64,000 nucleotides of DNA from positions 310,001-374,000 of the forward strand of contig NZ_JAAFYS010000002.1 in NCBI RefSeq assembly GCF_012070395.1, written 5' to 3'. Shown piece after piece: positions 1 to 64,000 of this stretch (position 1 is the stretch's first letter; every line of letters begins with the position of its first letter). The translations under genes and the position numbers were made by a program. The DNA comes from Pseudoroseicyclus tamaricis (GTDB taxonomy: Bacteria > Pseudomonadota > Alphaproteobacteria > Rhodobacterales > Rhodobacteraceae). The notes beneath the pieces were generated by a model, which did no database searches, had not been told where the DNA came from, and worked only from the letters and a program-made list of their open reading frames with translations.

Positions 1-334
1 GGCGCTGGCGGCCGAGGGCGAGCGCTTCGACCTCGTCGTCTGCGATCCGCCCGCCTTCGCGCCCAATAAGGCGGCGCTCGACAAGGGCCTGCGCGCCTAC
101 GAGCGGGTCGCCCGGCTCGCGGCGCCGCTGGTGGCCGAGGGCGGGTATCTCTGCTGCTGCTCCTGCTCCCATGCCGCCGATCTGGCCAACTTCCGCGCCG
201 CCACCGCGCGCGGCATCGGCAAGGCCGGCCGGCGCGGGCAGCTGATCCATACCGGTTTCGCGGGGCCGGATCATCCGCAGCTCCCACAGCTGGCGGAGAG
301 CGGCTACCTGAAATCCGTGGTCTTCCGGCTCTAG
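1..334 (+). CDS. Class I SAM-dependent rRNA methyltransferase, C-terminal part (RlmI-like)
   Basis: Only the last ~110 codons are inside the window; the reading frame is open from base 2 to the TAG at 332-334. The fragment contains a DPPAFA motif, the (D/N)PPF-type catalytic motif of RlmI/RlmL-type cytosine-C5 rRNA methyltransferases, followed by a conserved Cys/Ser-rich strand (CCCSCSH), an H-P core and the C-terminal LKSVVFRL end typical of the family. These enzymes methylate 23S rRNA with S-adenosylmethionine. The following PIN gene starts on the very next base, suggesting co-transcription. The exact target cytosine cannot be told because the N-terminal half is missing. Confidence 0.75.
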   Translation, partial: ALAAEGERFDLVVCDPPAFAPNKAALDKGLRAYERVARLAAPLVAEGGYLCCCSCSHAADLANFRAATARGIGKAGRRGQLIHTGFAGPDHPQLPQLAESGYLKSVVFRL

Positions 335-871
335 ATGGTGCGCGCCGTCCTCGACGCCTGCGTCCTCTATCCGACGGTCATGCAGCGCATGCTGCTCGGC
401 GCCGCCCGCGCCGGGCTCTACGAGCCGCGCTGGTCGCCCCGGATCGAGGAGGAATGGGCCCGCGCCGCCGCCCGCAAGGGGCAGGAGGCCGCCGCCCGCG
501 GCGAGATCGCCCTCGCCGCCGCCGCCTTCCCGCGCGCCCGCGTCAGCTGGCCGCCGGAGCTGGAGCGCCGCCTCTGGCTGCCCGACCCGGCGGACGTGCA
601 TGTCCTCGCCGCCGCCATCGCCAGCTCGTCGGATGTCATCGTCACCTCCAACGCCAAGGACTTCCCGCGCAACGTCCTCGCCGACGAGGGCCTCTCCCGC
701 GCCGACCCCGACGCGCTGCTCCTCGGCTTCCACGAGGCCTCGCCGGAGCCGATGCGTGCCGTCGCCGAGGAGGTCCTCGCCGAGGCCCGCCGCCTCTCGG
801 GCCAGGAGTGGCAGATGCGCGCGCTCATGAAAAAGGCGCGTCTCCCCCGTCTCGGCAAGGTACTGACCTAG
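335..871 (+). CDS. PIN-domain protein (putative ribonuclease)
   Basis: A 178-residue protein starting immediately after the upstream stop codon. It opens with VLDACVLYP, the PIN-domain strand carrying the first acidic metal ligand, and has a later acidic cluster DPADVHVLAAA and VTSNAKDFP, matching the second and third acidic sites of PIN nucleases. PIN proteins cut single-stranded RNA in a metal-dependent way and are often VapC toxins; here no VapB-like antitoxin is adjacent, and coupling to a methyltransferase argues for a housekeeping or orphan role. Toxin function is therefore not supported by the context. Confidence 0.7.
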   Translation: MVRAVLDACVLYPTVMQRMLLGAARAGLYEPRWSPRIEEEWARAAARKGQEAAARGEIALAAAAFPRARVSWPPELERRLWLPDPADVHVLAAAIASSSDVIVTSNAKDFPRNVLADEGLSRADPDALLLGFHEASPEPMRAVAEEVLAEARRLSGQEWQMRALMKKARLPRLGKVLT

Positions 872-900
872 CCGCCGGGGCCCACCGCCCCCCTGTCTTT

Positions 901-943
901 GGTCCAGAAAATCCCGGAGGGCTCCGGGGGGCTGGCCCCCCGG
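901..943. repeat. Dispersed intergenic hairpin element, copy A
   Basis: The intergenic stretch after the PIN gene has GGTCC, an A-rich step, then a perfect 8-bp GC stem CCGGGGGG (924-931) / CCCCCCGG (936-943) with a four-base loop. A similarly organised element (GGCC, A-run, CCCTCGGGGG, then GC stem with short loop) is at 8561-8603. Such hairpins between convergent genes often act as terminators or repeat units; no T-run follows this one. Family membership is inferred from shared layout, not from identity. Confidence 0.45.
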
Positions 944-1006
944 TCCCTCAATCTCAGCTCTCGCGACACTCGGCCTTGTCAGCCCCGCCGGTTCAGCCCA
1001 ACCGGC

Positions 1007-2143
1007 TCAGCCCCGGTGGATCCAGCCCCCGCCGAACACCCGCGTGCCCTCGCCGGCGTAGAAGACGCAGGCCTGCCCCGGGCTCACGCCCTCCTCGGCG
1101 AGTGCCAGCTCCACCTCCGCCTCGCGCGGCCCGGTCGGGCGGACGATGGCGTCCACCGGTGCCTTGGTGGAGCGCACGCGCACCCGCAGGTGATACTCGG
1201 CCTCATCGGTGAAGGCGCCGTCACCGAGCCAGTTCACCTCCTTCACCGGGATGCGCCGCACCGCGAGCATGTCCCGCGAGCCGACGACCACCTGCCGGCT
1301 GTCGACATCCAGCCGGACGACGTAGAGCGGCTCCGACAGGCCGCCGATGCCCAGCCCGCGCCGCTGGCCGATCGTGTAGTGGATCACGCCCTCATGCGTG
1401 CCCAGCACCCGCCCGTCGGCATGGACGATCTCTCCCGGCTGCGCCGCCCCGGGGCGGATCTTCTCGATCAGCTTGGCGTAATCGCCGTCGGGCACGAAGC
1501 AGATGTCCTGGCTGTCAGGCTTGTCGGCGACGCCGAGCCCGTAGCGCTGCGCCAGCGCCCGCGTCTCCGCCTTGCTCTTGAGGTGGCCCAGCGGGAAGCG
1601 CAGGTAGGCCAGCTGCTCCTTCGTCGTCGAGAAGAGGAAGTAGCTCTGGTCGCGCGCCTCGTCGGCGGCCATGTGCAGCTCCGGCCCCGCCGGCCCGTCG
1701 AGGCGGCGGATGTAATGGCCGGTGGCCATGCAGTCGGCCTCGAGGTCCTTCGCCGTGCCAAGCAGATCCTGGAACTTCACACGTTCGTTACAGCGGATGC
1801 AGGGCACGGGCGTGGCCCCGCCAAGGTAGCTCTCGGCGAACTCGTCGATCACCGCCTCGCGGAACATGTTCTCGTAATCGAGCACGTAATGCGGAAAGCC
1901 CATCGCCTCGGCGACCCGGCGGGCATCGTGGATGTCCCGCCCGGCGCAGCAGGCGCCCTTCTTGGCCAGCGCGGCGCCGTGATCGTAAAGCTGCAGCGTC
2001 ACGCCGACGACGTCGAACCCCTCCTCGGCCAGCTGGGCGGCGACGACGGAGCTGTCGACGCCGCCGGACATGGCGACGACCACGCGGGTGCGGGCAGGGG
2101 CGCGGGCGAAGCCCAGCGCGTTGGGGGCGGTATCAAGCGGCAT
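1007..2143 (-). CDS. mnmA: tRNA-specific 2-thiouridylase MnmA
   Basis: The 378-residue protein has the PP-loop SGGVDSS at residues 26-32, the Cys pair of the first conserved region (C115 and C118 in [10 protein letters not shown]118 aligns with the catalytic Cys) and the second catalytic Cys (C215) in SQDICFVP. MnmA activates the wobble U34 of tRNA Lys, Glu and Gln by adenylation and inserts sulfur to give 2-thiouridine. Length is normal for the family. The ATG is preceded by AAGGA. It is divergent from sciP, and the 127-bp gap between them holds a CtrA-type box. A longer open frame on the opposite strand is a high-GC shadow. Confidence 0.96.
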
Positions 2144-2204
2144 TTCGGAATCCTTGGCAATGGCCCGGAATATAGGAAAATCCTCTTTATCTACAAGCGC
2201 ACCA

Positions 2205-2220
2205 TTTACGACCCGTTAAC
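2205..2220 (+). promoter_or_regulatory. Near-consensus CtrA box upstream of sciP
   Basis: TTTA-N7-TTAAC reads at 2205-2220 and matches the full CtrA site TTAA-N7-TTAA at seven of eight positions. It lies about 50 bp upstream of the sciP start. In Caulobacter sciP is a CtrA-activated gene. Binding here is inferred from sequence only. Confidence 0.5.
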
Positions 2221-2270
2221 GCTCTTTCGACGAATGTCCGCCCTGCAAACGATCCACGGAGGGGTGAGAT

Positions 2271-2549
2271 ATGTATTTGCGCAAGGTGGACGGCCCCCGC
2301 GCCGTCCAGCTGCCGGATGGCAGCTATCTGTCGCGGGCGGATCTGCCGCCGCCCGACACGCGGCGCTGGGTGGCGTCGCGCAAGGCTGCGGTCGTCAAGG
2401 CGGTCAAGCACGGCCTCATCGGAAGGGAGACGGCGATGGAGACGTACGCCCTCTCGGACGACGAGTTCGAAAGCTGGGTCCGCGCCGTCGAGGTCCATGG
2501 CGAGGCGGCGCTGAAGGCGACTGCCCTCAAGCGGTATCGACAGGCTTAA
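2271..2549 (+). CDS. sciP: CtrA inhibitor SciP (DUF1153 family)
   Basis: The 92-residue protein carries the core of the DUF1153/SciP family: a PDG turn, the ADLPPPDTRRWV segment, then a helix-turn-helix-like stretch (RKAAVVKAVKHGLI, ALSDDEFESWVRAVEVHG). In Caulobacter SciP binds CtrA and blocks transcription of CtrA-dependent genes outside the right cell-cycle window. Position directly upstream of ctrA on the same strand supports the assignment. The ATG follows GGAGGGG at good spacing. It is probably controlled by the CtrA box at 2205-2220, giving a feedback pair with ctrA. Confidence 0.9.
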   Translation: MYLRKVDGPRAVQLPDGSYLSRADLPPPDTRRWVASRKAAVVKAVKHGLIGRETAMETYALSDDEFESWVRAVEVHGEAALKATALKRYRQA

Positions 2550-2575
2550 AAGGTCGACCTGTGGCGGTTCTTTCG

Positions 2576-2591
2576 GTAACGTAGGGTTAAC
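2576..2591 (+). promoter_or_regulatory. Near-consensus CtrA box upstream of ctrA
   Basis: GTAA-N7-TTAAC at 2576-2591 matches TTAA-N7-TTAA at seven of eight positions and sits about 50 bp upstream of the ctrA ATG. An additional inverted pair, AACC and GGTT around a six-base core, overlaps its right half (2589-2602). Autoregulation of ctrA is known in Caulobacter; here it is inferred. Confidence 0.5.
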
Positions 2592-2638
2592 CATATACGG
2601 TTTACTCTCCTCGTGCTGCTGAAGGAACGGAGGGCTGC

Positions 2639-3355
2639 ATGCGCGTGTTACTAGTTGAGGACGATCCTACCACGTCCAAGTCTATCGAGTTGATGCTGAC
2701 CCACGCCAACCTCAACGTCTATGCGACCGACATGGGCGAAGAGGGGATCGATCTGGCGAAGTTGTACGACTACGACCTGATCCTCTTGGATCTGAACCTG
2801 CCGGACATGACCGGGCACGAGGTTCTTCGCCAGTTGCGCGTGTCCCGCGTGGACACGCCCATTCTGGTGCTCACGGGCGACGATGCGACTGAAAGCAAAC
2901 TGAAAAGTTTCGGCTTCGGCGCGGATGACTACCTGACCAAGCCCTTCCACCGTGAAGAGCTGATCGCGCGCATCCACGCCATCATCCGCCGCTCCAAGGG
3001 GCATGCGCAGTCGATCATCAAGACCGGCCGCATCACGGTGAACCTCGATGCCAAGACGGTCGATGTCGACGGCAGCCCGGTGCACCTGACCGGCAAGGAG
3101 TACCAGATGTTCGAGCTGCTCTCTCTGCGCAAGGGCACCACCCTGACGAAGGAGATGTTCCTGAATCACCTCTACGGCGGCATGGACGAGCCGGAGCTGA
3201 AGATCATCGACGTCTTCATCTGCAAGTTGCGGAAGAAGCTCTCCCAGGCCACCGGCGGCGAGAACCATATCGAGACGGTCTGGGGCCGCGGCTACGTGCT
3301 GCGCGATCCCGATCCGGCCAACGCCGGCGAGACGCAGCTGGCCGTCGGCGCCTGA
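2639..3355 (+). CDS. ctrA: Cell-cycle response regulator CtrA
   Basis: The 238-residue OmpR-type regulator has a receiver domain (E7-D8-D9, phospho-acceptor D51, conserved Lys in LTKPF at K101) and a C-terminal winged helix ending [10 protein letters not shown]. The receiver region is strikingly CtrA-like ([17 protein letters not shown]), and the gene follows sciP as in related genomes. Phosphorylated CtrA activates flagellar, chemotaxis, gene-transfer-agent and division genes; in Rhodobacterales it is usually not essential. The short C-terminal tail after the winged helix ([14 protein letters not shown]) is variable in the family. The ATG follows GGAACGGAGGG. Confidence 0.96.
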
Positions 3356-3374
3356 TCCGCGGCGCCGGGCGCGC

Positions 3375-3405
3375 TCTGCACATCCCTCGGGGCCCCATGT
3401 GCAGA
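3375..3405 (+). terminator. Strong hairpin after ctrA
   Basis: TCTGCACAT (3375-3383) pairs perfectly with ATGTGCAGA (3397-3405), and flanking GCGC arms extend the stem with a bulge. It begins 20 bases past the ctrA stop. There is no T-run, so it is either a Rho-assisted terminator or an mRNA 3'-end stabiliser between ctrA and ligA. Confidence 0.45.
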
Positions 3406-3512
3406 CGCGCCCGCGCCCGCCGAGACGCACCGGAAGGTGCGGCGAGGGCCACCGCCACGGGCCGGCCACCCTCAGCAGCGCGAGTCTGGACGGCCCGCCG
3501 GCCCCGGCCTAG

Positions 3513-8139
<4,627 letters not shown>

Positions 8140-8166
8140 CGGTTCTGTGCCTCTTTGTTCTCCGAT

Positions 8167-8181
8167 GTTCTCACAAAGTTC
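8167..8181 (+). promoter_or_regulatory. LexA-type SOS box 1 (GTTC-N7-GTTC)
   Basis: Exact GTTC, seven bases, GTTC. This is the SOS operator established for alphaproteobacteria such as Rhodobacter sphaeroides and Caulobacter. A third GTTC half-site lies at 8157-8160, six bases upstream. It starts 28 bp after recG ends and 74 bp before the start of the small gene at 8241. Confidence 0.75.
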
Positions 8182-8193
8182 TTTACAGAATCA

Positions 8194-8208
8194 GAACAAT
8201 GTGAGAAC
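8194..8208 (+). promoter_or_regulatory. LexA-type SOS box 2 (GAAC-N7-GAAC)
   Basis: Exact GAAC, seven bases, GAAC, the same operator read in the other orientation, 33 bp before the ATG at 8241. A -35-like TTTACA (8182-8187) lies between the two boxes, so a repressor on either would block a promoter here. Confidence 0.78.
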
Positions 8209-8240
8209 AAGTTTCCAGCAAGGGGTTGGGAGAGCCGAAG

Positions 8241-8360
8241 ATGGCACAGCGCGTGAAGCAGATGATCACCCGTGCGGAGCAGAGCTGGCTCGGCGACGCG
8301 GTCGGGGCACTCGGTCTTTTCGCGCTGCTGTTCGCGGCACTCTTCCTCTCCGGCACCTGA
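8241..8360 (+). CDS. 39-residue single-pass membrane protein, probably SOS-induced
   Basis: The frame ATG (8241) to TGA (8358-8360) encodes 39 residues: a basic N-terminal amphipathic part (MAQRVKQMITRAEQSW) followed by a ~20-residue hydrophobic helix (roughly 17-37), predicted N-in. GGGAGA precedes the ATG at good spacing. Two perfect LexA-type boxes lie in its promoter region and a strong terminator follows, so it is an independent, damage-controlled transcription unit after recG. Small LexA-controlled inner-membrane proteins that inhibit division are known (SidA in Caulobacter, 29 residues); similarity here is in size, topology and regulation, not in recognised sequence. Function is inferred only. 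Confidence 0.7.
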   Translation: MAQRVKQMITRAEQSWLGDAVGALGLFALLFAALFLSGT

Positions 8361-8485
8361 GTTTTCTGCCTGGCGAGTCTCGCAGGAAGACCTGGATCCA
8401 AGCGGCGCACTGCCTTGCGCCGCGCCTGAAGCTGCCTCTTCGGGTCCTGTCCCCCGGGTCTTTCGTCCCCACGAGATCGCTGCCT

Positions 8486-8523
8486 GCCGCCGCCGCCCCC
8501 TGCCCGGGCGGCGGCGGTTTTTT
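8486..8523 (+). terminator. Rho-independent terminator
   Basis: A CCGCCGCCGCC arm (8487-8497) pairs with GGCGGCGGCGG ending at 8517, followed by six Ts (8518-8523). It ends the transcript of the 39-residue protein about 125 bases after its stop. Confidence 0.85.
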
Positions 8524-8560
8524 CATCCGCCGGGGCCCGATCCCCCGGATCCCTCTTCAT

Positions 8561-8603
8561 CTGGCCAAAAATACCCTCGGGGGTGTGGGGGCAGCGCCCC
8601 CAC
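8561..8603. repeat. Dispersed intergenic hairpin element, copy B
   Basis: CTGGCC, an A-run, CCCTCGGGGG, then a perfect 8-bp stem GTGGGGGC (8585-8592) / GCCCCCAC (8596-8603) with loop AGC. It lies just downstream of the convergent MFS gene, and its layout parallels the element at 901-943. Confidence 0.5.
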
Positions 8604-8629
8604 GCGAGGCCGGAAACCCCGCGCCCCCG

Positions 8630-9832
8630 TCAGAGCTTCTGCGCGATCCCCCGCGCCAGCACCGCCAGCACCAGCACGCCCAGTCCCAGCGGCACCGGTG
8701 TGCCGTTGAAGGCCAGCCCGATCGGCCCGGCGATCAGCGTCGCCGCCACCGTGCCGAAGGCGGTGATCATCGAGGCCGCCATGCCGGCGACATGGCCGAG
8801 CGGCTGCAGCGCAAGCGCGTTGAGGTTGCCCATGCAGAGCCCCATCTGGAAGAAGATGGAGATCAGCCAGAGGTAGAAGAGCGGGAAGTGCCAGCTTTCC
8901 GGCGCCCAGAGCCAGCCCGCCAGCATCAGCGCCACCAGCCCGATCTGCGCCCACATCATGCCGCGTACCACGTTGCCCATGCCGACGCGCCCGACGATCC
9001 GGGCGTTCAGCGGCCCGCCCATGGAGGCGATTACCGCCACGCCGCCGAACCAGAGCGGAAAGCTCTCGCCGAGGCCGAAGGAGGCCTCGAAGAGCTGCTG
9101 GATGGAGGAGAGCGTGGCGAAGAGCATCGCGAAGATCAGCGCCTGCAGCGCGGTGGAGCGGCGGGCGAGTGGCTCGCGCACCACTTCGAGGAAGGCGGTC
9201 TTCAGCGGTGTGAAGCGCAGCTCCCGCCGGCGGTCCGCGGGGAGCGTCTCCTCGAGGCGGCTGACCATCCATATCGTGGTGGCCAGCGAGAAGATCGCGA
9301 GGAAGGCGAAGATGCCGCGCCAGTCGGCGAGGAAGAGGATGCCGGTGCCGAGGAGCGGCGCCAGCGCGGTGAGCAGCGCGAAGATCATCATCACGAAGGA
9401 GAGGAGGCGCGCCATCTCGTTCCCCTCGAAGCGGTCACGCACGCAGGCCAGCGCGATGACGCGGGGCGCCGCGGCGCCGAGGCCCTGCAGCACGCGCGCC
9501 GCCAGCATCCAGCCCAGCGAGTGGGACATGGTGGAGAGGAAGGCGCCGGCGAGGTAGAGCCCGGCGCCGATCAGCATCGCCGGCTTGCGGCCGATGGAAT
9601 CGGAGAGCGGGCCGGCGAAGAAGGTGCCGAGCCCCATGCCGAAGAGGAAGAAGGTGACGATCAGCTGCGCCTTGTTCGGCTCGCCGGGCGACAGCGTCTC
9701 TGCGATGTAGGGCAGGGCGGGCAGCATCGAATCGACCGACAGGGCGACGGTCGCCGTCAGCGCCGCCATCAGCGCGATGAACTCGAAGCGGCCCATGCCG
9801 GTGCGCCGGGCGACGGATGCCTCGGAGGTCAC
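8630..9832 (-). CDS. Bcr/CflA-type multidrug efflux MFS transporter
   Basis: A 400-residue, about 12-helix membrane protein. The loop 2-3 motif GPLSDSIGRKPAMLIG, the early DSMLPALPYIAETL segment and VLQGLGAAAPRVIALACVRD are characteristic of the Bcr/CflA drug-resistance branch, which uses proton antiport to export compounds such as bicyclomycin or chloramphenicol. The most plausible start is GTG at 9832, overlapping the stop of the upstream DsbA-like gene as GTGA; a longer frame reaching ATG at 10039 would run through that gene and is rejected. Substrate is unknown. Confidence 0.85.
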   Translation of the reverse strand: MTSEASVARRTGMGRFEFIALMAALTATVALSVDSMLPALPYIAETLSPGEPNKAQLIVTFFLFGMGLGTFFAGPLSDSIGRKPAMLIGAGLYLAGAFLSTMSHSLGWMLAARVLQGLGAAAPRVIALACVRDRFEGNEMARLLSFVMMIFALLTALAPLLGTGILFLADWRGIFAFLAIFSLATTIWMVSRLEETLPADRRRELRFTPLKTAFLEVVREPLARRSTALQALIFAMLFATLSSIQQLFEASFGLGESFPLWFGGVAVIASMGGPLNARIVGRVGMGNVVRGMMWAQIGLVALMLAGWLWAPESWHFPLFYLWLISIFFQMGLCMGNLNALALQPLGHVAGMAASMITAFGTVAATLIAGPIGLAFNGTPVPLGLGVLVLAVLARGIAQKL

Positions 9833-10461
9833 GACGCCTCCGTCCCTTCGATCTCGGCGATGACCTGGCGCCAGAGGTCCGGCGGCTGCGCACCGGGGAC
9901 GACATGGCGCTCGGCGACGATGAAGGTCGGCACGGCGGTCACGCCCATGCCGCGGGCCTGCACGTCGAGATCGCGGATCTCCGCCTCGTCGGCGCCGGAG
10001 GCAATGAGGCGCAGGATCATCTCCCGATCCATCCCCCACTCGGCGCCGATATCGGCCAGCACCTCGGCATCGCCGATGTCGCGCCCGTCCTGCCAGTAGG
10101 CGGTGAAGAGGCCGGAGACGACCGGGGTCGCCCGCCCCTCCAGCGTCGCCCAGTGGATCAGCCGGTGCGCGTCGAGCGTGTTGGGGATGCGCGTGATCTT
10201 GTCATGGTTCAGCGACACGCCGGCCTTGGCCGCATGCTCATCGATCACGGCGTAGGAGCGGGCCGCCGCCTCCTTGCCGAACTTCGCCTCGAGATAGGCG
10301 CGCCGGTCGGCGCCCTCGCGGGGCATGTCGGGGTTGAGCTGGAAGGGCCTCCACGTGAGCTCGAATGGGTTCAGAACCCCCTCCAGAGCTTTGAAGAGGT
10401 TGGCCTTTCCGATGTAGCACCAGGGGCAGACCGGGTCTGAGAAGATGTCGAGCCGAACCAT
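9829..10461 (-). CDS. DsbA-family oxidoreductase (FrnE-like)
   Basis: A 210-residue thioredoxin-fold protein with CPWC at residues 12-15 in a DIFSDPVCPWCYIGK context, the cis-Pro region GVTAVPTFIV near the C terminus, and the helical insertion typical of FrnE/2-hydroxychromene-2-carboxylate isomerase relatives. It has no signal peptide, so it is cytoplasmic and probably a thiol-disulfide oxidoreductase. The ATG at 10461 is chosen because GGAAAGG precedes it and homologs start with the strand leading to CPWC; an in-frame ATG at 10497 adds a poorly conserved proline-rich stretch. It is coupled to the MFS gene by a GTGA overlap. Confidence 0.85.
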   Translation of the reverse strand: MVRLDIFSDPVCPWCYIGKANLFKALEGVLNPFELTWRPFQLNPDMPREGADRRAYLEAKFGKEAAARSYAVIDEHAAKAGVSLNHDKITRIPNTLDAHRLIHWATLEGRATPVVSGLFTAYWQDGRDIGDAEVLADIGAEWGMDREMILRLIASGADEAEIRDLDVQARGMGVTAVPTFIVAERHVVPGAQPPDLWRQVIAEIEGTEAS

Positions 10462-10570
10462 GGGCGGCCTTTCCGGGCTTGAGAATGTGGGGGGCACCCC
10501 GCGCGGCTGGCCGCCGGGGCGCGCTTCGCCCTGTTTAGGCGCGGGCGCGGGGGCTGTCCAATGCGTGCCA

Positions 10571-10600
10571 TTGCCTCAGGGGCAAGCCGCGCCCTATAGA
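10571..10600 (+). promoter_or_regulatory. Promoter and possible operator of the XRE-cupin gene
   Basis: TTGCCT (10571-10576) and TATAGA (10595-10600) are separated by 18 bp. An inverted repeat TTGCC-N5-GGCAA (10571-10585) overlaps the -35. Transcription would begin at about 10606-10608, at the start codon itself, suggesting a leaderless mRNA. Confidence 0.45.
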
Positions 10601-10607
10601 GACGGCC

Positions 10608-11231
10608 ATGACCCTCGAAGAGAACGGCTCGATCCTGCGCCTTGCGCGCGAAGGCGGCGGCGACGAGCACGCGCTGCCGCTCGACCTCGGCGCGCGCGTG
10701 CGAGAGCTGCGCAAGGCCCAGGGCTGGACGCTGGAGCAGGCGGCGAGCCAGGCCGGGCTGGCCCGCTCGACGCTCTCCAAGATCGAGAACGGGCAGATGT
10801 CCCCTACCTACGATGCTCTGAAGAAGCTGGCGACGGGGCTGCAGATCTCCGTCCCCCAGCTCTTCACGCCGCCGTCGCGCGGTCAGGTGACGGGGCGCAT
10901 GGTGACGACCCGCGCCGGGGAGGGGACGGCGCATCCGACGGCGACCTACGAACACGAGCTCCTGTCCGCCGGCATGACCCGCAAGCAGATGCTGCCTTAC
11001 CGGGCCCGGGTGCGGGCGCGGCGGATGGAGGAGTTCGACGGCTGGGTGCGACACGACGGAGAGGAGTTCCTCTACGTGCTGACGGGGGTGATCCGCCTCT
11101 ACACCGAGTTCTACGAGCCGGTGGAGATGAAGCGCGGCGACAGCGCCTATTACGACGCCTCGATGGGCCACAACGTGGTGTCGGTGAGCCCGGAGGACGC
11201 GACGATCCTGTGGGTGACGTCGCTCGGCTGA
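10608..11231 (+). CDS. XRE-family transcriptional regulator with C-terminal cupin domain
   Basis: The 207-residue protein has an XRE helix-turn-helix at about residues 30-84 (LGARVRELRKAQGWTLEQAA ... STLSKIENGQMSPTYDAL) and a cupin fold at about 125-205 (GEEFLYVLTGVIRLYTE, MGHNVVSV). Such HTH-cupin proteins sense small metabolites and control nearby transport or catabolic genes, for example PuuR-type. No ribosome-binding site is evident and the -10 box ends only seven bases before the ATG, so leaderless translation is plausible. It is convergent with the CsbD-like gene and divergent from the DsbA-like gene; target genes are unknown. Confidence 0.85.
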   Translation: MTLEENGSILRLAREGGGDEHALPLDLGARVRELRKAQGWTLEQAASQAGLARSTLSKIENGQMSPTYDALKKLATGLQISVPQLFTPPSRGQVTGRMVTTRAGEGTAHPTATYEHELLSAGMTRKQMLPYRARVRARRMEEFDGWVRHDGEEFLYVLTGVIRLYTEFYEPVEMKRGDSAYYDASMGHNVVSVSPEDATILWVTSLG

Positions 11232-11245
11232 GGCTGCCGCGGGGA

Positions 11246-11267
11246 GCGGAAACCATATGGTTTCCGC
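11246..11267. repeat. Perfect 22-bp palindrome at gene end
   Basis: GCGGAAACCAT joined to ATGGTTTCCGC is a perfect palindrome centred between the convergent XRE-cupin and CsbD-like genes. Two close relatives occur at 23507-23528 and 23531-23552, again next to a gene 3' end. Likely a dispersed palindromic unit or bidirectional terminator element. Confidence 0.55.
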
Positions 11268-11294
11268 CTGCGGGAAATCGCCGCCCGCCCGGCC

Positions 11295-11540
11295 TCACTC
11301 CTCGTCTTCGGGGTCGTCGAGCTCGCCCGCGATCTCGCGCTCGTCCATGTTCTCAAGGAAGTCGCCCAGCTCCTCCTCGGCCTCTTCCTCGTCGAGGCTC
11401 TCAACCTCGGCGAGGTAGGCAAGGAAGCCCGCCTCGTCGCCATCCATCTCTTCCAGCTTCTCCTCGTCCATGTCGGGCCAGCGAGCGAGGATGAAGGGAA
11501 TGGATTCCTGCCAGTTCTCTTCGATGCGTGTCCATTTCAT
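11295..11540 (-). CDS. Small very acidic protein, CsbD-like N terminus
   Basis: 81 residues. The start resembles CsbD stress proteins (W-x-R-I-E-x-N-W...W near residues 3-21), but the C-terminal half is a run of Asp and Glu (EVESLDEEEAEEELGDFLENM), which ordinary CsbD proteins lack. The ATG at 11540 fits the family N terminus; a longer frame upstream adds unrelated residues. Role unknown; CsbD proteins are general-stress induced in other bacteria. Confidence 0.6.
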   Translation of the reverse strand: MKWTRIEENWQESIPFILARWPDMDEEKLEEMDGDEAGFLAYLAEVESLDEEEAEEELGDFLENMDEREIAGELDDPEDEE

Positions 11541-11650
11541 CGGGATGTCTGCCTTGGCTGCGTTTGAACAGGAAGAAACCGGGAGCGAGCCCCCGGTTCC
11601 ATGGCATTGCATTGATTCTGGAGCGCCGGCCAGAGGGGGCGCCGCGGCGC

Positions 11651-13483
11651 CTATTCGGCGGCTGCCGCTTCCGACCACCAGACATCCGGCAGCCAGCCCG
11701 GCCAGTCCCCGAAGAGGGGAATGCGGTCGGGGTGAGCCAGCTCCGCGTTGTAGGCGATATACGTGTTGTTCCACTGGTAGATCGGGATCACGTAGCGCCC
11801 GGCCATCAGCGCCCGGTCCAGCGCCTTGGCGGCGGCGTAGAAGTTGTCCTGGCTCTCGGCGTTGAGCAGCTCGTCGATCATCGCGTCCACCGCCGGGGAG
11901 GCGACGCCCATGGCGTTGCGCCCGCCCGTCTCCGCCTGCTCGGAGCCGAAGTAGAGGTACTGCTCGTTGCCCGGGGAAAGCGACAGGCCGACCCGGTAGT
12001 AGGTCATGTCGAACTCGTATTCCTGCGTGCGCTCGGTGAACTGGGCGCTGTCCGCCTGCTCGACGCTGACGTCGATGCCGATCCCCTCGACCGCCTGCTC
12101 GAAGATATCGACCATCGCCTGCTGCTCGGTCACACCCGTCTGGGTGAGGATCTCGAAGGAGAAGGGCTCGCCGTCAGGCCCGGTCATCACGCCGTCCTGC
12201 ACGGTGTATCCGGCCTCCTCCATCAGCTCCAGCGCCCGCGCCACGCCGGGGCGGTTGCGCTCCGTCCCGTCGGAGACGGGCAGGGCGTAGCCTTCCAGCG
12301 CGCCGGGATAGAGCTCTTCGGCGAAGGGCTCCAGCAGTTCGGCAACCGTGCCCTCGGCGGGGGTGCCGGGGGTCATCCCGAGGGGAGAGTTGGAGAAGTA
12401 GGAGGTGATGCGCGGCTGCTGGGCGCCGGTCATCGTCTCGTTGATGAACTCGAAGTTCCACAGCTCGATCATCGCCTGCCGCACGCGCCAGTCCTCGAAG
12501 GGCTCGCGGCGGGTGTTCATGACGAAGCCGGTCATGCCCGAGGGGCGCGAATGGGTGAAGGTCTCCTTGGTGACCTCGCCACTCTCGACACGCGGGAAGT
12601 CGTAGTTGCTCTCCCAGCGGGCGACGTTGAACTCGCGGGTGAAGGTCACCTCGCCGGTCTTGAAGGCTTCGAAGGCGGCCGTCTCGTCCCCGAAGAACTC
12701 GATGCGGTAGCTGTCGAGGTTGTACGTGCCGCGCCGGAACGGGATGTCCCAGCCCCAGTAATCGGGGTTGCGCTCGAGCTCGAGATACCGGCCCGGCTCG
12801 AAGTCACCGATGATGTAGGGGGAGGAGACGATAGGCACGATATCCGTGCCGCCGGTCTCGGCAAAGTCCACGCCCTCCCACTGCGCCTTCTTCAGGATCG
12901 GGCGGAGGCCGGCGAGCAGCGGCAGTTCGGGGTTCTCCTCCGAGAAGGTCAGGCGGACGGAGCGCTCGCCCGTCTCCTCGATGCTCTCCACCTGGCTCCA
13001 GAAGCCGGCGTAGCGGCCGTGACCCTCCGTCCCAAGCGTCTCGAAGGACCAGATGACATCCTCCACCGTGACGGGGGAGCCATCCTGGAATTCGGCGGCG
13101 GGATTGAGGGTGAATTCCACCCAGTCGCGATTCGGTCCGACCTCGATCGATTCGGCGAGAACGCCGTAGAGCGTGAAGGGCTCATCGAGCGTGCGGCCCA
13201 TCAGGCTCTCGCCGATGACATAGCGCAGCTGCCACGGCACGTTGCCCTTGCGGACCCACGGGTTGAGGGAATCGAAGCTGCCCACGGTCGCCTCCACGAG
13301 GCTGCCGCCGATGGGCGCCTCGGGGTTGGCGTAGGGCAGGGCCTCAAAATCCTGTGGCAGGGCCGGCTCGCCATACATGGATATGCCATAGCTCGGCTCG
13401 GCCACGGCTGCGCCGGACCCGGCCACGAGGCCGCCGGCGATGGCCGCCGCCGCGAGGTTGCTGAAAAGTCGCCTGTCGATCAT
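11651..13483 (-). CDS. Family 5 extracellular solute-binding protein (oligopeptide-type, YejA-like)
   Basis: A 610-residue precursor. The N terminus has an RR pair and a hydrophobic stretch with a cleavage-like AVAEP near residue 29, so it is exported. The mature part shows family SBP_bac_5 features: GGSLVEATVGSFDSLNPW, FTLNPAAEFQDGSPVTVEDVIWSF, LERNPDYWG, and a C-terminal pocket region. This type delivers oligopeptides (YejA/OppA) to an ABC importer. No permease or ATPase gene is adjacent, so the partner system must lie elsewhere. The promoter would lie in the A+T-rich stretch near 13545, back to back with the small RNA promoter. Confidence 0.88.
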   Translation of the reverse strand: MIDRRLFSNLAAAAIAGGLVAGSGAAVAEPSYGISMYGEPALPQDFEALPYANPEAPIGGSLVEATVGSFDSLNPWVRKGNVPWQLRYVIGESLMGRTLDEPFTLYGVLAESIEVGPNRDWVEFTLNPAAEFQDGSPVTVEDVIWSFETLGTEGHGRYAGFWSQVESIEETGERSVRLTFSEENPELPLLAGLRPILKKAQWEGVDFAETGGTDIVPIVSSPYIIGDFEPGRYLELERNPDYWGWDIPFRRGTYNLDSYRIEFFGDETAAFEAFKTGEVTFTREFNVARWESNYDFPRVESGEVTKETFTHSRPSGMTGFVMNTRREPFEDWRVRQAMIELWNFEFINETMTGAQQPRITSYFSNSPLGMTPGTPAEGTVAELLEPFAEELYPGALEGYALPVSDGTERNRPGVARALELMEEAGYTVQDGVMTGPDGEPFSFEILTQTGVTEQQAMVDIFEQAVEGIGIDVSVEQADSAQFTERTQEYEFDMTYYRVGLSLSPGNEQYLYFGSEQAETGGRNAMGVASPAVDAMIDELLNAESQDNFYAAAKALDRALMAGRYVIPIYQWNNTYIAYNAELAHPDRIPLFGDWPGWLPDVWWSEAAAAE

Positions 13484-13556
13484 GTCGCCCGCTCCGGCTT
13501 GTTCAGGTTCGTTGACGGGAGCCTAGGACGGCCCTCCTTTAATTACAAACTTTTAG

Positions 13557-13585
13557 CTTGGAGAGCGGCGCGAGATTGCCTATAA
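13557..13585 (+). promoter_or_regulatory. Promoter of the candidate small RNA
   Basis: TTGGAG (13557-13562) and TATAAG (13580-13585) are spaced by exactly 17 bp. The wider context CTTGGA and CCTATAAG also resembles heat-shock sigma (RpoH-type) promoters of Rhodobacteraceae. Confidence 0.5.
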
Positions 13586-13591
13586 GAGGGT

Positions 13592-13667
13592 CACTGCTCG
13601 ATAGGTTTCTTGCCTGTATGAAACCTGCCTCAATAACTCAACGCCCGCCTCGTGCGGGCGTTTTTTT
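13592..13667 (+). ncRNA. Candidate trans-acting small RNA, about 76 nt
   Basis: A spaced promoter precedes an RNA with a 5' stem (AGGTTT at 13602-13607 with AAACCT at 13621-13626), an unpaired A/C-rich linker (GCCTCAATAACTCA) and an intrinsic terminator. No open reading frame of note lies inside. This 5'-hairpin, linker, terminator layout is typical of Hfq-dependent small RNAs. Whether it belongs to a known Rhodobacteraceae family could not be decided from sequence alone. The 5' end is estimated from the -10 box. Confidence 0.5.
13641..13667 (+). terminator. Rho-independent terminator of the small RNA
   Basis: ACGCCCGC (13641-13648) pairs with GCGGGCGT (13654-13661), loop CTCGT, followed by a run of Ts to 13667. 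No protein gene on this strand lies upstream for over 2 kb, which implies a short local transcript. Confidence 0.85.
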
Positions 13668-13971
13668 ATTGGGGTTTTAGGAATTGCAGCGGGCCTCTCG
13701 CCGCCTGCGGGGAATCGGCCCCCCGGGCGGAAGTCGCCAAAGGCCCCATTCCCCCGCCACAGGCAACCGGGCGCGTCCTCACATTGAGGCGAGCGGCGCG
13801 GCATTGAGCGGGACTGCGCAATAGGGCGGGTCGGGAAAGTCCCACTCGCCGGGGCGGCCAGCCTTACTGGCGGCCACTCTCTCCTCGCGGAGGGTTCGGC
13901 GCTTTGGCACCCTGTCTTTCCGCCTCAGTGGGATTATCCTTCAGGGCAACCAGATCAAGAAGGACACACCC

Positions 13972-14745
13972 ATGACGCTCAAGGGCAGGCGAGCCATCGT
14001 CACCGGCTCGAACTCCGGCATCGGCCTCGGCATCGCGCGGGAACTGGCGAAGGCCGGCGCCGAGGTGGTGCTGAACTCCTTCACCGACTCGGCGGAGGAT
14101 CACGCGCTGGCGGAGGACCTCTCCGCCGAGACGGGCAGCGCCGTCCGCTACATCAAGGCCGACCTCTCCAAGTGCGAGGAGGCGCGGGCGCTGGTGGAGG
14201 CGGCGGGCGGCTGCGACATCCTCGTCAACAATGCCGGCATCCAGCACGTCGCCAAGGTGGAGGAGTTTCCGACCGCCAAGTGGGACGCGATCATCGCCAT
14301 CAACCTCTCCAGCGCCTTCCACACCACCGCCATGGCCCTGCCGGTGATGAAGGAGCGGGGCTGGGGGCGGGTGATCAACGTCTCCTCCGCGCACGGGCTG
14401 ACCGCTTCGCCCTTCAAGAGCGCCTATATCGCCGCCAAGCACGGGCTCGTCGGGCTCACCAAAACGGTGGCGCTGGAGGTGGCGGGGCAGGGGATCACCG
14501 CCAATGCCATCTGCCCCGGCTACGTGCTGACGCCGCTGGTGGAGGCGCAGATCCCCGACCAGATGAAGGCCCACGGGATGGACCGGGAGACGGTCATCCG
14601 CGAGGTGATGCTGGATCGGCAACCCTCCAAGGAGTTCGCGACGGTGGAGGAGATCGGCGGCACCGCCGTCTTCCTGTGCTCCGACGCGGCCCGGCAGATC
14701 ACCGGCACGACGCTCTCCGTCGATGGCGGCTGGACGGCGTTGTGA
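13972..14745 (+). CDS. bdhA: 3-hydroxybutyrate dehydrogenase
   Basis: A 257-residue short-chain dehydrogenase. It has TGSNSGIGLG (11-20) for NAD binding, NNAG (86-89), and the catalytic Ser139-Tyr152-Lys156 set in SSAHGLTASPFKSAYIAAK. The stretch after Ser139 (AHGL.ASPFKSAY) and NNAGIQHV are diagnostic of D-3-hydroxybutyrate dehydrogenases, which oxidise 3-hydroxybutyrate to acetoacetate in polyhydroxybutyrate breakdown. GAAGGAC precedes the ATG. It overlaps the next gene by GTGA. Confidence 0.92.
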   Translation: MTLKGRRAIVTGSNSGIGLGIARELAKAGAEVVLNSFTDSAEDHALAEDLSAETGSAVRYIKADLSKCEEARALVEAAGGCDILVNNAGIQHVAKVEEFPTAKWDAIIAINLSSAFHTTAMALPVMKERGWGRVINVSSAHGLTASPFKSAYIAAKHGLVGLTKTVALEVAGQGITANAICPGYVLTPLVEAQIPDQMKAHGMDRETVIREVMLDRQPSKEFATVEEIGGTAVFLCSDAARQITGTTLSVDGGWTAL

Positions 14746-15176
14746 GCTGGTTCCGCCGGGGCGACGACCGCGAGGAGGCGAGGCAGCCGCAACGGGAGCA
14801 GACGCCCGAAACGGTGCCCCCCGCCGCGGAGGCGCCGCCCGTTCCGCCGAAGGAGGAGCTCCACATCGCGGACGGGCGGATCCGCGGCGGCGATGCCACG
14901 GCGGCGAGCATCGCCGGTGTCGACTTTTCTGCCGCGCGCTTCGTCGATTGCAACTTCAGTGGCGCCGCCTTCTGCGCCTGTAACGTCACGGGGGCGGCGA
15001 TGGAGAAGGTGACGCTGGCCGGCGCCTCGCTCAGCGGCTCGAACCTCGCCGGAGCGCTGGTGCGGGGCGGGGACCTGACGAATGTCACCATCGCGGGTGC
15101 CGAGATGGAGGGGATGACGATCGACGGGGTGCTCGTCAGCGACATGCTGGCGCTCTGGCGCCGGAGCCGCGGCTGA
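14742..15176 (+). CDS. Pentapeptide-repeat protein coupled to bdhA
   Basis: 144 residues, GTG start overlapping the bdhA stop (GTGA). A charged, proline-rich N-terminal ~45 residues precedes about 16 tandem five-residue units of A(x)(L/F)xx type (DFSAARFVDCNFSGAAF, LSGSNLAGALVRGGDL), which fold as a right-handed beta-helix. Pentapeptide proteins range from gyrase-protecting DNA mimics to scaffolds; nothing here picks one. The tight coupling suggests a role with hydroxybutyrate metabolism or simply shared transcription. Confidence 0.8.
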   Translation: MSWFRRGDDREEARQPQREQTPETVPPAAEAPPVPPKEELHIADGRIRGGDATAASIAGVDFSAARFVDCNFSGAAFCACNVTGAAMEKVTLAGASLSGSNLAGALVRGGDLTNVTIAGAEMEGMTIDGVLVSDMLALWRRSRG

Positions 15177-15281
15177 GGGTCGGCAAGAATATTCTCAAGC
15201 GGCCCGCGCGCGCAGATGTGCGTGGACATTCCGGGTGTTCCCCGCTCCAACCGGGCCAACAACGAGCAGAAGGATCAACTC

Positions 15282-15533
15282 ATGACCAAGCTGATCGCCG
15301 CCGCCTTCGGCGCCGCCATCGCCCTCACCGCCCATGCCGCCGCCGCGCAGGACGCCCCCCAGATCACGCTACCCGAAGGCGCCCAGCTCCTCGAGCTGCC
15401 GGGCGGGGCGTGCGGCCTCTACGGGATCGTCGTGATGGCCGACGGCTCTCAGCAGGTGATCACCGCCGAGGGCGAAGTGCGCCCGGTCGGCGAAGAGGAC
15501 GTCACCTGCCTGACGCAGCTCGTCACGAATTGA
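15282..15533 (+). CDS. Small exported protein of unknown function
   Basis: 83 residues. Residues 1-21 form a clear signal peptide (MTKLIAAAFGAAIALTAHAAA, cleavage after AAA/AQ). The mature ~60 residues contain two Cys (in GGACGLYG and DVTCLTQ), possibly a disulfide, within a small beta-rich domain. AGAAGGA precedes the ATG. A frame starting at 15216 would add an unconvincing extension. No family was recognised. Confidence 0.65.
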   Translation: MTKLIAAAFGAAIALTAHAAAAQDAPQITLPEGAQLLELPGGACGLYGIVVMADGSQQVITAEGEVRPVGEEDVTCLTQLVTN

Positions 15534-15540
15534 CGCGGAA

Positions 15541-15560
15541 GGTGGGTTAGGAAACCCACC
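15541..15560. repeat. Short intergenic palindrome
   Basis: GGTGGGTT (15541-15548) pairs with AACCCACC (15553-15560), loop AGGA, eight bases after the preceding stop codon. It could end or stabilise that transcript; no T-run follows. Confidence 0.5.
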
Positions 15561-15668
15561 CTACGAGGCCGGGAACGGAGTTCGCGCTGGCGGTGAGAGT
15601 TTTTCACCCCACCGCCGCGCACCGTCGCCACTCCTTCCCCCGCCCGGTACGCGCCGAAGGCGCAGGGC

Positions 15669-15699
15669 GAGCGCCGGCCCGTCCCGCGGGCCGGCGCTC
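15669..15699. repeat. Long GC hairpin, repeat copy 1
   Basis: GAGCGCCGGCCC (15669-15680) and GGGCCGGCGCTC (15688-15699) form a perfect 12-bp stem with a seven-base loop GTCCCGC. A near copy with the same arms lies at 20074-20105. The 290-base gap around it carries no gene. Confidence 0.55.
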
Positions 15700-15824
15700 C
15701 GGTGCCGTTGGCGCTGAGCACAGGGCGGGGAGGTAGTGGAACGATAAAGCGCACCGCTCAGCCGTCGGGCGCCACCCCACGTGCCGGGGTTCGCCCTGCG
15801 CCGGCCGGTGTTTCGCCAGGTGCC

Positions 15825-16436
15825 TCAGCCCCATAGCTCCCAAAGCAACGTCCCCGCGATGGCCCACATGACGAGGGCGATGGTCGCGTCGAGCAGGCCC
15901 CAGGCGCGTGGGCTGCGCATGACCGGGGCCAGCGCCCGGGCGCCGTAGCCGAGCGAGAAGAAGAAGGCGAAGGAGGCCGTCATCGCCCCCAGGGCATAGG
16001 CCAGCCGCTCCGACCCCTCGAACTGCAGCGAGACCGCGCCGACGAGGCCCAGCGTGTCGAGATAGACATGCGGGTTCGCCCAGGTGAAAGCGGCGGCCAT
16101 CGCCAGCACCCGGCCGAGGCTCTGCGCGCCTCCGGTCGCCGCCATCCCTTCCGCCGGTCCGAAGGCGGCCCGCATCCGCATCGCGCCGTAGACGATCAGG
16201 AACCCGGCCCCGGCAAGCGCCATCGCCGCCGGCAGCCAGGGCAGGGCGGCCGTCGCCGCGCCGAAGCCGGCCACGCCGGCGGCGATCAGCACCGCGTCGG
16301 AGAGGGCGCAGAACAGCACCAGCGGCAGCACATGCGCCCGCATCAGCCCCTGGCGGAGGACGAAGGCGTTCTGCGCCCCGATGGCGAGGATCAGCGACAG
16401 GCCGGTGGCGAAACCGGTGAGGGCTGGGCCGAGCAC
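15825..16436 (-). CDS. LysE/ArgO-family amino acid exporter
   Basis: A ~203-residue protein with six hydrophobic helices. GLSLILAIGAQNAFVLRQGL at the N terminus is the signature of the LysE/ArgO branch, and WANPHVYLDT in the middle is its second conserved block. These export L-lysine or L-arginine, preventing toxic accumulation. The start is taken as GTG at 16436, eleven bases from the DUF502 stop; the upstream extension of the open frame overlaps that gene and is not family-like. The start codon is uncertain because no good ribosome-binding site is seen. Confidence 0.82.
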   Translation of the reverse strand: MLGPALTGFATGLSLILAIGAQNAFVLRQGLMRAHVLPLVLFCALSDAVLIAAGVAGFGAATAALPWLPAAMALAGAGFLIVYGAMRMRAAFGPAEGMAATGGAQSLGRVLAMAAAFTWANPHVYLDTLGLVGAVSLQFEGSERLAYALGAMTASFAFFFSLGYGARALAPVMRSPRAWGLLDATIALVMWAIAGTLLWELWG

Positions 16437-16446
16437 GCGGCGCCGA

Positions 16447-17208
16447 TCAGGAGGCGCGGCCGCGCACGGGGAGGGGGATGGCGGCGCGGCCCTCGGGCTC
16501 CCTGTCCGCCGGGTAGACGAGCCCGGCGGAGATGACGAGCTTGGCGGCATCCTCGACGCTCATGTCGAGCACCACGAGGTCGCGCCGCGGCACGAAGAGC
16601 AGAAAGCCGGAGGTCGGGTTCGGCGTCGTCGGCAGGAAGACGGTGACGATATCTTCCTCCTCGCCGAAATGGCTGCGGATCTCGCCCTTGGCCTTGGTCG
16701 AGATGAAGGCGATGGCCCAGAGGCCGCGGCGTGGATATTCCACCAGCACCGCCTCCTCGAAGCTCGTCTCCGTCTGCGCGAAGACCGTCTCGGCGATCTG
16801 CTTGACGCCGTTGTAGACGGAGCGGACGACGGGCATCCTGTCCACCAGCTGCTCGCCCCAGGAGATCAGGCTGCGCCCGATCAGGCCCTTGGCGACCCAG
16901 CCGATGATCATCGTGAAGATGAGGAAGAGCACGACGCCGACGCCGTGGATGTTCACGTGCACGTAGTCGGGCAGCGACGGATCGGCCTGCCCGAGGGCGT
17001 TCACGTGTCCCAGGGCCCGGTTGAAGATCGATTCCGGCGTCCAGGCATTGGGCACGAAGGGCAGCACCCAGCCGTCGAACCAGCCGATCACCGTCCAGAT
17101 CAGCCAGACGGTGAGGCCGATGGGGGCGATCACGACAACCCCGGCGAGGAAGTTGTTCCTCAACCGGTTGAACAGCCCGGAGCGCGGTCTCGGTGGCTGA
17201 TCAGACAT
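16447..17208 (-). CDS. DUF502 family membrane protein
   Basis: 253 residues with two N-terminal transmembrane helices (about 20-45 and 80-105) flanking a short periplasmic part, then a soluble domain with PVVRSVYNGVKQIAETVF and the family block P.TPNPTSGFLLFVPR. DUF502 proteins are widespread inner-membrane proteins without a settled function. The ATG at 17208 (MSDQPP) is preferred to 17241 since family members begin just before the first helix and AAGG precedes it. Confidence 0.85.
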   Translation of the reverse strand: MSDQPPRPRSGLFNRLRNNFLAGVVVIAPIGLTVWLIWTVIGWFDGWVLPFVPNAWTPESIFNRALGHVNALGQADPSLPDYVHVNIHGVGVVLFLIFTMIIGWVAKGLIGRSLISWGEQLVDRMPVVRSVYNGVKQIAETVFAQTETSFEEAVLVEYPRRGLWAIAFISTKAKGEIRSHFGEEEDIVTVFLPTTPNPTSGFLLFVPRRDLVVLDMSVEDAAKLVISAGLVYPADREPEGRAAIPLPVRGRAS

Positions 17209-17294
17209 GTCGCGGGGCCTTTTCGGGTGGTGCCGCACCAACTTAGGGGGCAGGAGGGCTCACCGCAATCTGGCGCGCCGCGATGGCGGCAAAT

Positions 17295-18206
17295 TCAGCG
17301 TGAGCGCACCAGTTCGCCCGCGATCTCGGCAGCCAGCCGCGCGTTGTTCTTCACCAGCGCGATGTTAGCCGTCAGTGATCGGCCCTCCGTCAGCTCGAAG
17401 ATGCGCTGCAAGAGGAAGGGCGTGACGGCCTTGGCGGCGATTCTCTGGTCCTCCGCCTCGCCGAGCGCCTGCAGGATGACGGGGAAGAGATCGTCGACGG
17501 GGATCTCGTCGGCCTCGGGGATAGGGTTGGCGATGAGCTGCCCGCCCGGCAGGCCGAGGGCGGCGCGCATGCGGTGGGCGGCGGCGATCTCCGCGGCGCT
17601 GTCCATGCGCAGCGGCGCGTCGATGCCGGAGCTGCGCGACCAGAAGGCGGGCAGCTCGTCCTGACCGTAGGCGATGACGGGCACGCCCAACGTCTCCAGC
17701 ACTTCAAGCGTCTTGGGCAGATCGAGGATCGCCTTCGGCCCGGCAGCGACGACCGTCACGGCGGTCTTGGAGAGCTCCTGCAGGTCGGCGGAGATGTCGA
17801 ACGTCTGCTCCGCCCGGCGGTGCACGCCGCCGATGCCGCCGGTTGCGAAGGTCTCGATCCCGGCGAGGTTCGCGGCGATCATCGTCGCGGCGACGGTGGT
17901 CGCGCCGGTGCCGCCGCGGGTGAGATGCACGGCGAGGTCGGCGCGCGACAGCTTGGCGACATGCGTCGCCTCGGCGAGCTGGGTCAGCTCGTCCTCCGTC
18001 AGGCCGGCATGAAGCGTGCCGCCGAGCACCGCCATGGTGGCCGGCACGGCGCCGCCGGCGCGCACCTCCGCCTCGACGGCGCGGGCCGTCTCGATGTTCT
18101 GCGGGTAGGGCATCCCGTGGGTGATGATCGTCGATTCCAGCGCAACGACGGGGGTGCCGGAGGAGAGGGCGTCAGCGACCTCGGGGGAATGGGTGAGCGG
18201 GATCAA
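17295..18206 (-). CDS. psuG: Pseudouridine-5'-phosphate glycosidase
   Basis: A ~303-residue protein (E. coli PsuG is 312) with the family blocks VALESTIITHGMPYPQN, TRGGTGATTVAATM, FATGGIGGVHR and LIANPIPE. It reversibly cleaves pseudouridine 5'-phosphate into uracil and ribose 5-phosphate. The likely start is TTG at 18206, overlapping the psuK stop (TTGA) and preceded by GGAG; no ATG fits. Together with psuK it forms the pseudouridine salvage pair; no dedicated transporter is nearby. Confidence 0.92.
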   Translation of the reverse strand: MIPLTHSPEVADALSSGTPVVALESTIITHGMPYPQNIETARAVEAEVRAGGAVPATMAVLGGTLHAGLTEDELTQLAEATHVAKLSRADLAVHLTRGGTGATTVAATMIAANLAGIETFATGGIGGVHRRAEQTFDISADLQELSKTAVTVVAAGPKAILDLPKTLEVLETLGVPVIAYGQDELPAFWSRSSGIDAPLRMDSAAEIAAAHRMRAALGLPGGQLIANPIPEADEIPVDDLFPVILQALGEAEDQRIAAKAVTPFLLQRIFELTEGRSLTANIALVKNNARLAAEIAGELVRSR

Positions 18207-19093
18207 TGGGGGTTTTCTCCGGAGACGTAGGTTGCAGCGGCCCTGAGGGCCCGGGCGAAGGCGGCCTCCGGCGCCATGCCGGCGCGTTCGGAGGCGATAT
18301 GGGCGGCCATGAAGGTGTCGCCGGCGCCGGTGACGCGGGTGACGAGCACTTCGGGGGGGCGAAGTCGGGTGAGCCCGCCTGGCGAGGCCTCCGCCGCCTC
18401 GGACCCGCCATGTGTGACGAGGGCGCGGGCGACACCGATGCCGCGCAGAGCCTCGGCCGCCTCGGCGGCGCTGGCGAAGTCGCACTGACAAAGGAGGCCG
18501 GCCTCCTCGAGATTGACATAGAGGCAGGCGGAGGGATGGCCGACGAGGGCCATGAGCCGCTGCGCCTTGCCGGGCGAGGCGGGCGCGACGCGCAGGTCGG
18601 CCTCGGCCATCAGCGGCGAGGCGGCGATGCGGGAGAGGAGCGATTCCGTCAGGTTGCCGTCGAGCGCCACCGGGCCGTCCCAGGGGCGCTCGGCGGTGGC
18701 GAGGCGTCCGTCGGAGAGCGGCGCGAGGATCTTCTCGCCCGCCGCCTCAAGGCTGTGGGCGTCGGCGATGGCGGCGATGAGGCCGTTGGCGCCCTCGCAG
18801 GCCATGTAGATGTCCGTCGGCAGGTCCGCCGAGCGGTAGGCATGGGCGGTGGAGACGCCCAGCTCCTCGGCCCGCTCGGCGAGCTCGTCGCCCGCCGGGT
18901 CCTGCCCGATGGCGGTGAGGACGGCGGGCTTCAGCCCGAAATGGGCGAGTGTCATGGCGATGTTCATCGCGACGCCGCCGGGCAGGCGGGTGATGCGGCC
19001 GGGGACGTCGGCGCCCAGCTTCATGTGGCTGGAGGAGCGGCCGATGATGTCCCAAAGGACAGCGCCGATGCACAGGATGTCGGGCCGGCTCAT
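18203..19093 (-). CDS. psuK: PfkB-family kinase, probable pseudouridine kinase
   Basis: 296 residues with the ribokinase-type fold: LGADVPGRITRLPGGVAMNIA near the N terminus (GG nucleoside-binding motif), and the C-terminal catalytic motif GAGDTF near residue 260. Alone it could be any PfkB sugar or nucleoside kinase, but its coupling to psuG makes pseudouridine kinase, which gives pseudouridine 5'-phosphate, the best reading. Confidence 0.85.
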   Translation of the reverse strand: MSRPDILCIGAVLWDIIGRSSSHMKLGADVPGRITRLPGGVAMNIAMTLAHFGLKPAVLTAIGQDPAGDELAERAEELGVSTAHAYRSADLPTDIYMACEGANGLIAAIADAHSLEAAGEKILAPLSDGRLATAERPWDGPVALDGNLTESLLSRIAASPLMAEADLRVAPASPGKAQRLMALVGHPSACLYVNLEEAGLLCQCDFASAAEAAEALRGIGVARALVTHGGSEAAEASPGGLTRLRPPEVLVTRVTGAGDTFMAAHIASERAGMAPEAAFARALRAAATYVSGENPH

Positions 19094-19228
19094 GCGGGCC
19101 GCCCCTGGGGGAGCGGGGCAGGGGAGATGTGCACGGGGGCGCCGGGAGGGCGGCGCATAAGTGCCCGCTCCGCCTTGACTTCCTGCCCCGGCATGAGCGC
19201 TATGCGGCCGACCGAAAAGAAGAGATTC

Positions 19229-19924
19229 ATGAGAGATTTGCCCAGCATACCCTCCCTAAAGGCCGGCCTCGCGGCCGGCTTGTCAATGGCCCTCGCCCTC
19301 CTCCTGCCCTCCATGGGCCTTGCCCAGGAGACGGCGGAGGCCACCGGCGCCGCGGCGGCCTCCGGTGGCCTCCTGTTCTGGGAGTACATCCCGGTGGGCT
19401 TCCGCCACATCCTGCCTTTGGGGATCGACCATATCCTCTTCGTGCTTGGGCTCTTCTTCCTGTCGACGAAGCTGAAGCCGCTCCTGTGGCAGGTCACCGC
19501 CTTCACGGTGGCGCATTCGATCACGCTGGCGCTGGCCGCGACGGGATACGTCTCGGCGCCGCCGCAGATCATCGAGCCCCTGATCGCCGCCTCGATCACC
19601 TTCGTGGCCATCGAGAACATCGTCATCCAGCGGCTGACGCCGTGGCGACCAGTGATCGTTTTCGCCTTCGGGCTGCTGCACGGGCTCGGCTTCGCCTCGG
19701 TACTGGGCGAGTTCGGCCTGCCGCAGGGCGGGCTGCTGCCGGCGATCCTCGGCTTCAACGTCGGGGTGGAGCTGGGGCAGCTGACGGTGATCGCCGCCGC
19801 CTTCCTCGCCGTGGGCCTGTGGTTCGGCGGCAAGGCCTGGTACCGCCGCCTGATCGCGACGCCGGCCTCCGTCGCCATCGCGGTGACGGGCACCATCTGG
19901 GTGGTGCAGCGGGTGGCGGGCTGA
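19229..19924 (+). CDS. HupE/UreJ-family membrane protein
   Basis: 231 residues. An N-terminal signal-like helix ends in GLAQ, then about six membrane helices. The motif G.RHILPLGIDHILFVLGLFFL and the later FGLLHGLGFA carry the conserved His residues of HupE/UreJ proteins, implicated in nickel or cobalt uptake. No urease or hydrogenase gene is nearby, so the metal is not indicated. ATG 19229 follows GAAAAGAAGAG; an in-frame ATG at 19193 is possible. Confidence 0.75.
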   Translation: MRDLPSIPSLKAGLAAGLSMALALLLPSMGLAQETAEATGAAAASGGLLFWEYIPVGFRHILPLGIDHILFVLGLFFLSTKLKPLLWQVTAFTVAHSITLALAATGYVSAPPQIIEPLIAASITFVAIENIVIQRLTPWRPVIVFAFGLLHGLGFASVLGEFGLPQGGLLPAILGFNVGVELGQLTVIAAAFLAVGLWFGGKAWYRRLIATPASVAIAVTGTIWVVQRVAG

Positions 19925-20073
19925 GGGCTGGGAGACACGGCGAGACCGGGGCTCACCAGTCAGAGGCGCCGCGCTCTCACGCCGGCCTGTGGGGTGGCGC
20001 AGCAACGGAGCCGCTACGCGATTTATGCCAGCCAAACCCCTCTCAGCGGCCCGCTGAGCAACCAGCCCATCCA

Positions 20074-20105
20074 GAGCGCCAGCCCGCCGGGACGGGCCGG
20101 CGCTC
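20074..20105. repeat. Long GC hairpin, repeat copy 2
   Basis: GAGCGCC-A-GCCCG and CGGGC-C-GGCGCTC pair over 12 of 13 positions. Both arms nearly match the hairpin at 15669-15699. Confidence 0.5.
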
Positions 20106-20232
20106 GCGCGGCGGCCTGAGGCCTTGATTCCGCGCGGAGGGACAGAGCGGCAGCGCTGACCCGTGGAGCAGCACGTAGGGCAGGGCGCCGCACCCCTTGA
20201 ACATCTCGCCGCCACCTCCCACCTATCCAGCC

Positions 20233-20261
20233 TTGCAGCCCCGGCCGCGCCCTGCTAGACG
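20233..20261 (+). promoter_or_regulatory. Possible rpsB promoter
   Basis: TTGCAG (20233-20238), a 17-bp spacer and TAGACG (20256-20261) with an upstream TGC. Transcription would start near 20268, giving a leader of about 110 nt. Confidence 0.35.
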
Positions 20262-20280
20262 CGCGCCACTTTACATCTCA

Positions 20281-20351
20281 GGCGGAGGCGGGTCCTTCGG
20301 GGAGACATCCCGAACGGGTCCACCGGTTGGAGCGATCCTTATCCCTCCGCC
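20281..20351 (+). promoter_or_regulatory. Structured rpsB mRNA leader (putative S2 autoregulatory element)
   Basis: GGCGGAGG (20281-20288) pairs perfectly with CCTCCGCC (20344-20351), closing a domain that contains an inner hairpin TTCGGG (20296-20301) / CCCGAA (20309-20314) and a repeated CGGGTCC. It ends 29 bases before the rpsB ATG. In E. coli S2 represses its own operon through the leader; a similar role here is inferred. Confidence 0.5.
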
Positions 20352-20380
20352 CAAGGCATGAAACCGGAAAGGAAAGAGGC

Positions 20381-21193
20381 ATGGCCCTCCCTGAATTCTC
20401 CATGCGCCAGCTGCTTGAAGCGGGCGTTCACTTCGGCCACCAGACCGCGCGGTGGAACCCCCGCATGGGGCCGTACATCTACGGCGCCCGCAACGGCATC
20501 CACATCATGGATCTCACGCAGACCGTCCTGATGCTGGACCAGGCTCTGCATGTCATCCGTGAGACCGTCGCCCGTGGCGGCCGCATCCTCTTCGTCGGCA
20601 CCAAGCGCCAGGCCTCCGCGGCCATCGCCGATGCCGCCGAGAAGTCCGCGCAGTTCTACATGAACCACCGCTGGCTCGGCGGCACGCTGACCAACTGGCA
20701 GACCGTCTCCCAGTCGATCAACCGCCTGAAGGCGATCGACGAGGCGGCCGAGCAGGGCTTCGAGGGCCTCACCAAGAAAGAGCGCCTCGGGATGGAGCGT
20801 GAGCAGGCCAAGCTGCAGGCCTCCCTCGGCGGCATCCGCGAGATGGGCGGCGTGCCGGACCTGCTGTTCGTCATCGACGTCAACAAGGAAGACCTCGCGA
20901 TCGCCGAAGCCAAGAAGCTCGGCATCCCGGTCGTGGCCGTGGTCGATACCAACTGCACGCCCGACGGCGTCGACTACATCATCCCCGGCAACGATGACGC
21001 CGCCCGAGCCATCGCGCTCTACTGCGACCTCGTCGCCCGCGCCGCGCTCGACGGCATGTCGGCCCAGCTCGGCGCCGCCGGTGTCGACCTTGGCGAGATG
21101 GAAGCCGCGCTGGCCGAGGAAGGCCTCGAGGCCGACGCTGCCGCCGCCGAGGCCGAGGCTGCCCCGGCCGAGCAGGAAGCGGCCCAGAGCTGA
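20381..21193 (+). CDS. rpsB: 30S ribosomal protein S2
   Basis: 270 residues. Typical S2 blocks: [58 protein letters not shown] and [13 protein letters not shown] ~45-residue Ala/Glu-rich tail ([17 protein letters not shown]...) extends the C terminus, as is usual in Rhodobacterales. GGAAAGGAAAG precedes the ATG at 20381; an in-frame ATG at 20327 lies inside the leader and is rejected. A long hairpin (21201-21236) follows before tsf. Confidence 0.97.
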
Positions 21194-21200
21194 ACGGCGC

Positions 21201-21236
21201 GCGGCAGGGCAGGGGCCTTGGGCCCCTCCCCGCCGC
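21201..21236 (+). terminator. Hairpin between rpsB and tsf (possible attenuator)
   Basis: GCGGC (21201-21205) with GCCGC (21232-21236) encloses GGGGCC (21212-21217) / GGCCCC (21221-21226). A second hairpin GCGCCC/GGGCGC is at 21261-21278. Without a T-run these more likely tune the S2:EF-Ts ratio than stop transcription. Confidence 0.4.
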
Positions 21237-21308
21237 GAGACGTCACACGGCATTCACCTCGCGCCCCATGATGGGCGCGGGGCATGACTTCCCGAAAGGA
21301 GATTTGAG

Positions 21309-22181
21309 ATGGCTGTCACCGCTGCGATGGTGAAAGAGCTGCGCGACTCGACTGGCGCCGGCATGATGGACGCCAAGAAGGCGCTGACCGAGACCGACGG
21401 CGACATGGACGCCGCCGTTGACTGGCTTCGCACCAAGGGCCTCGCCAAGGCCGCCAAGAAATCCGGCCGCACCGCTGCGGAGGGCCTCGTCGCCGTCGCC
21501 ATCGACGGCGGCAAGGGTGTTGCCGTCGAGGTGAACTCCGAGACCGATTTCGTCGCCAAGAACAACGAGTTCCAGGCCATGGTCACCGGCATCGCCAACG
21601 CCGGCCTCGGTGTCGACAGCGTCGATGCGCTGGCCCAGGCGCCGGTCAACGGCAAGCCGGTCGCCGACGTGCTGACCGATGCCATCGCCAAGATCGGCGA
21701 GAACATGACGCTGCGCCGCATGGCGAAGGTCGAGGGCGAGAAGGTTGTCTCCTACGTCCACAACGCCGCGGCCGAGAACATGGGCAAGATCGGTGTCCTG
21801 GTCGCGCTGACGGGCGACGAGAGCTTCGGCAAGCAGGTCGCGATGCACATCGCCGCCGCGAACCCCGCCGCGCTGGGTGAGGACGACCTCGACCCCGCCG
21901 TGGTGGAGAAGGAGCGCCAGATCCAGATGGACATCGCTCGCGAGAGCGGCAAGCCGGAAGCTGTCATCGAGAAGATGATCGTCGGCCGGATGAAGAAGTT
22001 CATCGCGGAATCGACGCTGCTCGGCCAGGCCTTCGTGATCAACCCCGACCTGACGGTCGAGGAAGCGGCCAAGGAAGCCGGCTCCACGATCACCGGCTTC
22101 GTCCGTCTCGAGGTTGGCGAGGGCATTGAGCGCGAGGAGAGCGACTTCGCCGCCGAAGTCGCCGCCGCCGCCAAGGGCTGA
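21309..22181 (+). CDS. tsf: Elongation factor Ts
   Basis: 290 residues. The N-terminal [19 protein letters not shown] module and the TDF core motif ([10 protein letters not shown]) that contacts EF-Tu are present. EF-Ts recycles EF-Tu-GDP. Family length and the rpsB-tsf order are standard. GAAAGGAG precedes the ATG, and a classic terminator follows. Confidence 0.98.
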
Positions 22182-22205
22182 TCGCCGCAACACGGCTGAG
22201 ATGAA

Positions 22206-22235
22206 ACGGGCCGCCCCAAGGGGCGGCCCGTTTTT
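22206..22235 (+). terminator. Rho-independent terminator of rpsB-tsf
   Basis: ACGGGCCGCCC pairs with GGGCGGCCCGT (ends 22231) around a short AAG-type loop, followed by TTTTT. Confidence 0.92.
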
Positions 22236-22580
22236 GTTGCCGGGGGGAGAGAGCCCGGCTTAGGGAAAAGGGGTGACGGCGCCGCCCGTGGGGATACGGC
22301 CTGACGCCGCCGGGCGCGCATCCAAGGGGATGAGGAGAGCGCACCATAGATTTGCCTTGGCCCGGCAAACACCCGGGCATGGGGCACTCGGGCAGGGGCC
22401 CGAGATGCGGACCGGCTGATCCGATAATCGTCGGCAGACCGGCCCGCTGCTCCTTGGCCTTAGGCCACCACTCACGGAACAGTTAAATTATGCCAAACGC
22501 GTGAGGTGTCCCACAGTAAGGGAATCCTGACCGCTTCTCGCAATGACCTGTCTCGTGACGGAACGTCCCGCGACAGATCG
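22236..22580. other. 345-base intergenic region, no gene seen
   Basis: It contains tandem hairpins (GCCCGG/CCGGGC at 22360-22378 and CTCGGGC/GCCCGAG at 22387-22404) but no T-runs, no convincing start with a ribosome-binding site, and no recognisable RNA family. Confidence 0.4.
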
Positions 22581-23342
22581 TTACGCGTCGGCCAGCACGA
22601 ACATCTGGTTGTAGAACGCGGCCTTGAGCACCGCCTGTGCCGTCGTCTCGACGTCCAGCGCCTCGCGCGCCAGCCGCAGGTGCTTCTCCACCGTCGCGGC
22701 GGTCAGCCCGAGGATCAGCGCGATGTCCTGCGTCGTCTTGCCGTCGCCGACCCATTGCAGCACCTCGATCTGCCGCTTGGTCAGGCTGCGGTTGCCCGAC
22801 CACGGCAGGGTGAGCAGCTTGAGGTGGAAGACGTTATTGGCGACCATGATCGCCGGGCCTTGCTCCTCCCAGATCCGGTCGACCTCCGCCTGGCTCATGC
22901 CGGGTGCGCCGGTGAGGGCGATGGCGCCCTTGGTGCGCTGCGAGACGGAGCGGAAGGAGAGCGTGTAGCCCGCCGTCACGCCCATCTTGCGGTTGAACTC
23001 CACGACCTTCGTCTCCGCCGGCGTCAGCCCGTCGGTCCGGTACATCTCCTGCAGCCAGCTCCAGGAGCAGGCGCCGTCATTCTCCAGCGCCCAACGGGTC
23101 ATGGGGGCGTTGTGGAAGAGGCCATCCTCGAGGAAACGGTTGATGTACTCCGGCGCATGGTTGGTGAGCATCACCCAGTCCTGCGGATCGCCCAGACTGT
23201 TGGTGGAGCGGTAGCGGGTGTAGCCGTAGAGGACCCGGGTGAAGCCGCGCCGCGCCATTTCGTCTGTGTGCAACGCCCAGAGATCCTCCACGCGCGGCGC
23301 GTTGGTGATGGCCTCGAGGTGGGACAACAGGAACTGACTCAT
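22581..23342 (-). CDS. LuxR-family regulator with autoinducer-binding domain (LuxR solo)
   Basis: 253 residues: an N-terminal autoinducer-binding domain (to about 170) and a C-terminal LuxR helix-turn-helix at about 185-250 (LTKRQIEVLQWVGDGKTTQDIALILGL.AATVEKHL). Such proteins usually bind acyl-homoserine lactones. The Asp-Pro pair that contacts the lactone in classic receptors falls at HNAPMTRW, where Pro is kept but the Asp is not, and aromatic positions are partly changed. No luxI-type synthase is in the window, so it is a solo; its ligand may not be a standard AHL. Confidence 0.85.
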   Translation of the reverse strand: MSQFLLSHLEAITNAPRVEDLWALHTDEMARRGFTRVLYGYTRYRSTNSLGDPQDWVMLTNHAPEYINRFLEDGLFHNAPMTRWALENDGACSWSWLQEMYRTDGLTPAETKVVEFNRKMGVTAGYTLSFRSVSQRTKGAIALTGAPGMSQAEVDRIWEEQGPAIMVANNVFHLKLLTLPWSGNRSLTKRQIEVLQWVGDGKTTQDIALILGLTAATVEKHLRLAREALDVETTAQAVLKAAFYNQMFVLADA

Positions 23343-23453
23343 GCCCGGAAATTGACCAGATGGTCCATTTCTGTCAAAGCAAATGTTAACTTTGGGGCAC
23401 GGGCGAGTGCCTGCAACGCCCGGTTTGCCCGATCTGGCTGCAGCCGTTCTTTA

Positions 23454-23469
23454 CATAATACATATTATG
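23454..23469. promoter_or_regulatory. A+T-rich inverted repeat upstream of the LuxR solo
   Basis: CATAATA-CA-TATTATG, perfect 7-bp arms, about 110 bp upstream of the LuxR gene in an otherwise GC-rich gap. It could be a regulator site or part of its promoter. Confidence 0.4.
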
Positions 23470-23506
23470 CGGCATTCGGGTGGGGCCTTGAGCGGCCCCT
23501 CAGGCG

Positions 23507-23552
23507 GCGGAAACCACATGGTGTCCGCACCCGCTCTCCATATGGAAAGCGG
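23507..23552. repeat. Pair of 22-bp palindromes related to 11246-11267
   Basis: GCGGAAACCAC/ATGGTGTCCGC (23507-23528) differs from the copy at 11246-11267 at two positions. CCGCTCTCCAT/ATGGAAAGCGG (23531-23552) has the same size, CCATATGG centre and one imperfect pair. They lie just past the 3' end of the peptidase gene. Confidence 0.5.
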
Positions 23553-23559
23553 TGCCGGC

Positions 23560-24741
23560 TCAGGTCTTTATGAGCAGTCCCGGCGGTGTCGCGGCCAGAC
23601 GCTCGGCCCCTGCCTCGGTGATGAGGATCGGCTCCGTCGTCTCGATGCAGCCATCGTCGAGCCAGAGCGCCGGCATGAAGTGGAAGCACATCCCTGCCTG
23701 CAGCACCGTCTCGTCGCTTTCGCGGAAGCTCATGGTGCGCTCGCCCCAGTCCGGCGGATAGCTGAGGCCGATGGGATAGCCGCAGCGGCTCTTCTTCTCG
23801 AAGCCATGGGCATTGAGCGCCACGTAGAACGCGTGGGCCACGTCGCAGCAGCGGTTGCCCGGGCGCGCCTCGGCCAAGGCCGCCTCCGTCGCCGCCTGCA
23901 CGGCGATCTCGGCCTGCAGGAAATGCGCCGGCGGCTCGCCGAGAAAGAGCGTGCGCGATTGCGGCACATGGTAGCGGCGGTAGACGCCGGCGATCTCGAA
24001 GAACGTGGATTCCCCGCCTCTTAGCGGCTGGTCGTTCCATGTCAGGTGCGGCGCCGTGGCATCCATGCCGGAGGGCGCCATCGGCACGATGGCCGGGTAA
24101 TCGCCCCAGGCTCCTTCGACACCGAGGATGCCGGCGCGGGTGATTTCCGCCACCAGCACGTTCTTCGGCAGGCCCGGCTCGGCCATCTCGGCGATGACCT
24201 CGTGCATCCGTGTGACGATGGCCCCAGCCTTGCGCATGAAGGCGATCTCGGCCGCCGACTTCACGGCGCGCGCCCAGTTGACGAGACCCGTGGCATTGAC
24301 ACGGTCCGCCTCCGGCGCGCCGGTGAAGAGCGCCTCGCAAGCCGCTGCGGAAAAATAGTAATTGTCCATCTCCACGCCGATGCGGCCTTGCGCGAGGCCT
24401 CGCTCGGCCAGCTTGGCGGCGAGATCCTCCATCGGGTGCTTCTCGGGGTTCTGGACGAAGCTGTCGTCGTAGGTGAGGATGCACTCCTCCCCCATCCAGA
24501 CGGTGCGGCGGGCCCCTGCCCCGTCCATCGAGCGGCCCCACCAGAGCGGCGGGCCCTCGGGGGGGACGATCACCCCCTGATGGACGTAGAAGGACCAGCC
24601 GTCATAGCCCGTGAGCCAGGCCATGTTGCTGGGGTCGGTGATGTAGAGCAGGTCGAGCCCCGCTGCTGCCATCCGCCGGCGCACATCCGCCAGACGGTCC
24701 GCGTATTCCTCGCGGGTGAAGGCCGGATCGGGGTTCGCCAC
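23560..24741 (-). CDS. M24-family hydrolase, ectoine hydrolase (DoeA/EutD)-like
   Basis: 393 residues with a creatinase-type N-terminal domain and a pita-bread M24 C-terminal domain. The block DPSNMAWLTGYDGWSFYVHQ and the following IVPPEGPPLWWGR closely recall DoeA, which opens the ectoine ring to N-acetyl-diaminobutyrate. Not all five metal ligands of M24 aminopeptidases are obvious, as in DoeA. No other ectoine genes (doeB, uehABC, ectABC) are in the window, so ectoine as substrate is family inference; an Xaa-Pro peptidase-like role is the alternative. Confidence 0.7.
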   Translation of the reverse strand: MANPDPAFTREEYADRLADVRRRMAAAGLDLLYITDPSNMAWLTGYDGWSFYVHQGVIVPPEGPPLWWGRSMDGAGARRTVWMGEECILTYDDSFVQNPEKHPMEDLAAKLAERGLAQGRIGVEMDNYYFSAAACEALFTGAPEADRVNATGLVNWARAVKSAAEIAFMRKAGAIVTRMHEVIAEMAEPGLPKNVLVAEITRAGILGVEGAWGDYPAIVPMAPSGMDATAPHLTWNDQPLRGGESTFFEIAGVYRRYHVPQSRTLFLGEPPAHFLQAEIAVQAATEAALAEARPGNRCCDVAHAFYVALNAHGFEKKSRCGYPIGLSYPPDWGERTMSFRESDETVLQAGMCFHFMPALWLDDGCIETTEPILITEAGAERLAATPPGLLIKT

Positions 24742-24744
24742 GGG

Positions 24745-25323
24745 TTACTCCGCTGCGGCCGCAGCGCCGGAATCGCCCTGCGCCTCGCCCTGATCCTGCT
24801 GCTCGGCCTTGGGCTTGCGGCGACGGCGCGGCTTGGGGGGCGCCTGCTCGGCCTTGTCCTCGGGCGTCTGCACGAGGCCGCTGTCGCTCTCCTGAGCGGC
24901 CGCGTTGCCCTGCTGGTTGCCGCCACCGTTGCCGCCGTTGCCATCCTCGCCGTTGGCGGCGTTTTCCTGCGCGCGCAGACGCTCGTTGCGCTCGCGGTCC
25001 CGCTCGGCCTGGCGATCACGCTCGGCCTGACGGTCGCGCTGCTCCTGCTCCTGCTTCTCGCGGGATTTGTCCATCTCGCGCTGAGCTTCGGCAAGCATGC
25101 GCAGGTAATGCTCGGCATGCTGGGCGTAGTTCTCGGCATCCACCCGGTCCCCGGCGAGCTGAGCGTCGCGGTGGAGCTGGGTGTACTTGTCGATGATCTG
25201 CTGGGGCGTGCCGCGGACCTTGCCGTCCGGCCCGCTGGAATCGAACACACGGTTGACGATGTTGCCGCCCGAGGGACGATTGTTGCGGTTCTTGTTCCGC
25301 GAACGCGATTTCGAAGATCTCAT
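24745..25323 (-). CDS. DUF4167 domain protein
   Basis: 192 residues. The N-terminal ~75 residues form the DUF4167 domain (RSRNKNRNNRPSGGN, FDSSGPDGKVRGTPQQIIDKY, AENYAQHAEHYLRM). The rest is low complexity: Arg/Glu/Gln heptad-like repeats, then Gly/Asn-rich and Lys/Arg-rich stretches (RRRRKPK), which suggests nucleic-acid binding and disorder. In alphaproteobacteria it is commonly found near prmC-prfA, as here. Function unsettled. Confidence 0.85.
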   Translation of the reverse strand: MRSSKSRSRNKNRNNRPSGGNIVNRVFDSSGPDGKVRGTPQQIIDKYTQLHRDAQLAGDRVDAENYAQHAEHYLRMLAEAQREMDKSREKQEQEQRDRQAERDRQAERDRERNERLRAQENAANGEDGNGGNGGGNQQGNAAAQESDSGLVQTPEDKAEQAPPKPRRRRKPKAEQQDQGEAQGDSGAAAAAE

Positions 25324-25567
25324 AGGATTACGTGATTTCCAGCCTGATTGCAGTTTCGCGGCCCTCGGCGCCTTATCCAGCGCTGTTCCGGGGCATCGCG
25401 ATTGTCTGGCGATTGCCAGCGGGGAGTTGCCTCACCTCACCGGTCACCTTGAGTAAACATGGGCGCGCCCGGAGGGCAAGCCTTTATCCGCCTCTGAACC
25501 CAGATATGGCAGCAATTTCCCCCGATACAACAGCATAAACGCAGCATCGGCCCCGCGGCGGCGCCGA

Positions 25568-26398
25568 TCAGCCGATCTGCGCCGTCACCACGCGGTCGCG
25601 GCCGTCGAGATCGCGGATGATGGCGACCTGCGTGAATCCCGCGCCATAGGCGAGCGCCATGACCTCGCGCCCCTGCCCCGGCCCGATCTCCATGATCAGC
25701 CGCCCGCCGGGGAGCAGCCGCTCCGGCGCGCCGGCGGTGATCTCCCGGTAGCTGCCGAGGCCGTCGCCGCCGTCGGTGAGCGCCAGATGCGGCTCGTACT
25801 CGCGCACTTCCGGCTCCAGCTCGGGCAGCTCGTCCTGCGCGAGGTAGGGCGGGTTGGCGACGATGAGGTCGTAGTGATCGCCGAGCCCGTCGAACCAGTC
25901 GGCGACGGTGAACTCCGTCTTTACGGCGAGGTGCAGCGCCTCGGCATTGGCGCGGGCGACGGCCAGCGCCTCCTCCGATAGATCGGTGCCGAGGCCGCGT
26001 GCGCCGGGCATTTCCGCCAGCAAGGTCAGGAGGATGCAGCCCGTTCCTGTCCCGAGGTCGAGCACCTTCTCGAAGGGTCGGGCCAGCGCCGCCTCGATCA
26101 GCATCTCCGTCTCGGGGCGCGGGTCGAGCACCTCGGCGGAGACGGCGAACTGGCGGCCGTAGAAGAGTCGGGTGCCGGTGATGTGGCTGACCGGCTCGCG
26201 CCGCTCGCGCCGCGCGATACAGGCGCCGAAGGCCTCGGCCGCGTCGGGGGCCACCTGCTCCGGCAGCGCCAGCGTCAGCCGCCCCGGCTCCAGCGCCAGT
26301 GCATGGGCGAGGAGGCGGCGGGCATCGACGGCGGGCTGGGCGACGCCGGCGGCGGTGAGGCGGCGGACGGCATCGGTGAGGAGCTCGGTGCCCCTCAC
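25568..26398 (-). CDS. prmC: Release factor glutamine methyltransferase
   Basis: 276 residues: a helical N-terminal domain, SAM-binding motif DLGTGTG (114-120) and the catalytic NPPY (182-185). PrmC methylates the Gln of the GGQ motif of RF1 and RF2. The GTG start at 26398 overlaps the prfA stop as GTGA. The apparent longer open frame upstream lies on top of prfA in another frame and is a shadow. Confidence 0.94.
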
Positions 26399-27450
26399 GC
26401 CTCCATCTCCGCCAGGAGCGCGGCTTGCGCGTCTGCCGTCAGCGCCTCGACGATCTCGTCGAGGTCGCCGTTCATCACCGCGTCGAGCTTGTAGAGCGTC
26501 AGGTTGATGCGGTGATCCGTCAGACGGCCCTGCGGGAAGTTGTAGGTACGAATCCGCTCCGACCGATCGCCCGTGCCCACCTGCGCCTTGCGGTCGGCCG
26601 AGCGCGTCTCGTCCACGCGCCGGCGCTCCATGTCGTAGAGGCGGGAGCGCAGCACCTCCATCGCCAGCTCGCGGTTGCGGTGCTGGGACTTCTGGGAGGA
26701 GGTGACGACGATGCCGGAGGGGATATGCGTGATGCGCACCGCGGAATCGGTGGTGTTCACGTGCTGCCCGCCGGCGCCGGAGGAGCGCATGGTGTCGATG
26801 CGCAGATCGTTCGCGTCGATGGCGATGTCGACAGCCTCCGCCTCGGGCAGGACGGCGACGGTGGCGGCGGAGGTGTGGATCCGCCCGCCCGATTCCGTCT
26901 CCGGCACCCGCTGGACGCGGTGAACGCCGGATTCGTACTTCAGCCGGGCGAAGACCCCCTGCCCCTCGACGCGTGCGATCAGCTCCTTGAGGCCGCCGAT
27001 CTCCGTCGCCTGCTCCTCGATGATGTCGAAGGTCCAGCCGCGGGCATCGGCGTAGCGCTGGTACATGCGAAGCAAGTCGGCGGCGAAGAGCGCCGCCTCC
27101 TCGCCGCCGGTGCCGGGGCGGATCTCGATCATCGCGGGGCGGGCGTCGGCGGCATCCTTGGGGATGAGGGCGAGCTGCAGCGCGGCCTCCGCTTCGGCGA
27201 TGCGGCGCTTGATGACGGGCAGCTCGTCCTCCGCCAGCGCCCGCATCTCCGGGTCCGCCAGCATGTCCTCGGCCTCGGCCCGGTCGGCGACCAGCGCACG
27301 CCAGGCCTCCGCCGTTTCGTGCACCGGCTTGAGCTCGGCATATTCCTGCGCGAGCTTCACCATCTCGCCGCCCGGCGCGCCAGAGGCCATGCGAGCTTCG
27401 AGATACTCGAAGCGTTGGCGGATCTGCTGGAGCTTGTCTTCGGGGATCAT
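26395..27450 (-). CDS. prfA: Peptide chain release factor 1
   Basis: 351 residues. The catalytic GGQ is at 227-229 and the stop-recognition tripeptide is PET (183-185), the P-x-T of RF1 (RF2 has SPF), so it reads UAA and UAG. Its substrate relation to the overlapping prmC is the classic operon. Confidence 0.96.
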
Positions 27451-27479
27451 CGGGCGGCCTTTTCGTCGGTCCGCCTGAA

Positions 27480-27923
27480 TTACGCTCCCGGCGCCCTCGC
27501 TTCAAGCTGGGCGAGCCAGCGCTCCACCCGTTTGCGGTTCACGCCCATGTCGCCGCGGCCGAAGCGCAGGCGGCCATGGATCGTCAGCTTGCCGTCCTCC
27601 ACCCGGGCCGTGGTGAAATCGGGGAAGCCCCAGAGCGCCGAGCGGCTGACCCAGGTGATCATCCCCTCCGCCGGCGAGCCGGCGACGCGGTGGGTGCGCG
27701 GCGTGTCCAGCGCGATGGCGTCGAGGCGGGAGAGCACCTCCGGCCCCGGCTCCGTCACCGGGCGGACGGCGATGAAGGCGCCCTCGGCCGGGTAGTCGCC
27801 GGGCGGGGCGTTCGGCGCGGCGATGTGCCATTCCTCCGGATCGGTCGGCGCGAGGCGCACGTAGAGGCCGAAGGCGACGATGACGACGGCGAGGACGATC
27901 AGGGCGACGAGGAGCCAGTTCAC
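27480..27923 (-). CDS. DUF1499 family protein
   Basis: About 147 residues: one N-terminal membrane helix ([21 protein letters not shown]) then a DUF1499 domain ([43 protein letters not shown]). The GTG at 27923 overlaps the speB stop by GTGA and begins just before the helix; a GTG at 27935 is the alternative. Membrane-anchored, function unknown. Confidence 0.8.
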
Positions 27924-28882
27924 CGGCGCGTCCACAAAATCAGGCAGAGGATCTCCATCGCCACATGGGCGCCCGCGACAGCGGTGGCGCCGCCGGCATC
28001 GAAGGGCGGCGAGACTTCGACGATGTCGCCGCCGACGATGTTGGTGCCCGCAAGGTCCCGCAGGATCGCCGCGGCCTGCCAGGAGGCGAGGCCGCCCCAG
28101 ACGGGGGTGCCGGTGCCGGGGGCAAAGGCGGGGTCCAGCGCGTCGATATCGAAGGAGAGGTAGGTCGGCCCCTGCCCCACGATCTCCTTCGCTTTGGCCA
28201 CTGCACCGGCGATACCCCGCTCGTGCACCTCGCGTGCACTGATGACGTTCACCCCGCAGTAATCCTCCGTCTCCGTCCGGATGCCGATCTGCACGGAGCG
28301 GGCCGGGTCGACGAGGCCGCTCTTCACCGCCTTGTACATCATCGTGCCATGGTCGATGCGCGAGAAGTCGTCATCCGGCCAGAGGTCGGAATGCGCGTCG
28401 AACTGGATGACGCCGAGCGGCCCGTACTTGGCGGCATAGGCCTTCAGGATCGGGAAGGTGATGTAGTGATCGCCGCCGAGTGTGACGGCGCCAGGGACGG
28501 AGGAGAGGATCGTTTCCATATGCGCCGTCAGCGCGGAAGGGAACTCGCTGACCATCGCGTAATCGAAGGCCAGATCGCCGTAATCGACGATGTCGAAGCT
28601 GCTCAGCGGGTCGAACCCGTCCCAGCCGAAGGGCGGGTCATAGGGCTGGAGGGTGCTCGCCTCGCGGATGGCACGGGGACCGAGGCGGGTGCCCGGGCGG
28701 TTTGTCACCGCCTGATCGAAGGGCACGCCGGTGATCGCGAGGTCGGCCCCCGCCAGATCCTTGGTGTAGCGCCGGCGGAGGAAGGAGGTGGCGCCCCCGA
28801 AGGCGTTTTCCCCCACCAGTCCACGTGAAGAGCGGGCGGTAAAGGCCTCATCGACCTTGGATTTCGCGTCCTGAAGAGCCAT
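27920..28882 (-). CDS. speB: Agmatinase / ureohydrolase
   Basis: 320 residues with all manganese-binding motifs of the ureohydrolase family: GGDH, DAHSD and DIDALDPAFAPGTGTP. The last (with GTGTP) is typical of agmatinases and guanidino-acid hydrolases. Agmatinase cleaves agmatine into putrescine and urea. The preceding aminotransferase overlaps its start (TGATG), consistent with agmatine or another guanidino compound being processed then transaminated. Recent work shows related enzymes acting on other guanidino substrates, so specificity is moderate. Confidence 0.85.
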   Translation of the reverse strand: MALQDAKSKVDEAFTARSSRGLVGENAFGGATSFLRRRYTKDLAGADLAITGVPFDQAVTNRPGTRLGPRAIREASTLQPYDPPFGWDGFDPLSSFDIVDYGDLAFDYAMVSEFPSALTAHMETILSSVPGAVTLGGDHYITFPILKAYAAKYGPLGVIQFDAHSDLWPDDDFSRIDHGTMMYKAVKSGLVDPARSVQIGIRTETEDYCGVNVISAREVHERGIAGAVAKAKEIVGQGPTYLSFDIDALDPAFAPGTGTPVWGGLASWQAAAILRDLAGTNIVGGDIVEVSPPFDAGGATAVAGAHVAMEILCLILWTRR

Positions 28883-30261
28883 CAGGCGACCTTTTCGCCT
28901 TCACGGACCAGTTGGTCGGCCACCTGATCGAGCGACGCGCGCAGTTTGACAATGATTTCCTCGACTTCCGCCTCGGAAATGATCAGCGGCGGCGACATGA
29001 CGTTGAGGTGGCCCATCGGGCGCACCAGCAGGCCCATCTTCTCGGCGGCGTCGGAGACGCGCTTGCCGATGTCGATCTCGTCGGGGTGCAGCGCCTTCGT
29101 CTCCTTGTCGGCCACGTTCTCGATGCAGCCGATCAGCACGTCGCCGCGCGTCTCGCCCACCAGCGGATGATCCTCCAGCGATTTCAGACCCTTCTGGAAC
29201 AAGGCTCCCACATGCTTGGCATGCGCCAGCAGCCCGTCCCGCTCGATGATCTCGATGCTCTTCAGCGCCGCTGCACAGGCGATCGGGTGGCCCGAGTAGG
29301 TGAAGCCATGAGTGAACCAGCGGTCCCCCGACATCTCCTGCCAGAGCTCCTCGGAAAAAATAAGCGCCCCAAGGGGTTGGTAGCCGGAGGTGAGGCCCTT
29401 GGCGGAGGTGATCATGTCCGGCACGACGCCGAACTTCGCCTCCGAGGAGAACCACTCGCCCAGCCGCCCGAAGGCGGTGACGACCTCATCCGCGACGACG
29501 AGGATGCCGTGCCTATGGCAGACCTCGGCCATCCGCTTGAAGTAGCCTTCCGGCGGGATGATGACGCCGCCGGAGGCCTGAACCGGTTCGGCGAAGAAGG
29601 CGGCGATCTTGTCGGCACCCACCTCGGCGATCTTCTCCTCCAGCTCCTTGACCAGGAAGTCGGTGAAGCCCTCGGCGCTCACACCCTCCGGCCGGCGATA
29701 GGGGTTCGGCGCCGAGAGGTGGTGGATCGTTTTCTCGAGGTAGCTGAACTCCTCGATCCGGTCGCCATCACGCATCCCGATGGAGGCGGAGGCGAAGGTC
29801 GAGCCGTGGTAGCTGGCGTGGCGCGAGAGGATATGCGTGCGCCCCGGGAAGCCCCGGTGATGCTGCACGAACTGCGCCATCCGGTAGGCGCTGTCGACGG
29901 CGGTGGAGCCGCCGGTGGTGAAGAGCGTGCGGGTGAAGCCCGTCGGCGCGATCTCGGCGATCTTGGCGGCGAGGCGCGCCGAGGGGGCGTTGCCCATGTC
30001 GACGAAGGTGGAGGTATAGGCGAGCGTGCGGGCCTGCTCGGCCAGCGTCTCTGCCATCTCCTCGTTGCCGAGGCCGATCTGCGTGCACCACATGCCGCCC
30101 ACGGCATCGAGGTATTCTCGTCCATCCTCGTCCCACAGATGGACGCCCTTGCCGCGCGTCATCACCAGCGGGCCATCGCGCTCGGCCTGCTGGAAGTGGG
30201 TCCACGGGTGCATGTGATGGTCGCGGTCGAGGGCCGCGAGTTCGGAGATGTTGTTTGTCAT
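28882..30261 (-). CDS. Class III PLP-dependent aminotransferase (omega-transaminase type)
   Basis: 459 residues. Motifs: VGGMWCTQIGLG, TTGGSTAVDSAYRMAQFV, the PLP loop DEVVTAFGRLGEWF and the Lys in TSAKGLTSGYQPLGA. It belongs with putrescine/taurine/beta-alanine-pyruvate transaminases. Coupled upstream of speB, a putrescine- or guanidino-amine-pyruvate transaminase is the favoured role. The ATG at 30261 is used. A dyad at 30302-30315 lies in its promoter region. Confidence 0.85.
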   Translation of the reverse strand: MTNNISELAALDRDHHMHPWTHFQQAERDGPLVMTRGKGVHLWDEDGREYLDAVGGMWCTQIGLGNEEMAETLAEQARTLAYTSTFVDMGNAPSARLAAKIAEIAPTGFTRTLFTTGGSTAVDSAYRMAQFVQHHRGFPGRTHILSRHASYHGSTFASASIGMRDGDRIEEFSYLEKTIHHLSAPNPYRRPEGVSAEGFTDFLVKELEEKIAEVGADKIAAFFAEPVQASGGVIIPPEGYFKRMAEVCHRHGILVVADEVVTAFGRLGEWFSSEAKFGVVPDMITSAKGLTSGYQPLGALIFSEELWQEMSGDRWFTHGFTYSGHPIACAAALKSIEIIERDGLLAHAKHVGALFQKGLKSLEDHPLVGETRGDVLIGCIENVADKETKALHPDEIDIGKRVSDAAEKMGLLVRPMGHLNVMSPPLIISEAEVEEIIVKLRASLDQVADQLVREGEKVA

Positions 30262-30301
30262 GGCTCTCACTTGGCGCCTTGGCAGGCCGAAGGTCAAGTA
30301 C

Positions 30302-30315
30302 TGACTGTTTAGTCA
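30302..30315. promoter_or_regulatory. Possible TetR-type operator upstream of the aminotransferase
   Basis: TGACT-GTTT-AGTCA, a perfect dyad 41 bp before the aminotransferase ATG and overlapping the TAA of the next gene. A TTGACT hexamer on the minus strand lies within it. TGAC-rich dyads are common TetR-family sites; no tetR gene is in the window. Confidence 0.4.
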
Positions 30316-30782
30316 ATATCGCCGTGCTCGGCATCAAGATCGACTTGCCGTAACACTTGCAAACCTGTTCCTTCGCCGACCACAATTCTCCAACGGCGGA
30401 AGCCGACATGGACATTCTGCTTCTCGGAAGAGCAATCCGATATTTCTATCGGATTGGGGCGAGAACTCCGCGCCGGATCCCGTGTCAAAATCGAAACCCG
30501 CCCGCCCGACAGAGATATAGCTCCTAATGTGTAATTCCCTAAAAGATCAAAACGGCTATCAGGGTCCACTTCAATTCTCACATTCGGGATCACCAGGCCC
30601 TGATCATCAACCTCTTCAGATGTGCCTACATCAACGAATTTATCCGCATCGCTCACAATTACGTAGCGGCGAGTTTTGTTTCCGATCACCAAAAAATCTC
30701 GATCTCTGCCGACGCCGAGCACCAAACTATTGACTGGTGCGGAGGTCGCGACCCCTGAATAGCAACCGTTTAGTGATATCAT
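30309..30782 (-). CDS. Hypothetical protein, A+T-rich orphan
   Basis: 157 residues from an ATG at 30782 preceded by GGAGG at ideal spacing. The protein looks beta-rich (alternating V/I/L: NSLVLGVGRDRDFLVIGN, RRYVIVSD, VRIEVDPDSRFDLLG, RWRIVVGEG), soluble, with no signal peptide, and ends DLDAEHGDID. No family recognised. G+C is around one half by eye and codon third positions are mixed, unlike all neighbours, pointing to recent acquisition. An in-frame ATG at 30848 exists but lacks a ribosome-binding site. Confidence 0.6.
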   Translation of the reverse strand: MISLNGCYSGVATSAPVNSLVLGVGRDRDFLVIGNKTRRYVIVSDADKFVDVGTSEEVDDQGLVIPNVRIEVDPDSRFDLLGNYTLGAISLSGGRVSILTRDPARSSRPNPIEISDCSSEKQNVHVGFRRWRIVVGEGTGLQVLRQVDLDAEHGDID

Positions 30783-30868
30783 GGTGTGACCTCCATTACC
30801 TAAATGACATTTACGACTGCGTATCATGGAGCAGATGTCAGACTCCACTCCATACTGTCAGAACTATT

Positions 30869-32023
30869 TCACGCGGGCAGCGCCCGCTCGACCAGCCGGG
30901 CGAAATAGCTGGCGCCGAAGGGCGCGGTCTCATCTGAGAAGTCATAGGCGGGGTGGTGCACCTCCGCCGTGTCGCCGTTGCCGAGGAAGATGTAGGCGCC
31001 GGGCCGGGCGCGGAGCATGTAGGCGAAATCCTCGCCCCCCATTTCCGGCAGCGCCTCGCGGCTCTCCACCCGGCCGACCTCCTCCGCGACGTTGAAGGCG
31101 AATTGCGCGCAGTCCGGGTCATTCACCGTCGGCGGCTCCCACTCGATGTAGTCGAGCGTGACCGTCACGCCGAAGGTCGCCTGCACGCCCTCGCAGATCT
31201 CCCGGAGCCGCCGCTTCGCCACCGCCTGCGCCTCATCGGAAAAGCTGCGCACGGTGCCGGAGAGCGTGGCGGTGCCGGGGGTGATGTTGTTGGCGGTGCC
31301 GGCGTGGAACTGCGTCACCGCCACGACCAACCGGTCGAGCGCGTAGTGATCGCGCGAGAGGATGGTCTGGATGGCGGAATGGAGGGCGACGCCGGCGGTG
31401 ATCGGGTCTCTCGTCAGGTGGGGATAGGCCCCGTGGCCGCCCCTGCCCTCGATGGTGATGTCGAACTCGTCGATCCCCGCCATGGTCGCCCCGGTGTTGC
31501 CGTAGAAGGTGCCGACGGGCGTGCCCGGCATGTTGTGGATGGCGTAGACCTGCTCGACCTTCCAGTCATCCAGCACGCCGGCCTTGACCATCACGTCGGC
31601 GCCGGAGCCCCACTCCTCCGCCGGCTGGAAGATGAGCACGGCGGTGCCGGCGAAATTGCGCGTCTCCGCCAGGTATTTGGCGGCGCCGAGGAGCATGGTC
31701 GTGTGGCCGTCATGGCCGCAGGCATGCATCGCGCCGGGCACGGTTGAGGCATGGGGCTTGCCCGATTGCTCCTGCATCGGCAGCGCATCCATGTCGGCGC
31801 GCAGGCCGATGGCGGGCCCGGGAGACCGGCCGCGGATGATGGCGACGAGGCCGGATTCGGCGATCCCCTCGTGGATCTCGTCGACACCGAACTCCCGCAG
31901 CTTTCCCGCCACGAACGCCGCCGTCTGGTGACAATCGAAGCGGGTTTCGGGGTGGCGGTGCAGGTGCTGGCGCCACTCCGCCATCTCGTCGGCGAAGGCG
32001 GCGATGCGATTGAGGACAGGCAT
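30869..32023 (-). CDS. M20-family amidohydrolase (aminoacylase/hippurate hydrolase type)
   Basis: 384 residues with the M20D layout: WRQHLHRHPETRFD at the N terminus, D-x-D region LRADMDALPM, the metal-site HACGHDGHTTMLLGAA and C-terminal MGGEDFAYMLRARPGAYIFLGNG. These remove acyl groups from N-acyl amino acids or related amides. GGAG precedes the ATG. Divergent from mazG. True substrate not predictable. Confidence 0.88.
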   Translation of the reverse strand: MPVLNRIAAFADEMAEWRQHLHRHPETRFDCHQTAAFVAGKLREFGVDEIHEGIAESGLVAIIRGRSPGPAIGLRADMDALPMQEQSGKPHASTVPGAMHACGHDGHTTMLLGAAKYLAETRNFAGTAVLIFQPAEEWGSGADVMVKAGVLDDWKVEQVYAIHNMPGTPVGTFYGNTGATMAGIDEFDITIEGRGGHGAYPHLTRDPITAGVALHSAIQTILSRDHYALDRLVVAVTQFHAGTANNITPGTATLSGTVRSFSDEAQAVAKRRLREICEGVQATFGVTVTLDYIEWEPPTVNDPDCAQFAFNVAEEVGRVESREALPEMGGEDFAYMLRARPGAYIFLGNGDTAEVHHPAYDFSDETAPFGASYFARLVERALPA

Positions 32024-32071
32024 GGAAATCTCCGGCAGGCTCCGGCATCACGTGACCCAAAGCATTGGGGG

Positions 32072-32905
32072 ATGTCCATGGATGACGCGCTGATCTTCGA
32101 CGAGACGCCGGACGCCGGCCTGCAGATGCGGCGCCTGCTGGCGATCATGACCCGCCTGCGCGACCCCGAGACGGGCTGCCCGTGGGACATCGAGCAGACT
32201 TACCAGACCATCGCCCCCTACACGATCGAGGAGGCCTACGAGGTGGCCGATGCGATTGAACGCGAGGACTGGCGGGCGCTGGAGGGCGAGCTGGGAGACC
32301 TGCTGCTGCAATCGGTCTACCACGCGCGGATCGGCGAGGAGGCGGGGCATTTCGACTTCGCCAGCATCGCGAAGACCGTGAGCGACAAGATGGTGGCGCG
32401 CCATCCGCACATCTTCGGGCAGGAGAGCCGCGAGAAGAGCGCCTCGCAACAGACGGAAGACTGGGAGAAAATCAAGGCCGCCGAGCGCGCCGGTGCCGGC
32501 GAGGCGGGCGTGCTCGACGGGGTGGCGCTCGCCCTGCCCGCCCTGATGCGCGCCGCCAAGCTGCAAAAGCGCGCCGCCCGCGTCGGCTTCGACTGGCCCG
32601 AGATCGGCAACGTGCTGGAGAAGCTGCAGGAGGAGGCGGCGGAGCTGGCGGAGGCGCGCGACCGCCTCGGGCCGGAGGAGATCGAGGAGGAGATGGGCGA
32701 TCTGCTCTTCGTCGCCGCCAACCTCTCCCGCTGGCTGGGGGTGGAGCCGGAGACGGCGCTGCGCAAGGCGAACGACAAGTGCACCCGCCGCTTCAAGGTG
32801 ATAGAGGATGATTTTCGAGCGAAGGGGCGCAGCCCAGCGGAGGCGAGCCTCGAGGAGATGGACGCGATCTGGAACAAGGTGCGGGCGGCCGACAAGGCCA
32901 GTTAA
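32072..32905 (+). CDS. mazG: Nucleoside triphosphate pyrophosphohydrolase MazG
   Basis: 277 residues with two MazG domains. The N-terminal one has RLRDPETGCPWDIEQTYQTIAPYTIEEAYEV.DAI and GELGDLLLQSVYHA; the C-terminal one has KLQEEAAELAEA and EEMGDLLFVAANLSRW, both with the EExxE/ExxD magnesium motifs. It hydrolyses NTPs to NMP and pyrophosphate, cleaning non-canonical nucleotides. No mazEF toxin pair is nearby. Upstream frame extension lies over the M20 gene and is not coding. Confidence 0.94.
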   Translation: MSMDDALIFDETPDAGLQMRRLLAIMTRLRDPETGCPWDIEQTYQTIAPYTIEEAYEVADAIEREDWRALEGELGDLLLQSVYHARIGEEAGHFDFASIAKTVSDKMVARHPHIFGQESREKSASQQTEDWEKIKAAERAGAGEAGVLDGVALALPALMRAAKLQKRAARVGFDWPEIGNVLEKLQEEAAELAEARDRLGPEEIEEEMGDLLFVAANLSRWLGVEPETALRKANDKCTRRFKVIEDDFRAKGRSPAEASLEEMDAIWNKVRAADKAS

Positions 32906-32961
32906 GTATTGCCGAGTCTTTTTGTCGGAGTTATGCGGGCGCCGTAACCAGGGAGACCCAC

Positions 32962-33954
32962 ATGACCCGTACTGCCCTCGCCCTCGCGCTGCTGGCCACG
33001 CCCGCGGCTGCAGACGTCAACATCTACACCACGCGCCAGCCGGAGCTGATCAGCCCCGTGCTCGAGGCCTTCACCGAGGAGACGGGCATCGGCGTGAACC
33101 TCGCTTTCGTCGAGGATGGCCTGCCCGAGCGCCTGCGCGCCGAGGGCGCCCGCTCCCCCGCCGATCTGGTCATGGTGGTCGACATCGCCAACCTCGCCCA
33201 GATCGTCGAGACCGGCGCCATCCAGCCCGTGCAATCCGACGTTCTGGAGGCCGCGGTCCCCGAGGCGCTGCGGGACCCCGAGGGCCTCTGGTTCGCCCTC
33301 ACCACCCGCGCCCGCGTCGTCTATGCCAGCCGCGAGCGCGTGGCCGATGGCGAGGTCACCACCTACGAGGCGCTGGCGGATCCCGAGTGGCAGGGCCGCG
33401 TCTGCACCCGCTCCGGCACCCACAACTACAACCTCGCCCTCCTCTCCGGCATGATCGCGCATCATGGCGAAGAATATGCCCGCGACTGGGCCGCCGGCCT
33501 CAAGGACAACCTCGCCCGCCGCCCGCAGGGCAACGACCGGGCGCAGGTTCGCGCCATCTGGGCCGGCGAGTGCGACATCTCGCTCGGCAACACCTACTAC
33601 ATGGGCCAGATGCTGGCGGATCCGGAGCAGCAGGACTGGGCGAATGCCGTGCGCATCATCTACCCGGAGTTCGAGGAGGGCGGCACGCATGTCAACATCT
33701 CCGGCATCGCGATGACGCAGGCAGCGCCGAACCGGGAGGAGGCGCTGCAGCTCATGGAGTACCTCGTCTCCCCCGAAGCGCAGGCGATCTATGCCGAAGT
33801 GAACAACGAATTTCCGGTGCTGGAGGGGGCCGAACTCTCCGATCTCGTGGCGAGCTGGGGCAGCTTCACGCCCGACGACGTCTCGCTCGCCGAGCTGGCC
33901 GACCACCGCGGCGCGGCGCTGCGCATCATGGAAGAGGTGGACTTCGACGGCTGA
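32962..33954 (+). CDS. Iron(III) ABC transporter periplasmic binding protein
   Basis: 330 residues. Residues 1-17 are a signal peptide ending PAAA-D; the mature start DVNIYTTRQPELISPVLEAF is characteristic of FutA/FbpA/AfuA-type ferric-binding proteins, and a Tyr pair occurs in GNTYYMGQ, the expected iron ligands. It captures ferric iron in the periplasm. No fbpBC permease/ATPase genes adjoin it. No obvious Fur or RirA site was recognised upstream. Confidence 0.87.
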   Translation: MTRTALALALLATPAAADVNIYTTRQPELISPVLEAFTEETGIGVNLAFVEDGLPERLRAEGARSPADLVMVVDIANLAQIVETGAIQPVQSDVLEAAVPEALRDPEGLWFALTTRARVVYASRERVADGEVTTYEALADPEWQGRVCTRSGTHNYNLALLSGMIAHHGEEYARDWAAGLKDNLARRPQGNDRAQVRAIWAGECDISLGNTYYMGQMLADPEQQDWANAVRIIYPEFEEGGTHVNISGIAMTQAAPNREEALQLMEYLVSPEAQAIYAEVNNEFPVLEGAELSDLVASWGSFTPDDVSLAELADHRGAALRIMEEVDFDG

Positions 33955-33982
33955 TCGCCAGCCGCCGAAGCCCGGCGTCGCC

Positions 33983-35323
33983 TCAGGCGATGCCCTCGTA
34001 GATCTGCGCGAGGCGGTCGATGGCCGCCTCGAGCCCCATCTCCTCGCTCTCGCCGGTCTTGCGGGAGGTCAGCTCGACCACGCCCTTCTCCAGCCCGCGC
34101 GGGCCGACGGTGACGCGCCACGGCAGGCCGATCAGGTCCATCGTGGCGAACTTGCCCCCTGCCCGCTCGTCGCGGTCATCGTAGAGCGGCTCGAGCCCCT
34201 TGGCCTGCAGCCCGGCATAGAGCTGCTCGCAGGCCGCATCCGTCGCCGCATCGCCCTGGCGCAGGTTCACGATGCCGGCGTGGAAGGGCGTCACGCCCTC
34301 GGGCCAGATGATGCCCTTGTCGTCGTGGCTCGCCTCGATGATGGCGCCGAGCAGGCGGGAGACGCCGATGCCGTGGGAGCCCATGTGCAGCGGCACCTTC
34401 TGGCCTTCCGCATCCGTCACCATCGCCCCGAGCTTCTCGGAATATTCGGTGCCGAAGTAGAAGATCTGCCCCACCTCGATGCCGCGCGCCGAGCGGCGGC
34501 GCTCTTCGGGGATCTCGCCAAAGGCAGCCTCGTCATGCGTCTCGTCGGTGCGGGCGTAGCGGGAGGTGAACTCCTCCAGCACCGCCTGGCACTCGGCCTT
34601 GTCGTCATAGTCGATGGCGCGGTCGCCGAAGGTCAGCTCGGTGATCTCGCTGTCATAGAAGACCTCCGACTCGCCCGTCTCGGCCAGCACGAGAAACTCG
34701 TGGGTGTAGTCGCCGCCGATGGGCCCGGAATCGGCGCGCATCGGGATCGCCTGCAGGCCCATGCGCTCGTAGGTGCGCAGGTAGGTGACAAGGTGGCGGT
34801 TGTAGGCGTGGAGGGCGTCTTCCTTCGTCAGGTCGAAGTTGTAGCCGTCCTTCATCAGGAACTCGCGGCCCCGCATGACGCCGAAGCGCGGGCGGACCTC
34901 GTCGCGGAACTTCCACTGGATGTGGTAGAGCGTCAGCGGCAGCGCCTTGTAGGAGCTGACGTAGGCCGCGACGATATCGGTGATCATCTCCTCGTTCGTC
35001 GGGCCGTAGAGCATCTCGCGGTCGTGCCGGTCGGTGAAGCGCAGCATCTCGGGGCCATAGGCATCGTAGCGGCCCGATTTCTGCCAGAGCTCGGCCGATT
35101 GCAGCGTCGGCATCAGAAGCGGCAGGTGGCCTGCCTTCTGCTGCTCCTCATGGACGATCTGCTCGATGCGCTTGAGCACCTTGTAGCCGAGCGGCAGCCA
35201 GGAATAGATGCCGGCCGCCTGCTGGCGGATCATGCCGGCGCGCAGCATCAGCCGGTGCGAGACGATCTGCGCCTCGGCCGGCGTCTCCTTGAGAACGGGC
35301 AGGAAGTAGCGGCTGAGACGCAT
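33983..35323 (-). CDS. proS: Prolyl-tRNA synthetase
   Basis: 446 residues, the short bacterial class found in alphaproteobacteria, without the ~180-residue editing insertion between motifs 2 and 3. Class II motifs: [46 protein letters not shown] (motif 2), and [14 protein letters not shown] (motif 3), with a C-terminal anticodon-binding domain. Charging of tRNA-Pro; mis-acylated Ala-tRNA-Pro must be corrected by a separate protein. Confidence 0.96.
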
Positions 35324-35487
35324 GGCGGAAATGACCCCTTGAAGACGTGCCCGGCAGCTTTAGCGGCGGGCGCGGCGGGAGGGCAAGGGGTGTCTCGGCC
35401 GCCCGGCCGGGGGCCGGCGGAGCGGTGCGTGCCGGGCACGCATCCAGTGCGTCCCGCCGGGAGCGCGCCAAAGGCGCCGGCCCGTCC

Positions 35488-36057
35488 CTACGAGGTTGCG
35501 ACGCGCCGAAAGGTCTCCGGGTAGTCGAGCACCAGGCCCGCCTCGTCCACCTCCAGCACTGCGGTGAAGCCGCGGAAGAGGCCCTCGTAGCGGTAGCTCT
35601 GCCCGGGAGTGAGGCAGGTGTAGCGCTGCTCGGCGCGGCTCGGCAGGAAAGCGCCGTCGATCTGGTGGGGCAGCGGCACGTAGCCGACGACGATCTCGCG
35701 GCTCTCACCCGCCGCCAGCCCGAGCCGGCGGATCGGCAGCATGTTGGTGGCCGGCGTCATGCCGATGTCGACGTCGAGGCAGCCCTCCAGCCCCGGCAGC
35801 GCCCTGCCCGTCAGCCGGTCATGCCAGTGCCCTGTCCCGTCCGTCTCCACATAGAGCTCTGCCCCGCCGGCATAGGAGACGCGCAATTCGCGGGTGGCGA
35901 AGCGGCTATCCGTCCGCACGAGGTAATGGCCGCCGTAGAGCCCGCCGCGCGTCCCCGCCACGGTGCCCTCGAGGAGCAGCCCGTCCGCGGTCTCCCGGCA
36001 GACGCAATGCTCCAGCCCCGCGCCATTCCAGTCCTGCCAGCGAACGATCTTGTCCAT
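35488..36057 (-). CDS. Putative glycolipid-binding domain protein (DUF1089 type)
   Basis: 189 residues starting MDKIVRWQDWNGAGLEHC. The order W-x-x-W-x-G-x-x-x-L-E-x-C, GGLYGGHYLVRTD, GHWHDRLTGRALPGLEGCLDVDIGMTPATNMLPIRRL matches the putative glycolipid-binding family described from a Pseudomonas structure. No signal peptide. ATG at 36057 follows GGGAGAGGG. Function in vivo unknown. Confidence 0.8.
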   Translation of the reverse strand: MDKIVRWQDWNGAGLEHCVCRETADGLLLEGTVAGTRGGLYGGHYLVRTDSRFATRELRVSYAGGAELYVETDGTGHWHDRLTGRALPGLEGCLDVDIGMTPATNMLPIRRLGLAAGESREIVVGYVPLPHQIDGAFLPSRAEQRYTCLTPGQSYRYEGLFRGFTAVLEVDEAGLVLDYPETFRRVATS

Positions 36058-36209
36058 GGCGCCCTCTCCCTTCCGGGGATGTCCCGAGCGGAGCCTAGAG
36101 GCGCCGCCCGGGAAGTGCAAAGGCGTGGTCTGCCGAGCCGAGGCCGGCCTCTCGCCCCGCAGGGCCGCCCCGGGCGAGTCGCCCGGGGCCGCATCATCGA
36201 CGGGCCTGC

Positions 36210-36689
36210 TCAGGCGGCGTCGTAGCGCGTGAACACCTCGGTCGAGCCATCCGGCAGAATGAGATGGACGTCGTAGGCGTCTCGCCGGGACTCGGGCCCC
36301 ATGCCCGGAGAGCCGTAGGGCATGCCCGGCACCGCGAGTCCCACGGCCTCCGGCCGCTCGTCGAGCAGCCGCCGGATGTCGGCGACGGGGACATGACCCT
36401 CGATCATGTAGCCCTCGATCTCGCCGGTGTGGCAGGAGATCATGTCGACGGGGATGCCATTCTGCGTCTTGTACTGCGCCAGCGTCGCCCCCCGGGCGGC
36501 CTCCACGGTCACGTCGAAGCCCTCCTGCTCGAGAATCTCGATCCAGGCGGTGCAGCAGCCACAGTTGGGGTCCTTCAGAACGTGGATCGCCGGCCCGGCG
36601 GCGCGGCCCCGGAGGGGCAGCAGCGCCGAGGCGGCCAAAGCGGTGCCCCCGAAGAGGATGGCGCGGCGTGTGGTGAATGTCCTGATCAT
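36210..36689 (-). CDS. DUF411 periplasmic metal-binding protein
   Basis: 159 residues. An RR-containing export signal (TRRAILFGGTALAASALLPLRGRAA) precedes a DUF411 domain with DPNCGCCTAW (C-x-C-C thiol cluster) and the later MISCHTGEIEGYMIEGHVP block with Cys and His. DUF411 genes commonly accompany copper and silver resistance determinants. Here it follows a cupredoxin gene on the same strand. Confidence 0.87.
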   Translation of the reverse strand: MIRTFTTRRAILFGGTALAASALLPLRGRAAGPAIHVLKDPNCGCCTAWIEILEQEGFDVTVEAARGATLAQYKTQNGIPVDMISCHTGEIEGYMIEGHVPVADIRRLLDERPEAVGLAVPGMPYGSPGMGPESRRDAYDVHLILPDGSTEVFTRYDAA

Positions 36690-36750
36690 GGTGTGTTTCC
36701 TTTCGTCCGCCCCTCGGCGGTCGGGCCAGCCGGCCCCCGGGGGCGTGGTC

Positions 36751-37221
36751 TCAATTGACGGTGATCGGGCCCTGCATGCCGGCCTCCATGTGCCCGGGGA
36801 TCAGGCAGGCGAACTGGAAGGTGCCGGCGTTGGAGAAGGTCCAGATGAGCTCGCCCGCCTCGCCGGGGGCGAGGCGCAGGGCGTCGGGATCGCGGTGATC
36901 CATCTGGCCCATTTGCGCCATCTCCTCCATGTGGGCGAGGTTGCCCTCTTCGGTGCCGAGGACGATCTCGTGATCGAGATCGCCCCGGTTGGTCACGGCG
37001 AAACGGATCGTCTCGCCCTCCTCGACCGTAAGCTCGGAGGGCTCGAAGCCCATACCATCGGCGGTCTCCACCATGTCGATCTCGATATCGCGGTCGACCT
37101 CGGCGGCCGTGCCGGGCTGGCCGACGGAGTGGGTGTCGTCATGGGTATGGTCGTCCGGGCCGGCGGCGAACGCGGTGCTGGCGGCAAGGGCCAGGGCGGC
37201 TGCAAGGATGCGGGTCTTCAT
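36751..37221 (-). CDS. Cupredoxin-domain copper protein
   Basis: 156 residues with a signal peptide (cleavage AFA-AG near 20). A His/Asp-rich N terminus (DDHTHDDTHSVG) precedes a plastocyanin-like domain with type 1 copper ligands: His in LDHEIVLG and the C-terminal C-L-I-P-G-H-M-x-x-G-M set. A methionine/His-rich loop (HMEEMAQMGQMDH) could bind more copper. Likely periplasmic copper carrier or buffer. Confidence 0.88.
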   Translation of the reverse strand: MKTRILAAALALAASTAFAAGPDDHTHDDTHSVGQPGTAAEVDRDIEIDMVETADGMGFEPSELTVEEGETIRFAVTNRGDLDHEIVLGTEEGNLAHMEEMAQMGQMDHRDPDALRLAPGEAGELIWTFSNAGTFQFACLIPGHMEAGMQGPITVN

Positions 37222-37329
37222 TGTGGTCTCCTGAAGGACTGCGCCTCGGTCGGGCGCGAAACGGGATCGCCGGGAACAGCCCGGTGCATGCAGCAGCGCG
37301 GGCCGTGGCCCCGGCGAGGGCCTGGAGGG

Positions 37330-37707
37330 TCAGGAGAGGTGTGTCGGCGGCCGGAGAGGTCGTTCCGCGCGCGCCGGCGGCGATACGGCGGGGCTGGCAG
37401 GGGCGTAGACTGTTCTGGTGAGGCGCAGGGGGCGCTCCGCGACGAGCCGCGACACATCGATCCCGTTGCAGGCGTGCAGATCGCAGGACAGGTGCAGGTG
37501 TTCCCAGGCGGGCTCGCCCTGACTTTCTGCCGCCGCAAGAGAGCCCTTCGTCGCGGCATCGGCGTGATGAGGCATCAGCGACGCGCCCTCGCAGCAGGCA
37601 TGTCGCGTCGGCCCGTGGCCCGCCTGCGCCGCGGCCATGACCGCGGCGGGCAGCAGGAGCGCGAGACAGAGCGCCATCAGGAGGCGGACCAGCGATCTCA
37701 TGACCAT
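37330..37707 (-). CDS. Small Cys/His-rich exported protein in the copper group
   Basis: About 125 residues: membrane/signal segment (RSLVRLLMALCLALLLPAAVMA), then a mature part with HACCEG, MPHHAD and HLHLSCDLHAC, a cluster of Cys and His that could hold metal, and a proline-rich tail. No family recognised. It lies ~110 bp upstream of, and on the same strand as, the cupredoxin and DUF411 genes. ATG 37707 or 37701 are both possible starts. Confidence 0.55.
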   Translation of the reverse strand: MVMRSLVRLLMALCLALLLPAAVMAAAQAGHGPTRHACCEGASLMPHHADAATKGSLAAAESQGEPAWEHLHLSCDLHACNGIDVSRLVAERPLRLTRTVYAPASPAVSPPARAERPLRPPTHLS

Positions 37708-37901
37708 CGATCTACCCGCGCGGCCCACCCGCCCGCAAGTCGCCGCGGATCACATCCACGGGGTTCGCCCCAGGGCGCAGCGCGCGTGCCGTGGCCGGGG
37801 CACAGCGCCCGGCTTTTCCCCGCAATGCTCCACAGCAACCGCCTTGATTGCCCGGCCCGGTTGCTCCAAGGCTGAAGGCGGATGTCGTGAGGAGGCCGAA
37901 G

Positions 37902-39065
37902 GTGGCGCTGCCCGTTCGCAATCAGCTGATCTACTGGGGGATCGGCGCAATCGTCATCTTCCTGCTCCTCTGGGCGCTCGGCAATGTCATCCTGCCCTTC
38001 GTGCTGGCCGGGGCCATCGCCTACCTCCTTGATCCCATCGCCGACCGGCTGCAGCGGCTGGGCTTCAGCCGCATCCTCGCCGTCGTCACCATCACGCTCG
38101 TCGCCGTGCTCATCATCGTGCCGGCGCTCGTCCTCCTCATGTGGACGCTGATCGACCAGACGCGGGATCTCATCGCCACGGCTCCGGAGATGTTCGGCCG
38201 CCTGCAGGCCTGGGTGGAGGCGCGCTTCCCCGAGCTCGCGGACAGCGAGTCGCAGCTCAGCGAGCAGCTGCGGGGGCTGGGAGAGACGGTCGCCGCGCGG
38301 GGCGGCGAGATGCTGCAGGGCGTGATGAGCTCCGCCGCCGGGCTGGTGAACCTGCTGGTGCTGGTCGTGATCGTGCCCGTCGTCACCTTCTACCTGCTGA
38401 TCGACTGGGACCGCATGGTCGCCCGCGTCAACGACCTGCTGCCGCTCGACCATGCGCCCACCGTCCGCGCGCTGGCGCGGGAGATCGACCGCACGCTGGC
38501 CTCCTTCATCCGCGGTCAGGGCCTCGTCTGCCTGATCCTCGGCAGCTTCTATGCCATCGCGCTGATGCTGCTCGGCCTCAACTTCGGCCTCGCCATCGGC
38601 GCCTTCGCCGGGCTGATCACCTTCATCCCCTACGTCGGCGCGGTGGTGGGCGGGGTGCTCTCCATCGGCGTGGCGCTCTTCCAGTTCTGGGGCGAATGGT
38701 GGTGGATCGGCGCCGTGGCGGCGGTCTTCGTCCTCGGCCAGTTCGTCGAGGGCAACATCCTGACGCCCAACCTCGTCGGCTCCTCCGTCGGGCTGCACCC
38801 GGTGTGGCTGCTGCTCGCCCTCTCCGTCTTCGGGGCGCTCTTCGGCTTCGTGGGGATGCTGGTGGCGGTGCCGGTGGCCGCGGCGATGGGCGTCGTCGTG
38901 CGCTTCTTCGTCGATCAATACCGCAAGTCGCTCCTCTACATGGGTGTCTCCGCCGCGCCCCCCGTGCACCCCGGTGAGCTGGTGGCCGAGGCGCGGGCAG
39001 ACGAGGTCGAGGCCGGGCATGTCCCTTCCGATCCGCGCGTGGCGGTGGAGTCGCGGCGCGAGTGA
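37902..39065 (+). CDS. AI-2E family transporter (PerM-type)
   Basis: 387 residues with about eight membrane helices and a soluble segment at roughly 55-140. The C-terminal blocks GAFAGLITFIPYVGAVVGG and FVEGNILTPNLVGSSVGLHPVWLLLAL are the family hallmarks. Members include AI-2 exporters and Na+/H+ antiporters, so the substrate is open. The GTG at 37902 follows GGAGG with six-base spacing. It is 13 bp upstream of hdaA, an arrangement common in alphaproteobacteria. Confidence 0.87.
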   Translation: MALPVRNQLIYWGIGAIVIFLLLWALGNVILPFVLAGAIAYLLDPIADRLQRLGFSRILAVVTITLVAVLIIVPALVLLMWTLIDQTRDLIATAPEMFGRLQAWVEARFPELADSESQLSEQLRGLGETVAARGGEMLQGVMSSAAGLVNLLVLVVIVPVVTFYLLIDWDRMVARVNDLLPLDHAPTVRALAREIDRTLASFIRGQGLVCLILGSFYAIALMLLGLNFGLAIGAFAGLITFIPYVGAVVGGVLSIGVALFQFWGEWWWIGAVAAVFVLGQFVEGNILTPNLVGSSVGLHPVWLLLALSVFGALFGFVGMLVAVPVAAAMGVVVRFFVDQYRKSLLYMGVSAAPPVHPGELVAEARADEVEAGHVPSDPRVAVESRRE

Positions 39066-39078
39066 TGGGCCGGGCCTG

Positions 39079-39738
39079 ATGCAGAGCCAGCTGAGCTTTC
39101 ACCTCCCCGGGCTCGTCTCGCAGGGGGCGGAGAACTTCTTTCTCTCCGACAGCAACGCCGCCCTTTGGGAGATGGTGACCGATCCCGCCCGCTGGCCCGC
39201 CGGCAAGCTGGCGCTCGTCGGCCCGCCCGCCTCGGGCAAGAGCCACCTCGCGCGGGTGCTGGAGGCCGGCGCGGACGCGCAGGTCATCCCCGCCGCCCGC
39301 CTCGCCCCGCTGCCCGATCTGCCGCCGGACGGCACGCTGATGGTGGTGGAGGACATGGGGGGCCTGCGCCCCGAGGGGCAGGAGCCGCTCTTTCACCTGC
39401 ACAACCACCTCGCCGCCACCGGTGGGCGGCTGATGATGACGGCGCAGGTCCCGCCCCGCGACTGGCCGATCACGCTCAACGATCTGGCGACGAGGGTGCA
39501 GGCGGCCTTCGTGCTGCGCATCCCCGAGCCGGACGACGCGCTGCTCTTCGGCCTGCTTCTGAAGCACTTCGCCGACCGCCAGCTGCGCCCGCCGCCGGAG
39601 CTGATCCCATGGCTCTCGGGCCGGCTGGAGCGCTCTCATGCCGCGGTAGCTCAGGCCGTCGCCCGGCTGGACGCGGCCGCGCTGGCGGAGGGGCGCAGCC
39701 TGACGCTGCCCTTCGCGCGGGAGGTTCTGGAGGGGTGA
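39079..39738 (+). CDS. hdaA: DnaA-homologous replication regulator HdaA
   Basis: 219 residues: an N-terminal QLSFHLP-type clamp-binding motif, P-loop GPPASGKSHL, and the short AAA+ plus helical part of DnaA domain III without the DNA-binding domain IV. In Caulobacter HdaA, with the sliding clamp, stimulates hydrolysis of DnaA-ATP after initiation. Family length is right. It probably shares an mRNA with the upstream AI-2E-type gene. Confidence 0.87.
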   Translation: MQSQLSFHLPGLVSQGAENFFLSDSNAALWEMVTDPARWPAGKLALVGPPASGKSHLARVLEAGADAQVIPAARLAPLPDLPPDGTLMVVEDMGGLRPEGQEPLFHLHNHLAATGGRLMMTAQVPPRDWPITLNDLATRVQAAFVLRIPEPDDALLFGLLLKHFADRQLRPPPELIPWLSGRLERSHAAVAQAVARLDAAALAEGRSLTLPFAREVLEG

Positions 39739-39762
39739 GGGCGGCCGGCGTGGCCGCCCGGC

Positions 39763-40050
39763 TCACATGCCGAGCGCGGCCTTGTAGAGCTCCAGCACCG
39801 CCTCTTCCTCGGCGATGTCGTCGCTGTCGCGCTTGCGCAGGGCGATGATCTTGCGCAGCACCTTGACGTCGTAGCCGCGGCCCTTGGCCTCGGCCATGAC
39901 CTCCTTCTGCCCTTCGGCGATGTCCTTCTTCTCCGCCTCGAGGCGCTCGTAGCGCTCGACGAAGGCGCGCAGTTCGGCGCCGGCGACACCGCCCTGCAAG
40001 GGCGCGCCGGCCGGGGAGGAGGCGGGGGCGTCGGGGGCGTCGTCTTGCAT
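39763..40050 (-). CDS. gapR: Nucleoid-associated protein GapR (DUF2312)
   Basis: 95 residues. After a ~25-residue variable N terminus comes the DUF2312 core: LRAFVERYERLEAEKKDIAEG.KEVMAEAKGRGYDVKVLRKIIALRK, a basic coiled coil, then EEEAVLELYKAAL. GapR forms a clamp on overtwisted DNA ahead of forks and RNA polymerase and helps topoisomerases. Convergent with hdaA. Confidence 0.92.
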   Translation of the reverse strand: MQDDAPDAPASSPAGAPLQGGVAGAELRAFVERYERLEAEKKDIAEGQKEVMAEAKGRGYDVKVLRKIIALRKRDSDDIAEEEAVLELYKAALGM

Positions 40051-40195
40051 CTGTCAGGCTCCTTGGCGGGCATCGGGGAGCCCTTGACTAGCGACGCGGC
40101 GGCGCTGCCGCAAGTGGGCCGCGGCGGCCCCGACTTGCCAGCGGGGCCCGGCCCGGGTTAGGCGGCGCCAGCAACGGAAGTTTCGGGAGAGCGCC

Positions 40196-40411
40196 ATGGC
40201 CATCCTCGTCTGGATCGGCGCCGCGATGGCCGTCATCGGCCTCGCCGGCATCCTCTACAGCCTCGTGCGCGCCCTCGGTGCCCGACGGGCGAAGCTCGAT
40301 GACGAGGCGATGCGGGCCCGGCTGCAGCCCCTGGTGCCGATCAACATCGGCGCCTTCCTCTTCTCCTTCCTCGGGCTCTGCCTCGTGGTCGTGGGCGTCG
40401 TCCTCGCCTGA
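40196..40411 (+). CDS. Small two-helix membrane protein
   Basis: 71 residues: helix 1 at about 3-25, a charged cytoplasmic-type loop (RALGARRAKLDDEAMRARLQ), helix 2 at about 48-70. ATG follows GGGAGAG. No family recognised. Confidence 0.7.
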   Translation: MAILVWIGAAMAVIGLAGILYSLVRALGARRAKLDDEAMRARLQPLVPINIGAFLFSFLGLCLVVVGVVLA

Positions 40412-40512
40412 GGGCTTTCGGGCGAATCGCCGCCGGCCGCGGGATGCCCCCTGCCCGCCTCCCCCCGCGAAGGGGATGGACGGCGGCCCGGCGGCGCGCT
40501 AGCCCTGTCGGC

Positions 40513-40926
40513 ATGGACATTCGCCATCTGACAGACACCCACGCCGTCGCCCCGCAGATCCTGCCGGAGGACATGGCGACCTTGGCCGCCGACGGCTTCA
40601 CCACCGTCATCTGCAACCGGCCTGATGAAGAGAATCCGCCGGAGCTGCAGAGCCCGGCGATGCGCGAGGCCGCCGAGGCGGCCGGGCTGAGCTACCATTA
40701 CCTGCCGGTCACGCGCCCGACGATCACGGCCGACGTGGCGGCGGAGCAGGCCTCTATCATCGCCTCGGCGGAGGGCAAGGCGCTGGCCTACTGCGCCTCC
40801 GGCACCCGCTGCTCGATGATCTGGTCGATCGGCAAGGCCGGCGAGATGTCGGCCGACGAGATCCTCGATCGGACCTCCCGCGCCGGCTACGACCTCTCGC
40901 CCATGCGCCCGCTGTTCGGCGGCTGA
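40513..40926 (+). CDS. TIGR01244-type phosphatase/sulfurtransferase-like protein
   Basis: 137 residues of the DUF442/Blh N-terminal family: MDIRHLTDTHAVAPQILPEDM, GFTTVICNRPDEE, YLPVTR and the active-site loop YCASGTRCS (C-x5-R as in dual-specificity phosphatases). Homologs are linked to biofilm and sulfide oxidation. ATG at 40513 chosen as family start. Confidence 0.85.
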   Translation: MDIRHLTDTHAVAPQILPEDMATLAADGFTTVICNRPDEENPPELQSPAMREAAEAAGLSYHYLPVTRPTITADVAAEQASIIASAEGKALAYCASGTRCSMIWSIGKAGEMSADEILDRTSRAGYDLSPMRPLFGG

Positions 40927-40942
40927 GCCGCCGGCGCCCGCG

Positions 40943-42094
40943 CTAGCCCTCCTCTTCTTCGCCGCCGAGGCCCGAGACGCTCATCGGGGCCGGCGCGAAA
41001 CCGGGTTCACCCGCCGCCGGCAGGGGCGCCAAGCCCGGCCCATCCGCGGTCGGCAAGGGCGGGAGACCGCCAAGGCCGTCACCCGGCAGATCGCCCCCTC
41101 CGCCCAGCCCGGGCAGGCCCCCGGGGGCCGCCGGGAACGCGCCCCCGGGCGGCGGCGCCAGGCCGGAGGCCAGCGAGGCGGGCGCGGCCCGGGCGCCGGC
41201 CATCGGCGCATCCTGCAGCTCGGCCGGGGCCGGCTCCTCCACTCGCACGGCGCGCAGGCCGGAGGCCTGGCCGAGGCGGGCGCGGGCATGGAGCCGCCCG
41301 TCCGCCCCTTCCAGCCGCACCGAGCCGACGGTGACGCCGGGCAAGGGCAGGACCTGCCCCACCTCGAAGGCTGCGACGTCGGCATAGGTCAGCCGCATCC
41401 GGTGCAGCACCGCCGTCAGCACGGCCGGGGCGGAGAGGACGGCGCTGCGCAGCGTGGCGTTCCACTCCGGCCCGCTGTCATGCTGGCCGGCAGCCTCCCG
41501 CCCTTCGGCGGGCAGCATGAGGAACAGCGCCCCCTGCCGCCCCTCGCCGCCGAAATCCAGCGTCAGCCGCGCCAGCCGGTAGAGCCCCTCGGGCAGAACC
41601 AGTCGCGCCGCCTGCGCGCCGGAGAGCCGGCGCAGGCAGGAGGCGCCGTCGGCCCAGCCGTTCAGCGGCGTTTCCCCCGCCGTCTCCACGAGATCGGCGA
41701 TCAGGCCGTCGATCAGGGGCATGGCCAGCGCCGCATCGGTGGCCGTGATGGGGCGCGGCTCCGCCGGGCGGGCGCGCAGGGCGCCGAGCGTCTGCATCTC
41801 CACCACCGCGGCTCGGCTCTCGGCATCGAGCCCGGCAAGGCCTGAGATCATGCCATCGGGGCCGCAGAGGCCGATGAGCAGCCAGTCCTCCCCCAGCGTG
41901 TCGAGCGCGGGCTCCAGCTCCAGCAGCTCCTCGCCGACGCCGAGGACGGCGAGGGAGAGGCCCATGGCTGTCTCCGCGGCCCGCGCCATCGACAGGCGCA
42001 GGACGCGCGCGACGGAGGGCGGAAACTCCCCCTTCGGCACCTCCCTGCGCCTCGCCAGGCGCCTGAGCATTGGCGTCTCGTCCGTCTGCGACAT
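40943..42094 (-). CDS. FliM/FliN-like protein with SpoA domain and long low-complexity tail
   Basis: 383 residues. A helical N-terminal region (LRRLARRREVPKGEFPPSVARVLRLSMARAA) and a middle domain lead to a SpoA/FliMN_C domain at about 225-290 (LTYADVAAFEVGQVLPLPGV.VGSVRLEG). The last ~90 residues are Pro/Gly/Ala-rich. SpoA domains build the flagellar C-ring or type III secretion sorting platform. No other flagellar or secretion gene is in the window, and the tail is unusual. ATG at 42094 (MSQTDETP) preferred over 42124. Confidence 0.75.
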   Translation of the reverse strand: MSQTDETPMLRRLARRREVPKGEFPPSVARVLRLSMARAAETAMGLSLAVLGVGEELLELEPALDTLGEDWLLIGLCGPDGMISGLAGLDAESRAAVVEMQTLGALRARPAEPRPITATDAALAMPLIDGLIADLVETAGETPLNGWADGASCLRRLSGAQAARLVLPEGLYRLARLTLDFGGEGRQGALFLMLPAEGREAAGQHDSGPEWNATLRSAVLSAPAVLTAVLHRMRLTYADVAAFEVGQVLPLPGVTVGSVRLEGADGRLHARARLGQASGLRAVRVEEPAPAELQDAPMAGARAAPASLASGLAPPPGGAFPAAPGGLPGLGGGGDLPGDGLGGLPPLPTADGPGLAPLPAAGEPGFAPAPMSVSGLGGEEEEG

Positions 42095-42171
42095 CCTGTC
42101 CGCAATCCCTCGGGGGCGGCACACCCCACCGGCCTGCTTGCTAGAGCAGGTGGCTTAAGGCGAGGTTGACG

Positions 42172-44850
42172 TCAGGCGCCGCCGAGGGGCCGGGCCGGCA
42201 ATGTCACGCGGAAGGCGGCGCCCCCCTGCCCCGGAAGGTAGGCGATCTGCCCTCCGAGGCGCTCCATGATCTCCCGGCAGATGGCGAGGCCGAGCCCGGC
42301 GCCGCCGGCGCGGGCATGGTCCGACAGGCGCGAGAACTTCTCGAAGATCAGCCCGGCATGCTCGGGCGCGATTCCCGTGCCGTTGTCGATGAAGTCGATC
42401 AGCACCGCCTCCCCGGCCCGCCGCGCCTCGATCCGCAGCTCCGGCCGGGCGGAATCGCAGTATTTGCCGGCGTTGGCGATGAGGTTGATGAAGACCTGCG
42501 CGAGCCGGTCGTGATCCGTCATCACGCGGATATCCTCCTCCCCCGGCCGGCGCAGGATGCGCAGCCCCTCCGCCCGGCTGCCGGCGGCGCCGAGAGCCCG
42601 CTCGATGGTGCGCCGCAGCGGCGCCTCGGCGCGGTTGAGCACCACCTGCCCGTTCTCCAGCACCGAGAGGTCGAGGAGGTCGTCGAGCAGGCGCGTCAGC
42701 CGCTCCGCCTCTTCCGAGATGATGGCGGCGTAGCGGCTCTGCACCTCCGGGCCGACGCCGCCCTCGCGCAGGATCTCCGAGAAGGAGCGGATGGAGGTCA
42801 TCGGCGTGCGCAGCTCGTGGCTGATCTGGCCGAGGAAGGCATCTTTCTGTGCCGAGAGGGAGGTGAGCTTGGCGTTGGCATCGCGCAGGGCGCGGGCCGT
42901 GCGCTCCAGCTCGTCGGACTTCGCCTCGAGCCGGGCGGAATATTCCATGATCTGCGCCGCCTCGTCGGCGACGGCCATCAGATCCTCCACCGAGACGGAG
43001 ACGCCTTCCGTCATCTGCCCCATCATCGCATGGGCCGTCGCCGCGCCGACGGAGCCGGAGAGCTCGCGCTCCAGCGCCTGGATGAACTCGGGGGTGACGT
43101 CCGGCAGGTAGCCGGCCTTGCCCTGCGCCGCCGCCGCGCCCTGGAAGATCGCCTGTGCCTCCGCCGCGCCGACGATGCGCTGCGCCATGATGAGCAGATC
43201 CTCCGCCTGCGCGGCGCTCTGCCGCCACGTGGTGGCGCCGGCGGCATGCTCGAACACGTTGACGAACTGCGCCCCCTGCAGCCGCTCGACGGGCTGCGGG
43301 AAGGTCAGAAGGGAGCCGAGGATGAAGAGGCCGGTGTTGAAGAGCATCGACCAGAGCGTGCAATGCAGGATCGGGTCGATCCCCTCTATCCCGAAGAGCG
43401 CCTGCGGCCGCAGCCAGCCGAGGCCGAAGGGCCCCTGCTCCATCACCGAGAGCGGGATGGCCGCGTCGGTGCCGAGCCCGGGGAGGAACAGCGTCCACAG
43501 CCAGAGCGCGAAGCCGGCGGTGAGCCCGGCGCCGGCGCCGACCTTGGTCGCCCCCCGCCAGAAGAGGCCTCCGATCATGACGGGAAGCACCTGCGCGACC
43601 CCGGCGAAGGAGATGAGGCCGATCGCCGCCAGCGCCTCCCCCCCGCCGGAGAGGCGGTAGTAGAGGTAACCGAGCGCCAGGAGCCCCGCGATGGCCAGCC
43701 GCCGGGCGACCAGCACCAGCGCCCGCACGTCGCCCGAGACGGTGGCGCCGGGGCGCCGCAGGCTCAGCCAGAGCGGCAGGGCGATGTGGTTGGAGACCAT
43801 GGTCGAGAGCGCGATGGTCGCGACGATGACCATGGAGGTCGCCGAGGAGAAGCCGCCGAGGAAGCTGAGCGTCGCCAGCCCGTATTGCTGCTCCGCCAGC
43901 GGCACCGTCAGCACGAACATGTCCGGGTTCGAGCCTTCCGGCAGCATGGCGAGGCCGGTGACCGCGATGGGCACCGTGAAGAGCGACATGGCGGCGAGGT
44001 AGGCCGGGAAGGCCCAGCTGGCGGTGGCGAGATGGCGCTCGTCGGCATTCTCCACCACCAGCACCTGGAACATGCGCGGCAGCGTCAGGAAGGCGGCGGC
44101 GGAGAGGAAGGTCAGGCCGATCCAGCGGCCATGATCCTGCTGCCATTCGGCGATGGGCGAGGCGTCGATGGCCTCCAGCGTCGCCCCAAGGCCGCCGCCG
44201 ATGCCCCAGACGACGAAGATGCCGAGCGCCATGAGCGCGCCGAGCTTGACCACTGCCTCCACCGCGATGGCCATGACGATGCCGTGGTGGCGCTCGTTGG
44301 CATCAAGGTTGCGGGTGCCGAACAGCACGGTGAAGAGCGCGAGGCCCGCCGCTGTCCAGAGGGCCACGCCGCCGAGATCCATCGCCTCGCCGCCGGCATT
44401 CTCCGCGAAGACGGCGAAGGAGAGGGTAATGCTCTGCAATTGCAGCGCGATGTAGGGCGTCACACCCACCACCGCCAGCAGCGTCACCAGCACACCGAGC
44501 GGGGTGGACTTGCCGAAGCGGGAGGAGATGAGATCGGCCACCGAGGTGATCCGCTGGCTCCGCCCGACACGGACGAGCTTGCGGAGGATCAGCCACCAGC
44601 CGGTCATGACGATGGTGGGGCCGAGGTAGATCGTCAGGTATTCCAGCCCCGAGCGCGCCGCGTAGCCGACGGCGCCGTAGAACGTCCACGCCGTGCAGTA
44701 GATGGAGAGGGAGAGCGTGTAGACCAGCGGCGAGCGCAGCCAGGCGCTGCGTCCCGCCCGCGCCGCCCGCCGCTCCGCCGCGAAGGCGACGGCGAAGAGG
44801 AAGGCTACGTAGGCGATGGCCGCCGCGACGAGGGCGTTGAACGGGGGCAT
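42172..44850 (-). CDS. Sensor histidine kinase fused to a sodium/solute symporter domain (CrbS/CbrA-like)
   Basis: 892 residues. The first ~500 form about 13 membrane helices of the SSS (SLC5) symporter family (SIYCTAWTFYGAVGYAARSGLEYLTIYLGP, SFLGGFSSATSMVIV). A linker with a helical STAC/dimerisation region follows, then HisKA with ISHELRTPMTS (His near 680) and HATPase_c with N box NLIANAGKY, DNGTGIAP and GLGLAI. Such kinases sense or transport a nutrient: CbrA binds histidine and CrbS controls acs. It overlaps the upstream small membrane gene by TGATG; a receiver-only regulator is next upstream. Confidence 0.9.
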   Translation of the reverse strand: MPPFNALVAAAIAYVAFLFAVAFAAERRAARAGRSAWLRSPLVYTLSLSIYCTAWTFYGAVGYAARSGLEYLTIYLGPTIVMTGWWLILRKLVRVGRSQRITSVADLISSRFGKSTPLGVLVTLLAVVGVTPYIALQLQSITLSFAVFAENAGGEAMDLGGVALWTAAGLALFTVLFGTRNLDANERHHGIVMAIAVEAVVKLGALMALGIFVVWGIGGGLGATLEAIDASPIAEWQQDHGRWIGLTFLSAAAFLTLPRMFQVLVVENADERHLATASWAFPAYLAAMSLFTVPIAVTGLAMLPEGSNPDMFVLTVPLAEQQYGLATLSFLGGFSSATSMVIVATIALSTMVSNHIALPLWLSLRRPGATVSGDVRALVLVARRLAIAGLLALGYLYYRLSGGGEALAAIGLISFAGVAQVLPVMIGGLFWRGATKVGAGAGLTAGFALWLWTLFLPGLGTDAAIPLSVMEQGPFGLGWLRPQALFGIEGIDPILHCTLWSMLFNTGLFILGSLLTFPQPVERLQGAQFVNVFEHAAGATTWRQSAAQAEDLLIMAQRIVGAAEAQAIFQGAAAAQGKAGYLPDVTPEFIQALERELSGSVGAATAHAMMGQMTEGVSVSVEDLMAVADEAAQIMEYSARLEAKSDELERTARALRDANAKLTSLSAQKDAFLGQISHELRTPMTSIRSFSEILREGGVGPEVQSRYAAIISEEAERLTRLLDDLLDLSVLENGQVVLNRAEAPLRRTIERALGAAGSRAEGLRILRRPGEEDIRVMTDHDRLAQVFINLIANAGKYCDSARPELRIEARRAGEAVLIDFIDNGTGIAPEHAGLIFEKFSRLSDHARAGGAGLGLAICREIMERLGGQIAYLPGQGGAAFRVTLPARPLGGA

Positions 44851-45140
44851 CAGCGCCCCTCCTCTGCCCGCCCCTCGCCCCGGCCCTCGCCCAGCTCCTC
44901 CGCCGCCGCCCCGCTGCGGCCGAGCCATGGCGCCAGCAGGCGGGCGATGGCGATGAGCAGCGCCCAGACGGCGAAGATGTAGATCAGCCCCGCCGCCGTG
45001 CCCGCCTCCCCCTCCGGCCAGAGGAGCGGCAGCACGAAGAGGATCGAGCCGAGGACGGGCACCATCCGCGCCGCGTCGGCCAGCCGGCGGCGCCTGTAGC
45101 TGACGCGCGCCAGGAAGACCGGGGCGGTAGCGCGCGCCAT
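44850..45140 (-). CDS. Small membrane protein between kinase and response regulator
   Basis: 96 residues with two helices (about 26-42 and 50-70) and a Glu/Gly-rich C-terminal tail. It is sandwiched: 4 bp after the response regulator stop and overlapping the kinase ATG. Position suggests an accessory of the symporter-kinase. No family recognised. Confidence 0.65.
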   Translation of the reverse strand: MARATAPVFLARVSYRRRRLADAARMVPVLGSILFVLPLLWPEGEAGTAAGLIYIFAVWALLIAIARLLAPWLGRSGAAAEELGEGRGEGRAEEGR

Positions 45141-45144
45141 GGCC

Positions 45145-45513
45145 CTACCCGCCCGCGAGGTCGCGCACGTGGGCGAGGATCTCGGCGTTCGAGAAGGGCT
45201 TGGTCATGAAATGCGTGGCCCCAAGGCGCATCGCCATCTCGCGGTCCTTCGTCTGGCCACGGGCGGTGAGCATCATCACCGGCAGCGCCGCCGTCCCCTC
45301 CCCCGCCCGCAGGTCGCGCAGGATGTCGAAGCCGGAGCGGCCGGGGAGCATGACGTCGAGGATGAGCAGGTCGGGCGGATGCGCACGGACCCGCTCGGCG
45401 GCGGTCTCGCCGTCGGAATGGGTGTGCACCGTCCAGCCATCGCGCGTCAGGATGAAACTGATCGCCTCGATGATGTTCGGCTCGTCCTCGATCAGCAGGA
45501 CGCGCTTGGCCAT
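45145..45513 (-). CDS. Single-domain response regulator (CheY-like)
   Basis: 122 residues, receiver only: acidic pair IEDEP, phospho-Asp in LLILDVMLPGRSG (near 52), Thr in MLTARG and Lys in FMTKPFS (near 103). No DNA-binding output domain, unlike CrbR or CbrB, so it likely relays phosphate or binds a partner. GGGGGGAT precedes the ATG at 45513. First gene of the kinase operon. Confidence 0.9.
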   Translation of the reverse strand: MAKRVLLIEDEPNIIEAISFILTRDGWTVHTHSDGETAAERVRAHPPDLLILDVMLPGRSGFDILRDLRAGEGTAALPVMMLTARGQTKDREMAMRLGATHFMTKPFSNAEILAHVRDLAGG

Positions 45514-45669
45514 AATGATCCCCCCGCGCCGGTCTCCCCGCCGGCTGCGCTGCGCGACTATTGCGGGGAACGGGGGGTAAGTCAAAAGGTCGCAGTCTGG
45601 GAGTGCGCCATTGGCGACCCGCCGGGCTGGTTGGGACCAGGGACAGGGGTACCGGTTCTCGGCGTGGCG

Positions 45670-46953
45670 TCAGGGGGTCGAGGTCATGAGGGAGGGCTCG
45701 CGGCGGGCGGGGCAGCGCTCGCGGGGGCAGATGCGGCAAGCGGGCCCGACGGGGGCGGGCTGCGGGCCGTCGGCGGCCGCCGGGCGGACGAGCATGACGG
45801 AGGTGAGCGGCGGCGGCGCGCCGAAGCCGGCGGGCGCGGCGGGCGCGGCGGCGGCGTGGACGAGGAGCGGCGGGGCCCGCTCCCCGGGGAGGGAGACGCG
45901 CGCCGCGAGGGGCCGGCCGGGCTGGCCGAGCGCCTGGTAGAGCGGCCAGAGCGGGCAGGCGCCGGAGCGGGGCAGCGAGAAGCCGGGCAGCGGGCGCAGG
46001 CGCGTCAGCGCGCCGGCGGCATCGCAGATCGCCAGCCCGAAGGCGGGGTGTCCGTCGGCGGGTGGCAGGCAGGCGAGACGGCGGAGGACCACCTGCGCCG
46101 GCGCGCCGGTCTCGGCGATGAGCGCGCCCGGCTCATGCGCCGCCTCCAGCGCCTGCGGCCCGAAGCGCGCCAGCGGCAGGGCGGCGGCGTCGGCGGCGTA
46201 GCGGCGCGCCCAGGCAAGGGCCAGCGGACGGGTGGCGCGGGAGAGGCCGGGCATGGCCGCCACCGCCTCCTCCGGGGTGCCACCGGCCTCCAGCAGCGGC
46301 AGATGCTGGTCCACCTGCTCCAGCGCCGCCTCCAGCTCGTCGAACGGCGTGCGGAGGGCGGCCTCTCCCGGGCCTTCGAGATAGGTCGCCAGCGTCCGGC
46401 TCTCCGCCGCGAGGCGCTGGGCATCCTCGAAGATGTTGCGGTGAAAGCGGCCCTGCCAGTCGGCATCCAGCGCCTCGCCCGAGGCGAGGATCGAGGCGGT
46501 GGAGCGGATGGCGGTGACGGCGGAGATCACTTCGTGCAGCGAGGCGGCCAGCGCCGGATCATGCGTCAGCCGGTCGGTCAGGGCGGCGAGCTGCTCCTCC
46601 AGCGTCTCGATGCGGCCGGCCTGCGCCGCCATCAGGCGCGCCCAGCCGGGGAAGCGGCCGGTCAGATCCTCCGCCCGCTCCTCCTCCGCCCCCGCCTCCG
46701 GCAGGGTGCGGGCGGCGGCGCGCAGGGCATCGGCCATCTCGCTGCCGGCGCCCTCTGCCAGCAGCGCCGGGTCGATGCCGAGCTCCCGCGCCAGGCTGTT
46801 GAGGAGCGCGCCGCCGATGCTGCGGCGATTGTGCTCGATCAGGTTGAGGTAGGAGCCGGAGATCCCCGTCGCCCGCGCCAGCTCCGCCTGGCTGCGGCCG
46901 AGATCGAGCCGCCGCTGGCGGATGCGGGAGCCGGTGAGCGCTCGTCTGGCCAT
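45670..46953 (-). CDS. XRE-family short-chain fatty acyl-type regulator (ScfR/RamB-like)
   Basis: 427 residues. N-terminal XRE helix-turn-helix at about 5-60 (RIRQRRLDLGRSQAELARATGISGSYLNLIEHNRRSI), a long helical middle and a C-terminal domain ending in a Cys cluster (CRICPRERC). This architecture is shared with ScfR, RamB and PccR, regulators of acetate, propionate and related acyl-CoA metabolism. It is divergent from the ABC-acs operon, which is the likely target. ATG 46953 fits the family start. Confidence 0.82.
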   Translation of the reverse strand: MARRALTGSRIRQRRLDLGRSQAELARATGISGSYLNLIEHNRRSIGGALLNSLARELGIDPALLAEGAGSEMADALRAAARTLPEAGAEEERAEDLTGRFPGWARLMAAQAGRIETLEEQLAALTDRLTHDPALAASLHEVISAVTAIRSTASILASGEALDADWQGRFHRNIFEDAQRLAAESRTLATYLEGPGEAALRTPFDELEAALEQVDQHLPLLEAGGTPEEAVAAMPGLSRATRPLALAWARRYAADAAALPLARFGPQALEAAHEPGALIAETGAPAQVVLRRLACLPPADGHPAFGLAICDAAGALTRLRPLPGFSLPRSGACPLWPLYQALGQPGRPLAARVSLPGERAPPLLVHAAAAPAAPAGFGAPPPLTSVMLVRPAAADGPQPAPVGPACRICPRERCPARREPSLMTSTP

Positions 46954-47000
46954 CGCGAATCTCCAAGCGGGAACAGGGGCTTTCTGCACCTGCGGGAAAA

Positions 47001-47073
47001 CTTGTTGACAGATTAACCGCTCCGCCTGTCCACGTCTTTACAAATAAATCCTTTCGTCCTGCAGGCTTGTTGA
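47001..47073. promoter_or_regulatory. Divergent promoter region with repeated CTTGTTGA
   Basis: CTTGTTGACA (47001-47010, containing a perfect -35 hexamer TTGACA) and CTTGTTGAGA (47066-47075) are direct repeats 65 bp apart between the XRE regulator and the ABC operon. They could be binding sites of that regulator. No clear -10 was found at standard spacing. Confidence 0.35.
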
Positions 47074-47186
47074 GAAATTTTCGGTCTCCGCCAATGATAC
47101 CGGCAGCACTGAGACCAGTGCGCCCGCTGGTGCGGAGGCGAGGAGGCCCCTGCCCGGCGAGCCCCACAAGGGAGGAGAGACAGCAT

Positions 47187-48533
47187 ATGACCACACGCAA
47201 CTTCACGCGACGCGGCGTGATGAAATCCACAGCCGTGACGGCTGGCGGACTGGCGCTTCCGACGATCTTCACAGGCTCGTCCGCGGCCGCCTTCACCAAC
47301 GAGCCCACCGGCTCCACCGTCACCCTCGGCTTCAACGTGCCGCAGACCGGCGCCTATGCCGAGGAGGGCCTCGACGAGCTGCGCGCCCAGCAGCTGGCTG
47401 TCGAGCACCTGAACGGCGAAGGCGACGGCGGCATGCTGAACACCTTCTCCAGCAAGGTGCTGGACGGCACCGGCATCATGGGCAAGCGGGTGGAGTTCGT
47501 CACCGGCGACACGCAGACGAAATCCGACGTCGCCCGCGCCACGGCGCAGTCGATGATCCAGAAGGACGGCGCCGTGATGATCAACGGCGGCTCGTCCTCG
47601 GGCGTCGCCATCGCCGTGCAGGGCCTCTGCCAGGAGGCCGGCGTGATCTTCATGGCGGGCCTCACCCACTCCAACGACACGACGGGCAAGGACAAGAAGC
47701 GCAACGGCTTCCGCCACTTCTTCAACGGCTACATGTCGGGCGCCGCGCTGGGCCCCGTGCTGGAGCAGGCCTATGGCAACGAGCGCCGCGCCTATCACCT
47801 GACCGCCGACTACACCTGGGGCTGGACCCAGGAGGAATCGATGATTGCCGCCACCGAGGCCCTCGGCTGGGAGACGGTCGAGACGGTGCTGACGCCTGTC
47901 GGCGCGGGGGATTTCTCCTCCTACATCGCCCCGGTGATGAATTCCGGCGCCGACGTGCTGATCCTCAACCACTATGGCGGGGACATGGTGAACTCGCTGA
48001 CACAAGCGGTTCAGTTCGGCCTGCGGGATCGGCAGGTCAACGGCAACAACTTCGAGATCATCGTGCCGCTCTACTCCGAGCTGATGGCCGCCGGTGCCGG
48101 CGAGGCGATCAAGGGCGTCTACGGTTCGATGAACTGGAACTGGCAGCTGCAGGACGAGGGCACCGCCGCCTTCACCCGCTCGTTCGGCGAGAAATACGGC
48201 TTCCCGCCGTCCGGCTCGGCGCACACCTGCTATGTGCAGACGCTGCTCTATGCCGATGCGGTCACCCGGGCCGGCTCGTTCAACCCCTGCGCCGTGGTCG
48301 AGGCCCTCGAGGGCTTCGAGTTCGACGGCATGGGCAACGGGCCGACGCTCTACCGCGCCGAGGATCACCAGTGCTTCAAGGACGTGCTGGTCATGAAGGG
48401 CGCCGAGAACCCGACGACCCCGTTCGACAACCTCGAGATCGTCGAGGTCACCCCCGTCGAGCAGGTCATGTACGAGCCCGATCACCCGATGTTCGCCGGC
48501 GGCGACCTCGGCGAGTGCAACCCGGGCGAGTGA
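47187..48533 (+). CDS. Branched-chain-type ABC transporter substrate-binding protein
   Basis: 448 residues. A Tat-type signal (TRRGVMKSTAVTAGGLALPTI) leads into a type I periplasmic binding fold (VTLGFNVPQTGAYAEEGLDELRAQQLAVEHLN, GVMINGGSSSGVA, MAGLTHSNDTTG). It belongs to the LivK/UrtA group but is distant from classic LivJ/K. Its gene opens a complete importer plus acs, so the ligand may be a carboxylate rather than a branched-chain amino acid. GGGAGGAGAG precedes the ATG. Confidence 0.87.
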   Translation: MTTRNFTRRGVMKSTAVTAGGLALPTIFTGSSAAAFTNEPTGSTVTLGFNVPQTGAYAEEGLDELRAQQLAVEHLNGEGDGGMLNTFSSKVLDGTGIMGKRVEFVTGDTQTKSDVARATAQSMIQKDGAVMINGGSSSGVAIAVQGLCQEAGVIFMAGLTHSNDTTGKDKKRNGFRHFFNGYMSGAALGPVLEQAYGNERRAYHLTADYTWGWTQEESMIAATEALGWETVETVLTPVGAGDFSSYIAPVMNSGADVLILNHYGGDMVNSLTQAVQFGLRDRQVNGNNFEIIVPLYSELMAAGAGEAIKGVYGSMNWNWQLQDEGTAAFTRSFGEKYGFPPSGSAHTCYVQTLLYADAVTRAGSFNPCAVVEALEGFEFDGMGNGPTLYRAEDHQCFKDVLVMKGAENPTTPFDNLEIVEVTPVEQVMYEPDHPMFAGGDLGECNPGE

Positions 48534-48543
48534 TGTCGCGGAA

Positions 48544-48572
48544 CGCGGGGGCGGCATCGGGCCGTCCCCGCG
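48544..48572 (+). terminator. Intra-operon hairpin after the binding-protein gene
   Basis: CGCGGGG with CCCCGCG, plus CGGC/GCCG and a G-T pair, gives a 12-bp stem with loop ATCGG. It starts about ten bases after the stop. It likely protects the binding-protein mRNA and lowers downstream expression. Confidence 0.55.
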
Positions 48573-48629
48573 GCAACGCAGAGGGGCTGCCCCGGAAAGA
48601 GGGCGGCCGCGCCATATGAGGCGGGGGAC

Positions 48630-49661
48630 ATGGACGCAATCATCCTTCAGATCCTGAACGGGCTGGACAAGGGCTCGGCCTATGCGCTGATCGCGCTGGG
48701 GCTGACGCTCATCTTCGGCACGCTCGGCGTCGTCAACTTCGCGCATGGCGCGCTCTTCATGATCGGCGCCTTCTGCGCCGTCACGGTGCAGCGCCTCATG
48801 CAGCTCTCCCACACCGAGATCGACGAGAGCCGGACCGACTTCCTCGGCAACCCGCTGCAGGTCGAGGTGCCGTACCTGGAATCCTGGTTCGGCCCCGAGC
48901 TCGGGCAGGCGCTGATCTCCTGGTCGGTGCCGCTGGCGATCCTGCTGGCGATCCCGGTGATGATGCTCGTCGGCTGGATCATGGAGCGCGGGCTTATCCA
49001 GCACTTCTACAAGCGCCCGCATGCCGACCAGATCCTCGTGACCTTCGGCCTCGCCATCGTGCTGCAGGAGATCATCCGCCAGTTCTACGGCGCCAATCCG
49101 ATACCCACGCCCGCGCCCGACGCGCTGCGCGGCTCGGTCGACTTCGGCGTCTGGCTCGGCTTCGGCCCCGGCGTGATCTTCTACCCCGTCTGGCGGTTCG
49201 TCTACTTCCTCTTCTCGCTGCTCATCATCGGCGGGGTCTTCGCCTTCCTGCAGTTCACCACCTTCGGCATGGTCGTCCGCGCCGGCATGGCGGACAGGGA
49301 GACGGTTGGCCTCCTCGGCATCGACATCGACAAGCGCTTCACGCTGATGTTCGGGATCGCCGCCGCCGTCGCGGGGCTGGCGGGCGTGATGTACACGCCG
49401 ATCCTCAGCCCCAACTACCACATGGGGATGGACTTCCTCGTCCTCTCCTTCGTCGTGGTCGTCGTCGGCGGCATGGGCAGCCTGCCCGGCGCGGTGCTGT
49501 CGGGGTTCCTTCTCGGCATCGTGCAGAGCTTTGCCTCGATGAACGAGGTGAAGGCCATCCTGCCGGGCATCGACCAGATCATCATCTACCTCGTCGCCAT
49601 CATCATCCTGCTGACAAGGCCGCGGGGCCTGCTCGGCCGGCGCGGCGTGATGGAGGAGTAA
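48630..49661 (+). CDS. LivH-type ABC permease
   Basis: 343 residues, about eight membrane helices. It has the LivH blocks LNGLDKGSAYALIALGLTLIFGTLGVVNFAHGALFMIGA and VVVGGMGSLPGAVLSGFLLG. A ~45-residue periplasmic insertion follows helix 2 (HTEIDESRTDFLGN...). Together with the LivM-like partner it forms the membrane channel. Confidence 0.9.
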   Translation: MDAIILQILNGLDKGSAYALIALGLTLIFGTLGVVNFAHGALFMIGAFCAVTVQRLMQLSHTEIDESRTDFLGNPLQVEVPYLESWFGPELGQALISWSVPLAILLAIPVMMLVGWIMERGLIQHFYKRPHADQILVTFGLAIVLQEIIRQFYGANPIPTPAPDALRGSVDFGVWLGFGPGVIFYPVWRFVYFLFSLLIIGGVFAFLQFTTFGMVVRAGMADRETVGLLGIDIDKRFTLMFGIAAAVAGLAGVMYTPILSPNYHMGMDFLVLSFVVVVVGGMGSLPGAVLSGFLLGIVQSFASMNEVKAILPGIDQIIIYLVAIIILLTRPRGLLGRRGVMEE

Positions 49662-49664
49662 GAC

Positions 49665-50858
49665 ATGCTGGGTATAGGCAAGCGCGATACCACCATCCTG
49701 CTCGTCGTCGCCTTCATGGCGCTGGCGGCCCCGATCATCCTCAACCCCTTCCCGGCGAACAGCGCCATGGCGCAGTTCAACGCCGGCTACCCCGACCTGA
49801 TGCAGCGGTTCGTGATCTTCGGGATCTTCGCCATTGGCTTCAACATCCTCTTCGGGCTGACCGGCTACCTGTCATTCGGGCACGCGGCCTTCCTCGGCGC
49901 CGGCAGCTACGCCGCCGTCTGGATGTTCAAGCTGCTGAGCTTCAACGTCATCCCGGCGGTGCTGCTCTCCATCGTCGTGGCCGCACTCTTCTCGGTGCTG
50001 ATCGGCTTCATCTCGCTCCGGCGCTCAGGCATCTACTTCTCGATCCTGACGCTGGCCTTCGCGCAGATGAGCTACAACCTCGCCTATTCGGTGCTCACCC
50101 CGCTGACCAACGGCGAGACGGGCCTGCAGGTCTACACCTCGGACCCGCAGTACCTGCGCGGCGAGGGGGACCCGATCGTCACCCACCTCTTCGGGCTGGA
50201 GATGCGCGCCAAGGAGACGCTGGAGCTGGGGCCCTGGGCCTTCGACTTCTCGGTCGGCTATTACTTCTGCGCCATCCTGATGCTGATCTCCTTCTACATC
50301 TCGATCCGCATCTTCCGCTCGCCCTTCGGGCTGATGCTGCGGGCCGTGAAGTCCAACAACCACCGTCTCAGCTACACCGGCCTCAACTCGCGCCCCTATG
50401 CGCTGACGGCCTTCATCATCTCCGGCGCCTATGCCGGGCTCGCCGGCGGCCTGCTCGCGGCGATGGACCCCCTGGCCGGCGCCGAGCGCATGCAGTGGAC
50501 AGCCTCCGGCGAGGTGGTGCTGATGACCATCCTCGGCGGCGCCGGCACGCTGATCGGGCCGGTGCTGGGCGCGGGCTTCATCAAATATTGCGAGAACATC
50601 TTCTCCAAGATCAACGAGAACGTCCTGCACTCCTGGTTCGCCGCCCTGCCCGACGGGCTGGAGACGGGCCTCGTCTGGGTCGCCTCGAAGTTCGTCGGCG
50701 AGGGCTGGCACCTGACGCTGGGCCTGATGTTCATGCTCGTCGTCATCTTCCTGCCCGGCGGGCTCGTGGAGGGTGGCCAGCGCATCGGCCGCGCCCTCCG
50801 CCGTCGCCGCGGGCAGGACGAGCCCGGCCGCAGCGCCGCCAAAGAACCCGCGGAATAG
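49665..50858 (+). CDS. LivM-type ABC permease
   Basis: 397 residues. LivM hallmarks: [42 protein letters not shown] and [18 protein letters not shown]. Longer than usual through an extra loop at about 145-185. Begins three bases after the LivH stop. Confidence 0.9.
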
Positions 50859-50867
50859 GAGCGAGGC

Positions 50868-51626
50868 ATGGGCATTCTCGAAGTCAAGGGCGTCAACAAG
50901 AACTTCGGCGGCCTCAAGGCGCTGCAGGACGTCAACCTCTCCGTGCAGGAGGGCACCGTCCACGCCATCATCGGGCCGAACGGCGCGGGCAAGTCGACGC
51001 TGCTCAACGTGCTCGTCGGCAAGCTGCGGCCCGACACCGGCTCCGTCATGTTCGACGGCAAGTCGGTGCTGGGGAGGAAACCGCACGAGATCAACCAGAT
51101 GGGCATCTCACGCGTCTTCCAGACGCCGGAGATCTTCACCGACCTCTCGGTGCTGGAGAACGTGCTGATCCCCTGCTTTGCCCGCCGCGACGGCGCCTTC
51201 CGGATGCATGCCTTCGAGAGCGTCGCCCACGAGGGGACGATCAACGAGGAGGCGGAGCAGATCCTCGCCGACGTCAACATGGCCGACAAGCGCAACCTGC
51301 ACGCCGGCTCCCTCAGCCGGGGGGACAAGCGGCGGCTGGAGATGGCGATGTGCCTCGTCCAGCAGCCCAAGCTCCTCCTCCTCGACGAGCCGACCGCCGG
51401 CATGGCGCGGGCCGATACCAACAACACCATCGACCTGCTGAAGGAGATCAAGGAGACGCGCCCCATCACCATGGCGATCATCGAGCACGACATGCACGTC
51501 GTCTTCTCCCTCGCCGAGCGCATCACCGTGCTGGCCCAAGGCACGCCGCTGGTCGAGGACACGCCCGAGAACATCAAGGGCCATCCCAAGGTGCGCGAAG
51601 CCTATCTCGGCGAAGCACAGGTGTGA
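50868..51626 (+). CDS. LivG-type ABC ATPase
   Basis: 252 residues: Walker A GPNGAGKS, Q-loop FQTPEIFTDLSVLENV, signature-like SRGDKRRLEMAMCL (LSGG degenerated to LSRG), Walker B LLLLDEPTAGM. The altered signature motif is notable, as the canonical LSGGQ binds the ATP gamma-phosphate. Powers transport with the LivF subunit. Confidence 0.92.
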   Translation: MGILEVKGVNKNFGGLKALQDVNLSVQEGTVHAIIGPNGAGKSTLLNVLVGKLRPDTGSVMFDGKSVLGRKPHEINQMGISRVFQTPEIFTDLSVLENVLIPCFARRDGAFRMHAFESVAHEGTINEEAEQILADVNMADKRNLHAGSLSRGDKRRLEMAMCLVQQPKLLLLDEPTAGMARADTNNTIDLLKEIKETRPITMAIIEHDMHVVFSLAERITVLAQGTPLVEDTPENIKGHPKVREAYLGEAQV

Positions 51627-51636
51627 GGAAGAACGC

Positions 51637-52410
<774 letters not shown>

Positions 52411-52424
52411 TACGGGAGGACAAC

Positions 52425-54392
<1,968 letters not shown>

Positions 54393-54520
54393 CGCCCTGC
54401 CAAAGGATGAACCGGGGCCCTCCGCCTCGGCTCATGACGCCGGCCACCTCCTCGGCCGGCCCTCCCCGCCGCCGCCGGTTCGCCGGTGGCGGCGACCTCG
54501 TTTCGAAGAAGGTCGCTCCC

Positions 54521-54946
54521 ATGATCGAGATCCGCCGCGCCACCCTCCCCGAGGGCCAGCCCCCCGCCGCCCCCGTCATGCGCATCCTCGAGGCGCTCGA
54601 CACCCACGCTGCCGGCCACGGCATGTCCTTCGAGAGCGAGGAGATCGTGATGGAGGCCTGGGACGGCGAGACATGGGCCGGCGGCATCGACGCCATCTTC
54701 GGCAAGGCGTGGGTCTTCGTGAAGCTCCTCGCCGTGGCCGATGGTCGCCGCGGCCAGGGGGTTGGCACGAAGCTCCTCGCCGCGGTCGAGGAGGAGGCGC
54801 GCACCCGGGGGCTGACGGGCATCTGGCTCGACACCTTCGCCTTCCAGGCCCCGGCCTTCTACCGCCGCGAAGGGTTCGAGGAGATCGGCTCCATCCCCGA
54901 GTATTTCGCCGGCCAGTCCCGCCACTTCTTCCAGAAACGGCTCTGA
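54521..54946 (+). CDS. GNAT-family N-acetyltransferase
   Basis: 141 residues with the GNAT acetyl-CoA motif A in VKLLAVADGRRGQGVGTKLLAAVEEEA (R/Q-x-x-G-x-G) and the C-terminal FYRREGFEEIGSIPEYF. Start taken at ATG 54521 (MIEIRRATLPEG), after GAAGAAGG. Target unknown; proximity to acs raises the idea of lysine acetylation of Acs, but such acetylases (Pat) are usually much larger. Confidence 0.82.
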   Translation: MIEIRRATLPEGQPPAAPVMRILEALDTHAAGHGMSFESEEIVMEAWDGETWAGGIDAIFGKAWVFVKLLAVADGRRGQGVGTKLLAAVEEEARTRGLTGIWLDTFAFQAPAFYRREGFEEIGSIPEYFAGQSRHFFQKRL

Positions 54947-55083
54947 GGCGGCGCCCGCGCCGCTCCGGCAGGGCAACGACCCGTTTACCAGTCCCGCATA
55001 TTGGCTCCGCCGATTCACCTCCCGTTTACGCGGGGGGCGCAGGCTCGTCTGTGACACAAAACCAGACGACCCGGAGTATCCCG

Positions 55084-55599
55084 ATGGATATCGCCCCACC
55101 CCCGGGCGCCGGCTCCCCCGCCCCGCAGCCGGCGCCGGATCTGCGCCCCACCGCCGGCGCCGCCGCCATCGCGCGCGACACGCGCCCCGAGATGCCCATG
55201 GCGCTCCTGCCCGTGCTTCCCGTCGCCCCGGTGGGCACGACGGAGGCCGGCACCGCCGCCCGCGCCCGCCTTGCCGGGCTGGAGACACTGCGCCCCATCG
55301 CCGCGCCGGAGCGGGTGCTCAAGCCTTTCGGCATCAACATGCTCCCCGATCTGGAGGCCCGCCAGCGCGAGGCCGCCGCCCGCGCCGAGGCCGAGGCGGA
55401 GCGGCAGCAGACTGCCGCCGCCGCCGACGGGCGCGCCGGCGAGGCGGAGGCGGCCCTCGCCAAGGCCGAGGCGGAGGCCTCCCGTGCCGCCGCCGTCGCC
55501 GCCGAAGCCCGCGAGAGCGCCGATGCGGCCGCCGCGGCCATGGCCGAGCGCGACCCGCCCTCCGAGAGCGCCGGCCCGGAGGACGCCCCGGCGGCCTGA
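55084..55599 (+). CDS. Hypothetical Ala-rich coiled-coil protein
   Basis: 171 residues: a Pro/Ala-rich N-terminal ~45 residues, a short conserved-looking block (LAGLETLRPIAAPERVLKPFGINMLPDLEARQ), then a long Ala/Glu coiled coil and an acidic tail. GGAG lies before the ATG. Upstream of accB; no family recognised. Confidence 0.55.
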   Translation: MDIAPPPGAGSPAPQPAPDLRPTAGAAAIARDTRPEMPMALLPVLPVAPVGTTEAGTAARARLAGLETLRPIAAPERVLKPFGINMLPDLEARQREAAARAEAEAERQQTAAAADGRAGEAEAALAKAEAEASRAAAVAAEARESADAAAAAMAERDPPSESAGPEDAPAA

Positions 55600-55753
55600 G
55601 GGCGGCCGCCCGGCGCCGCTCCGCCCCTCCGGAGGGTCCGGAAGCCCCTGCTTTCCACAGCTAGCCCGATGGCGTATAAGCCCCCCAAACTGCGGGGCGG
55701 CGCCTGAGCGCCTGCCACAGCAGCAAGGGCAGAAGACAAGCCGTGAGGGACAG

Positions 55754-56254
55754 ATGAGCGAACATGACCAGCACGAGGGCGACGTGGAATTCATCCGCGC
55801 CCTGGCGGAGCTGCTGCGGGCCAACGATCTGACGGAGCTTCAGGTCAAACGCGACTACGGCGAGAATGACAGCCTGAATGTCCGCGTCTCGCGCCACATG
55901 CAGCTCAGCCCGCAGGTCAGCACCCCCGCCGCGCCCGCGGCCCCTGCGACCCCGTCCCCTGCCGCCGCCCCCGCGCCGTCCCCGGCCGCCGGCCTCGACG
56001 ACAGCGATGCCTCGTCCCATCCCGGCGCCGTCACCTCGCCCATGGTCGGCACCGCCTACACGCAGGCCGAGCCGGGCGCCGCGCCCTTCGTCTCCGAAGG
56101 CCAGCAGGTGAAGGAGGGCGACACCGTCCTCATCATCGAAGCCATGAAGACGATGAACCAGATCCCCGCCCCGCGGACGGGCACCGTCAAGCGCATCTTC
56201 GTCGAGGACGGCTCGCCCGTCGAATACGGCGCCCCCCTTATGATCATCGAATAA
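55754..56254 (+). CDS. accB: Biotin carboxyl carrier protein of acetyl-CoA carboxylase
   Basis: 166 residues: N-terminal domain ([20 protein letters not shown]), an Ala/Pro linker and a biotinyl domain with EAMKTMN (biotinylated K132). Carries CO2 between AccC and the carboxyltransferase in fatty acid synthesis. The linker and the domain sizes are typical. Confidence 0.96.
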
Positions 56255-56264
56255 GGCTCACCCC

Positions 56265-57617
<1,353 letters not shown>

Positions 57618-58214
57618 GCGCCGAGCGGCTGCTCGGTGCCTATGCCGCCGGCATCTTCCCGATGTCGGAGGGGCAGGACGACCCGGAGGTCTTCTGGGTC
57701 GATCCGCGCTTTCGCGGCGTGATCCCTCTGGGCGGCTTTCACATCTCCCGCTCGCTCGCCCGGCGTATCCGCCGCGGCGGCTACGAGGTGACGGCGAACC
57801 GGGATTTCGGCGGCGTGCTCGCCGGCTGCGCCGACCGCCCGTCCACCTGGATCAATGCCGAGATCGCCGGCGCCTACGGCGCCCTGCACGAGGCGGGGCA
57901 TTGCAGCTCGGTCGAGGTCTGGCAGGACGGGGCGCTGGTCGGCGGCACCTATGGCGTGACGCTCGGCGGCGCCTGGTTCGGAGAGAGCATGTTTTCGCGC
58001 CGTGCCGATGCCTCGAAGCTGGCGCTGGCGCATCTCGTCCATCGGCTGCGGCTCGACGGGTTCACCCTTTTCGACACCCAGTTCCTGACGCCCCACCTCG
58101 CCAGCCTCGGCGCCGTGGAGATCCCGCGGATGGTCTATCGCCGCCGGCTCGCCAACGCCCTGCGCCTCGATGCCCGCTTTCGCGGCCCGGCGAAGGGCAT
58201 GCCGCCGCCTCCGC

Positions 58215-58610
58215 TCACTCGGTGAGCGGCGCCTCCTCGGCGGCCGGCGCGAGCTCTGTCAGGCAGGACAGGGCCCAGACGTCGTAGCGCGGGTGGTCCA
58301 TGGGGTTGAGCGCCGGCGCGCTGGCGATCATCCAGCCGCGGAAGACCGGCTCCGGCCCGTTCTGGTAATGCACCACCAGCCACTCGAAGGCGTCGCCCGA
58401 GGGGTTGTTGCTGGGGTAGCGACACTCGCCGAGCGTGATGGCGAGGTGGCCGTACTCCGTCGTCTCGCCGGAGCGGAGCGTCAGGTCCGTCACCGCGCCG
58501 GTGATCTTGTCGAGCACCCGCACCACGCCGCCCGGCGCCTGCGAGACCACCTGCTGCGCGGCGACCGGCCCGGCGACGAGCGCCAGCGCGAGGAGGAGCG
58601 CGGCCCTCAC
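58215..58610 (-). CDS. DUF2155 family exported protein
   Basis: 131 residues: signal peptide (cleavage VAAQQ near 19), then a DUF2155 domain (VRVLDKITGAVTDLTLRSGET, LGECRYPSNNP, FRGWMIASAPALNPMDHPRYDVWALSC). GTG start overlaps the mlaD stop (GTGA). Conserved neighbour of mlaD and NDUFA12 in related genomes; function unknown, envelope location likely. Its 3' end overlaps aat by 11 bases, convergently. Confidence 0.87.
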   Translation of the reverse strand: MRAALLLALALVAGPVAAQQVVSQAPGGVVRVLDKITGAVTDLTLRSGETTEYGHLAITLGECRYPSNNPSGDAFEWLVVHYQNGPEPVFRGWMIASAPALNPMDHPRYDVWALSCLTELAPAAEEAPLTE

Positions 58611-59059
58611 GGCGCCTCCTCCGAGCCGCCGCCGATATAGGTGATCAGCAGCTGCAGCAGGCTCACGGCGCCCTGCGTGTCGTAGATCTGCCCGCCCTCG
58701 GCGAGGTTCTCCAGTTCGCCGCCCGGGAAGATCTCCACGAAGGCGCCGCCGAGCAGCCCGTCGGAAGAGATGACGGCGCTGGAATCGGTGGGCAGCGGCA
58801 CGCCGCTGTCGAGCGACAGCTCGGCCACGGCGCGAAAGCTCTGCGGATCGAGATCGAGGCCGGAGACGCGGCCGATCTTCACGCCTGCCATGCGCACATC
58901 CGTCCCCGGGCCGATGCCCTCGACGGAGCGGAAGGAGGCGGTGACGGCGTAATCGCCATCCGTCCCGGCGGAGACGCGATCGGCGCCCCACCAGATGAAC
59001 CCGGCCCCGACCAGAAGCACCAGGGCCCCGGTCGCCACCTCTGCCGGCGATTCCCTCAT
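58607..59059 (-). CDS. mlaD: MlaD-type lipid transport protein (MCE domain)
   Basis: 150 residues: one N-terminal membrane helix (VATGALVLLVGAGFIWW) and one MCE domain (YAVTASFRSVEGIGPGTDVRMAGVKIGRVSGL, SSDGLLGGAFVEIFPGG). MlaD forms the periplasmic hexamer of the phospholipid transporter that keeps outer-membrane asymmetry. No mlaE, mlaF or mlaB gene is adjacent. Confidence 0.9.
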   Translation of the reverse strand: MRESPAEVATGALVLLVGAGFIWWGADRVSAGTDGDYAVTASFRSVEGIGPGTDVRMAGVKIGRVSGLDLDPQSFRAVAELSLDSGVPLPTDSSAVISSDGLLGGAFVEIFPGGELENLAEGGQIYDTQGAVSLLQLLITYIGGGSEEAP

Positions 59060-59063
59060 GCGG

Positions 59064-59444
59064 TTACTCGGGGCTCCAGCTCTCGTAATCCGTCCGCTCG
59101 GCGGGGGAGCGGCGGAGCGAGCCCGCCGGCGCATAGGCGGCGGGCGTGCCGGTGAGGTTGGGGATGTGCGGCTTTTCCCACGTCTTGTGGGGCAGCGGGC
59201 GCACGGAGGGCGGATCGTCCCACGAGCGGTGCAGCCAGCCGTGCCACTCCGGGCTCACCCGGCTCGCCTCGGCATAGCCGTTGTAGATCACCCAGCGCTT
59301 CGAATCGTCCTTGTTGTGGTAGTAGACGTTGCCCTCGGCATCCTCGCCCACCTTCACGCCGCGGCGGGCGGTGAAGAGCTGGGTGCCGAGCGTCTGCCCG
59401 TTCCACCAGGTGAACACGCGGGAGATGAAGGTCTTCAGGCCCAT
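59064..59444 (-). CDS. Complex I accessory subunit, NDUFA12 family
   Basis: 126 residues: [64 protein letters not shown]. This is the alphaproteobacterial homolog of mitochondrial NDUFA12 (B17.2). Start at ATG 59444, the family start; ends five bases before mlaD. Confidence 0.92.
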
Positions 59445-59653
59445 GGGCGCCCCTCGATTTGGCTTGCCCCTCTCATGCCGCATGCGGGCAGAAACGTCCA
59501 GCACGGGCTGGCCCGGGCGCCCAATGCCCGCCGATCACGCCCGCGCGACAAAAGGCGCCCGCGGGCGCTGTTGTCGCCGCGCGATCCGGCCTATGGTGCC
59601 CGGACGAGCGATGCGGCGCGGGGGAAAGATGAGCCAGAGCATGGTGATGGCCG

Positions 59654-60523
59654 ATGGAAGTGGCGCCTGAAATGCCCCGCTTTTCCGCCGCAGACGGTAT
59701 CGAGCTGCACTACCTCGAGGAGAGTCCCGCAGGCGGCGGCACCGGCGCCCCGCCGCTGGTGATGCTGCCCGGCTGGTCGATGTCCGCCGGCGCCTTTCGC
59801 GCCCAGCTCGGCCATTTCGGCCAGAGCCGCCGCTGCATCGCGCTCGACCCGCGCAGCCACGGTGCCTCCACCGACACCACCTCGGGCAACGATTACGCGA
59901 CGCTCGCGGGCGATGTCGCCGCCCTGGTGGCCCATCTCGGCCTCGGGCGCATCGCCCTGATGGCCTGGTCCTTCGGCTCCGTCGCCGCGTGGGAGTTCGT
60001 GGCCCGGCAGGGCACCGAGGCGCTCTCCAGCCTCATCATCATCGACGAGCCGCCGGCCCCGATGCTCGGGGGCCCGGAGGACTGGACGTCGATCAAACCC
60101 GCCGACGTCGCCGCCTTCCAGCGCGACGGGCTGGTGAGCGATGCCGCCAAGCGCGCCCTCTTCGAGGGGATCGCGCGCCACTACTACCCCGATGACCCGG
60201 CGGAGGCGGAGTGGTTCGCCTCCCTCGCCGATGGCTGCCCGCACTGGGCGGCGCTCCTCTACAACGCCGACGGCATGTTCGCCGATTGCCGCGCCGCGGC
60301 CCGCGCCGCCGATGCCGCGCTGCCGACGCTGACCTTCATCGGCGACTACGCCGCCGAGCGCGCCCTGCCCTACATGGCGCGGGAGCTGCCCGGCACGCAG
60401 ACCGCGGTGCTGCCCGGCCATTCGATGCACATCACCCATCCGGGCGCCTTCAACGCGCGGCTGGAGAGCTTCCTCGCCGACGCCGAGGAACGGGCGGGGC
60501 AGGCCGCGAGTTCGCAAGCATAA
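59654..60523 (+). CDS. Alpha/beta hydrolase
   Basis: 289 residues. Oxyanion region VMLPGWSMS, nucleophile elbow AWSFGS (Ser), Asp near IGDYAAER and His in LPGHSMHITHP: a complete catalytic triad. An ATG at 59672 is an alternative start. Substrate unknown; precedes glgC by 36 bases on the same strand. Confidence 0.8.
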   Translation: MEVAPEMPRFSAADGIELHYLEESPAGGGTGAPPLVMLPGWSMSAGAFRAQLGHFGQSRRCIALDPRSHGASTDTTSGNDYATLAGDVAALVAHLGLGRIALMAWSFGSVAAWEFVARQGTEALSSLIIIDEPPAPMLGGPEDWTSIKPADVAAFQRDGLVSDAAKRALFEGIARHYYPDDPAEAEWFASLADGCPHWAALLYNADGMFADCRAAARAADAALPTLTFIGDYAAERALPYMARELPGTQTAVLPGHSMHITHPGAFNARLESFLADAEERAGQAASSQA

Positions 60524-60559
60524 GCCCGGCAAATCGGGCAGTTCAGGGAGGAGAGACGG

Positions 60560-61813
60560 ATGGAACCGAGACTGACACAGCGCTCCATGGCCTTCGTTCT
60601 GGCCGGGGGGCGCGGCTCGCGCCTGCGCGAGCTGACGGATTACCGGGTCAAGCCGGCCGTCTACTTCGGCGGCAAGGCGCGGATCATCGATTTCGCCCTC
60701 TCCAACGCCATGAATTCCGGCATCCGCAAGATCGCCGTCGCCACGCAGTACAAGGCCCACTCGCTCATCCGCCACATGCAGCGGGGGTGGAGCTTTTTTC
60801 GCGCCGAGCGCAACGAGTTCCTCGACATCCTGCCCGCCTCGCAGCGGATGGACGAGACGAGCTGGTATCGCGGCACGGCCGATGCGGTGACGCAGAACAT
60901 CGACATCGTCGACAGCTACGGCGTCGACTACATCGTCATCCTCGCCGGCGACCATATCTACAAGATGGATTACGAGATCATGCTCCGCCAGCATGTGGAG
61001 ACGGGGGCCGATGTGACGATCGGCTGCCTGACCGTGCCGCGGATGGAGGCGACGGCCTTCGGTGTCATGCATGTCGACAAGAGCGACAGGATCACCTCCT
61101 TCCTCGAAAAGCCGGCCGATCCGCCGGCCATCCCGGGGGAGCCGGACAAGGCGCTCGCCTCGATGGGGATCTACGTCTTCTCCTGGCCCTTCCTGCGCGA
61201 CCTGCTGCGCCGCGACGCGGAGGATCCGAACTCCTCCCACGATTTCGGCAACGACCTGATCCCCGAGCTGGTGACGAACGGCAAGGCCATGGCCCACCGC
61301 TTCGACGACAGCTGCGTGCGCGCCCCCGGCCGCCCCGCCTACTGGAAGGATGTCGGCACCGTCGATGCCTTCCACCAGGCGAATATCGACCTCACCAACT
61401 TCGACCCCGATCTGAACCTCTGGGACCGCGAGTGGCCCGTCTGGACCTATTCGGAAAGCGCGCCGCCCGCCAAGTTCATCCATGACGAGACCGACAGGCG
61501 CGGTGTCGCCATCTCCTCCATGGTTTCGGGCGGCTGCGTCATCTCCGGGACGGAGGTGCGCAACTCGCTGCTCTTCACGCAGGTGCATACCAATTCCTTC
61601 GCCGTCCTCGACCACGCCGTGGTCCTGCCCTACGTCACCGTGCACCGGTCGGCGCGGCTGCGCCGGGTGGTGATCGACGCCGGCGTCGAGATCCCCGAGG
61701 GGCTCGTCGTCGGGGAGGATCCGGACGAGGATGCCAAGTGGTTCCGCGTCAGCGAGCGCGGGGTGACGCTGATCACCCAGGCGATGCTGGACAAGCGCGA
61801 CGCCGCGAGGTGA
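60560..61813 (+). CDS. glgC: Glucose-1-phosphate adenylyltransferase
   Basis: 417 residues: [34 protein letters not shown] (pyrophosphorylase and allosteric region), [19 protein letters not shown], and a C-terminal left-handed beta-helix. Makes ADP-glucose, the committed step of glycogen synthesis. GGAGGAGAG precedes the ATG. Confidence 0.96.
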
Positions 61814-61854
61814 GGCAAGCGCCGGCCCGGGGCGGGCGGAGAGGAACGGAAGCG

Positions 61855-63288
61855 ATGAGAGACGTGCTCTCGGTGGCATCGGAATGCGCGCCGCTGGTCA
61901 AGACGGGCGGGCTGGCCGACGTGGTGGGCGCCCTGCCCTCGGCGCTGGCGGCGCATGAGGTGCGCGTCCGCACCCTCCTGCCCGGCTACCCGGCGGTGAT
62001 GACGGCGCTCGGCTCCACCTCCGGCACGCTCTGCGAGGAGGAGGAGCTCTTCGGCGGCCCGGCCCGCATCCTCGCGGGGGAGGTGGCGGGGCTGGACCTC
62101 CTCGTCCTCGACGCGCCGCATCTCTTCGCCCGCGAGGGCTCCATCTACCTCGGCCCCGACGGTGCCGACTGGTCCGACAATGCCGAGCGCTTCGCCGCCC
62201 TCTCCTGGATGGCGGCGCGGATCGGTGGCGGTTGCCTGCCCGGCTGGACGCCGCAGGTGATCCACGCGCATGACTGGCAAGCGGCGCTGGTGGCCGACCA
62301 CCTCGCCATGCAGGGCGTCACGGGCATCGGCACGGTGCTGACGATCCACAACATCGCCTTTCAGGGCCTGTTCGAGGCGCACCGGCTGGAGGATCTGCGG
62401 CTCGACCCGGCCCGCTACCACAGCGAAGGCTTCGAGTACTGGGGCAAGGTCAGCGCCCTGAAGGCCGGGCTGACGGCCTGCGACAGGCTCACCACCGTCT
62501 CCCCGGGCTATGCCAACGAGCTGATGCGCCCCGAGTTCGGCATGGGGCTCGATGGCGTCATGCGCGCCCGCCGGGCGGAGCTGACCGGCATCCTCAACGG
62601 CATCGACGAGGCGGTGTGGAACCCGGCGGAGGACAGCCTGATCCCCGCCCCCTACAAGCGCCCGCGCGGCAAGGCGGCGAACAAGGCCGCCCTGCAGGCC
62701 GAGTTCGGCCTGCCGGAGGCGGAGGGGCCGCTGTGCATCGTCGTCTCCCGCCTGACCGAGCAGAAGGGCCTCGACCTGCTTGTCGAGGCGCTGCCTGTCC
62801 TGCTGGAACGGGGCGGCCAGCTCGCCCTCCTCGGCACCGGCAACCGCGATCTGGAGGCGACGCTGACGGAGTGGGCGGAGACGCAAGCCAATGTCGCCGT
62901 GCAGATCGGCTACGACGAGGCGCTCTCGCACCGGATGATGGCGGGCGCCGATGCCATCCTCGTCCCCTCCCGCTTCGAGCCCTGCGGGCTGACGCAGCTC
63001 TACGGGCTGCGCTACGGCACGCTGCCCGTCGTGGCGCTGACGGGCGGGCTGGCCGACACGGTCATCAACGCCTCGCCCGCGGCGCTGTCCAAGCCTGTGG
63101 CAACCGGGCTCCAGTTCTGGCCGGCCGATGCCGAGGCGCTGAAGAATGCGCTTGCAAGGCTCTGCAATCTCTACTCTTCTCCGTCAACCTTCCGGCAGCT
63201 GCAGAAGAACGCCATGGCGCAGCCGGTGGGCTGGAACAGCTCCGCCGCGGCCTATGCGCGGCTCTATGACGAGGTCTCTCCCGCCTGA
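61855..63288 (+). CDS. glgA: Glycogen synthase
   Basis: 477 residues, GT5 family: SECAPLVKTGGLADVVGALP (K-T-G-G-L ADP-glucose motif), HAHDWQAAL, TIHNIAFQG, and the C-terminal PSRFEPCGLTQLYGLRYGT. Transfers glucose from ADP-glucose to glucan. ATG at 61855 follows GGAGAGGAA. Coupled to glgX by TGATG. Confidence 0.96.
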   Translation: MRDVLSVASECAPLVKTGGLADVVGALPSALAAHEVRVRTLLPGYPAVMTALGSTSGTLCEEEELFGGPARILAGEVAGLDLLVLDAPHLFAREGSIYLGPDGADWSDNAERFAALSWMAARIGGGCLPGWTPQVIHAHDWQAALVADHLAMQGVTGIGTVLTIHNIAFQGLFEAHRLEDLRLDPARYHSEGFEYWGKVSALKAGLTACDRLTTVSPGYANELMRPEFGMGLDGVMRARRAELTGILNGIDEAVWNPAEDSLIPAPYKRPRGKAANKAALQAEFGLPEAEGPLCIVVSRLTEQKGLDLLVEALPVLLERGGQLALLGTGNRDLEATLTEWAETQANVAVQIGYDEALSHRMMAGADAILVPSRFEPCGLTQLYGLRYGTLPVVALTGGLADTVINASPAALSKPVATGLQFWPADAEALKNALARLCNLYSSPSTFRQLQKNAMAQPVGWNSSAAAYARLYDEVSPA

Positions 63289-64000
63289 TGCCGGGACGCT
63301 ACGCGATCAAGCCGGGCCGGGCCTTCCCGCTCGGCGCGACATTCGACGGGGAAGGCGTCAACTTCGCCGTCTTCTCGGAACATGCCTCGCGCATGACGCT
63401 GTGCCTCTTCTCCGACGACGGGCGCGACGAGACACTCAACATCGACCTGCCGGAGCATGACGGGCACGTCTGGCACGGCTACCTCACCGGCATCCGCCCC
63501 GGCCAGCATTACGGCTACCGCGCCCACGGCCCCTACCGGCCCGACGAGGGGCACCGGTTCAACCCGCACAAGCTGCTGATCGACCCCTACGCCAAGAAGC
63601 TCTCGGGCCACCCGCGCTGGCACGACGCGCTGATGGGCTACGACGTCAGCGCCATGCACAAGGACCTGACGTTCGACACCCGCAACTCGGCCCCCTACAT
63701 GCCGCGCTCGATCGTCGTCGATCCCTGCTTCTCATGGGGTAATGACCGGCCGCCGCGCACGCCGCTGCACGAGACGGTCGTCTACGAGGCGCATGTGAAG
63801 GGGCTGACGGCCGCCAAGCCCGGCACGCCCTACCCCGGCACCTACCTCGCCCTCGCCTCCGACCAGGTGATCGACCACCTGCTCAAGCTCGGCGTCACGG
63901 CGCTGGAGCTGCTGCCCGTCCACGCCTTCATCGACGACCGCTTCCTGCTCGACAAGGGGCTGAAGAACTACTGGGGCTACATGTCCATCGGCTTCTTCGC
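63288..64000 (+). CDS. glgX: Glycogen debranching enzyme GlgX, 5' part
   Basis: The frame opens at ATG 63288, overlapping the glgA stop, and runs off the window after ~237 codons. The N-terminal CBM48 domain (PLGATFDGEGVNFAVFSEHA, HGYLTGIRPGQHYGYRAHGPY) and the beginning of the GH13 barrel (YEAHVKGLTA, ALELLPVHAF) are seen. GlgX cleaves alpha-1,6 branches of limit dextrin. Active-site Asp/Glu lie beyond the window. Confidence 0.93.
   Translation, partial: MPGRYAIKPGRAFPLGATFDGEGVNFAVFSEHASRMTLCLFSDDGRDETLNIDLPEHDGHVWHGYLTGIRPGQHYGYRAHGPYRPDEGHRFNPHKLLIDPYAKKLSGHPRWHDALMGYDVSAMHKDLTFDTRNSAPYMPRSIVVDPCFSWGNDRPPRTPLHETVVYEAHVKGLTAAKPGTPYPGTYLALASDQVIDHLLKLGVTALELLPVHAFIDDRFLLDKGLKNYWGYMSIGFF

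Follow-up and report, generated by a model that had tools for sequence, protein, structure and literature searches.

The Rhodobacteraceae are a major marine family, and in the literature searched, we found no answer to how their cells stop dividing during the SOS response. A very short frame behind recG in Pseudoroseicyclus tamaricis bears on this question. An earlier note on this DNA had read it as a damage-induced membrane microprotein under two perfect SOS boxes. We analyzed what the locus encodes, how widely it is conserved, and on what its products may act, starting from the window (the whole 64 kb stretch of DNA analyzed) and extending the comparison to related genomes.

Layout of the locus

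Both boxes, the extra GTTC, TTTACA, GGGAGA, the 39-codon frame, and the terminator listed in the earlier note were present exactly where it had placed them, and their positions are collected in Table 1. The note was right to read the locus as a coding frame; it stopped at the stop codon, and the conserved structured RNA at 8361–8524 was missed. The microprotein frame and this RNA are predicted to form a single transcript, with the RNA ending at the terminator.

Table 1. Features of the module behind recG in P. tamaricis, in window coordinates.
Feature	Position	Strand	Basis or remark
recG	5992–8139	+	ORF of 715 aa; module 3′ of recG in 111/113 loci (tblastn against loci)
Extra GTTC half-site	8157–8160	+	Six bases 5′ of main box; kept in 95/111
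Main LexA-type box, GTTC-N7-GTTC	8167–8181	+	Exact in 111/113 loci and 79/79 named loci
TTTACA, putative −35-like element	8182–8187	+	Directly 3′ of box; column conservation 0.76–1.00 at +15 to +20
Second box, inverted (GAAC-N7-GAAC)	8194–8208	−	Half-site GAAC 8205–8208 kept in 101/111; perfect box in 2/111
GGGAGA, likely ribosome-binding site	8228–8233	+	Sequence
Single-helix membrane microprotein (predicted), 39 residues, including stop	8241–8360	+	Family in 266/296 genomes; dN/dS 0.24; helix model
Conserved structured RNA (predicted), stop codon to terminator end	8361–8524	+	cmsearch match 8362–8524; covariation; fold
UCUGCCUG	8365–8372	+	Perfect 8-base complement of CAGGCAGA just 5′ of own ftsZ start; duplex −15.2 kcal/mol
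Hairpin loop, exactly CUGCCU	8410–8415	+	Fold of 8361–8530
Second hairpin loop, exactly CUGCCU	8432–8437	+	Fold of 8361–8530
Unpaired CUGUCCC, junction of hairpins and closing stem	8447–8453	+	Fold of 8361–8530
Another CUGCCU copy, between closing stem and terminator	8480–8485	+	Fold of 8361–8530
Intrinsic terminator	8486–8524	+	Hairpin about 8486–8518, T run to 8524; loop has CUGCCC 8500–8505 (fold)

Distribution and coding evidence of the microprotein

A search with the single sequence found relatives in 7 of 60 other genomes. A profile built from eight members matched 257 of 296 Rhodobacteraceae genomes (one genome per genus), and a refined profile of 70 members, taken from the proteins of 113 loci, matched 266 of the 296. 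With about nine of every ten Rhodobacteraceae genera covered, the module offers a concrete candidate for how division is arrested in this family, and some genomes without a profile match have, by eye, a divergent version of it. In a class-wide sample of 289 genomes, a profile search gave only five good matches, all of them family members. Two other matches, with E values of 0.007 and 0.0095, lay inside frames of 547 and 770 residues, respectively, and look like chance matches; no credible match outside the Rhodobacteraceae was found in these 289 genomes.

The 113 distinct loci, from which L013–L016 were left out as duplicates, shared one reading frame with an ATG start in every case and a length of 36–45 codons (median 40). 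recG was located 5′ of the frame in 111 of them and was not found at L020 and L108. The named set consisted of 80 loci from Ruegeria, Phaeobacter, Leisingera, Sulfitobacter, Roseobacter, Rhodovulum, and others; one had no ATG where it was expected and was left out, and the remaining 79 all showed both the box and recG. At L138, the whole module (box, peptide, and RNA) is situated away from recG, which indicates that the module can move as a unit.

The median dN/dS was 0.24 (914 of 2211 pairs), a sign of purifying selection on the peptide, and on this value the reading as a chance frame was rejected. The comparative data thus identify the locus as a real, conserved protein-coding microgene, in agreement with the earlier note. 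The single hydrophobic helix also held across the family: the best 17-residue hydropathy had a median of 2.32 for peptides of 36–45 aa, and the predicted peptide model showed one helix over residues 2–38 (mean pLDDT 83, pTM 0.42). Pfam and NCBIfam gave no match over the cut-off for the eight members scanned (best E values 0.12 and 0.064), which bears out the note's remark that such a gene is easily missed.

Size, single helix, and SOS-type operator resemble those described for TisB and DinQ, and the peptide could accordingly be read as a membrane toxin of that type, lowering membrane potential and leading to dormancy, with the RNA regulating its synthesis. About 90% of genera keep the module in the same position beside recG, and the pairing test of the 3′ RNA with its own start, described below, gave no signal. 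Most type I toxin genes are not known to be conserved in this way. We therefore regard the toxin reading as very improbable.

Operator and expected LexA control

An exact GTTC-N7-GTTC box was observed within 160 nt upstream of the frame in 111 of the 113 distinct loci, with a box-to-ATG distance of 66–110 nt (median 78) in these 111; no exact box was found at L083 and L096. A lack of conservation of frame or box in related genomes had been named beforehand as a finding that would refute the microprotein claim, and both were conserved, the frame in 266 of 296 genomes and the box in 111 of 113 loci. Only two exact boxes occur in the window, both at the microgene locus. The whole genome has 50 exact sites compared with 25 for the pattern read backwards, so a single site alone would be weak evidence, and it is the conservation that makes the evidence strong. 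The same genome gave one LexA match and one RecA match, each with an exact box just upstream.

The claim of two perfect SOS boxes was correct for P. tamaricis, where both are exact, and did not extend to the family. The GAAC half-site lies exactly 38 nt after the box start in 101 of 111 loci and within +34 to +46 in 110 of 111, and just 2 of 111 have a perfect second box at that position. Such a box thus marks only the P. tamaricis lineage and one other, and two perfect boxes were rejected as a conserved design. Judged from the aligned promoters, the family-wide design is one box with an extra GTTC six bases upstream (95 of 111) and an inverted GAAC half-site downstream. Alignment on the box gave the promoter consensus TTTGTTC-N6-GTTCTCAAAAAGTTCTTTACA-N12-ATATGAGAACAAA, well above background.

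A Caulobacter study describes GTTC-N7-GTTC as the operator there and a single box in about 97% of SOS promoters (PMC12700426); against this figure, conserved half-sites beyond the box are out of the ordinary. Across the family, three GTTC half-sites and one inverted GAAC half-site are kept, an arrangement which hints at two or more LexA dimers or at another regulator besides LexA. The microgene is very probably LexA-controlled, and LexA binding and induction by damage are what this operator predicts.

Structured RNA after the stop codon

The stretch from the stop codon to the terminator was conserved among relatives. Ten loci fitted the seed pattern, and nine of them, all relatives with the P. 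tamaricis sequence excluded, were used for a covariance model, which matched the window at 8362–8524 with an E value of 4e-8 (cmsearch). Among 100 sources, nine of them used for the model, 96 had the RNA 3′ of the frame; the misses were L018, L055, L096, and L105. It was also found in 78 of the 80 named loci, where the two misses are cut short by contig ends within about 100 nt of the frame, and 12 out of another 13 loci had it as well. In a whole-genome scan, 47 of 61 genomes matched at E ≤ 1, with strong matches at the recG-module locus and weak extras elsewhere. One genome (G089, L134–L135) showed a second, weak match of the model at C13 (E 1.5e-5), 3′ of an unrelated coding frame, which is probably a terminator-like chance match.

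The model-fitted alignment (A3), which leans towards the model and includes two spurious rows (window 58170 and the second L056 match), gave a covariation of 0.368 compared with 0.121 for shuffled and 0.031–0.054 for slid controls. In the same alignment, 93.9% of cells were paired compared with 76.4% after shuffling, and 30 of 34 pairs had changed on both sides. An alignment based on sequence only, made from 38 of the 80 named loci and scored on its own consensus structure, gave 0.150 compared with 0.105 (shuffled) and 0.025–0.068 (slid), a calculation from which seven of the predicted pairs were left out, namely those of two small hairpins and one in the terminator. The folding z-score, for which no alignment was used, was −2.66 (n = 99) compared with −0.52 for recG coding sequence (n = 104). 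Taken together, these values make a conserved structured RNA almost certain.

The best Rfam match for positions 8100–8700 of the window was sX13, at 19.6 bits where the cut-off is 50 (E 0.21). For 12 relatives, Ysr141 reached an E value of 3.5e-6, yet only 35 bits against a cut-off of 196. Membership in a known RNA family was rejected on these scores, the Ysr141 matches being taken as compositional. In the scans made here, the peptide family is thus in neither Pfam nor NCBIfam, and the RNA family is not in Rfam.

The RNA might act in cis only, as a 3′ UTR that stabilizes the message or tunes its translation, leaving the peptide as sole effector and a SidA-like division inhibitor. The joint occurrence of RNA and peptide and the strong purifying selection on the peptide would fit such a role. 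Against it, the RNA paired no better with its own 5′ region than with swapped partners (own pairing lower in 43 of 99), a result on which control of its own 5′ UTR was rejected, and a plain terminator or stabilizer would need no repeated unpaired motifs. We consider action in cis only unlikely.

Repeated CUGCCU and CUGUCC motifs

The motif analysis covered 105 RNAs, i.e., the 113 loci minus six in which no terminator was found and two without an early TGCC. CTGTCC occurred 146 times against 9.1 expected from dinucleotide shuffles and CTGCCT 170 times against 12.0, an enrichment of about 15-fold and about 14-fold, respectively. They were the two most enriched hexamers, followed by terminator words. 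Both were largely unpaired, with mean unpaired probabilities of 0.70 for CTGTCC and 0.81 for CTGCCT compared with 0.405 overall. At least one CTGYCY was present in 103 of the 105 RNAs and three or more in 80, and the median number of near-identical unpaired copies per RNA was four. The P. tamaricis RNA contains six CTGYCY copies, two of which are the exact six-base loops of two hairpins.

The ftsZ ribosome-binding site as candidate target

We examined ftsZ because the known RNAs DinR and DicF made it the obvious gene. In the family, the ftsZ start region reads (A)CAGGCGGA a few bases 5′ of the ATG, and CUGCCUG can form a seven-base duplex with CAGGCGG that includes one G-U. In P. tamaricis, the ftsZ site CAGGCAGA is the perfect complement of the segment listed in Table 1; six of the eight bases of this seed are unpaired at a probability of at least 0.37, and the last base at 0.11.

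In 54 of 62 family genomes (28/30, 25/31, and 1/1, the last being L267), CAGGC[AG]G was present no more than 22 nt upstream of the ftsZ start. It was found at the ftsZ start in none of 28 genomes of other alphaproteobacterial families and in none of the five family genomes where no module was found, and also at none of the starts of 45 window genes and 113 microgenes. The starts of the window genes and of ftsZ were picked by simple rules, and that of ftsZ in G017 is doubtful. The co-occurrence of module and ftsZ site gave a Fisher p of 9e-6, with genomes treated as independent, which they are not. The negatives comprised three genomes with the module (G004, G068, and G073) and five in which neither protein nor RNA was found (G014, G017, G028, G077, and G082).

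At the ftsZ start, G073 has GAGGCGG and G068 has CAGGTGG in place of CAGGCGG. In G073, the RNA (L121) presents a UUUGCCUCC loop fitting the changed site, and loop and site may thus have co-varied.

Duplexes between the loops and the ftsZ start were on average stronger than shuffled ones (mean z −1.03, n = 36 genomes), compared with a mean z of 0.05 (n = 24) for duplexes with the microgene's own start. Individually, 9 of 36 ftsZ duplexes reached p ≤ 0.05, and the P. tamaricis pair had p 0.265. Single pairings were short, with 7–8 base pairs and usually one G-U, and by our reading of the duplex list, the best duplex lay away from the AGGC[AG]G site in 11 of 36. CUGUCC has its complement, GGACAG, at the start of ftsZ in no more than 20 of 61 genomes. 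As CAGGCGGA doubles as a ribosome-binding site, C-rich loops would favor it in any case. On balance, we see an even chance that ftsZ is a real target of the RNA.

The RNA might instead regulate in trans with ftsZ not as its chief target, either as a broad C-rich antisense RNA acting on many G-rich ribosome-binding sites or as a CUGYCY sponge for an RNA-binding protein, in the way that CsrB presents repeated motifs to CsrA. A multivalent binder would fit the many near-identical unpaired copies (median four per RNA), and sX13, the best though not significant Rfam match, is a small RNA with C-rich loops. The ftsZ site was specific among the starts examined, being absent from all 45 window genes and 113 microgene starts. 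CAGGCGGACAG lies shortly before an ATG in 112 of 199 genomes; 10 of the 29 places read were ftsZ, and no other clear gene start recurred among these 29. We hold this broader role possible, though doubtful, next to direct control of ftsZ. As a separate observation, the 19-mer CAGGCGGACAGAGTTGATG recurs in at least six genomes (G203, G010, G217, G176, G132, and G026), and at L353, the sole copy read, there is no clear gene start.

Genomes without the module

Nineteen genomes without a protein match were searched for recG, and in 14 of them, the DNA downstream of recG was read. A clear divergent module was observed 3′ of recG in six (G004, G022, G081, G114, G120, and G145), three were ambiguous (G111, G171, and G180), and in five (G017, G077, G128, G175, and G201), no module was seen 3′ of recG. 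For G014, G028, G082, G116, and G167, no full recG match was read. Since the module can also lie elsewhere than behind recG, as at L138 in G033, "none" here means none found.

In G014, G028, and G082, there was no full-length recG match, and the module was not found there either; the only matches of the recG search in these genomes had a size and score that would fit Mfd. Absence of the module in these three genomes rests on searches that missed the divergent module in G004.

In a tree of FtsZ, which is poorly resolved because of few columns, four of the five module-less genomes lay outside the supported clade to which most genomes of the family belong, and G028 fell inside it. The correlation between module and ftsZ site therefore rests on about two events. 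One shared ancestry could yield both traits, and the individual duplexes are short, so the ftsZ match may be a coincidence of a lineage-specific ribosome-binding site, with the module serving some other purpose in DNA repair beside recG. Two of the most enriched motifs, however, fit the same short ftsZ stretch, and G028, module-less inside the main clade, has also lost the ftsZ motif. Coincidence is in our judgment a real possibility and not a probable one, on a par with the broader trans-acting role.

Proposed mechanism

Our preferred reading is that the locus produces one transcript under LexA control that acts in two ways, its RNA repressing translation of ftsZ and its peptide acting in the membrane; we give this mechanism as a whole a probability of about 0.5. 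LexA bound to the conserved operator would silence the promoter, and cleavage of LexA triggered by RecA on DNA damage would release one short transcript with two products. For this half, the comparative evidence is strong: the conservation, the purifying selection, and the operator were all observed by computation, while LexA binding and induction are predicted.

The first product would be the one-helix membrane peptide of about 40 residues, which would enter the inner membrane and may act on the divisome as SidA does in Caulobacter, a target suggested solely by that analogy. The second would be the 3′ structured RNA, made up of a closing stem, about three hairpins, and the terminator, presumably processed from the message or stable within it. 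Its structure and its repeated unpaired motifs were computed directly, and the single-stranded CUGCCU and CUGUCC copies that it presents would pair with the unusual ftsZ ribosome-binding site (A)CAGGCGGA and block ftsZ translation, so that division would stop until repair is done. The evidence for the ftsZ step is moderate; the co-occurrence of module and site was observed, and repression is what the complementarity suggests. The structured RNA may be the main effector of the locus.

We tentatively propose a stronger form, somewhat less probable than the mechanism itself. One LexA-controlled transcript would lock division twice, with the multi-loop RNA cutting the supply of FtsZ through its several copies of one short pairing motif and the peptide holding the divisome. 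Most Rhodobacteraceae would then use it as their native SOS division checkpoint, and the ftsZ site would be kept complementary to the RNA across the family.

Comparison with known systems

No earlier report of the peptide family, the RNA family, their LexA-type union behind recG, or the ftsZ complementarity was found in the main text of the open-licence papers searched. Passages of PMC6473078, PMC5107571, PMC4809877, PMC2864571, PMC8632094, and PMC9426580 that were searched likewise gave none; the numbered intergenic sRNAs of PMC5107571 might include the RNA. The kinds of element involved are already known, namely SOS division inhibitors (SidA), ftsZ-repressing RNAs from 3′ ends (DinR), and operons of a protein with an RNA (DicB/DicF).

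SidA of Caulobacter crescentus is a LexA-controlled inner-membrane microprotein of 29 aa (PMC4211646). The Rhodobacteraceae peptide resembles it in its very small size, one predicted membrane helix, and the GTTC-N7-GTTC operator. It differs in having about 40 aa, a position behind recG, and a structured RNA in the same predicted transcript. Pos19 of Rhodobacter sphaeroides is a short coding small RNA in the same bacterial family, but it is controlled by RpoE and belongs to oxidative stress (PMC5036791).

In the Qin prophage of E. coli, one operon yields DicB, a small division-inhibiting protein, and DicF, an RNA that represses ftsZ (PMC10448788). A small protein and an RNA are likewise predicted to come from one unit here, with proposed roles in division and at ftsZ. 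In contrast, DicB and DicF are prophage-borne and repressed by DicA instead of LexA, and no sequence relation is expected.

DinR is the 3′ part of the LexA-controlled short dinI mRNA and represses ftsZ translation at the ribosome-binding site (PMC10907235). The module described here similarly has its putative regulatory RNA in the 3′ part of a short mRNA under a LexA-type operator, ending at the terminator, and the same action on ftsZ is proposed. Unlike dinI, which encodes a RecA-modulating protein, the Rhodobacteraceae frame encodes a predicted membrane peptide, and its RNA is long, structured, multi-loop, and conserved family-wide. If the ftsZ link is true, RNA control of ftsZ in the SOS response arose independently in distant bacteria, and in the Rhodobacteraceae, it took a form that can be read from sequence as repeated loops facing a conserved ribosome-binding site.
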